From a virus, in IMG/VR virus record IMGVR_UViG_3300042445_000512, positions 1 through 31,937 of that record: a stretch of DNA of 31,937 nucleotides. One strand, written 5' to 3'. The notes under the pieces are model-generated. The model was given only the letters and a program-made list of their open reading frames with translations. It was not told the DNA's origin and did no database searches. The position numbers and the translations under genes are program-made. Shown here piece after piece: positions 1 to 31,937 of the stretch (the stretch's first letter is position 1; each line of letters begins with the position of its first letter).

Positions 1-1083
1 ACTCAAAACGTCCCTGCTGGCAATATGCTGACGGCGTTGAAAGTAGCGGCTACACAGTGGCTCTGCTGGCCCGCTACTCCATTGAACCTGTCTCGCTCTC
101 TGGCTGTTGCTCACGCCATCACACCTTTTATTAGTGTGTACTCATGGAGTAATGGCGGGTTTGGAGCGAAGTTCGCTAACCCTGCAACCCTGCCTGCTGG
201 TTCCACTTTTGGTGTAGCCTTTGCTCCCTCCGGAACAGCTTTGGCTGTTGTTTTCGACTCATCACCATACGTCAATGCATATCCATGGAGTGGATCAGGG
301 TTTGGCGCAAAGTTTACCAACCCTGCAACACTGCCTACTTTTGAGGGCAATGGCGTAGCATTTTCGCCAGCAGGAACAGAGTTAGCTGTTGCTCACACCA
401 CCTCCCCTTTTATTAGTGTGTATCCATGGAGTAGTGCAGGGTTTGGAACGAAGTTCACCAACCCTGCAACACTGCCTACTGGCACTGGGCGTGGAGTAGC
501 GTTTTCTCCAGCAGGAACAGAAATAGTTATTGCTCACAACGGTTCCCCTTGGGTCAGTGCATATGCGTGGAGTGGGTCAGGGTTTGGATCAAGGTTTACT
601 AACCCTGCAACACCGTTCGGCAACAATAACGGGCGTGGCGCAGCCTTTTCTCCAGCAGGAACAGAACTGGCTATTGCTCACGACGACAGCCCTTACGTCC
701 AAGCATACACATGGAGTGCGTCAGGATTCGGAACAAGGTTTACTAACCCTGCAACACTGCCTACTGGTAATGGCTATGCCGTAGCCTTCTCTCCAGACGG
801 GACAGCGCTGGCTGCTGCCCATAACAGCAGCCCCTATGTCAGTGCATACCCATGGAGTGGGGCAGGGTTTGGAACAAAGTATGCCAACCCTGCAACACTG
901 CCTACTGGTCAAGGCAATGGCGTAGCATTTTCGCCAGCAGGAACAGAGTTAGCTGTTGCTCACTTCAGTTCTCCTTTTGTCAGTGCATATCAATGGAGTA
1001 GTGCAGGGTTTGGAATAAAGTATGCTGATCCTGCAACATTGCCTGCTAGCGGTGCCTATGGCGTAGCGTTTTCTCCGATTTAA
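1..1083 (+). CDS. Tail/adhesin protein with seven-bladed beta-propeller (5' end outside window)
   Basis: The reading frame is open from base 1, so the beginning of the protein is missing or lies in another frame. From about base 100 to the stop the protein is seven repeats of about 47 residues, each containing AVAH-x-SPF-type, SVYPWS, GFGTKF and NPATLPTG blocks. The first repeat lacks the GVAFSP strand, and the protein ends with GVAFSPI, which would supply it; this is the ring-closing arrangement expected of a seven-bladed beta-propeller. No catalytic motif is visible. It stands directly upstream of a tail-assembly chaperone, so a receptor-binding or tail-fibre role is inferred. The first ~95 bases read more like protein in the frame starting at base 3 (YADGVESSGYTVALLARYS), so a frameshift or gene boundary near 90-105 is possible. 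The fold is likely; the function is a guess from context. Confidence 0.7.
   Translation, partial: TQNVPAGNMLTALKVAATQWLCWPATPLNLSRSLAVAHAITPFISVYSWSNGGFGAKFANPATLPAGSTFGVAFAPSGTALAVVFDSSPYVNAYPWSGSGFGAKFTNPATLPTFEGNGVAFSPAGTELAVAHTTSPFISVYPWSSAGFGTKFTNPATLPTGTGRGVAFSPAGTEIVIAHNGSPWVSAYAWSGSGFGSRFTNPATPFGNNNGRGAAFSPAGTELAIAHDDSPYVQAYTWSASGFGTRFTNPATLPTGNGYAVAFSPDGTALAAAHNSSPYVSAYPWSGAGFGTKYANPATLPTGQGNGVAFSPAGTELAVAHFSSPFVSAYQWSSAGFGIKYADPATLPASGAYGVAFSPI
126..1080 (+). repeat. Tandem 141-bp coding repeats (seven units)
   Basis: The block AACCCTGCAACACTGCCTACT recurs with variations at 178, 319, 460, 601, 745, 886 and 1027. The spacing is 141 bp except for one step of 144 bp. The units encode the propeller blades. 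Some blocks are almost identical in DNA (for example those at 319, 460, 745 and 886), which suggests recent duplication or recombination between blades. Confidence 0.9.
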
Positions 1084-1096
1084 CCAACAGACATCA

Positions 1097-1408
1097 ATGA
1101 TCTACTCACAGCTCCCTTCCTCGTACAAATACGACACCCTCGCCGATGCAATCTACGGGCGCGAGGTGGAGTATTTTCACTACGACTTTGACCGCATCAA
1201 CTTTGAGTACATCCTCAAAGACCTACCCGAGTGCGAGTATCGGACAAACCTTGAGAACCGTCTCGCGGATACCGTTGGCACGATGGCGCAGGTAGAAAAA
1301 ACTATGGCAGCGTTGCTGGCACAGATCGACGATCCCATTGCGTATGCGGAAGGGGTTGCCCGTGCCATTGAACGCCGAGAGGCCGCTAAACTGAAGGAGA
1401 AGACATGA
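1097..1408 (+). CDS. Small tail-associated hypothetical protein
   Basis: This 103-residue protein is not recognised. It is charged and mostly helical by composition. The N-terminal half is rich in aromatic and acidic residues (for example REVEYFHYDFDRINFEYI), and the second half looks like amphipathic helices with Ala, Glu and Arg, ending in a basic tail. It sits between the propeller protein and the tail-assembly chaperone and overlaps the latter by four bases (ATGA), so the two are probably translationally coupled. A tail-fibre accessory or chaperone role is possible from context only. No strong ribosome binding site precedes the ATG. Confidence 0.65.
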   Translation: MIYSQLPSSYKYDTLADAIYGREVEYFHYDFDRINFEYILKDLPECEYRTNLENRLADTVGTMAQVEKTMAALLAQIDDPIAYAEGVARAIERREAAKLKEKT

Positions 1409-1881
1409 GATACGTCCAAGCCAGCGGAACGACCTTCCTCCGTCATGTCATTGATAACGGTGAGCCAACGGTGTGGGACGAGAACAACACCGTCCGAGCC
1501 AGCCAACTGACCCCAGCAGAGGCGACAACGTTCGGGGTCTCTAAGCTCAAGCTCGTCACGCCTCCCCCGCACAACCCGCTCACGCAAGTCCGCACGGATG
1601 CCGACGCCGTGCTGGTGGATGGGGTGTGGACGCAACAGTGGGTGGTGACGGACAAGTCGGCGGATGAGGTAGAGCAGGCCAAGCAATCCGCGTTGAGCAG
1701 TCTGCGGCTGACCCGTGACGGGGAGTTGCAAGCCTGCGACTACACGCAGCTCTCCGATGTGCCGCTGGCGACCGAGAAAAAGGCCGAGTGGGCGACCTAC
1801 CGCCAGCAGTTGCGGGATTATATGGGCACGGTGATCGACCCGTTTAATCCGCCAGCGTGGCCTATCCCGCCACAGGCGTAA
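1405..1881 (+). CDS. Phage tail assembly chaperone-like protein
   Basis: The C-terminal part (about residues 100-155) carries the pattern known from phage tail assembly chaperones of the Phage_tail_APC type: RD at 104-105, DYTQL at 112-116, DVPL at 118-121, WATYRQQLRD at 129-138 and a closing WP at 152-153. Proteins with this domain are usually encoded next to tail fibres and help fold or attach them. The N-terminal ~95 residues are not recognised and may bind the partner fibre. The start overlaps the stop of the preceding gene (ATGA), and the next gene begins three bases after its stop, so it lies in a compact tail-fibre operon. Confidence 0.75.
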   Translation: MRYVQASGTTFLRHVIDNGEPTVWDENNTVRASQLTPAEATTFGVSKLKLVTPPPHNPLTQVRTDADAVLVDGVWTQQWVVTDKSADEVEQAKQSALSSLRLTRDGELQACDYTQLSDVPLATEKKAEWATYRQQLRDYMGTVIDPFNPPAWPIPPQA

Positions 1882-1884
1882 CCG

Positions 1885-2154
1885 ATGGCCGTCCTCCTCC
1901 CTCTTCACGCCATCAAGACCTTCGCCTCGCCCGTCCTCAACGGGACTGGCACGGTCGATGCCAACACGGTACGAACCAACGACAACATCGGTGGTGCCGC
2001 CTTCAACGCGCATGACGCCGATACGTCGATCCATATCCAGTCGGGCACGTTGGCGTTGCGGCCCGTGACGGCGACGGAGGGGAGTGTGTACGTCGGGACG
2101 GACACGTTGCTCATGTACATTTTCACCGGCGGGTCGTGGAGTCAGGTGCTGTGA
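1885..2154 (+). CDS. Small tail/fibre-type hypothetical protein
   Basis: This is an 89-residue protein rich in Thr, Val, Gly and Ala with predicted beta character. The C-terminal stretch GSVYVGTDTLLMYIFTGGSW resembles a short motif often found in phage head- or tail-fibre proteins, in which a tyrosine, a TDT and a final GxW occur in that order. The start is three bases after the chaperone gene, which supports co-expression. It could form part of the adhesion apparatus. No enzymatic motif is seen. Confidence 0.6.
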   Translation: MAVLLPLHAIKTFASPVLNGTGTVDANTVRTNDNIGGAAFNAHDADTSIHIQSGTLALRPVTATEGSVYVGTDTLLMYIFTGGSWSQVL

Positions 2155-2227
2155 TGGGATCAAAACGAAATGGCGGGAAGCCCACGATGGTTCGATAACA
2201 CTTCATAGCAGCAGCAAGGAGAGACAC

Positions 2228-2890
2228 ATGGCACGGAAGCGTGGTGGGTTGGCAGGCATTTACGACCGCAACAAGAAGCTTATCAAGACGATTGCCCCAA
2301 TTGCCGCAGGGTTTATCCCCGGTGTTGGTCCGCTGATCGGCGCTGGTCTTGGCGCAGCATTGGGCGGCGACACGGAAGGCAAGGGGTACTTCAAGGGGTT
2401 TAACACGGGTGGCGCTATCAAGGGCGGCGTCAGTGGCTACGCTGGTGCCAAGCTAGGCCAAGCGGCCAAGGGCGGGCTTGGCAATATGTTTACGGGTGGC
2501 GGTATCCCCAAACTCCCCAGTGCAACGTCCGTCATGCCGGGTGGTCTTTCCCCCGATGTAATTTATGGCGGCGGGCAGATGGCTGGTGGGGTGCCGAGCA
2601 GCTATAAAGTTGGTCAAGCGATTGGGAGTGGCGCTCGGTTTATTAAAGAGAACGAAGATATTCTTGGCAAGGTTGCGGGTGGTGTCCAAGCTATACGGAA
2701 AGACGACCTTGCTGACGAACAAGTACGCCTCAAAATAGCAGAAGAGGCTCGTCAGTTTGACGAAGCGCAAAAGTTGCGGGTCCGTCAGCAGGGGAACTAT
2801 GACCAGACGGCCATGATGGACAAGCAGCAGTTTGACGAGTTGAACGCCAACCGTGCCAGACTGCGGGCGATGCTGACAGGAGGGATGTAA
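2228..2890 (+). CDS. Glycine-rich internal virion-type protein
   Basis: The ATG at 2228 is chosen because AAGGAGAG lies a few bases upstream; the frame is open further upstream but without a comparable signal. The 220-residue product begins with a basic segment, then has hydrophobic glycine- and alanine-rich stretches (about residues 20-80, including GFIPGVGPLIGAGLGAALGG). It ends in a charged, helical C-terminus (about 160-215) with many Gln, Glu and Arg. That layout resembles small internal core or ejection proteins of podoviruses, such as the kind represented by T7 gp14, but similarity to a named family was not established. It overlaps the next gene by one base (TAATG). The call is inference from composition and position. 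Confidence 0.65.
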   Translation: MARKRGGLAGIYDRNKKLIKTIAPIAAGFIPGVGPLIGAGLGAALGGDTEGKGYFKGFNTGGAIKGGVSGYAGAKLGQAAKGGLGNMFTGGGIPKLPSATSVMPGGLSPDVIYGGGQMAGGVPSSYKVGQAIGSGARFIKENEDILGKVAGGVQAIRKDDLADEQVRLKIAEEARQFDEAQKLRVRQQGNYDQTAMMDKQQFDELNANRARLRAMLTGGM

Positions 2891-5628
2891 TGGCAACGTT
2901 TAACACCGCGTTTGGCTCGTTGCCAAGCCCCAAGAAAGACCTGTTTGGCAATGCGCCGATGGGTGGGGACGACGACGACGATTACACCAAGGGGTTTGCG
3001 CCGGGGTCTACGACGGAAAAGGCCGACACCGCCGCTGCCCCTCCGCCAACGAACACGTTTGCCGACTTGCAGAAGCAGGGGGTGGCACGGCCAGCCCCTC
3101 GGGATACGTCTGCCGTCTCACCTGAGTTTGACGCAGCGGCCATGACGCCGATGTTGTCGCAGTTGCAGGAACGGCTTCCCACGGCTGCACCGGATCAAGC
3201 GGAGGCTGCGCCGATGGCTGGGCCACAGGCCGTGCCGATGCTTGGGCAGTTGCAGCAGTCGTTGTCTGGTATGGCCGCGCCTGACGCTGGCGAATTTGTG
3301 CTTGGTGGCGGTGGAGGTGGGGCAGGTGGGGCTGGTGAGATTGGCAATGTTGGTGGTGGAGGTGGTGGGGCTGCTGGTGGTGGTACACCGCCGCCTCCGC
3401 CCCCTCCTCCCCCTCCGACGATGGGATACAGCGCCACGGGTGGGATTACCGGAACGCCGACGATTGACAAGGACACCGGCACGGCGACGTACACGAACGT
3501 TGAAGTGCCCGTGTCAAACGCGCCACAGTATAATGCTGGTACGGTCCCGCCTCCGACCGCCCCGAACGGCTCGACGTTCGTGTCGAGCAGCGGCGTCACA
3601 TGGACGAAGCGTGGTGGCGTGTGGGGCGCAGAAGCACGGGCTGGCGCTGCAATGCCTACGGGCTATGCTGCGCTGACTCCCCCAGAGTTGGCCGCACAAA
3701 CGCAAGCCAACCTCCCAAGTGGGGCGGCGGGATTTGGTGGAACCCTTAGCTCTGAGCCGGGTCAAGGGTCAGGGCTGTACCAGTTCCTCCGTAAATACGG
3801 GACGCCTACTTCGGAAGCGGAGTTTGCCACGCTGGCGCAGCAGGCAGGGAAGACGGTTGAGCAACTCAAGAGCTACATCGCCTCCCAGCCTGCCAACACA
3901 AACTTTGGCACCAAGCGGGATGTCGATACCAATGCCGAAGAACAGGCGTGGAAGAAAGAGAACAAGGTTGACTCTGTTCCGTACAACTACGCCTATGTGC
4001 CAGCAAGCGAAGGTGGCCCTCGTCTCCGCAAGAAGTCGTATGAGGAGATGGTAGCCGCAGGCTATCAGCCGTATGGTGGCAAGGCATTGTATGACAGCCC
4101 TGCCAACGACTTGCGGTTGGCGCAGGCAAGTGGCACCACCAACCTCCTGCGGACCTATGGCGGTCTTGCGGGTGGCGTGTCTAACCCTGCTGGCGATGGA
4201 CCCGGAGGACCGCCCCCGCTGTACGAAACCACCCCCACTGGCGGAGGGACGCCGGGGACAACGGGTACTCCTCCGGTAACTCCTCCGGTAACACCTCCAG
4301 CAGCCCCTCCAGCAGCCCCTCCAGCGGCAGCACCGCCGACAGGTGGCGGGACGCCGGGAACAACGGGCGGTGCCCCGACAGGTGGCGGTACCCCTGCCAC
4401 AGTGGCCACGGCTCCAATCAAAGCCTACGTCCCACCTCCAGTAGCGGGCGGGGCGACCCCAACAGAGGTACCCGTAATCCCGACCTATACCGCTGCCACG
4501 ACAGGCGCTGGGCAGTTCTCCTTGTCTAAACAGTCACAGGCGTTGCGGGATGCGTTGCAGGCGCGGTTGGCCGAGTTAGGCAGTGGCCCGACCAAGATTC
4601 AGGGGCAGTCCTACGAGGCCCTTCGGGCGGCACGGCAAGCTGAGTTGGGCGCAAAGTACGGCGCAGAACGCAGCAAGCTGGAAGAAGAACTCGCGGCCCG
4701 AGGATTGTCGGCGTCCACGATTGGCGGGGGACGCTACGGCGATCTGGCGGGTCAGCAGGCCCGTGCCTTGGGGACGCTGGATGCGGAACTGCTTGGGCAG
4801 CAGGCGGAGGCTGAAGCACGGGATCGTGCCCAGTACTTGAACACCATGCAGCAGTTTGCCCAGACCACCGGAACGCAGGACATCGGCACGTTTGAGGCCA
4901 ATGTCAAGTCGAAGGAGGTCACGGCCACCATCAACCTCCGTGCGGCAGAGTTGCAGCAACGGGCAGCGCTGGAAGGCCGGTCGCTCGACTTGCAGCAGGC
5001 ACGGGATCAGGCAACCTCCGAGTACCAGATGGGCCAATTGGCCCTTAGCACGGACGAGTTGGGCGAGCGGAGACGGAGCAATCTTGCTGGCGAAGGCCAG
5101 TCAGCGGCGGAGTTGGCCGAACGGAAGCGGAGTGGGATGGCTGGGGAGAAACTTCAGCAGGACCAGCTTGGTGAAGACAAGCGCAGGAACGGGGCGCTAG
5201 AGGCAATTCAGACAGGCGAACTTACGCTCCGTCAAGGGACTGCGGTCAGCCAACTGATTAGCGACATCTACTCGGGCAGGACTTCCCCAGATTCGTGGGA
5301 ACCCACCTTGCGGGCGATGGGCCTTGACCCTGCCAAGTTTGTGGGCCTCAAGCCAGCAGCCAAGGCTGAAACAGGCACTAACACTGGCACTGGTACTGGC
5401 ACTGGTACTGGCACTGGTACGGGTACTGGTACGGGAACGGGAACTGGAACTGGGACAGGTACTGGTACGGGTACTGGTACTGGAGTTGGGACTGGGGGTG
5501 GGACTTCTGGCGGTGCCGGTGGCTCGACAGGACGCCCCAACCGACCCGGAGCTTTTGATAATGAAGTTGTCGGCGGCTACCGTTGGAACGCTGTTGATTC
5601 CCAGTGGGAGCAGTACACGGGATTCTGA
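2890..5628 (+). CDS. Large low-complexity virion protein (912 aa)
   Basis: The protein alternates low-complexity linkers with helical segments. A poly-Gly run (about residues 138-165) is followed directly by ten prolines (about 167-178). A Pro/Gly/Thr-rich stretch lies at about 445-515. A long helical region rich in Ala, Gln, Glu and Arg spans about 540-800 and contains ARGLSASTIGGGRYGDLA, a type of phrase I associate with phage virion proteins near internal-protein genes. An almost pure Gly-Thr dipeptide tract spans about 828-870. The last 35 residues (from NRPGAFDNEVVGG) look folded. It sits between two other glycine-rich or helical virion-type genes and upstream of the 2199-residue protein. 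A structural or ejected internal protein is likely; the exact role is unknown. Confidence 0.75.
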   Translation: MATFNTAFGSLPSPKKDLFGNAPMGGDDDDDYTKGFAPGSTTEKADTAAAPPPTNTFADLQKQGVARPAPRDTSAVSPEFDAAAMTPMLSQLQERLPTAAPDQAEAAPMAGPQAVPMLGQLQQSLSGMAAPDAGEFVLGGGGGGAGGAGEIGNVGGGGGGAAGGGTPPPPPPPPPPTMGYSATGGITGTPTIDKDTGTATYTNVEVPVSNAPQYNAGTVPPPTAPNGSTFVSSSGVTWTKRGGVWGAEARAGAAMPTGYAALTPPELAAQTQANLPSGAAGFGGTLSSEPGQGSGLYQFLRKYGTPTSEAEFATLAQQAGKTVEQLKSYIASQPANTNFGTKRDVDTNAEEQAWKKENKVDSVPYNYAYVPASEGGPRLRKKSYEEMVAAGYQPYGGKALYDSPANDLRLAQASGTTNLLRTYGGLAGGVSNPAGDGPGGPPPLYETTPTGGGTPGTTGTPPVTPPVTPPAAPPAAPPAAAPPTGGGTPGTTGGAPTGGGTPATVATAPIKAYVPPPVAGGATPTEVPVIPTYTAATTGAGQFSLSKQSQALRDALQARLAELGSGPTKIQGQSYEALRAARQAELGAKYGAERSKLEEELAARGLSASTIGGGRYGDLAGQQARALGTLDAELLGQQAEAEARDRAQYLNTMQQFAQTTGTQDIGTFEANVKSKEVTATINLRAAELQQRAALEGRSLDLQQARDQATSEYQMGQLALSTDELGERRRSNLAGEGQSAAELAERKRSGMAGEKLQQDQLGEDKRRNGALEAIQTGELTLRQGTAVSQLISDIYSGRTSPDSWEPTLRAMGLDPAKFVGLKPAAKAETGTNTGTGTGTGTGTGTGTGTGTGTGTGTGTGTGTGTGVGTGGGTSGGAGGSTGRPNRPGAFDNEVVGGYRWNAVDSQWEQYTGF
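3300..3425 (+). repeat. Adjacent (GGN)n and (CCN)n coding tracts
   Basis: GGT/GGA/GGG codons from about 3304 to 3390 are followed at once by CCG/CCT/CCC codons to about 3417. They encode poly-Gly and poly-Pro. The two tracts are partly complementary, so the DNA or mRNA could fold back on itself. Confidence 0.8.
5371..5490 (+). repeat. Hexanucleotide GGNACN microsatellite encoding (Gly-Thr)n
   Basis: About 20 units of GGCACT, GGTACT, GGTACG, GGAACG, GGAACT and similar occur in a row. They encode an alternating Gly-Thr tract near the C-terminus of the 912-residue protein. Third positions vary, but several stretches are exact repeats, so length change by slippage is plausible. Confidence 0.92.
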
Positions 5629-5657
5629 CCCACCTGACACCATAGCACGGAGAGAAG

Positions 5658-6626
5658 ATGGCGCGAAGAGGATTTTTAGACTATGTGCTGGGTGGGGCCG
5701 TTGGTGGGCTAGAAGGGTTAGCCCAGAAGCGGGCGGCGGACGAGGAGAAGGCGCGCATGGCAACTGCGCTGGCACGGCAGGTCCGTATGGATGCGATGGA
5801 GATGGAAGACCGGGCAACGGCAAAGGAAGACCGCGCACAGGCGCAGAAAGACCGTTCCCAAAACCAGCGCCAGCGTTTGCTTGCAGGCGGGTATTTGCCA
5901 ACTGGCAGAGATATGCCGGGGGCTACCCCTCGCCAGCCTGTCAGCACAGAGATGGTAGACGGGCAGGAGTTTGGCTTGTACTCAACGCCACGACAGCTTG
6001 CGCTACAAGCGGCTATGGAAGATGCCGAACTGAAGGCAAGGTTCAACCCTGATACGATGACGCCCTATCAAGTCGGGCAGTCTGCACGGGATGAGCGCCG
6101 TGTGAGGCTGGCAGAACGGAACAGCGCGAGAGACAATACCGATAAGGCAAAATCAGCAGGCATTAGCAAAATCATTGGTGGCGCTGGCAAGATTGTCGAG
6201 GCGTCTCGCAACGAAGAAAAGACGGCGCAGGCGCAGCTTGATAAACTTGATCGTTCTAGGCCCGACGTAAGTCGGTGGGCGGGGACACAAGCAGACTTTG
6301 ACAAGGCTAACGCTGCATGGCAAACAAAGGTCGATGCGGCTGAGAAGCGGCTTGAAGCAGCGCAGGGAAAAACAGGACGGCTATCTCCGACGTACGAGCG
6401 TTCTCTTGTCTCCAGTGATACCACGGGGTATGGGGAGGCGTTTGGGCCTCCTGACCCAGCGCCTCCCGTAAGACCGTCAACGCGCAGCTTTGATCTGTTC
6501 TCGCCTGCTTCTGGTGGGGCAGGGAAAGAGAAGATGCGCGAAGACCTGTGGGATTCCATTAAATTGCAGAACCCCACGCTATCTGACAGTGCCATAACCG
6601 CTCGGGTGAAAAAGGAGATTCCGTAA
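5658..6626 (+). CDS. Helical virion-associated protein (322 aa)
   Basis: The start is preceded by CGGAGAGAAG. The N-terminus (RGFLDYVLGGAVGGLEGLAQ) is a short hydrophobic glycine-zipper-like segment. A long charged coiled coil follows at about residues 22-72, rich in Arg, Glu, Asp and Gln with many ED and KDR pairs, and a second helical block lies at about 130-245. The final 70 residues are Pro/Ser-rich and then helical. Similar layouts occur in internal or tail-tube-associated phage proteins, but no named domain was recognised. It is joined to the next gene by TAATG. The placement inside the internal-protein cluster supports a virion role. Confidence 0.7.
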   Translation: MARRGFLDYVLGGAVGGLEGLAQKRAADEEKARMATALARQVRMDAMEMEDRATAKEDRAQAQKDRSQNQRQRLLAGGYLPTGRDMPGATPRQPVSTEMVDGQEFGLYSTPRQLALQAAMEDAELKARFNPDTMTPYQVGQSARDERRVRLAERNSARDNTDKAKSAGISKIIGGAGKIVEASRNEEKTAQAQLDKLDRSRPDVSRWAGTQADFDKANAAWQTKVDAAEKRLEAAQGKTGRLSPTYERSLVSSDTTGYGEAFGPPDPAPPVRPSTRSFDLFSPASGGAGKEKMREDLWDSIKLQNPTLSDSAITARVKKEIP

Positions 6627-9600
6627 TGGGCAACCCGTTTAGGCCGACATCTGCAAGCAACCCAAACAACCCGCTTAACCCAAAGCCGCAGGGCAACCCG
6701 TTCCGCACTCGCGTTGCCCCCACGCCCAAGGTCACAGATACGGCTGGGTACCCGTCAAAGGCTTTCTCTCCGCTGAAGATCGGCGCTCCGTCGTTTCAGC
6801 AGTTTGCTGATGCGGGAGCGGAGCTTCCTGCTGCGGTAACGCCGCTACCCAAGAAGAAGTACGACACGGCCTTTGCTGAAGACATCTTGCAGCGGCGGGC
6901 AAAAGCGCAGCCTGCTCAGCCGCAAACGTCCTACGCGACGAGCGACATTGTTGGTCGCCTTGCCAGAACAACCAAGGCAGAGGCCAACCGTCCAGTAGAA
7001 CAGTTCCAGCAACAGGTGCTTGATGTCCTGAAGGCTCCGTTGTATGCCGCCCGTCAAGCGGTCCCTGCCGTGAGTGGCATGGCTGCGCCGTTCGTCGAAG
7101 GGGCATACAACCTCCTTGGACGCCCTGACATCGCGGAGTTTACGCGAAAGACTCAACAGGACATTGAGCAGTCCTTTGCTCCGCAGTCAGCGGGTGAGGA
7201 AGTCATTGGCGGTGGGATGCGGATAGCGGGTGCCCTTGCGCCGTACATGGCCGCAGGATCACTACGGGCACCTATTGCTGCCAGTGCAGCACTAACGGGC
7301 ATACAGTCAAAAGCCAAGGGCGGTTCGTTTGTTGAGTTCCTTGGCAACTATTTAGACAGTGATGTGATAAACCGCATTGCAGCGTCCAAGTACAAGGTGC
7401 CTGCGGATATGGTGTTGGATGCTACGCTGGGCCTGACCTTTGGATCGCTTGACAATACTGTCAACGCTTTCAAGGCTCCGGGCAAGGCGCGGGCTGCATT
7501 GCGAGCGCAGGGCGCTGAGCCGTTTGTGCAGATGAGCAGCTTGATCCGCGAAGGAATCCAGAGCGGGGCGTTGGACGCCAAGGCTGCTAACCCGTACCTA
7601 AAAGCGGCTGACAAGTTTGCACAACAGGCAAAAGTAAGAGCGAGCCTCCCGCTGAGTGGAGCGGGGGCAAGGGCTGTTGATGTTGTTGCGGGGCTGGGTT
7701 CCAGCGCCACACAGTTTGGCAAGAACGTCGCCAGCAATGTCAGCAACGAAGCCAAGCTGTTGGGTAGCGTTGGCAGCAAGCTGGCTGAAGAAGCCACTCT
7801 GCGGGGAGCGCGAGTTTCTGTCCCACGGGAGGCAATGGAAGGAGACTTCAACAGCAGCCTCCGTCGTGCTGTTGAGTCTGGGGATGACGCAGAGATAGAG
7901 CGGCTGCTCACGACGCAGGACGAGATGCTGTCCAAGGCGCAGGAAAGAATTGACTACCGCGTAAAGGGTGCAGATGACCCCGTGGCAAATCAGTTCATTG
8001 CTATGCGGAACAAAAGCACACGCCCCGGCTTCCTCTCTCCTCTTGCTCCAGAAGAACTTGTTGACAAGAGAGTAACACTCAAGCACAATGGGACGGTCGG
8101 GTTTGCATTAACGCCAGATGGCGATATGCAGAACCTGTTTAACAACGGTGGGCCAAAAGGCGCGGCAAGAGAGGTTGTTTTTGACGGCATTCGCTCTGGC
8201 GGGAAAACGCTTGACGCTTTCTCTGGGTACTTAACAGACCTCTACCGACAGTACGGGTTTGTTGAGACTGGGCGACTCAAGTTTAACGATGAGTTTGCTC
8301 CTGCTGGGTGGGACGTAGACGTAGATGGTCGCCCCGATGTGGTGTTTATGGCCTATCGTGGTGGCGAGCCAGAAGATGTTGTACGAGCGCGTGTCTTCAA
8401 CCCGAACCTTTGGATTCCCGAAGGCCCACCTTCTCAATACTTCGATGACTATGATGCCGCCGCTAACGCCAACAAATCAGCAGCAAGCACCTTTCAACAG
8501 TCAAGAACAACTGGTCAAAACATTGGAGCGGATGCGGGGACGCCCCTTGACGCCGCAGGAGCAGTCGTTCGCACTGCGGGAAGCGGAGGCGTTGGGCGAG
8601 CTTTAGGGGCGGTAGGGTCTGTTCTCCCACGCACCCCCGCTGGGCAAAACATTGGCTCTGCTGCACTAGGCGCTGCATTTGGCGCAACCGCAGATAAAGA
8701 AGACCGACTCCGGGGGGCTGGTGCTGGGGCGCTGGTGGGCCTTGCAGCATCTCGCGGTGGTGGGATTGGCCTGTCAACTCGCGTAGTTGACGATGCCGTA
8801 GAAGCTCCGTTTAAGGCGTTTAGCGCAGGGTTGCGAGCCATTGGCAACGCAGCGCAGGATCGTGGCGATGCGGGCTATTGGCTTGGGGTGTTGGCAAAAG
8901 GCACCCGCAAGGCTGAAATAGACGACACGCGCATTGGCGAGTGGTTGGCCCAGCAGAAGGGCACAATTACAAGAGCTAACGTGTCAGCGGCCTTGCGCGA
9001 ACGGTTGCCAGTGTTGGGGTCGGCGGATCGCGGGTACAAGGTGCCGACGCCAACAGACCAAGCACCTCTTCCCCGTGATAGCTATTCCACATATGCCATC
9101 CCCGGCGCAAAGACGAACTACTCGGAGTTGGTGACAACGGCAAAGCCCGTGCAAGAAGGAGAGGTGTTTGTCCTTCGTGATGGCGTGACATCAGACGTTA
9201 TCTCACGCCACTCCACACGGGGAGAAGCGGAAGCTGCTGCGCTTGCCGCACAAGCAGAGGGGCGTCAGGTGTATGGGCAGTCTATTGCAGCACCAGACGC
9301 CGATGTATACCGCCACAGCCATTGGTCCGGTGTTGACAACCCAATCGTACACACCCGCGTAGACGAGCGAGTCGTGAACGGCGAGCGGGTCTTGGTGATT
9401 AACGAGTCGCAAAGCGATGTACACCAAGAAGGACGGAAGAAAGGGTATAAGACGCCAGAGGCAAAGAAGGCTTACGCTCAGGGTGAAGTGTTACTTGACG
9501 AACTGCGCAACCAAGGCAACGAGGCGAGGCGGGTTGCTGAGCGTGAGAAAAACCGCGTCGTATCAGAAATTTTATCAACTGACCCAACATACAGAAACTT

Positions 9601-12600
9601 GTTAAGGCAAGGGACTGAGTTGGAGACCGTAAAGTACAGGCGGGTAAACGAGCTACTCGACAAGCTCCCGCCCGAAACGTCCAGCGAGGCTCGGATAGAA
9701 GCGCGGAAGGCTGCGACTAATACTTTTAAGGAAACACCGGAAGGGGTAACCTTAGAGGAGCAAATTGATTTTGCGAGAGAAGGTCGAATGGATCGTATGG
9801 ATGAGATTGGCAGAAGCGTTAAAGCAATGCCAAACATCAAAGCCCTTTATGAGGAAGAATTCAGAATCGCTCAGGAGATTAGGGCGCTGCGTCAAAGGCC
9901 GAACCCGCAGTACGCAGTCCCCGACCTTCCTTTCAAGAAGACTCCGCAATGGACGGAGTTGAACTTAAAGCGCATACTTGAAGAAGCTGTCAAGCGTGGT
10001 GCGGAACGGGTAGTGCTGCCGCTGGGCAAACAGGCAGCGGATATGTTCTCGCTGCGAACGGTGGCAGATCGGTTGGATTGGAACGTGGACCCGGACGGAA
10101 GCACTGGCTCTTTGACTGTGTACAGAAACGGGCAAGAGGTGAGGCGCGAAGTCTTTATAGCACCCGAAGAACTCCCCGGAATGGTTGGCGCTGATGTTTC
10201 CGCACGTTTGATTGCCGATGGCCGTCTTGAAGGAGACGCCCTTGATGTTGGCGCACAGGGTATGACGGGCTACTACGAAGGCATCGTCCCAAAGACGGTT
10301 AAGGATTACGGAAAGAAACTCGGCGTCAAGATTGAAGTAGAGAAGGTGGGGCAAGGCGACAACGGCGGCATATCTCAGAGCGAGTACGACGAGGCTGTCT
10401 CACTCGGGTTGGCAAGAATGGCAGCAATCACGGACGAGCGTGTTGCTGCGCGCAACGCGATTGATTTACGCACCATGACTCCGCTAGAGTTTAACAGAGT
10501 CATTCGGGACATTGACACTCGCCTCAACGCTCAAAACGAAGAATTAAAATCTTTTGTTGCGGCCCGTGCAAAACGCCAAGAACAGGATCGGTTTGCCAAT
10601 AACCTCTCTTTCCGTATCACCCCAGAACTCAAGGCAGCGGTAGAGGCAGGACAGCCGTTGTACAGCGTGGGTACGGCTGGTGCATTGGCGCTTGGCGATG
10701 ACGAAGATAGCACCAACACGCAGCTTGGTATCCTTGGGGCACTGGCCCTTGGTGCAGCCACGCGAGGGGCTAAGGGTCAACTCCCTAAAGCCATCTCTAA
10801 GATTGCCCTTGGCGGGCTTGGCTACGGCCTCAGTCAGTCAGAAGACGAGAGACTTCAGGGGACAGGCAACGCCCTGATGGGGTTTGCTGCATACTCTCTG
10901 GTGCATGGCAAGGTCAAGCAGGGAGCCAAGTACACGGGGTCAAAGATTGCTGAAGAACTTGCCAAGTCTTCGGCTGGCCGCAAAACGCTTGATGAGATCA
11001 GCCTCGACATCCGCACCGATCCGCGCATCAAAGAAGTTGTAGAAGCGGTTGCTTTGCGGGACAGGGCAAAGATAGAAGCCACTGGCCGTGAGCTTGCGTC
11101 TGAAGCGCAGAAGCGTGGTCCTGTGTTTGAGCGGGTTGTGTCTGACATCCTTGATAAGGAGACGGTAGAAGCTGGCACGTTGTCTGCTGAAGACACGGCG
11201 CTTGCCGTGGCGTTTGCTCAGAAGATTGCTGACAACACACTTGGCCTACAGAAAGTAGGCGCTGGGCTTATCTCGGCTGACACCTATGCCAAGCGTGGGG
11301 CTGAATTCCTCCCTCGCCGCTATGCCAAGTACGAAGCTGGCGATGTCAACGATGTTGTTGTTCAGCACAAAGGCAAGACGTTCCGTATCGGTGGCGAGAA
11401 GATCAGAAACGACCTCCTGACCCGTGAGGAGCGGGATGCCCTTGGGGAAATCCGAGAGGTGTCCTATCGCATTGCCGATTACTTCGGGCGAGGGGCGCGG
11501 GACATTACTACGGCGCATTTGTTTCAAGCGTTAGCGGACATCCCCGGCGTCATCAACCCTGAGTATGTCAGCGCCGTTCGTGAGGCGGCTATTGGGGCTG
11601 ACTTGGCAAAGGTGGCACGGACGCCGACCAGAGGGTCTCGCGGCTCGCCAACTGCTGCCAGAGACGCGCTTCTTGCGGCTAATGCAGCCAAGGCCCGTGC
11701 CAAAGCATTGAGCGAACAGTTCAGGCGACCGGGGCAGGAGTACGTCACGTTGCCTGACACGCCGCAGCTTGGTGTGTTGCGGGGCGCTGTGGTACGGAAG
11801 GATGCGGCAGACTATTTGAACGACTTGCCTGACTTTAGATCGACGGTCAACAACTACGACAAGTTGTTGAAGTACTGGAAGACCATCAAGACGGTATTCA
11901 ATCCGTCTACGCACGTTTCCAACTTTGTTGCCAATATGCCACAGGCAATAATGGCCGGGTTGCCCTTCCAAGAATTCCCCATCGCTCTGCCCCGTGCAGT
12001 AAAAGACATTAAAGAGTATGGCCCCACCACGCGCTTCCTTGCAGAAGCGGGTGTGCTTGACCGTGCTTCCCCTACCTATGGGGATGTCCCGATGAAGGGG
12101 GTGGATCAGGATAAGACGGTGCTTCGTAGCATGATGAAGACCACGCGCCCAGAGACACGGGCTGCGCTGGAAGCACAGGGCTTGAAGCCGATGGGCACGG
12201 CAGAAGAAATGGCGCGGAAATTTGGCAGGGGAGTAGGGAGACTCTACTCAACAGGGGACGCAATCTTCCGTGTGGCGTTGTTCCAAAAGCTCACAAAGAA
12301 CGGGATGGGGCAAGAAGAGGCATTGGCAAAAGTGGTGGAGGCGTTCCCCGGCTACGATAGTCGGTCGCCGCTTATCAAAAAGGTAAAGTTCTTAAGCCCG
12401 TTTGTGATGTACCCCGTCAAGTACATCCCCCCGTTGTTGGACATGATTGCAGAAAACCCGTGGCGGTGGGCGCTGGTGGCGTCAACGTGGGCGGCAGTTG
12501 ACCAAGCAAGTCGTCGCAAGGCTGGCCCTGTCAACGAGATGGACTTGCCACCGAACCGCAGGTTTAGCAAGGCTGGGTATCTCCTCCCCGGATTGATTCA

Positions 12601-13225
12601 GGGAGAAGCCCTTGGCCTGAAGTCAGACCAAGTAGGGGAGCGCAAGATGATTGACATTGCGCGGTTTACGCCCCTTACCGCGTTGACTGGCTCAACCTCG
12701 CCGGGGAGTCCGATGTCTGCGGTGAGCGAAAACATCCCCGGCATCTTTCAGCCCAGCGGCCCGGCGCTTGATTTGGCAGCAATGGCAAAGGTAAATGCCG
12801 ATCCGTTCTCTGGCAGGCCGTTCATCAAACCGGGGGATGAGGGACTTGACATCCTCAAGAAGTTTACGGTTGGCTCTGTTTCAGGTGGGCGGTTTACACC
12901 CGGCTTTGCAGCAAACTTGGCGCTCCCAACAGTCCTCTCCTATCAAATCCCCAATGTTCTCAAAGACTTGTATTACGGGAACATCAACGATGCAAAGACC
13001 GATGCGCTTGGGCTAGTTGGGTTGCGCCCTGTTACTATTAAAGCTGGGCAGCAAGCGCAGTATGCGTTGGATGCGCGGGATCGAAAGATTGGCGATGTCA
13101 ACTCAACGCTTGACAAGGACTTGAAGGTTGCCAAAGACGTACTGGTTCGGAGAAAGCTCATCAACAAAGCGATGGAAAAACGTGCTCGCATCAATGCTGG
13201 GTATGTTAAATCACGCCAACGGTAG
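6626..13225 (+). CDS. Giant polyvalent internal virion protein (2199 aa)
   Basis: This is one uninterrupted frame of 6.6 kb. Residues about 478-585 read like a GNAT-type acyltransferase-like domain, with VGFALTPDGDMQNLF, then LDAFSGYLTDLYRQYGFVETG, then PDVVFMAY. Residues about 895-1240 contain the conserved block found in many large polyvalent phage proteins: HW near 898, NESQSDVHQEGRKKGY at about 926-942, VPDLPFKK near 1098 and GMTGYYEGIVPKTVKDYGKK at about 1212-1231. Glycine-zipper hydrophobic segments occur at about 195-230, 645-700 and 1348-1440. The C-terminal third has NPSTHVSNFVANMPQAIMAG (about 1758-1777) and a hydrophobic SPFVMYPVKYIPPLLDMIAE segment (about 1925-1945). Such proteins are usually packaged in the head and ejected, and may protect or modify DNA or cross the envelope. 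Enzyme activity is not shown here. Confidence 0.85.
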   Translation: MGNPFRPTSASNPNNPLNPKPQGNPFRTRVAPTPKVTDTAGYPSKAFSPLKIGAPSFQQFADAGAELPAAVTPLPKKKYDTAFAEDILQRRAKAQPAQPQTSYATSDIVGRLARTTKAEANRPVEQFQQQVLDVLKAPLYAARQAVPAVSGMAAPFVEGAYNLLGRPDIAEFTRKTQQDIEQSFAPQSAGEEVIGGGMRIAGALAPYMAAGSLRAPIAASAALTGIQSKAKGGSFVEFLGNYLDSDVINRIAASKYKVPADMVLDATLGLTFGSLDNTVNAFKAPGKARAALRAQGAEPFVQMSSLIREGIQSGALDAKAANPYLKAADKFAQQAKVRASLPLSGAGARAVDVVAGLGSSATQFGKNVASNVSNEAKLLGSVGSKLAEEATLRGARVSVPREAMEGDFNSSLRRAVESGDDAEIERLLTTQDEMLSKAQERIDYRVKGADDPVANQFIAMRNKSTRPGFLSPLAPEELVDKRVTLKHNGTVGFALTPDGDMQNLFNNGGPKGAAREVVFDGIRSGGKTLDAFSGYLTDLYRQYGFVETGRLKFNDEFAPAGWDVDVDGRPDVVFMAYRGGEPEDVVRARVFNPNLWIPEGPPSQYFDDYDAAANANKSAASTFQQSRTTGQNIGADAGTPLDAAGAVVRTAGSGGVGRALGAVGSVLPRTPAGQNIGSAALGAAFGATADKEDRLRGAGAGALVGLAASRGGGIGLSTRVVDDAVEAPFKAFSAGLRAIGNAAQDRGDAGYWLGVLAKGTRKAEIDDTRIGEWLAQQKGTITRANVSAALRERLPVLGSADRGYKVPTPTDQAPLPRDSYSTYAIPGAKTNYSELVTTAKPVQEGEVFVLRDGVTSDVISRHSTRGEAEAAALAAQAEGRQVYGQSIAAPDADVYRHSHWSGVDNPIVHTRVDERVVNGERVLVINESQSDVHQEGRKKGYKTPEAKKAYAQGEVLLDELRNQGNEARRVAEREKNRVVSEILSTDPTYRNLLRQGTELETVKYRRVNELLDKLPPETSSEARIEARKAATNTFKETPEGVTLEEQIDFAREGRMDRMDEIGRSVKAMPNIKALYEEEFRIAQEIRALRQRPNPQYAVPDLPFKKTPQWTELNLKRILEEAVKRGAERVVLPLGKQAADMFSLRTVADRLDWNVDPDGSTGSLTVYRNGQEVRREVFIAPEELPGMVGADVSARLIADGRLEGDALDVGAQGMTGYYEGIVPKTVKDYGKKLGVKIEVEKVGQGDNGGISQSEYDEAVSLGLARMAAITDERVAARNAIDLRTMTPLEFNRVIRDIDTRLNAQNEELKSFVAARAKRQEQDRFANNLSFRITPELKAAVEAGQPLYSVGTAGALALGDDEDSTNTQLGILGALALGAATRGAKGQLPKAISKIALGGLGYGLSQSEDERLQGTGNALMGFAAYSLVHGKVKQGAKYTGSKIAEELAKSSAGRKTLDEISLDIRTDPRIKEVVEAVALRDRAKIEATGRELASEAQKRGPVFERVVSDILDKETVEAGTLSAEDTALAVAFAQKIADNTLGLQKVGAGLISADTYAKRGAEFLPRRYAKYEAGDVNDVVVQHKGKTFRIGGEKIRNDLLTREERDALGEIREVSYRIADYFGRGARDITTAHLFQALADIPGVINPEYVSAVREAAIGADLAKVARTPTRGSRGSPTAARDALLAANAAKARAKALSEQFRRPGQEYVTLPDTPQLGVLRGAVVRKDAADYLNDLPDFRSTVNNYDKLLKYWKTIKTVFNPSTHVSNFVANMPQAIMAGLPFQEFPIALPRAVKDIKEYGPTTRFLAEAGVLDRASPTYGDVPMKGVDQDKTVLRSMMKTTRPETRAALEAQGLKPMGTAEEMARKFGRGVGRLYSTGDAIFRVALFQKLTKNGMGQEEALAKVVEAFPGYDSRSPLIKKVKFLSPFVMYPVKYIPPLLDMIAENPWRWALVASTWAAVDQASRRKAGPVNEMDLPPNRRFSKAGYLLPGLIQGEALGLKSDQVGERKMIDIARFTPLTALTGSTSPGSPMSAVSENIPGIFQPSGPALDLAAMAKVNADPFSGRPFIKPGDEGLDILKKFTVGSVSGGRFTPGFAANLALPTVLSYQIPNVLKDLYYGNINDAKTDALGLVGLRPVTIKAGQQAQYALDARDRKIGDVNSTLDKDLKVAKDVLVRRKLINKAMEKRARINAGYVKSRQR

Positions 13226-13234
13226 GAAGAAGCT

Positions 13235-13504
13235 ATGACCGCTGAAACCAGTACGGCCCTCCTCATCGGCGCAGCCTCCGCTGCTGGCACGGCAGCGGTG
13301 CAGTCGAGTACACTGGGCGGCGTCCCGATTGCCCTGATCTCTGGGGTGGTCGGCGTGGCGGTGTCGTGGGGGATGATGCGGGTGACAGTCAAAACCGTGG
13401 AGCGGGATGTGGCATCCATGCATCAAGACATCCGAGACATCTATATGCTGACCCGTGACATCAGTGATCGGGTTAGCAAGATGGAAGGGAGGGCAGAGAA
13501 GTGA
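13235..13504 (+). CDS. Holin-like membrane protein
   Basis: The protein has 89 residues. Residues about 29-49 form a convincing membrane span (GGVPIALISGVVGVAVSWGM), with a weaker hydrophobic stretch at about 8-24. Residues 50-86 are a charged, coiled-coil-like tail with regularly spaced Val, Ile, Met and Leu. That arrangement, and its position overlapping the endolysin gene by four bases (GTGA), fits a phage holin or XhlA-like membrane anchor. It would permeabilise the inner membrane so the endolysin can reach the cell wall. Sequence similarity to a particular holin family was not recognised, so the role rests on topology and neighbour. Confidence 0.65.
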   Translation: MTAETSTALLIGAASAAGTAAVQSSTLGGVPIALISGVVGVAVSWGMMRVTVKTVERDVASMHQDIRDIYMLTRDISDRVSKMEGRAEK

Positions 13505-14013
13505 AGCTGCCCCTCCCTCCTGCTGAAGTCCCTGTGCAGTCTGGCGTCACCGTGCTGGCCCCGTTCTTTCGTGAAGCGGTGGAACGGGTGGTTGCCGACA
13601 TGAAGGCGTGGGGCTACACCCCGCAAGTCTTTGAGACGATGCGGACCAACGAACGGCAAGAATTCCTCTACGGCTTTGGCCGCACCTACGACGATGGCCG
13701 TGGGGTGGTCACGCACAGCCAGAGCGCCGACGACACATGGCATGGCTATGGCTTGGCCGTGGACATCATCTGTGTGCGGAACAAGTGGAACGCTGGCCCC
13801 CACTTCTGGAACGTGCTAGGGACTTCGGCCCGTAGGCATGGGCTAGTGTGGGGCGGGGACTGGAATAGCAACTGGTCGATCAACGACGAGAACTTCTCTG
13901 ACCGTCCACACATTCAGTGGGGTGCATCCCGGAGAAGTCCCTCGGCCAAGGCCGTCGAACTACGGGCGAAGGGTGGACTCATCGCCGTGTGGAGTACGGT
14001 CGCTGCGATGTAG
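13501..14013 (+). CDS. Endolysin, M15-type peptidase (L-alanyl-D-glutamate or VanY-like)
   Basis: The start is GTG overlapping the TGA of the holin-like gene. The 170-residue product matches the zinc peptidase pattern of family M15. Metal ligands are likely H81 and D88 in WHGYGLAVD and H137 in RPHIQW. ARRHGLVWGGDW (110-121) is the usual phrase before the last ligand in such endolysins. The usual SxH is TxH here (T79). These enzymes cut peptide bonds in peptidoglycan stem peptides to release progeny. There is no signal peptide, consistent with export through a holin. It is the last gene before a terminator. Confidence 0.88.
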   Translation: MKLPLPPAEVPVQSGVTVLAPFFREAVERVVADMKAWGYTPQVFETMRTNERQEFLYGFGRTYDDGRGVVTHSQSADDTWHGYGLAVDIICVRNKWNAGPHFWNVLGTSARRHGLVWGGDWNSNWSINDENFSDRPHIQWGASRRSPSAKAVELRAKGGLIAVWSTVAAM

Positions 14014-14033
14014 CTGCTCATCTTATAGAGAGA

Positions 14034-14070
14034 GAAACCCCCGTGGCTCACGCTACGGGGTTTTCTTTTT
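14034..14070 (+). terminator. Rho-independent terminator after the lysis genes
   Basis: The hairpin has arms AAACCCCCGT and ACGGGGTTTT around a short GGCTCACGCT-derived loop, followed by TTTTCTTTTT. It begins about 20 bases after the endolysin stop and closes the tail, internal-protein and lysis operon. Confidence 0.88.
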
Positions 14071-14078
14071 GCACCCCC

Positions 14079-14107
14079 TTGCGCCCGTAGTCAACCATAT
14101 ATATCAT
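14079..14107 (+). promoter_or_regulatory. Possible sigma70-like promoter for the replication operon
   Basis: TTGCGC (14079-14084), a 17-base spacer and TATCAT (14102-14107) precede the first replication-region gene by about 45 bases. The -35 match is weak (3 of 6) and the -10 match is 5 of 6. It lies just after a terminator, where a new promoter is expected. Confidence 0.4.
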
Positions 14108-14129
14108 TGCCTCTCACCAAGTAGTCAAC
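14087..14129 (+). repeat. Paired GTAGTCAAC boxes (operator-like direct repeat)
   Basis: The 9-mer GTAGTCAAC occurs at 14087-14095 and again at 14121-14129, 34 bp apart. The two copies flank the candidate -10 element. A spacing of about three helical turns and this location suggest binding sites for a regulator of the replication operon. Confidence 0.55.
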
Positions 14130-14151
14130 GACACAACCCACCGAGGATCGT

Positions 14152-14619
14152 ATGATTCACAAGCTCGCAAATGGACCCTGTACGCTGGAAATTTCCGCAG
14201 CTATCCCCAGCGAAGGGAACTTTGGTCCGCAGGTTTGCTTCATTGGGACGGATGGCACGTCGGTGTATGTCAACGACTCCCCCGCCAAGCGTGGGCTGGA
14301 ACGCCTCTCGCTCGACATCGACACGGTGATCGGCCAGACGATCCGGTTCAGTCAGGTCAAGAAGGATGGCAAGACGTTCACCAATCTGGATCGTGCTGGC
14401 GAGGGCACTGCCGAGACGCCTCCTCCGGTTGCTCATCTGGCTGTGCCTGCTGCACCGAAAGCCCCGGTTGACCTTGCTGCCCTCGCCGTGCTGTACAGCG
14501 AGTGCTTCGCCATTGCGATGGCAACGTTGGGTGTGAAGTGCGAAGAGGCGGGTGTCCCGTATGACGCCGCTGCTTTGCAGTCTGCTGCCGCTACCCTGTT
14601 CATCCGAGCCGCCCGATGA
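14152..14619 (+). CDS. Putative OB-fold, ssDNA-binding-like replication protein
   Basis: The N-terminal ~85 residues of this 155-residue protein alternate in a beta pattern (for example QVCFIGTDGTSVYVNDS, and GQTIRFSQVKKDGKTFTNL), consistent with an OB fold. An Ala/Pro linker follows at about 88-108. The last 45 residues are helical and end in ATLFIRAAR, a tail I have seen in small phage proteins encoded at the head of replication operons. It is the first gene of the operon and overlaps the next by four bases. Single-stranded DNA binding is a reasonable hypothesis but no diagnostic residue proves it. Confidence 0.6.
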   Translation: MIHKLANGPCTLEISAAIPSEGNFGPQVCFIGTDGTSVYVNDSPAKRGLERLSLDIDTVIGQTIRFSQVKKDGKTFTNLDRAGEGTAETPPPVAHLAVPAAPKAPVDLAALAVLYSECFAIAMATLGVKCEEAGVPYDAAALQSAAATLFIRAAR

Positions 14620-14810
14620 CCGAACTCACGGTTCTTCTGGACACGGCAGAAGCTGCCGCCTACCTCCGCATGGCAAAGCAAACGCTGGCAAAGTGGAGGA
14701 GTCAGGGCCGTGGTCCGCACTTTGTTCGTATTGGCGGGGCGGTCTTCTACCGCCACTCTGAGCTTGACCAGTTTGTCGAAGCTGGCGTCACCTCACCGGA
14801 GAAGAAGTAA
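14616..14810 (+). CDS. Excisionase/AlpA-type helix-turn-helix protein
   Basis: This is a 64-residue single-domain DNA-binding protein of the MerR-like HTH_17 type. LLDTAEAAAYLRMAKQTLAKWR is the helix-turn-helix, and GPHFVRIGGAVFYRHSELDQFV is the wing and following helix typical of excisionase and AlpA-like proteins. It overlaps the preceding gene (ATGA) and the following one (TAATG). No integrase is present in the window, so a transcriptional role, perhaps at the GTAGTCAAC boxes upstream of the operon, is as likely as excision; the target is inference. Confidence 0.8.
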   Translation: MTELTVLLDTAEAAAYLRMAKQTLAKWRSQGRGPHFVRIGGAVFYRHSELDQFVEAGVTSPEKK

Positions 14811-14986
14811 TGGAGCCGCTGTCAACCGCCGACATGGCCGCTGAGTGCGTTACCCGCGACACGAAAGGGCGGGTGACCTCCACCACCGCTATCGCTATCC
14901 CCGCTGGCCTGAGCCACGACGAAGCCGTGGGGTTTGTACGGCGTTGGAACCAGCACGAAATCGCCCAGTTCGTCACCTACAAGTGA
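14810..14986 (+). CDS. Small hypothetical protein (58 aa)
   Basis: A short frame begins at the ATG overlapping the previous stop (TAATG) and ends eight bases before the next start. The product starts MEPLSTADMAAECVTRDTKG and includes a helix-like segment GLSHDEAVGFVRRWNQHEI. It is not recognised. The tight coupling on both sides and absence of another gene here support it as real. Confidence 0.6.
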   Translation: MEPLSTADMAAECVTRDTKGRVTSTTAIAIPAGLSHDEAVGFVRRWNQHEIAQFVTYK

Positions 14987-14993
14987 GGAGTTT

Positions 14994-15242
14994 ATGAACC
15001 AGCACATCACGATCAATATGTCGCCTGAGATGTTTGCCGTCTTGACGGGCCTGACGGGCCTCGCCGTGGCGGTCATGCAGAACGATCAGGAAATCGCGCA
15101 GGGATTTGCCACCATGTTGTCAGACCCTGAGATGGAACCCGTGGCAAAGGAGATTATCGACCTCCTCCAGTCCATTACCCGCGATGTCATGGACGGGCAG
15201 TCTGGTCCTGTCCCGTCTCCCAAAATCCAGATCGTCAGCTAA
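14994..15242 (+). CDS. Small hypothetical protein (82 aa)
   Basis: The ATG at 14994 follows GTGAGGAGTTT, giving a good ribosome binding site; the frame is open upstream but without one. The product is acidic and helical, with a hydrophobic stretch MFAVLTGLTGLAVAVMQND at about residues 13-31 and an amphipathic segment with repeated acidic residues after it. It could be a small membrane-associated or oligomeric helper, but no family was recognised. It overlaps the nuclease gene by one base (TAATG), so it is probably translated together with it. Confidence 0.65.
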   Translation: MNQHITINMSPEMFAVLTGLTGLAVAVMQNDQEIAQGFATMLSDPEMEPVAKEIIDLLQSITRDVMDGQSGPVPSPKIQIVS

Positions 15243-16087
15243 TGGGCAAGATCACCAATATGCATGGGCTTCCACAGTCTATCGTGGATGCGGTGACCAA
15301 CGATCCCTACGTCGGCGGGGGGGACATCAGCACCACCAAGTTGATCGACTCCCCGCAGATTCGGGTGTTGGGTGGCAAGCACAAGGATGACCTCTCCGTC
15401 GATGTGTCGGAGCGGGTGTGGGCACTGTTGGGGCAAGCGGTTCACACGATCCTTGAACGGGCTGGCCTGAAGGAAGAAGGCATGGTGGTCGAGGAACGGC
15501 TCTTTGCCACGGTCAACGGCTGGCAAGTCAGCGGTCAGGTAGACCGGATGCACCTCGGCCTTACCAAACTGTCTGACTATAAGGTCACGACCACATACAA
15601 AAAGAACGGCAGCGATAGTTGGACACGGCAACTCAACGTGTTGCGGTGGCTTGCCCATAAGAACGGGCACAAGATCAACCAGTTGGAAGTGATTGGTATC
15701 TTCCGTGACTGGCGCAAGACGGAAGCCGAGCGGGACATGAGCTATCCGCAAGCAGCGATCATGGCAATCCCTGTCCCGCTGTGGAGTCTAGAGGACACAG
15801 AGGAGTACATCCGAGAGCGGGTGTATATGCACCAAGCGGCAAGCCGTGGCGAGGAGGTGCCGTGTACCGACGAGGAGCGGTGGTTCAGTGGCAACAAGTA
15901 TGCACTGACCAAGCATGGGGCCAAACGTGCCACCCGAGTAAGTGATAACGCTGCGGATTTTGATGGCGCAGATTTGACAGAGTACAACGTCGAGACTCGG
16001 GTGGGTGAGTACAAACGGTGCGAGCATTACTGCGATGTCAGATTGTTTTGCAAGCAGCGCCTAACAACGGGAGGGAAGGGTGAGTAG
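15242..16087 (+). CDS. Cas4/RecB-like PD-(D/E)XK nuclease with iron-sulfur cysteines
   Basis: The 281-residue protein has the hallmarks of a Cas4- or AddB-type exonuclease. H68 lies in LLGQAVHTILE; the catalytic acid D101 is in SGQVDRM; D112 and K114 are in SDYKVTT; Q130 lies in RQLNVLRW. Four cysteines, C208 and then C260, C264 and C270 in CEHYCDVRLFC, are placed to hold a 4Fe-4S cluster. Such enzymes resect DNA ends for recombination and replication. No Cas1 or Cas2 and no CRISPR array are nearby, so a role in phage DNA processing is preferred over CRISPR adaptation. Confidence 0.85.
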   Translation: MGKITNMHGLPQSIVDAVTNDPYVGGGDISTTKLIDSPQIRVLGGKHKDDLSVDVSERVWALLGQAVHTILERAGLKEEGMVVEERLFATVNGWQVSGQVDRMHLGLTKLSDYKVTTTYKKNGSDSWTRQLNVLRWLAHKNGHKINQLEVIGIFRDWRKTEAERDMSYPQAAIMAIPVPLWSLEDTEEYIRERVYMHQAASRGEEVPCTDEERWFSGNKYALTKHGAKRATRVSDNAADFDGADLTEYNVETRVGEYKRCEHYCDVRLFCKQRLTTGGKGE

Positions 16088-16319
16088 AGCAAGCAAGAAG
16101 GAAGAAGAGGAGATGAACAGACACCGTGGCAATCAACCCAACTGGCCTAAGCGGGATAAGGTGATTGACCTGTACGATTCAGGGCTGAGTATGCGAGCCG
16201 TCGCTGCGGAGATGGGCGTCTCGCACCAAGCCATCCATCGGATGCTCTGGAGAGCGGGGCACCCACGACGGATGCGGGGTGGGAATACGGGGAGCCATAG
16301 CCGACACGCCAAAAAATAA
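16080..16319 (+). CDS. Small helix-turn-helix protein
   Basis: The 79-residue product is basic. PKRDKVIDLYDSGLSMRAVAAEMGVSHQAIHRMLWRAG contains a clear helix-turn-helix of the resolvase/homeodomain-like type. The frame starts with a GTG that overlaps the nuclease gene by eight bases and follows GGGAGGGAAGG. An ATG at 16113, with GAGGAG directly against it, would give 68 residues and is an alternative. DNA binding is likely; whether it regulates the operon or takes part in replication cannot be told. Confidence 0.7.
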   Translation: MSRASKKEEEEMNRHRGNQPNWPKRDKVIDLYDSGLSMRAVAAEMGVSHQAIHRMLWRAGHPRRMRGGNTGSHSRHAKK

Positions 16320-16338
16320 AAGAGAGGAGAGAAACATT

Positions 16339-17019
16339 ATGCCGTACCTGAGTATCATCCCCGCCGCCGCCGTTGCTGATGGTCGATTGTCAGACACACA
16401 CATCCGTGTGCTGTGCGCCATTGGGACGCACACCAACAAACTTGGCGGCAACGTCTGGGCCAGCGTTGGAACACTGGCAAAGGAAAGCAACCTGTCTGAG
16501 CGGACGGTGCAGCGTTCAGTGCTGGCGCTGGTCGAGTGCGGGTATATCACCCGTACTGAAAGGATCGGGCGCACGAACTTGTACGAGGTGTCATTGCAGT
16601 CACCCCACCCCGTCACGGTAGTCGCCCCTCCCCCGTCAGCCGAGTCACCCAAACGACTCAAAGAACGATATACCCTAACGAATGACGACAAAGAATGTCT
16701 GTCGTACTGCTGGGCTACGTTCCCAAAGCGCGATGTGGCATCACCGTACCCGCCATTTATGGCAGCGTACCGTGACCTCCGCATGGAAGGGGTATCGTGC
16801 GATGATCTGGCGACGGCTGCGCTGACGTACAAAGCCTACGTCTCAAAGAATCAAGTCGATCAGAAGTTTGTGAAGACGATTCATCGGTTCTATGCGGACG
16901 GATCATGGAAGTCGTACTGCACCAAGCTGGTCGAAGGCCGCACCCGCGAGGAGTGGGCACGATCAGGGCAGGATGTCGCTGAGTTTGACCGTCTTTCAGG
17001 AGGGACTCATGTCGCATAA
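16339..17019 (+). CDS. Winged-helix replication initiator-like protein
   Basis: The ATG at 16339 follows AGAGGAGAGAAAC; the longer open frame lacks a better signal. Residues about 15-85 form a winged helix: LSDTHIRVLCAIGTHTNK, then LAKESNLSERTVQRSVLALV, then GYITRTERIG. This is the pattern of HTH_36 and RepA-like replication proteins, in which the domain binds origin DNA. The C-terminal ~120 residues are helical and carry WATFPKRDVASPYPPFMAAY and a final W-rich segment, similar to the DnaD-type loader tails seen in phage initiators. It lies just upstream of the primase-helicase, so origin binding or helicase loading is likely. Confidence 0.7.
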   Translation: MPYLSIIPAAAVADGRLSDTHIRVLCAIGTHTNKLGGNVWASVGTLAKESNLSERTVQRSVLALVECGYITRTERIGRTNLYEVSLQSPHPVTVVAPPPSAESPKRLKERYTLTNDDKECLSYCWATFPKRDVASPYPPFMAAYRDLRMEGVSCDDLATAALTYKAYVSKNQVDQKFVKTIHRFYADGSWKSYCTKLVEGRTREEWARSGQDVAEFDRLSGGTHVA

Positions 17020-17566
17020 TGTCAGTTTGCCAACTCACCGCTACGTCTTTGTCGTTCCGAGCTTCGTCCTGCGTGACCCGCTGCGGACGGCGCTGATCCC
17101 TGCCATGTGGGTGGGAGTGAGTGTCACACCGGGTCGGGCGTTGGGCTGTCATGTGTTGCTGGAAAATGGCGCGCTGGTGGTGGATGTCCCCCTCCATGCC
17201 TTGCGGGGGGCGATGGTCGAGTACGCCCCGCTTGCTCTGCCCGAGTTAGTGTCGTGGGATTGCTTCGGCTGGTCCGCTGAAGCGTGGCAACCCGAAGCCA
17301 TCTCTGGCCTGTCATGCGCCATTCTGAGCGAGAATCACAAGGATGTGCTAGGGAAGGGCACCATCTGGTTTGCCATCGACCACATGGGCGACGGCTACTC
17401 TATGACGCCTGAGCAGCACAAGCACTTGTGGATCGTGGAGAGAGAAGCGGATCGGGCGTTGATGCTCCTCCCGCAAGACCGCGTGTTGATCGAAGACTCA
17501 AGCTTCACCCACATCGACGGCATCCCGCCGATCAAGCGGCAGTCGCAAATCTGGTACGCCGAGTGA
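17009..17566 (+). CDS. Conserved-looking phage hypothetical protein (185 aa)
   Basis: The ATG at 17009 follows CAGGAGGGACTC and overlaps the previous gene by 11 bases. The protein is beta-rich at first (residues about 10-65) and then has VSWDCFGWSAEAWQPEAISG, GTIWFAIDHMGDG and DDSSFTHIDG-like stretches. The pattern of a WDCFG phrase, an FxID strand and a C-terminal acidic segment resembles small phage proteins I have seen next to replication genes, but I cannot name the family. Its GTGA junction with the primase-helicase suggests the two are co-translated and may work together. Confidence 0.7.
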   Translation: MSHNVSLPTHRYVFVVPSFVLRDPLRTALIPAMWVGVSVTPGRALGCHVLLENGALVVDVPLHALRGAMVEYAPLALPELVSWDCFGWSAEAWQPEAISGLSCAILSENHKDVLGKGTIWFAIDHMGDGYSMTPEQHKHLWIVEREADRALMLLPQDRVLIEDSSFTHIDGIPPIKRQSQIWYAE

Positions 17567-19311
17567 ACACCCTCGACGCGCACGGCCTTGTCAAGTCAGC
17601 CCTCCTGCGTGGTGGGCATGGGGCCAAGAAATCAGGCAAGGCTATCGCCTTCCGCTGTATGCGGCACAACGACAGCACCTCGTCGGCGTGGCTGGGCGAT
17701 CATGCGTGGGGCTGTGCCGCCTGTGGATTCACCGAGCCACTAGCAACGCTGGCTGATGTGTTGGGAATCACCCTGCCTGATGAAGCGAAGGCGTCGAGTG
17801 GGCTGACGTTGCAGGAGTACGCCGAGCGGAAGGGGCTGTCGCTGGCAGGGCTGGCAAAGGCTGGCGTTGAGGAACGGGTGGGCAAGTTTGGCGATGCGAT
17901 TGTTGCCATGCCGTACCGTCGTGCTGACGGCACCGTCATCCGTACCAAGTGCCGCACCCGCAAGGGCACCTTCTGGGACAGAGACGGAGAGGGTACCCCA
18001 CTGTACGGGCAGGACGTACTGGCAAAATCAATTGGCCCTGTGGTAATTGTCGAGGGCGAGAGTGATTGCCATGCGGGCTGGCAACGTGGTTTGACAGTGG
18101 TGGGCTTGCCGGGGGCTTCGCAGTGGAAGCCCGAGTATGCCGTGCTGTTGTCAGGCCGTGAGGTCATCGTGTGGCAGGAGCCTGACGAAGGGGGAGCGAC
18201 GATGGTCGCGGCCATCTCTCCCTCGTTGCCCAAGGCCCGTATCCTGCGGGATGTGAAGCACCACGGTCAGCCGATGAAAGACCTGTGTGATTTGCACCAG
18301 TCGGTGCAGTCACACGGCGATGACTGGGCAACGGTGTGGCAGGGGATCATCAGCACCACGACACCCATTGGCGCAGAGCCGCCAGCCGTGGCGTTTGATA
18401 GCATCACGGGCGACACGCTTGACCAGATGTTGACCGAGAAGCTGGCTCCGGTGGATGCCGTGCCAACGCCGTTGGATGCGTGGAACCGTGTGTGTGGGTC
18501 CAGCGGTGGTGGTGTGGGCTTGGCAAAGAGTTGGCTGATTACGGTGGGTGCCAACACGGGCACGGGCAAGAGTCTGATCGGCATTAACCTTGCCGCCCGT
18601 GCCATCGAACACGGGGAGACGGTGTGCTTCGTGTCGCTGGAGATGGGCCGAAGTGAGTTGGCAACACGGCTGCTGTCGGTTGTCAGCAACGAAAGCGTGG
18701 TGCTGCTAGAGCAGGGGCCGATGTTCGATCAAGCGGTGTACACCCGAGCGGCACGGATGCTGAACGAAACCCGAGAGAGGACGGGCGGTCATGTGTTAGT
18801 CAACCGTCGTCCGCTGTCGAAGATGTCTGATGTGTCGGCCTGTATTCGGCATCATGCCGAGGTCAGCGGCAGCAAGTATTTTATCATGGACTACATCCAA
18901 CTTGCCAGCGTCAGCAACATGAACAACATCCATGACCGCATCGAAGCTGTCTCGCATGAACTCCGTGAGTTGGCGCAGACGTTGAATGTCCGCATGGTCA
19001 CGCTGTCTCAGTTCAACCGACAGACCAGCGCCAACAGAGCAGAGCGGCCAATCAGTCAGGGCTTGATGGGTGGCAGCGCCATTGAGAATGACTCACACCA
19101 AGTACTGCTGTTCGATCACAGCCGCTTCACGCGGAGTGGGAATCTTGCGGACACTTGGTTGATCGTGGATAAGAACCGCATCGGTGGGGCGACAGACATC
19201 CCCGTGCAATGGGACTTTCGTACCCTACGATTGACACAGCGGGTGGCTAGTATCAAGGAGCAGGAAGAGAAGCATGGCCCGATGATCCCTAAGTGGAGGG
19301 AGAGGAATTGA
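17563..19311 (+). CDS. Bifunctional primase-helicase (zinc, TOPRIM and DnaB-like domains)
   Basis: The GTG at 17563 overlaps the preceding TGA and places the zinc motif near the N-terminus, so it is preferred to upstream starts. Order of domains in 582 residues: a CHC2-like zinc finger with C32, H35, C51 and C54; an intervening region with a basic segment; a TOPRIM domain with EGESD (164-168) and later QEPDEGG; then an SF4 helicase with Walker A GANTGTGKS (329-337), Walker B FIMDYIQ around D443, and LSQFNRQ. This is the T7 gp4/Twinkle architecture: it unwinds the fork 5'-3' and can lay primers. No DNA polymerase is in the window. Confidence 0.93.
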   Translation: MNTLDAHGLVKSALLRGGHGAKKSGKAIAFRCMRHNDSTSSAWLGDHAWGCAACGFTEPLATLADVLGITLPDEAKASSGLTLQEYAERKGLSLAGLAKAGVEERVGKFGDAIVAMPYRRADGTVIRTKCRTRKGTFWDRDGEGTPLYGQDVLAKSIGPVVIVEGESDCHAGWQRGLTVVGLPGASQWKPEYAVLLSGREVIVWQEPDEGGATMVAAISPSLPKARILRDVKHHGQPMKDLCDLHQSVQSHGDDWATVWQGIISTTTPIGAEPPAVAFDSITGDTLDQMLTEKLAPVDAVPTPLDAWNRVCGSSGGGVGLAKSWLITVGANTGTGKSLIGINLAARAIEHGETVCFVSLEMGRSELATRLLSVVSNESVVLLEQGPMFDQAVYTRAARMLNETRERTGGHVLVNRRPLSKMSDVSACIRHHAEVSGSKYFIMDYIQLASVSNMNNIHDRIEAVSHELRELAQTLNVRMVTLSQFNRQTSANRAERPISQGLMGGSAIENDSHQVLLFDHSRFTRSGNLADTWLIVDKNRIGGATDIPVQWDFRTLRLTQRVASIKEQEEKHGPMIPKWRERN

Positions 19312-19748
19312 TCCTGACATTCATCATCCCGTGGGTCGCCCTCTGCTCTGACAACCGCAAGTTCAAGTACCGCTACATCCTGTCCGATCAGTACCGTGAA
19401 GCGAAGGTGTTGATCGGAGCTATCGCCAAAGCTGCTGCCAAAAAAAACAACTGGGTTATCCCGACGTGCGACGTGGGATTGCACGTTGTTGTTCGTGAGC
19501 CTGACAAACGACGACGTGATCTCAACTTCAGCAAGTGTGCCAAGGACGGGATCACGCATGGTGCAGGCGTGTGGGTGGATGACAGTCAAGTACGGGAAGA
19601 ACACTGGAAGTTTATTCGATCAGACAAAGTATCTGCTGGGGCAACGCTCACTATCTGGAGGCTCGATGATGTGGACTTTCTGGGGCATGATTGTGATTGC
19701 TGTGGTGGCGATAGGACGTGGCGTGTACTGGGGCAAGACAACAAGTAA
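19308..19748 (+). CDS. RusA-like Holliday junction resolvase
   Basis: The product (146 residues from the TTG at 19308, overlapping the primase-helicase stop; a GTG or ATG choice is not better supported) carries REPDKRRRDLNFSKCAKDG and GVWVDDSQV. These align with the RusA catalytic region: D71, K76 and D91-D92 are present, but the DLDN of E. coli RusA is one residue shorter here, so one of the usual acidic residues appears to be missing. RusA-type enzymes cut four-way junctions, which removes branches before packaging. The last ~27 residues contain a cluster of cysteines (CDCC) and share their DNA with another small gene. Activity should not be assumed. Confidence 0.75.
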   Translation: MILTFIIPWVALCSDNRKFKYRYILSDQYREAKVLIGAIAKAAAKKNNWVIPTCDVGLHVVVREPDKRRRDLNFSKCAKDGITHGAGVWVDDSQVREEHWKFIRSDKVSAGATLTIWRLDDVDFLGHDCDCCGGDRTWRVLGQDNK

Positions 19749-19761
19749 GGAGGAGCGGTGA
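19666..19761 (+). CDS. Tiny membrane peptide overlapping the resolvase gene
   Basis: A 31-residue frame begins MMWTFWGMIVIAVVAIGRGV and ends with KTTSKEER. Residues 3-22 are a single hydrophobic span with a basic tail outside. TCTGGAGGCTCG just before the ATG is a strong ribosome binding site inside the resolvase gene. The frame differs from that of the resolvase, with which it shares 83 bases. The stop overlaps the next start (GGTGA). A phage membrane or antiholin-like function is possible, but only the topology is supported. Confidence 0.6.
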   Translation: MMWTFWGMIVIAVVAIGRGVYWGKTTSKEER

Positions 19762-19934
19762 GTTACGATGACTGGGACATCCGCACTGAGGACGATGGGC
19801 TGGACTACGAGAGGGCGTATGATGCTGCTGTCAAACGTCATGCCAAGGCGCAAGCATCCGAGGACCGGGACACCGGGGAGCAGCTTGATCCGCCAAACTT
19901 TGACAACGATGACAACGAAGAGGAGGAGGCATGA
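19758..19934 (+). CDS. Small acidic protein (58 aa)
   Basis: A GTG start at 19758 follows AAGGAGGAGC, one of the strongest ribosome binding sites in the window. The product is very acidic: it starts MSYDDWDIRTEDDGLDYERA and ends in DNDDNEEEEA. Such small acidic phage proteins are sometimes DNA mimics or host-enzyme inhibitors, but nothing here shows a target. The ATGA at its end joins it to the next small gene. Confidence 0.68.
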   Translation: MSYDDWDIRTEDDGLDYERAYDAAVKRHAKAQASEDRDTGEQLDPPNFDNDDNEEEEA

Positions 19935-20047
19935 CTATCCCTACCCCGTACCTCTGGCCGCTGGGGTGCCTTGCGATGATCGGGCTGGTTCATGCCGTGT
20001 TTGCCATCGAAGAGGTAGTACACAAAATCATGCAACGATTCCGATGA
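19931..20047 (+). CDS. Small membrane protein (38 aa)
   Basis: The frame begins at the ATGA junction with the acidic gene, after GAAGAGGAGG. The product starts MTIPTPYLWPLGCLAMIGLV; residues about 7-27 are hydrophobic, followed by EEVV and a basic tail (MQRFR). A single-span peptide is likely. The overlap on both sides (ATGA twice) supports translation. Confidence 0.6.
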   Translation: MTIPTPYLWPLGCLAMIGLVHAVFAIEEVVHKIMQRFR

Positions 20048-20250
20048 CCCCCGCTCAACTCCGCAAGCACGTCCGCACCCTCGCGCAACACGCCGAGACG
20101 ATTGCCGTTCGGTGTCGGGCGATAGAAGAAGCACTGACCAAGGGCGAGATGTTCGGAGTGCCCGTGTCAGCAAAAAAGATCGACGCGAATATCAAAGACA
20201 TCGAAACACGATTCACACAAGCCGCCGCCTTAATCGGGATCAAGCCATGA
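20044..20250 (+). CDS. Small helical hypothetical protein (68 aa)
   Basis: The ATG at 20044 overlaps the stop of the 38-residue gene. The product begins MTPAQLRKHVRTLAQHAETI and is predicted to be two or three amphipathic helices, with KKIDANIKDIETRFTQAAALI near the C-terminus. It resembles small phage proteins that oligomerise, but no family is recognised. It overlaps the next gene by four bases (ATGA). Confidence 0.65.
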   Translation: MTPAQLRKHVRTLAQHAETIAVRCRAIEEALTKGEMFGVPVSAKKIDANIKDIETRFTQAAALIGIKP

Positions 20251-20528
20251 CTAGACTGTACCTGACTCACAACGACCGCTACCGTGTACGGCTGACAAAC
20301 GGGGACACTGTATCGTGTCGATGGGATGACAGTACCCTGCGGTTTGCTGTCAAAGGGATGCGGGGGGATCGGATCATCGTCACCGATTCGATCACCGCTG
20401 TCTCGCCTTTGAGCAGCCGCACGATTGTCTGGACTCCGCTGGATGATTGCTTCCGTGATATGCACAAGGGCAAGCAACGAAAGGAACGAACAGACAGTGG
20501 CTCTGCATGGGTGCATCCCTACAAGTAA
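20247..20528 (+). CDS. Small hypothetical protein, last gene of the replication operon
   Basis: The product has 93 residues. Residues 1-65 have alternating strands (YRVRLTNGDTVSCRWDD, then GDRIIVTDSITAV), suggesting a small beta-barrel, and the C-terminus is basic (HKGKQRKERTD). A nucleic-acid-binding role would fit, but no family is recognised. It ends seven bases before a terminator hairpin and is the last gene on this strand before the minus-strand operon. Confidence 0.68.
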   Translation: MTRLYLTHNDRYRVRLTNGDTVSCRWDDSTLRFAVKGMRGDRIIVTDSITAVSPLSSRTIVWTPLDDCFRDMHKGKQRKERTDSGSAWVHPYK

Positions 20529-20534
20529 AACAAA

Positions 20535-20570
20535 AAGCCCCCCGACACGCGAGTGTCAGGGGGTTTCTGT
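20535..20570. terminator. Bidirectional terminator between convergent operons
   Basis: CCCCCCGACAC and GTGTCAGGGGG form a hairpin with one mismatch and a GCGA loop. On the plus strand TTTCTGTTT follows; on the minus strand CTTTTTGTTTTA follows, which is a better uridine tract. It lies between the end of the plus-strand replication operon and the end of the minus-strand operon. Confidence 0.85.
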
Positions 20571-20654
20571 TTACCACACCTCGGAGAGTCCGAGAACATC
20601 CCCGCCAAGAGATGTCTACCTACAATCTACGGCAAGGAACCAACAGCAGCAAGA

Positions 20655-20756
20655 CTACATCCCCATTCCCTCTGCCACACCAACGGCGAGCCAGAGGAAG
20701 AGGAGGAGGAGGGGAGCCAGTGCAGGGTGGCGGTCGAGGAAGGAGGGGCGGTTCAT
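20655..20756 (-). CDS. Possible tiny membrane peptide (33 aa)
   Basis: A short minus-strand frame begins 12 bases beyond the stop of the 72-residue gene. The product starts MNRPSFLDRHPALAPLLLLF and continues as LWLAVGVAEGMGM, a single hydrophobic span. No good ribosome binding site precedes it, so expression would depend on coupling to the gene upstream. The GC-rich CTC/CTG codons could also make such a stretch by chance. Confidence 0.35.
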   Translation of the reverse strand: MNRPSFLDRHPALAPLLLLFLWLAVGVAEGMGM

Positions 20757-20767
20757 CGGGGAGTGTC

Positions 20768-20986
20768 TCAGCGTGAAGTGTTTTGCCATGCCGTGAGGAC
20801 CACGGCGCGGGACCGAACATCTACGACCGAAATGTCCGTAAGTTCGGGGCGATTTTGTAAGGCCACATAGGCTACCTCCCGTGCGAAGTCAAGCGAGCGG
20901 AACGCATGGCCGTCGAGGATGCCATCGGCGAGAGACTCCATGTCTTCGGCGATGTAGTGTCCGGTGTTGGCCTTGAGTTGGTACAT
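20768..20986 (-). CDS. Small hypothetical protein (72 aa) in the minus-strand operon
   Basis: The product starts MYQLKANTGHYIAEDMESLA and continues with LDFAREVAYVALQNRPELTDISVVDVRSR. It looks like a compact alpha/beta protein, with a helix around residues 30-45 and a final strand. The start lies two bases after the stop of the gene upstream, as expected in one transcript. No family is recognised. The gene follows the AAA+/VWA pair, but a shared function is only suggested by position. Confidence 0.65.
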   Translation of the reverse strand: MYQLKANTGHYIAEDMESLADGILDGHAFRSLDFAREVAYVALQNRPELTDISVVDVRSRAVVLTAWQNTSR

Positions 20987-20988
20987 GG

Positions 20989-21180
20989 TCAGTTCTCCAG
21001 AGCGGTGAGAGCGGTGAGATACTCGGCGGCTTCTGCACGGCCAGCCTTTGTGGTTTTCTTTGCCATCGTGGCACGGTAACGCAGCGTCTCAGTGACAAAC
21101 TCTGCGAGGTCATACGGCAGACGGTGAACGATGTCGGCGGGGATGGTGTGCAGTTCCCAGCGAGCGGGGCGGCGGGGCAT
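20989..21180 (-). CDS. Small hypothetical protein (63 aa) in the minus-strand operon
   Basis: The ATG at 21180 is preferred because GGAGG lies eight to nine bases upstream; a TTG at 21186 would add two residues. The product starts MPRRPARWELHTIPADIVHR and then has PYDLAEFVTETLRYRATMAKKTTKAGRAE, which is strongly helical and basic in the middle. It is not recognised. The upstream gene ends two bases before the chosen ATG. Confidence 0.65.
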   Translation of the reverse strand: MPRRPARWELHTIPADIVHRLPYDLAEFVTETLRYRATMAKKTTKAGRAEAAEYLTALTALEN

Positions 21181-21182
21181 GG

Positions 21183-21347
21183 TCAAAACCCTCCGGTGAA
21201 AACGACATGGACGATGTGGGTGGCGTTGCCCGTGATGTCGGTGGCGTTCGCCGTGAAGGCGACACCTTCACGAACGAGAGCGGCGAGCATCTGAGCGGTA
21301 GCGGTGCGCTGCTCTTCGGTGCGAGCGGGAAGCGTGAGCGTGGACAT
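21183..21347 (-). CDS. Small hypothetical protein (54 aa) in the minus-strand operon
   Basis: The frame is open further upstream, but the ATG at 21347 is chosen because ACCGGAGAACACATC provides a ribosome binding site at the right distance. The product begins MSTLTLPARTEEQRTATAQM and ends in a beta-like segment, NATHIVHVVFTGGF. It is separated from the VWA gene by 55 bases without a terminator, so it is in the same transcript. No function is visible. Confidence 0.6.
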   Translation of the reverse strand: MSTLTLPARTEEQRTATAQMLAALVREGVAFTANATDITGNATHIVHVVFTGGF

Positions 21348-21402
21348 GATGTGTTCTCCGGTGTCGGTGGTGGGGGCGACGGTGTGCCGCCCCCGTTGGT
21401 GA

Positions 21403-22992
21403 CTACTTCTCTGCGATTCGGTTGGCAGTGTAGGCGATGATCTTGTTTGCCAAGTCAAGTCCAGTCGAGCCGATGATCGACCGCCCGAAGTGTTCTTTCA
21501 TGTCCTTGGTCCTACCTTCCCGCCATCCCGTGCTGGCCGTTGTCGGCAGCACCAGCGCACCGATCAAGTCCACACCCCGCGCTCTCCACATTCCCGCATC
21601 GACCGAGCCATCGGTCAGCATCCCATCGGTGTAGACGATGACCACATCGGCGGCGATCAAAATATCTTTGAGTGCGTCGAGTGTGACAGCTATGCTCTCT
21701 GATTCCTTGTTCGCTTCCAGTGCCGAGATCATCGTGTCCGGTGCAGTCGGCGGCAGGTAAGCGTGTTCGCCTTGTCCAGTCAGCCACACTGAGCCAGTGA
21801 TGTCACCGTTGCGGAGGAGGCGAGCCATTGCTGCCAACATCGTGCGACCGTGTTCGTTGAAGTCGCCGCCCATTGACCCGCTCATGTCCATGACCATGAC
21901 AAGAGAGGGAGCCGTGCCCGTGTCGCCGCTGGTGGTGAAGGGGCGGTCGTTGCCGCTGGCTGCGTTGCCAATGTGCAACCGAGAGCCGTTGTTGGACTGT
22001 TGCTGATCGTTCTGATTTGAGCCAGCGATCAGCGTCTCACCGAGCCGTGCCGCCAACTTGTCAGCGGCTGGCTTGTCCACCGCGATGGGCGAGCGGTATC
22101 CGCTGACAAACGTAGTCCATGATGTCTGCTTGGTCGTCGTTGTCGGCGTCCCAACGGGGCTGATCTCTTCGCCTTGATCGTTGATGGCAACACCGTGATC
22201 CCGTTCGGCTGACGGGGCATCGGGGCGGTCCACTATCGGGCCAGACCCCTTGGCTGATCCATCCGAGTCCTCACCGATGTCATCGTGGATGTGGCCCTTG
22301 TCGGTCAAGTCTTCCGGTGCCGTCGTCGCCTCTTCGCCCCAGTGCTTCGCCCATTCAATCGCCAACTCAACAACCGCCCATGAATCGGGAGCGGCAACAA
22401 CTCGGTCATAAAAACTTTCCACCGCTTCCCGCTCCGGTGCCGTGCCGCCAGTCCAGTTCTGCCCGTAGTAGTGGGCACCGCCCGACATCTTCGCATTGAG
22501 AAGAGCATGGAGTGGTGACGTAGCGAATTTCTTGGTGATCCATGAACCCCATTCAAAGCTGTCTCCCTCAACCGCTATCGCCTTCGCTTCGATGCGGCAA
22601 TCTTCCATGACGTTGAACACGGCGAACGGGGCGTTGCCAGCACGACACGCCTTGGCAAGTGCGTTGACATCCCGCACCGTCACCAGTCCATGCCACCGTT
22701 CGTGCCGCAACACAGTTGCCGCAAACTTCGCCGCCCGTTTGTCGTTGCCTTTCATCGTGACGGCTTTGACTACGTCGATCTGTGTGTGAAAGCGGTCACC
22801 GAGTCGGACGAAGTGGGTGTCGGCATCGAAGCGCCAGTCGCCAGTCGGTCCACCAGCCAACACCGTGCCGTCCACCGCCATGCCCGTCATCGTGCCAAGC
22901 ATTGTCAGTTGCCCAGTCTTGCGGGTCGCTGACTTCATGGCGCGCTTTGCCAGCCGTTCGCCCGTCGAGAGAAACGTGATTGTGTGTGCCAT
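21403..22992 (-). CDS. HExxH metallopeptidase-like protein with C-terminal VWA domain
   Basis: The 529-residue protein joins two domains. Residues about 85-140 contain HERWH (97-101) followed by NVMEDCRIE (127-135), the arrangement of a gluzincin-like zinc site in which the later E or D completes the centre. A polar, low-complexity linker spans about 225-360. The C-terminal von Willebrand A domain has VMVMDMSGSMGG, giving a complete MIDAS start (D369, S371, S373), and VYTDGMLTDG near D456. Proteins of this design, including CobT-like ones, act with MoxR/CobS-type AAA+ ATPases; one is encoded immediately upstream with a one-base overlap (TAATG). The substrate is unknown. Confidence 0.85.
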   Translation of the reverse strand: MAHTITFLSTGERLAKRAMKSATRKTGQLTMLGTMTGMAVDGTVLAGGPTGDWRFDADTHFVRLGDRFHTQIDVVKAVTMKGNDKRAAKFAATVLRHERWHGLVTVRDVNALAKACRAGNAPFAVFNVMEDCRIEAKAIAVEGDSFEWGSWITKKFATSPLHALLNAKMSGGAHYYGQNWTGGTAPEREAVESFYDRVVAAPDSWAVVELAIEWAKHWGEEATTAPEDLTDKGHIHDDIGEDSDGSAKGSGPIVDRPDAPSAERDHGVAINDQGEEISPVGTPTTTTKQTSWTTFVSGYRSPIAVDKPAADKLAARLGETLIAGSNQNDQQQSNNGSRLHIGNAASGNDRPFTTSGDTGTAPSLVMVMDMSGSMGGDFNEHGRTMLAAMARLLRNGDITGSVWLTGQGEHAYLPPTAPDTMISALEANKESESIAVTLDALKDILIAADVVIVYTDGMLTDGSVDAGMWRARGVDLIGALVLPTTASTGWREGRTKDMKEHFGRSIIGSTGLDLANKIIAYTANRIAEK

Positions 22993-24485
22993 TATTTGAC
23001 TCCGAGAGAGAGGCGAACGAGGGAAACGGCGGTGAAGGAAGCGGGATCAGTTTCGCCACTGTCCACACCCCATGCCGCACACCGATCCGCAACGGTGGCG
23101 GCAATGTGCTGGCACACGGCGTCGGCAGTCACGGCACCACGGCGAGACACGAACTCAGCGGCGTTCTCCAGTGCCCGAAAGCTCAGGGGATATTTCAGCG
23201 AGCCATCGGCAACGGCGGCACGGGACGTTACCACGGCGGCGGTGAAGCGGGTTGCCAAGACATCGGGATCAGTGACGGCGTAGTGGGCGGCGAATGACAA
23301 CGTGGTCGCCTTCACCGAGTCCGCATCGAACGGCAAGCGGTGGTGTTCCCAGCGGTCCCAGAACGCTTGATCCGGTGACTTGGCACCAAGGTTGGTGGCG
23401 GCTGCCAAGTGCAGGTTAGCGGCGAGACATTCGATGACTTCCAGCGAGCCATCGGCCATGACACGGCGAGTGCGGAGGCGGTACACCTTCCCTCTTGGCG
23501 TCTTGACTCCGGTCAAGAAGGTCAAGAGCCAGTCCATCGGGCGCTTGCCGAGCCGAAACACTTCGTCCAGCAAGAGGAGGACCGTCTTGCCTTCCGATGC
23601 CGCCCGAACGGCTTGCGTCAGTACTCCGTCGAACACCACGAACCCGCCTTTGCCGTCCGGTGCAGCCGAGCCAAGCAACGTGCTGATTTCGTCGATGTCA
23701 TCGGTGCAGCCATGCTCCATGTAGCTGTCGTAGCTGGTGCCCAACTGGCGAAAGGCAAACGTCTTGCCGATAGACGGCGGGGCGGCGAGACAGATCAGCG
23801 ACGGCGTTGGAAGGCCAGCTTGGTAATAATTCGCCAAGAAATCCACGATGGGGTTCTTGGAAGCGGCAGCGGCGACCATGACTTTGCCTCTGACAATCGG
23901 ATCAGACTTCATCCGAGCGAGGATGTCCATGACGGGCTGCATGGCTTCCCGAAATGGGTCTAGCTGGTCCTTCACGGCTCGCTTCAAGGCTTCTTCGTCC
24001 ATCGGAGCGGCACCACCACCGATCAGCTTGCGGATGGCATCAAGAGCGGCATCGGCATCGGTGGCAACCGGAGCGGGAGCGGCAACGGGAGCGGGAGCGG
24101 GAGCGGCTGACTTGCCAGCTTTGAGCGAGTCGTTTTCGCCAATCATCGGCGGGGCACCACGGCTGGTCACGAAGTTGGCAGCATGGAGACCCGTGAATAT
24201 GGCAGAGACGATGGTGCCGCGAGACTCCCAGAGAAACAGCGCGTCAACGTGGTAGTCGTCAATCATGGCGGTCACAATCCCCCAGACACCGGAGTGAATC
24301 GGGGTGTCGTGTGCCGCCTTGTACGGCACGACGGCGGCGGGGTTGCCCTTCCAGCCAGCGGTGGCGGCATCGGCTCCACTAGATGGGAGGATTCCGTAGG
24401 CTCCGAGGAAGTCAGCTTTGAGACGGCGACCGACATAGAACGTCTTGGTGTCGGTGTACTTTTCCAACGAAAGCGGCTTTGGCAT
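22992..24485 (-). CDS. MoxR/CobS-type AAA+ ATPase
   Basis: The protein has 497 residues. The AAA+ core lies at about 210-400, with Walker A APPSIGKT (235-242), Walker B VLLLLDEVFR around D307-E308, sensor-1 asparagine N365 in LAAATNLG, and a likely arginine finger R378 in FWDRWEHH. The N-terminal ~115 residues are a separate domain (it begins MPKPLSLEKYTDTKTFYVGR), followed by an Ala/Pro linker and a helical stretch. Such ATPases remodel a partner through a VWA protein; that partner is the next gene. AAGGAAAAGATC precedes the start. It heads the only minus-strand operon and has a long structured leader. Cobalamin synthesis is not implied. Confidence 0.88.
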   Translation of the reverse strand: MPKPLSLEKYTDTKTFYVGRRLKADFLGAYGILPSSGADAATAGWKGNPAAVVPYKAAHDTPIHSGVWGIVTAMIDDYHVDALFLWESRGTIVSAIFTGLHAANFVTSRGAPPMIGENDSLKAGKSAAPAPAPVAAPAPVATDADAALDAIRKLIGGGAAPMDEEALKRAVKDQLDPFREAMQPVMDILARMKSDPIVRGKVMVAAAASKNPIVDFLANYYQAGLPTPSLICLAAPPSIGKTFAFRQLGTSYDSYMEHGCTDDIDEISTLLGSAAPDGKGGFVVFDGVLTQAVRAASEGKTVLLLLDEVFRLGKRPMDWLLTFLTGVKTPRGKVYRLRTRRVMADGSLEVIECLAANLHLAAATNLGAKSPDQAFWDRWEHHRLPFDADSVKATTLSFAAHYAVTDPDVLATRFTAAVVTSRAAVADGSLKYPLSFRALENAAEFVSRRGAVTADAVCQHIAATVADRCAAWGVDSGETDPASFTAVSLVRLSLGVK

Positions 24486-24514
24486 GATCTTTTCCTTGGC
24501 GGGAATGTGGGGTT

Positions 24515-24643
24515 CTGACTGTCCTCGTCAGTCGCCGCACAACGGCGAGAGGGCAGCGGGATTGCTGCCTTTCGGACTCGTTCGCTCTGTGTCAGAGAGT
24601 GAACGGCACCGGACGCCGTAGGGGTTAGTTCCGAGTTTTCGGA
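24515..24643. repeat. Cluster of tandem hairpins in the leader of the minus-strand operon
   Basis: Successive inverted repeats are CTGAC/GTCAG (24515-24531), TCGCCG/CGGCGA (24532-24548), GGCAGC/GCTGCC (24552-24569), CGTTCGCTCT/AGAGTGAACG (24579-24605, ten pairs with one G-T), ACGGC/GCCGT (about 24603-24619) and CCGA/TCGG (24631-24642). The fourth is the longest and has a seven-base loop. None is followed by a clear uridine tract on either strand, so they do not look like ordinary terminators. Confidence 0.75.
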
Positions 24644-24856
24644 AGTCCGGTGGTGCTTGGCAGTTGTCAAAGAGCCGTTGCCGTCATCGTGTCCAACGAT
24701 CTCACCAAGCGGTCACACTTGGTACGGTCGGTGTTGCGGTCGGTGGCTTCGGAAGCGCCTCACGGCGTGTCGTTTCATCCACACTTTCCATCGGTGCCGT
24801 TCGGAGACGCCATCATCGGCGTGTCAGTTCAGTGGCAACCGCAACAACTGAGGATA

Positions 24857-24884
24857 AGTCTAAACGGTTGACAAGCACCGTCAA
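24857..24884 (-). promoter_or_regulatory. Weak minus-strand promoter candidate for the AAA+/VWA operon
   Basis: On the minus strand TTGACG (24884-24879), a 16-base spacer and TAGACT (24862-24857) resemble a sigma70 promoter. It would give a leader of about 370 bases that includes the hairpin cluster. The match is moderate and other starts are possible. Confidence 0.3.
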
Positions 24885-24915
24885 GGGTTCTGCGAAAGAT
24901 TGTCAAAAGTATTTT

Positions 24916-24940
24916 TAAGTCGCTGTGTGGCAACGACTTA
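24916..24940. promoter_or_regulatory. Perfect dyad TAAGTCG/CGACTTA (operator-like)
   Basis: TAAGTCG (24916-24922) and CGACTTA (24934-24940) are exact reverse complements separated by 11 bases, next to an AT-rich AGTATTTTTAAGT tract. It has no uridine tract on the output side of either strand, so an operator or replication element fits better than a terminator. Confidence 0.5.
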
Positions 24941-25078
24941 GATCAAAGGCTTGGCAAGATACCGAGGGGAGGCATCACAAATATGCTCTCGGGCTTTCTG
25001 GGCTTTGACAGCATTTGATTGAATTTGCGGCACATATAGAACGAGGGGCTTTGACTTGCCAAACGTGGTCAACGTGGT

Positions 25079-25129
25079 GGCGGGCAAACGGGCGGGAAGT
25101 GGCGGGAAGGTGGCGGGATGTTTGCGGGA
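25079..25129 (+). repeat. Helically phased GGCGGGA repeats
   Basis: GGCGGGC/GGCGGGA copies begin at 25079, 25091, 25101 and 25112, and a partial GCGGGA follows at 25124. Steps are 12, 10 and 11 bp and then about 11-12 bp, close to one helical turn, so all copies would face the same side of the DNA. This is an iteron-like arrangement of possible protein-binding sites. Confidence 0.6.
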
Positions 25130-25193
25130 TGCTTGCACACCTTGGCGCTGTCGGTGTCACGTTGCCCCGTGCGTGTTCTATTGACTCGCCCCG

Positions 25194-25311
25194 TTGACAA
25201 GGCAACCCGCTGGCAAGTGGAGCGGCACGGGGCCGAGAGACGTGGCGGCGGGTTGACGTTTGACACGGCAAACGATGGGCGGGCGGCGTTTGACAGTGGC
25301 AAAGCGGCAAA
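25194..25311 (+). repeat. Iteron-like TTTGACA-N-GGCAAA repeats
   Basis: TTGACA-A-GGCAA (25194-25205), TTTGACA-C-GGCAAA (25259-25272) and TTTGACA-GT-GGCAAA (25289-25303), with a further GGCAAA at 25306, form a family of composite repeats. Related TTTGACA copies lie at 25004-25010 and, on the minus strand, at 24665-24671 and 24901-24907. No well-placed -10 elements accompany them. Confidence 0.55.
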
Positions 25312-25452
25312 GCCGGGCATAGATCGCGCGTTCTTTTGCCAGCCGCGAGCCACCCGCGACCCCCCCCTACCCCCGCCGACGACGGCCCGCCTATAGCCAC
25401 CACCATCACTCGGTCAGATGACGCTTGGTACAAGTCAACAAGACACTTGCCG

Positions 25453-25482
25453 TTGGCATGAACACGACGGGAGCGTTATACT
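25453..25482 (+). promoter_or_regulatory. Sigma70-like promoter for the packaging/head operon
   Basis: TTGGCA (25453-25458), an 18-base spacer and TATACT (25477-25482) match the consensus at five of six positions each. It lies 42 bases upstream of the terminase small subunit start and is the best promoter-like sequence in the window. Confidence 0.65.
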
Positions 25483-25524
25483 AGGGGGCAGTCACCGAAA
25501 GCAAAAAACAGAGGGGGTATAGTT

Positions 25525-25995
25525 ATGGCAACGACAGAAGCACGACGAGCAGAGATTGTGGAACTGGTGCTGGATCAGATGGCCGAAGGGCAGTTGTTGG
25601 CGGATACGGTACGGAAGCTGTCGAGGGCAGGAGAAAAAAGTATCACTCCCGGTATGGTCCGACAGTGGATTGTCCGGGATGAAACGCTGGGGAAGCGGTA
25701 TGCCCGGATGAAGGTGATGCTGGGGCAGGCATTGGCAGAGGAAGCCATTGTGGTAGCACGGGAAAGCACGTCGAGTACGACAGCGATGGATCGGGTGTTG
25801 ATTGATACGTTGAAGTGGGCGGCATCAAAGGCCAACCCACTGGAGTATGGGGAGAAGCAGACCGTAGAGCATCAGGGCACACAAACGCTACAGGTGAAGG
25901 TTGTGGAAGATGATGCGCCAGTACGGAATGAGAAGGCGCTGAAGAATGTGATGGTAGCGGCAACCTTGGCAATTGGAGCAGGAGTAGGGGGGTGA
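25525..25995 (+). CDS. Terminase small subunit
   Basis: The ATG follows AGAGGGGGTATAG. The 156-residue product shows the pattern of Sf6-type small terminases: an N-terminal helix-turn-helix-like part (residues about 5-45), then W48 with RDE at 51-53, Y59, a central long helix, MDRVLIDTLKWAASKANP (88-105) and YGEK (108-111). These proteins form rings that bind the packaging site and hand DNA to the large subunit. The last 40 residues are less conserved and end in Ala/Gly. It stands directly before the large subunit, but the two are separated by an unusual 163-base spacer. Confidence 0.8.
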   Translation: MATTEARRAEIVELVLDQMAEGQLLADTVRKLSRAGEKSITPGMVRQWIVRDETLGKRYARMKVMLGQALAEEAIVVARESTSSTTAMDRVLIDTLKWAASKANPLEYGEKQTVEHQGTQTLQVKVVEDDAPVRNEKALKNVMVAATLAIGAGVGG

Positions 25996-26019
25996 CTGGA
26001 GTGACGGGGGTAGTAGGGA

Positions 26020-26042
26020 GGGGGGTGACTGCACAGTCACCC
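26020..26042. repeat. GGGTGACT hairpin downstream of the small terminase gene
   Basis: GGGTGACT (26023-26030) and AGTCACCC (26035-26042) form an eight-pair stem with a GCAC loop. No uridine tract follows, so it is not a typical terminator. The string GGGGGGTGACTG also occurs just upstream, at about 25986-25997 across the end of the small terminase gene, making a direct repeat of the left arm. Confidence 0.7.
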
Positions 26043-26085
26043 TAACGAGTAACAGCAACAGACTCTTGTTAGTAACAGAGAAACA

Positions 26086-26158
26086 GAGTAACTGAGTAAC
26101 TGAGTAACTGAGTAACTGAGTAACTAAGGAACTAGTAGACTAGTTAACTAGAGAGACT
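26086..26158 (+). repeat. 8-bp tandem array between the terminase genes
   Basis: GAGTAACT is repeated five times without change (26086-26125). It is followed by degenerate units AAGGAACT, AGTAGACT, AGTTAACT and AGAGAGACT (the last has nine bases), ending one base before the terminase large subunit ATG. All units end in ACT. CTAGTTAACTAG (26140-26151) is a perfect palindrome within the array. The repeats put stop codons in all three plus frames. Confidence 0.92.
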
Positions 26159-27502
26159 ATGGCATCGGTTCGTGGAAAGCATAAACATGGCGCTTCATCC
26201 GCTGGAGAGGTTGAAGTCCGCCTCCACAGACGGCATCCGGGGCAGGTGGCTATTGCCACACACCCTGCCCGATTTCGGGTGGTGATGTGTGGACGGCGGT
26301 GGGGGAAGTCGGCCTGTGGCATCCGAGAAGCCAGCGATGTGGCGATTGCAGGACAGCCTGTGGGGTGGTTTGCGCCATCCTATAAGCTGGCGCTGGAGGC
26401 GTGGCGGGAGCTGGTAGACCGCTTGGCCCCTATCACGGCCCGCATGAACGAGCAGGATAAGCGGCTGGAACTGGTGACGGGCGGGATTATTGAGGTGTGG
26501 ACGCTGGATACCCCCGATCCTGCCCGAGGCCGCAAATATGCGCTAGTGGTGATCGACGAAGCCGGGATTACACGGGATTTGCTGGAAGTCTGGCAGTCCG
26601 CAATCCGCCCCACACTGGTTGACCTGAAGGGTCGGGCGCTAATCTTGGGCACCCCAAAGGGCCGGAGACATGGGTTTGTCGTGTTATTCAACCGTGGGTT
26701 AGGCGAAGACCCCGATTGGGCATCCTTCCGTGCCTCAACGCTAGAAAACCCGTACATCCCCGCCGAAGAGGTGGAAGCCGCCCGTCGAGAGTTGCCGCCC
26801 GAAGTGTTTGCTCAAGAATTTGAAGGCATCCCGACCGACGACGGCGCAAATCCATTCGGTCTTGAGGCCATCCGTGCCAGTATCGGCCCGTTGTCTGACC
26901 AGCCCGTGGTGGTCTATGGCGTCGATTTGGCCCGAAGCATGGACTTCACCGTGTTGGTGGGGTTTGACGCCTACCGCCGAGTGGCCTTTCTTGACCGCTG
27001 GCAGGCTCCGTGGGCCACGACAAAGGCTCGGATAAGGGGTAGGGTAGGGGACACGCCTGTCGTGGCTGACGCGACGGGGGTTGGCGATGCCATTGTGGCG
27101 GACCTGCAAGTCATGGGGGTGAACGTTACCCCGCACGTCTTTACCCAGTCGTCCAAGCTCCGCCTCATGCAACGCATGGTCGCCGCCTTCCAAGGCAAAG
27201 AACTCACTCTGCCTGATGACGAGTCCGCCCGATGGCTCACGTCGGAGATGGAAGCCTTTGAGTTTACCTACACGGCGACAGGCGTCCGATACGAAGCGCC
27301 ATCTGGGTTCCACGATGACGGCGTGATGGCGGTGGCGTTGGCGTTGCACGGCTGGGATCGGGTGCAGGGGGCGGTACCTGAAGCCCCAGTGGGGTTGCGG
27401 CAAATTGTGGACGACCCCTATGTTTCTCCTGAAGATGGGGCAAGAGGGATATTTCAGCCCGCTGGAGACTTCCAATCGCAACTGCCCGGAACGGGCTGGT
27501 AA
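26159..27502 (+). CDS. Terminase large subunit (ATPase and nuclease)
   Basis: The 447-residue protein has an ATPase half and a nuclease half. Walker A is GRRWGKS (45-51), Walker B is ALVVIDEAG with D133-E134, and motif III is LGTPKG (163-168). The nuclease acids are D256 in YGVDLARSMDFT, D304 in VVADATG and D386-D387 in FHDDG. It is the motor that cuts and pumps DNA into the procapsid. The ATG abuts the octamer array and has only AGAGAG directly before it, so its ribosome binding site is weak or unusual. The N-terminal ~25 residues are basic. The length is near the short end for such enzymes. Confidence 0.94.
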   Translation: MASVRGKHKHGASSAGEVEVRLHRRHPGQVAIATHPARFRVVMCGRRWGKSACGIREASDVAIAGQPVGWFAPSYKLALEAWRELVDRLAPITARMNEQDKRLELVTGGIIEVWTLDTPDPARGRKYALVVIDEAGITRDLLEVWQSAIRPTLVDLKGRALILGTPKGRRHGFVVLFNRGLGEDPDWASFRASTLENPYIPAEEVEAARRELPPEVFAQEFEGIPTDDGANPFGLEAIRASIGPLSDQPVVVYGVDLARSMDFTVLVGFDAYRRVAFLDRWQAPWATTKARIRGRVGDTPVVADATGVGDAIVADLQVMGVNVTPHVFTQSSKLRLMQRMVAAFQGKELTLPDDESARWLTSEMEAFEFTYTATGVRYEAPSGFHDDGVMAVALALHGWDRVQGAVPEAPVGLRQIVDDPYVSPEDGARGIFQPAGDFQSQLPGTGW

Positions 27503-27506
27503 GCAC

Positions 27507-27890
27507 ATGGAGAGTACAGGAATGGAAGCGGTGTTGAGCAAGCTGAGTAAGAAGCTGGGGCGGAAGCCCATGCTCCGCCGCAAAGGACTGACCACCAGTG
27601 ATGCCCCCAAAATGCCCGGCATGACCGTGGTGATTGGCATGGGCAAGCCGATAGGCAAGAAGGGCGCGTTTGCCAAGCGGGATGAGAAGGGCTATCCGAT
27701 GGACGACGAGGGTGGAGCGGGTGGCGACGACGAGGAGATGGTGACAGAAACCAGCCCCGAAGGACTGTCGGCCAAACTCGATGCGCTGATGGAACGGCTG
27801 GACGCCATCGAAGAAAAGATGGGCATGAACGAAGAAGACGATGACGAGATGGACGACGAAGACAACTCCGACATGGAGGAGGAAGACTGA
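27507..27890 (+). CDS. Acidic hypothetical protein downstream of terminase
   Basis: The ATG at 27507 begins four bases after the terminase stop; an ATG at 27522, with AGGA directly before it, is an alternative. The product (127 residues) is basic at first (KLSKKLGRKPMLRRKG), then has a middle coiled-coil segment (LSAKLDALMERLDAIEEKMG), and ends in a very acidic tail (NEEDDDEMDDEDNSDMEEED). Such charge polarity is seen in scaffold-like and assembly proteins, but a presumed scaffold follows the portal, so this one is left unnamed. It is coupled to the next gene by TGATG. Confidence 0.68.
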   Translation: MESTGMEAVLSKLSKKLGRKPMLRRKGLTTSDAPKMPGMTVVIGMGKPIGKKGAFAKRDEKGYPMDDEGGAGGDDEEMVTETSPEGLSAKLDALMERLDAIEEKMGMNEEDDDEMDDEDNSDMEEED

Positions 27891-28195
27891 TGCTTGAGAA
27901 TCCAGCCATCACGTTGGCGATCAAGATGGTGTCCCCGATTGTGGTCGGGTTTGCCACCCCGTTCGCGGTCGATGCCGTGAAGCGAGGATCGGCGTTGGTC
28001 AATAAGGCCCCGACCTATGCCAAGCAGGGTCTTGCCATTGCAATCGCCTCTCTCGGCACCGCCCTCACCGCCATCCTCGGCGTGGATGTTCCCGCTGATC
28101 TGGCGGCATGGGACGGCGAAGTGGTGAAGGCGATGGTCGCAGGTTTCCTCGCCATTGCCATCAAGCAGCACAAGCAGTTGAAGAAGGCCAAGTAG
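27890..28195 (+). CDS. Second holin-like membrane protein
   Basis: The 101-residue protein has hydrophobic spans at about 14-28, 46-64 and 80-92 separated by charged loops, and a basic C-terminus (KQHKQLKKAK). Segment 46-64 is QGLAIAIASLGTALTAILG. This layout fits a small class I-type holin or another inner-membrane phage protein. It is not next to the endolysin, which already has a holin-like partner, so it could also be an antiholin or be unrelated to lysis. It overlaps the preceding gene by one base. Confidence 0.6.
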   Translation: MLENPAITLAIKMVSPIVVGFATPFAVDAVKRGSALVNKAPTYAKQGLAIAIASLGTALTAILGVDVPADLAAWDGEVVKAMVAGFLAIAIKQHKQLKKAK

Positions 28196-28199
28196 TCAC

Positions 28200-28469
28200 A
28201 TGGCCTCCCCGGCGTGGCAGCGGAAGGAAGGGCAAAACCCAGACGGGGGACTTAACGCCGCCGGTCGCGCTTCGTTGCGGGCGGCTGGCAAAGATATCAA
28301 ACCGCCTGTCAAAGCAGCGGAAGCGGCCAAAAGCCCAACGTCTGCCAAACGACGGATCGCGTTTTGTAAGCGGATGAAGGGGATGAAAGCCAAGCTGACC
28401 AGTGCAGCAACGGCCCGTGACCCAGATTCGCGGATCAACAAGTCACTTCGTGCGTGGGACTGCAATTAA
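28200..28469 (+). CDS. Conserved small basic phage protein (DUF6321-like)
   Basis: The 89-residue protein starts MASPAWQRKEGQNPDGGLNA, then has RIAFCKRMKGMKAKLTSAA and ends DPDSRINKSLRAWDCN. I recognise this pattern (PAWQRKEG, GLNAxGR, FCxRMKGMK, DPxSRINKxLRxW) from many phages, where I recall it as DUF6321; the number is from memory. It is basic and may bind nucleic acid. It is typically found near packaging and portal genes, as here. Its molecular role is not known to me. Confidence 0.8.
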   Translation: MASPAWQRKEGQNPDGGLNAAGRASLRAAGKDIKPPVKAAEAAKSPTSAKRRIAFCKRMKGMKAKLTSAATARDPDSRINKSLRAWDCN

Positions 28470-28484
28470 CGTCAGGAGATAACG

Positions 28485-28811
28485 ATGTCTGTTGGAAACT
28501 TGCTCAAAAGCACGACGACCGTTGCCGCTGCACAAGACGCCGCCACCATCTCGGGCTTGCCCAGTGTGGGATCGGTCGGCATCCAGATCACGGGCACCTT
28601 CTCCGCCACGATCACGTTTGAAGGCACGGTCGATGGCGCAACCTACGTCGCCCTCAACTGTCTTCCCAGCAACAGCGGGACAGCGGCCTCGACGGCAACA
28701 GCGGTGGGTGCCTTTACGGTGTCGTCTGGCGGGTATGCGGCGATTCGGGCACGGTGTTCGGCCTACACTTCTGGCTCGCCCGTCCTGACCGTCCGCTACG
28801 TCGGATCGTGA
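28485..28811 (+). CDS. Small beta-sandwich structural protein
   Basis: CAGGAGATAACG precedes the ATG. The 108-residue product is beta-rich with VGIQITGTFSATITFEGTVD, then DGATYVALN and a final SPVLTVRYVG. This resembles small Ig-like or decoration-type phage proteins that carry the phrase FEGTVDGxTYVAL. A capsid decoration or tail accessory role is likely but not shown. Its TGA overlaps the GTG of the next gene. Confidence 0.68.
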   Translation: MSVGNLLKSTTTVAAAQDAATISGLPSVGSVGIQITGTFSATITFEGTVDGATYVALNCLPSNSGTAASTATAVGAFTVSSGGYAAIRARCSAYTSGSPVLTVRYVGS

Positions 28812-29092
28812 CCGAATTTCTGCTTCGTATCCTGTGGCCGCTGGTGCTGGTCTACGGCATTTATCAGGGCTGTGCAACGGTCAAGCTCTTTGCCCCGTAT
28901 CGGGATACAAGTCCGGTGGAAGAAGACCCGTATACGGTCCATGTGCCTGAAGATTTGGTCGCTGTCGTGTTGCAGTACACCGATAGCTGGGCGCAGGAAG
29001 ATGTGATGAAGTCCATCCGTGAAAAGTACGCCACGTTGCGGGACTGGAACGCAGTCCGCTCGGCCTTTGGTGTTGGGAGGATTGACGCATGA
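28808..29092 (+). CDS. Membrane-anchored hypothetical protein (94 aa)
   Basis: The GTG at 28808 overlaps the stop of the preceding gene (GTGA). The product starts with a hydrophobic segment (TEFLLRILWPLVLVYGIY, residues about 2-19) like a signal anchor. An acidic and aromatic part follows with VPEDLVAVVLQYTDSWAQED. The C-terminus (REKYATLRDWNAVRSAFG) is helical. It overlaps the portal gene by four bases (ATGA). No known domain was recognised. Confidence 0.65.
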   Translation: MTEFLLRILWPLVLVYGIYQGCATVKLFAPYRDTSPVEEDPYTVHVPEDLVAVVLQYTDSWAQEDVMKSIREKYATLRDWNAVRSAFGVGRIDA

Positions 29093-31374
29093 CGGGACCG
29101 ATGTTCTTTGACGACAACGACCCGATGGGGTTGTTGGCTGACGGCACCGCGACCGTCCCCTCCCTCGACGGCCCGATCCTCGAAACGGAGATGCTTCGGG
29201 CAATGGAAGGGTTGTCCAACGACCCGCTTGGCCCGAACGAGAAGGTCGCGCCCAACCCGCCGTCGAACAACACCAACACCGCCGCCGAAAACGATGCCAG
29301 CTTGCAGCGGGCGTTGTACGGGTACGACTTCCCCGGCGCAGATGGGCAAGACGACATCGACCCGTCTGCGTGGTCGTCGTGGTGCCGTGGCTTGTGGGAG
29401 GGTCGGCGGGATGCGGTGCAGATGCACCTCCACCTCGTCGAACGCAACCGCCTCTTCCGTGCAGGCCAGCAATGGATTTCGGCCAACGGCATGGGTCCGT
29501 GGCGGGAACCGGCGCGTCCGCGTGATGCGGCCCGTGTGGTGTACAACATGGTCGATAAAGCGTTGGATCAGCGGTTGCAGATTCTGATGGATCAGAAGCC
29601 CGGCTTCTCCGTCACGCCCGTCACGCAAGACCCCGAAGATCGTCGGAAGGCGCAAGCCCAACAGATGGCGCTGGAGTACCAGTATGAGCAGCAAGAGATG
29701 CAGCGTATGGCGAGGGAAGCCAGTTTCTGGGCGCAAACGGACGGCATTTCCTTCTGGCACGAGTACTGGGACCCAAATCGTGGACCGTGGGACGAGCGCA
29801 TGGGCGATCTTGCTGGGCAGAAGAAGCCCATGGGCGATATTGGCTGTCAAACGCTTCGGGTGGAGCAGGTTCGTGTCTCGCCAAACGCGACCGCGACCCA
29901 ACGCCCGCACTGGGTCATCATTCGTGAGGTGATTTCTCGGAGTGAGGCGGCATATCGGTATGGCGTGACGGGATTGGACGCCGCCAACACGATGCTGTCC
30001 ACGAGCAATGGCCCGACGTACAGCGGCAGTGAAGGGATTGGCGCATGGGTTCTCTCGCAGACCACGATTGGCGAAGGCCAGCGGTTGCGGGATGAGGATG
30101 TGACGGAACGGTTTACGGTCTATCTCCAGCCGCACCCCGATGTGCTGCCAGAAGGCTTGCAAATGGTGGTCGTTGGCGATGAAGTCGTGTTCGGACCCTC
30201 ACCCCTTCTGTGGAACACGATTCCACTGGTCCCAGTCCGCGACGGTTCCAGCGACCCCAGTTACTATCCGCGCCCGGTCATGGAGCAATGGATAGATCAC
30301 CAGATGCGGATCAATGCGTTGTTGTCCAAGTGGGTCGAGAACATCCGCGTGAACGCTGGCGGACGGTTTTTGACGCGCCCGAACGCTATTGCGACCGAAA
30401 CGTTCATGGGTGGCGTAACGTCCATGATCGAAATTCGTGGCGCAGGTCCGATGTCGGACAGCATCCAGCCCGTCAACGGGTTTAGTGTTGGCAACGATGT
30501 CAAAGAAGCACTGGCGTTGGAGAAGAGCGCCTTTGAAAACGCTTCGGGCTACAATGCCGTGAGTCGTGGGCAGGTGACGGGCGAATCGGGCCGTGCCATC
30601 ATTGCCAGCCGTGAACAGTTGGAGCGGGTCTTTAGCCCCGGCGTCAATGCCTTGGCGATGGCCTTCACTGACTGGGGCAAAATCACGTTGGCAGGGATGT
30701 CGTGGGGCTATGATATGCCTCGCTCGCTTGGCGCAGTTGGCAAGGGTCGTCCTGACCTTGCCCGTGCCGTGTCGGCGTCGGACTTTGACGGACAGAGCGA
30801 TGTGAAGGTCGAAGCCTCGTCGATGATGCCGATGCCGCTGGCGTTCCGTATGTATATGCTGGACAACTGGCTCCAGACGGGCGTGATCGACATGAAGGAA
30901 TATCGCCGTCGCCAGATGTTTGCCGTGGCAGGGGACATCTCCACGCCAGACTCGGATCAAGAAGCACGGGCCAAGCGGGTGGCAGATGCCATTCGGATGC
31001 AGACGCCCGTGCCCGAGATGCGGTGGCAGGACAACGAAGCGATTCACCAAGATGTGCTGGAACGCGAGTTACTGCTCCAAGACGACGTAGAACCGTCCGT
31101 CATTGCCGCTGCACAAGAGCGGTGGGTAGCACTGGCAAACCAAGCGCAGCAGAAACAAGGAGGAGGACCGCCGCAGGAAGGTGGTCCTGCTGGTGCTGGC
31201 CCAGAACGCGGACCTGCCGCAGCCAGTGTACCAAATATCACACCGGGACAGTTACCGCTTGCCAGTGGCAATCCGCCGATTGGGGTCACCAACCTTCTTC
31301 AACAGAATTTGGCTGGCATCCCAGAGGCAGAGCAGTCCGCACAGCAAGCTGACATCTTATCCCGACAGCAATAG
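29089..31374 (+). CDS. Portal protein (P22-like)
   Basis: The 761-residue protein resembles the P22-type portal in length and pattern. Recognisable parts are VVYNMVDKALDQRLQILMDQ (about 149-168), a helical block with many Gln and Glu, the WxEYWDPxRGPW phrase near 225, and SRGQVTGESGRAIIASREQL (about 491-510), which is typical of the wing/stem region of these portals. The C-terminal ~80 residues are Gln/Pro/Gly-rich and perhaps flexible. Portals form the twelve-subunit ring through which DNA is packaged. It is joined to the preceding gene by ATGA and follows the terminase genes, as expected. Confidence 0.88.
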   Translation: MTGPMFFDDNDPMGLLADGTATVPSLDGPILETEMLRAMEGLSNDPLGPNEKVAPNPPSNNTNTAAENDASLQRALYGYDFPGADGQDDIDPSAWSSWCRGLWEGRRDAVQMHLHLVERNRLFRAGQQWISANGMGPWREPARPRDAARVVYNMVDKALDQRLQILMDQKPGFSVTPVTQDPEDRRKAQAQQMALEYQYEQQEMQRMAREASFWAQTDGISFWHEYWDPNRGPWDERMGDLAGQKKPMGDIGCQTLRVEQVRVSPNATATQRPHWVIIREVISRSEAAYRYGVTGLDAANTMLSTSNGPTYSGSEGIGAWVLSQTTIGEGQRLRDEDVTERFTVYLQPHPDVLPEGLQMVVVGDEVVFGPSPLLWNTIPLVPVRDGSSDPSYYPRPVMEQWIDHQMRINALLSKWVENIRVNAGGRFLTRPNAIATETFMGGVTSMIEIRGAGPMSDSIQPVNGFSVGNDVKEALALEKSAFENASGYNAVSRGQVTGESGRAIIASREQLERVFSPGVNALAMAFTDWGKITLAGMSWGYDMPRSLGAVGKGRPDLARAVSASDFDGQSDVKVEASSMMPMPLAFRMYMLDNWLQTGVIDMKEYRRRQMFAVAGDISTPDSDQEARAKRVADAIRMQTPVPEMRWQDNEAIHQDVLERELLLQDDVEPSVIAAAQERWVALANQAQQKQGGGPPQEGGPAGAGPERGPAAASVPNITPGQLPLASGNPPIGVTNLLQQNLAGIPEAEQSAQQADILSRQQ

Positions 31375-31383
31375 GATCGCAGC

Positions 31384-31937
31384 ATGGACCTCGGTGAAGC
31401 AATTTCCAGTGCCGTCGCAAGCGCCCTCCCACCACAGCAAGACACGGCTGTGGCTGAGGATGCCGAAGAGACACTGGCTCCAGATGCAGCAGACGATGGC
31501 GGAGACGCAGTAGAGGACGCTGGGGAATCAGAAGACCTTGGCGATCAACCCAATATGCCAGAAGGATACGTTGCCGTTCCAACGGTGACGGATGATCTGG
31601 CCACAGAGTTTGCCCTCTACGATGCAGATGGAGAGGTAGAAGTCCCGAACTTGATGGTCGAGTACAAGGCCAACGGGAAGATGCGGAGTGACCGCTTGGA
31701 TCAAGTGGTGAAGCTGGCCCAGTGGGGCGTGTACAACAAAGATCGGGAAGAAAAGGTCCAGCAGGTTGAGCAAGTTGCTCAACAGGTCTATCAGGAGCGC
31801 GAGGAACTCGCTGCCCTGCTGTCGGAACGAGAAGAGCAGATTGAAAAGCTGTTGATGGACGACGATTTTCTGATGGCCGTGCGTGATGCGTATGGTGAAC
31901 AGAACTCGCCGGAAAGTAGGGCCGCTCGCGCAGAACA
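31384..31937 (+). CDS. Probable scaffold protein, truncated by window end
   Basis: The frame starts nine bases after the portal stop and runs off the window end, so the C-terminus is missing. The visible ~184 residues begin MDLGEAISSAVASALPPQQD. The N-terminal ~65 residues are strongly acidic, and a helical, coiled-coil-like region follows from RSDRLDQVVKLAQWGVYN onward with many Glu, Gln and Val. That composition and the place directly after the portal fit a head scaffolding protein that guides capsid assembly. No protease motif was seen in the visible part. Confidence 0.65.
   Translation, partial: MDLGEAISSAVASALPPQQDTAVAEDAEETLAPDAADDGGDAVEDAGESEDLGDQPNMPEGYVAVPTVTDDLATEFALYDADGEVEVPNLMVEYKANGKMRSDRLDQVVKLAQWGVYNKDREEKVQQVEQVAQQVYQEREELAALLSEREEQIEKLLMDDDFLMAVRDAYGEQNSPESRAARAE

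Follow-up and report, generated by a model that had tools for sequence, protein, structure and literature searches.

Described AAA+/VWA pairs and type II hammerheads

To our knowledge, MoxR-VWA machines are widespread and few of their targets are known. A virus family in which the VWA partner itself carries a peptidase-like site offers a direct test for ATP-driven proteases among these machines.

The locus analyzed here lies on a 32-kb tailed-phage contig (IMG/VR virus record IMGVR_UViG_3300042445_000512), the whole 31,937-nt stretch of which is hereafter called the window. Group 2.2 jumbo phages encode a MoxR-vWA pair with an N-terminal metallopeptidase in the VWA partner (Iyer 2021, PMC7824862), and by the authors' description this architecture is like that of the window, although the latter is of 32 kb. 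A comparable pair exists in the laboratory phage N4 (Schitoviridae), where, as in the window, an AAA+ gene (gp24) precedes the gene of its partner (gp25), in this case a protein that has an HELWH site and a VWA-like domain. N4 gp25 matches the Pfam ‘Putative metallopeptidase domain’ (3e-87) plus the DUF2201 VWA-like domain (PF13203 and PF09967), whereas the window partner has no such match and a profile comparison gave a probability of 1.5; the scans used found no hammerhead in the N4 stretch that was fetched. The VWA protein of halovirus HVTV-1 resembles the window partner in reading HECGH...NAAEDGAIE and in lying near an AAA gene, but the profile match covers the VWA only (probability 28), and no HExxH was seen by eye in the sequence of the P74-26 VWA protein. 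NorQ-NorD shares its AAA+ and VWA folds with the window pair, the match to NorD covering the VWA region only.

Type II hammerheads, including those in phages and prophages, have already been described (Perreault 2011, PMC3088659; Rfam RF02276), and the core found in the window is like them in its open stem II, its GAAA and CUGANGA core and its NUH site. The genes neighboring hammerheads were termed ‘not constant’ in that study, the text of which never mentions MoxR, ATPase, or von Willebrand, and in the literature that we searched, mostly without subscription papers, ‘hammerhead ribozyme’ and ‘MoxR’ appeared together in no paper. A link between the two, if true, would provide a concrete gene context for phage ribozymes of unclear role.

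The gene pair of the window is a divergent member of the known architecture, and the hammerhead in its leader is the new part of the finding. A first-pass annotation of this DNA had reported a peptidase-like site in the VWA partner; the site is present, and its novelty was overstated, such a site being described in PMC7824862 and occurring also in N4 gp25. The reading that we prefer, with a probability of roughly 0.5, is that the operon encodes an ATP-driven remodeller with a built-in predicted zinc-peptidase site and would be led by a self-cutting hammerhead leader.

The minus-strand gene pair

The two long minus-strand ORFs of the window form an operon of an AAA+ gene and its partner, the start and stop of which overlap by one base (Table 1). 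Every annotatable neighbor (small and large terminase, portal, primase/helicase, RusA, endolysin, and exonuclease) is on the plus strand, and the AAA+ ATG lies 1039 nt from the small-terminase ATG, so that the long leader noted in the first-pass annotation was recovered, together with a structured RNA inside it. The pair was confirmed, both ORFs being as previously described, with E98, K241, and D369 at the positions given for them and with residue conservation far beyond chance. That the operon is a separately controlled module, as had been suggested, is supported by its own strand, a weak promoter-like site, the structured leader, and a terminator. The promoter scan gave two sites where 1.1 were expected and the terminator pattern scan three where 4.9 were expected, the longest stem among the latter being that of the hairpin at which the operon likely ends. 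As to the three or four small downstream genes proposed earlier, the ORFs of 64 and 44 aa were matched in relatives and the other two found no support. A coding role for ORFs in the leader was rejected, their matches in relatives being patchy.

Table 1. Coordinates, strand, and basis of the features of the operon and its leader in the window.
Feature	Position	Strand	Basis
Sigma-70-like promoter candidate, upstream of leader	24857..24884	(-)	9/12 consensus positions; weak
Structured RNA leader, conserved, 172 nt, seven helices	24511..24682	(-)	Four-phage covariation
Type II hammerhead core	24521..24577	(-)	Core scan
AAA+ ATPase, MoxR/NorQ/CbbQ class, 497 aa	22992..24485	(-)	ORF, conservation, predicted fold
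Partner, HExxH domain and VWA, 529 aa	21403..22992	(-)	ORF, conservation, predicted fold
Small ORF, 54 aa	21183..21347	(-)	ORF only; no match in relatives (tblastn)
Small ORF, about 64 aa	20989..21183	(-)	L004 copy 81% identical (tblastn)
Small ORF, 72 aa	20768..20986	(-)	ORF only; no match in relatives (tblastn)
Small ORF, 44 aa	20655..20789	(-)	L004 and L016 copies 70-75% identical across 32-34 aa; L015 matches over a short stretch
Terminator-like hairpin with a stem of 11 pairs, followed by a T-rich tail	20538..20563	(-)	Pattern scan

The AAA+ protein combines an N-terminal beta-rich domain with Walker A PPSIGKT (K241), Walker B LLLLDE (D307-E308), the sensor-1 candidate N365, and the residues R378 and R437; all six residues (K241, D307, E308, N365, R378, and R437) were present in 30 of the 30 family members aligned. 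Pfam AAA_5 scored in 21 of these members and was not found in the window protein itself, for which AAA and AAA_16 were sub-threshold only and PHROG 16448 ‘ATPase’ gave an E-value of 8e-5. Its predicted model (mean pLDDT 81) matched NorQ with an E-value of 2.9e-11, the top 17 PDB matches being NorQ or CbbQ chains. The NorQ/CbbQ folds and the AAA_5 scores bear out the earlier assignment as a phage-borne MoxR-class ATPase.

The N-terminal domain of the partner carries H97-E98-R-W-H101 and, as candidate third ligand, E130 in NVMEDCRIE; a linker of low model confidence (about 245-340) follows, and then a C-terminal VWA domain with the MIDAS residues D369, S371, S373, T405, and D456. In the conservation alignments, which reach relatives of about 17-25% identity, 28 of the 29 full-length partners (all but L065) retain H97, E98, H101, E130, D131, and E135, and all 29 retain N127, D369, S371, S373, and D456; at position 405, 17 have T and 12 have S. 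The HERWH motif, whose non-conservation the first-pass annotation had named as refuting its reading, is thus conserved across homologs, and HExxH and NxxEDxRIE are kept even in L061 and L062, in which the peptidase and the VWA are encoded separately. In the predicted model (mean pLDDT 75) the HExxH and NxxED motifs sit on high-confidence predicted helices (80-104 and 123-142), and in gluzincins HExxH and a downstream motif are likewise carried on two helices. The VWA region matches the folds of midasin and NorD in the PDB, and most of the length of the partner matches, with low TM-scores, phage protein models that bear the names VWFA or CobT; no solved metallopeptidase was among the fold matches listed. 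The structural search of both proteins that had been proposed thereby pointed to NorQ/CbbQ for the AAA+ protein and to the midasin/NorD VWA for the partner, and these folds and the conserved motifs agree with a partner that has both a MIDAS-VWA domain and a peptidase-like site.

DUF2201 (PF13203 and PF09967) had no Pfam match in the window partner or in 29 aligned members, and CobT (TIGR01651) had no NCBIfam match in the window record; with these profile matches absent, membership in DUF2201 or CobT was rejected. Pfam, PHROGs, and PADLOC gave no confident named family for either window protein, the family search of NCBIfam covering the AAA+ set only, and, judged by their sequences, the two lie outside named families. 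That the pair is a degenerate remnant is extremely improbable: in the relative L004 a frame change (an error or a real split) divides the partner at the domain boundary, as would befit a remnant, but the ORFs are intact and the catalytic residues are invariant over wide divergence.

In the remodeller that we prefer, a MoxR-class AAA+ hexamer would act with a VWA partner whose N-terminal domain would be zincin-like and bind zinc. By analogy with NorQD, which inserts iron (PMC13036017) and the mechanism of which we took as model, docking on the AAA+ ring would be through the VWA, whose MIDAS would hold the target by an acidic residue. The flexible linker would then let ATP hydrolysis shift the VWA relative to the N-terminal domain, which would put the target under strain and bring it to the zinc site to be cut. 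The same folds could belong to a chelatase-like or metal-insertion chaperone, in which HExxH would hold or deliver metal, or be a docking fold, with no cutting. NorQ and CbbQ as the closest AAA+ folds, the insertion of iron by NorQD, and the phage proteins named CobT among the viral fold matches speak for such a chaperone, which we nevertheless consider improbable, since 28 of 29 partners retain E98 along with the histidines, and there is no obvious need for this glutamate in metal delivery alone.

Relatives and neighboring genes

Relatives of the window pair were found on about 40 uncultured viral contigs by pattern-based viral-contig scans; as the scans were pattern-based, absence from them is no proof. 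No match was obtained in named phages by tblastn with the window proteins and their relatives, nor in cellular genomes with the AAA+ profile, and one distant cellular pair was found on a Sulfurimonadaceae MAG contig. A survey of neighboring genes in relatives, as the first-pass annotation had proposed, revealed a constant adjacency, the AAA+ gene directly preceding the partner wherever both genes are in view. Wherever a large-terminase gene could be located close to the pair (20 fetched records and the window), it lies upstream on the opposite strand and points away from the pair; no other arrangement was seen. The large terminase is next door in many records, and the portal adjoins in some, where reached. 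In distant clades primase/helicase is on the AAA+ strand, as is DNA polymerase in contig 3300007541.

These neighbors bear on the role put forward by Iyer et al. for the jumbo-phage pairs, that of a virion assembly chaperone-protease, which would remodel a structural complex of the phage and trim it. That proposal, the Acidianus virus tail precedent cited with it (PMC7824862), and the nearby large terminase and portal give an assembly role an appreciable chance; we hold it to be unlikely, as the pair is on the strand opposite the packaging genes and, in distant clades, on that of primase or polymerase, and the comparable AAA+/VWA pairs of N4 and P74-26 lie among non-structural genes. A host-takeover or counter-defense module, disabling a host defense or regulatory complex, would be in line with the separate control of the pair, its near-early position in distant clades, and the MoxR-vWA systems among host-side conflict systems (PMC7159879), but PADLOC gave no match for either protein and we regard such a module as quite improbable. 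For the ATP-driven remodeller with a peptidase site we lean toward an intracellular target in early or mid infection, because the pairs of distant relatives are co-oriented with primase/helicase or DNA polymerase. In the window's own clade primase is on the strand opposite to the AAA+ gene, and that the pair is there not co-oriented with replication genes counts against this lean.

Predicted hammerhead leaders

The stretch at 24507-25440 of the window is 76% identical to L004. Within the structured leader seven pairs are changed on both sides (0-1 in slid controls) and 95.8% of the cells are paired, in a set of only four mutually related sequences from which the structure itself was drawn. An RNA model (R1) built from these four leaders found a fifth copy in L021 (E-value 1.2e-5).

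The leader contains a core in the order of a type II hammerhead (GUCC-GAAA-stem III-CUC^-stem I-CUGACGA-GGAC), and the predicted cleavage site, between 24549 and 24548, is 63 nt ahead of the AAA+ ATG. The core was first recognized by eye in the fold and the scan rules were chosen afterwards by the author, the strict scan requiring GAAA, NUH, and CUGANGA with stems I-III arranged as in type II, one bulged base being allowed in stem III; the window core has all of these. The strict scan located cores in the window and also in contigs 5662, 44675, 115 (two), 37961, 25881, 25641, 25816, and 25632 (named by the final digits of their sample numbers), and every core lies upstream of the AAA+ gene and on its strand. 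In first-order Markov control sequences the strict scan gave none in 4.8 million strand-bases, and the relaxed scan gave one in 1.6 million. The 63-nt spacing between the predicted cut and the AAA+ ATG is shared by the window, 5662, 25881, 25641, 25816, and 25632, with distant relatives among these contigs.

L004 has an extra U after CUGAUGA, and L041, L049, and L055 have CUGAUGA without a proper stem II. The core motifs were seen by eye in L021, at the operon head and before another gene, and were not listed by the scans. No hammerhead was seen in about 18 family records (about half of the relatives), and it is therefore not essential to the module. The window core is below Rfam reporting, no match having been reported in the leader, including to RF02276 at the gathering score; the L044 copy matches RF02276 (Hammerhead_II) with an E-value of 0.001 and 29.3 bits versus a gathering score of 37. 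Type I and III hammerheads were not found near the pair by scanning. A loop I-tail pseudoknot (Perreault) is possible by eye in the window (UGUG/CACA) and is not claimed, as no equivalent was seen in L015/L016. The hammerhead core had been absent from the first-pass annotation.

Ribozyme activity of the leader is predicted from these motifs. In the remodeller operon as we read it, transcription would run away from the packaging genes, the structured leader would head the transcript, and self-cutting of the type II hammerhead ahead of the AAA+ start codon would give the operon mRNA its own 5'-OH end.

An IMG/VR scan with the hammerhead pattern of the distant clade matched at least 120 stretches. 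Among the matches listed, 138 of 148 sites are followed within 400 nt by the start of an ORF of 50 aa or more. Counting ORFs of at least 100 aa in hammerhead loci, again among the matches listed, 20 of 24 AAA+ genes are near a hammerhead compared with 51 of 1145 others (Fisher p 2.5e-22), and 15 of 18 for the second AAA+ family described below alone (p 2.9e-17), p-values that are not to be taken at face value because of the hammerhead-chosen loci, the post hoc choice of class, kinship, and crude gene calls. The association merits a proper census and nothing beyond that.

The commonest gene behind the listed hammerheads is a second AAA+ family, unrelated in sequence to that of the window. The largest BLAST cluster of downstream ORFs among the matches listed has 17 members; AAA_5 was found, among the members scanned, in L086 and L154 (just under the cut-off in L154), and L157 and L105, with differing Walker A, both joined through BLAST. 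The second cluster among these matches is the window's own family, with six sites, a count favored by the derivation of the pattern from the distant clade. Downstream of the second-family AAA+ gene an ORF with HExxH and VWA, recognized by motif only, is present in six contigs (L086, L090, L116, L131, L146, and L183), L090 and L183 looking like near-identical copies. No such ORF was seen in L076 and L115, one lies about 3 kb on in L157, and several other hammerhead contigs end early.

Since two sequence-unrelated AAA+ families each stand behind a hammerhead, leader self-cleavage may determine how much of an ATP-driven phage protease is made, or when. We tentatively propose, with considerable doubt, that phage operons of the AAA+/HExxH-VWA type are recurrently controlled by type II hammerheads. 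The intervening ORF is DUF3150-like in L086, L116, and L131 (sub-threshold scores) and had no match in L090, and in L154 a DUF3150-like ORF, also with a sub-threshold score, follows the AAA+ gene.

Short tmRNA-like elements

Above-gathering matches to the Rfam tmRNA model were obtained in seven related uncultured viral contigs, each spanning only about 66 nt and sharing the strand of the AAA+ pair. These matches consist of the tRNA-like ends, with 18-19 nt replacing the middle 326 model positions, and possibly represent a tmRNA mimic.

tmRNA-like matches (Rfam, above gathering; AAA+ pair strand)
Contig	Coordinates
L043	4679-4744
L044	5026-5090
L046	3486-3550
L047	4468-4534
L048	8684-8750
L049	10005-10071
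L051	7208-7274

Hammerhead-like elements beyond the window

Three CUGA(U/C)GA elements, each with GAAA nearby, are arranged in series in L044:1-850 (positions -816, -421 and -52 relative to AAA+), and two of the three satisfied the relaxed hammerhead scan. One type III hammerhead-like match was found in halovirus HVTV-1 (L069:11013).

Partner gene organization and a large ORF

The HExxH/VWA gene is divided at the domain boundary by TGA-C-ATG in one relative (L004:3472-3478), and its halves are two separate genes in L061 and L062. A distant AAA+ and VWA pair was identified on a Sulfurimonadaceae MAG contig (L070:7671-10539). The window also contains an ORF of 2199 aa (6626-13225), with one PHROG match of unknown function and one, weak, to an endolysin.
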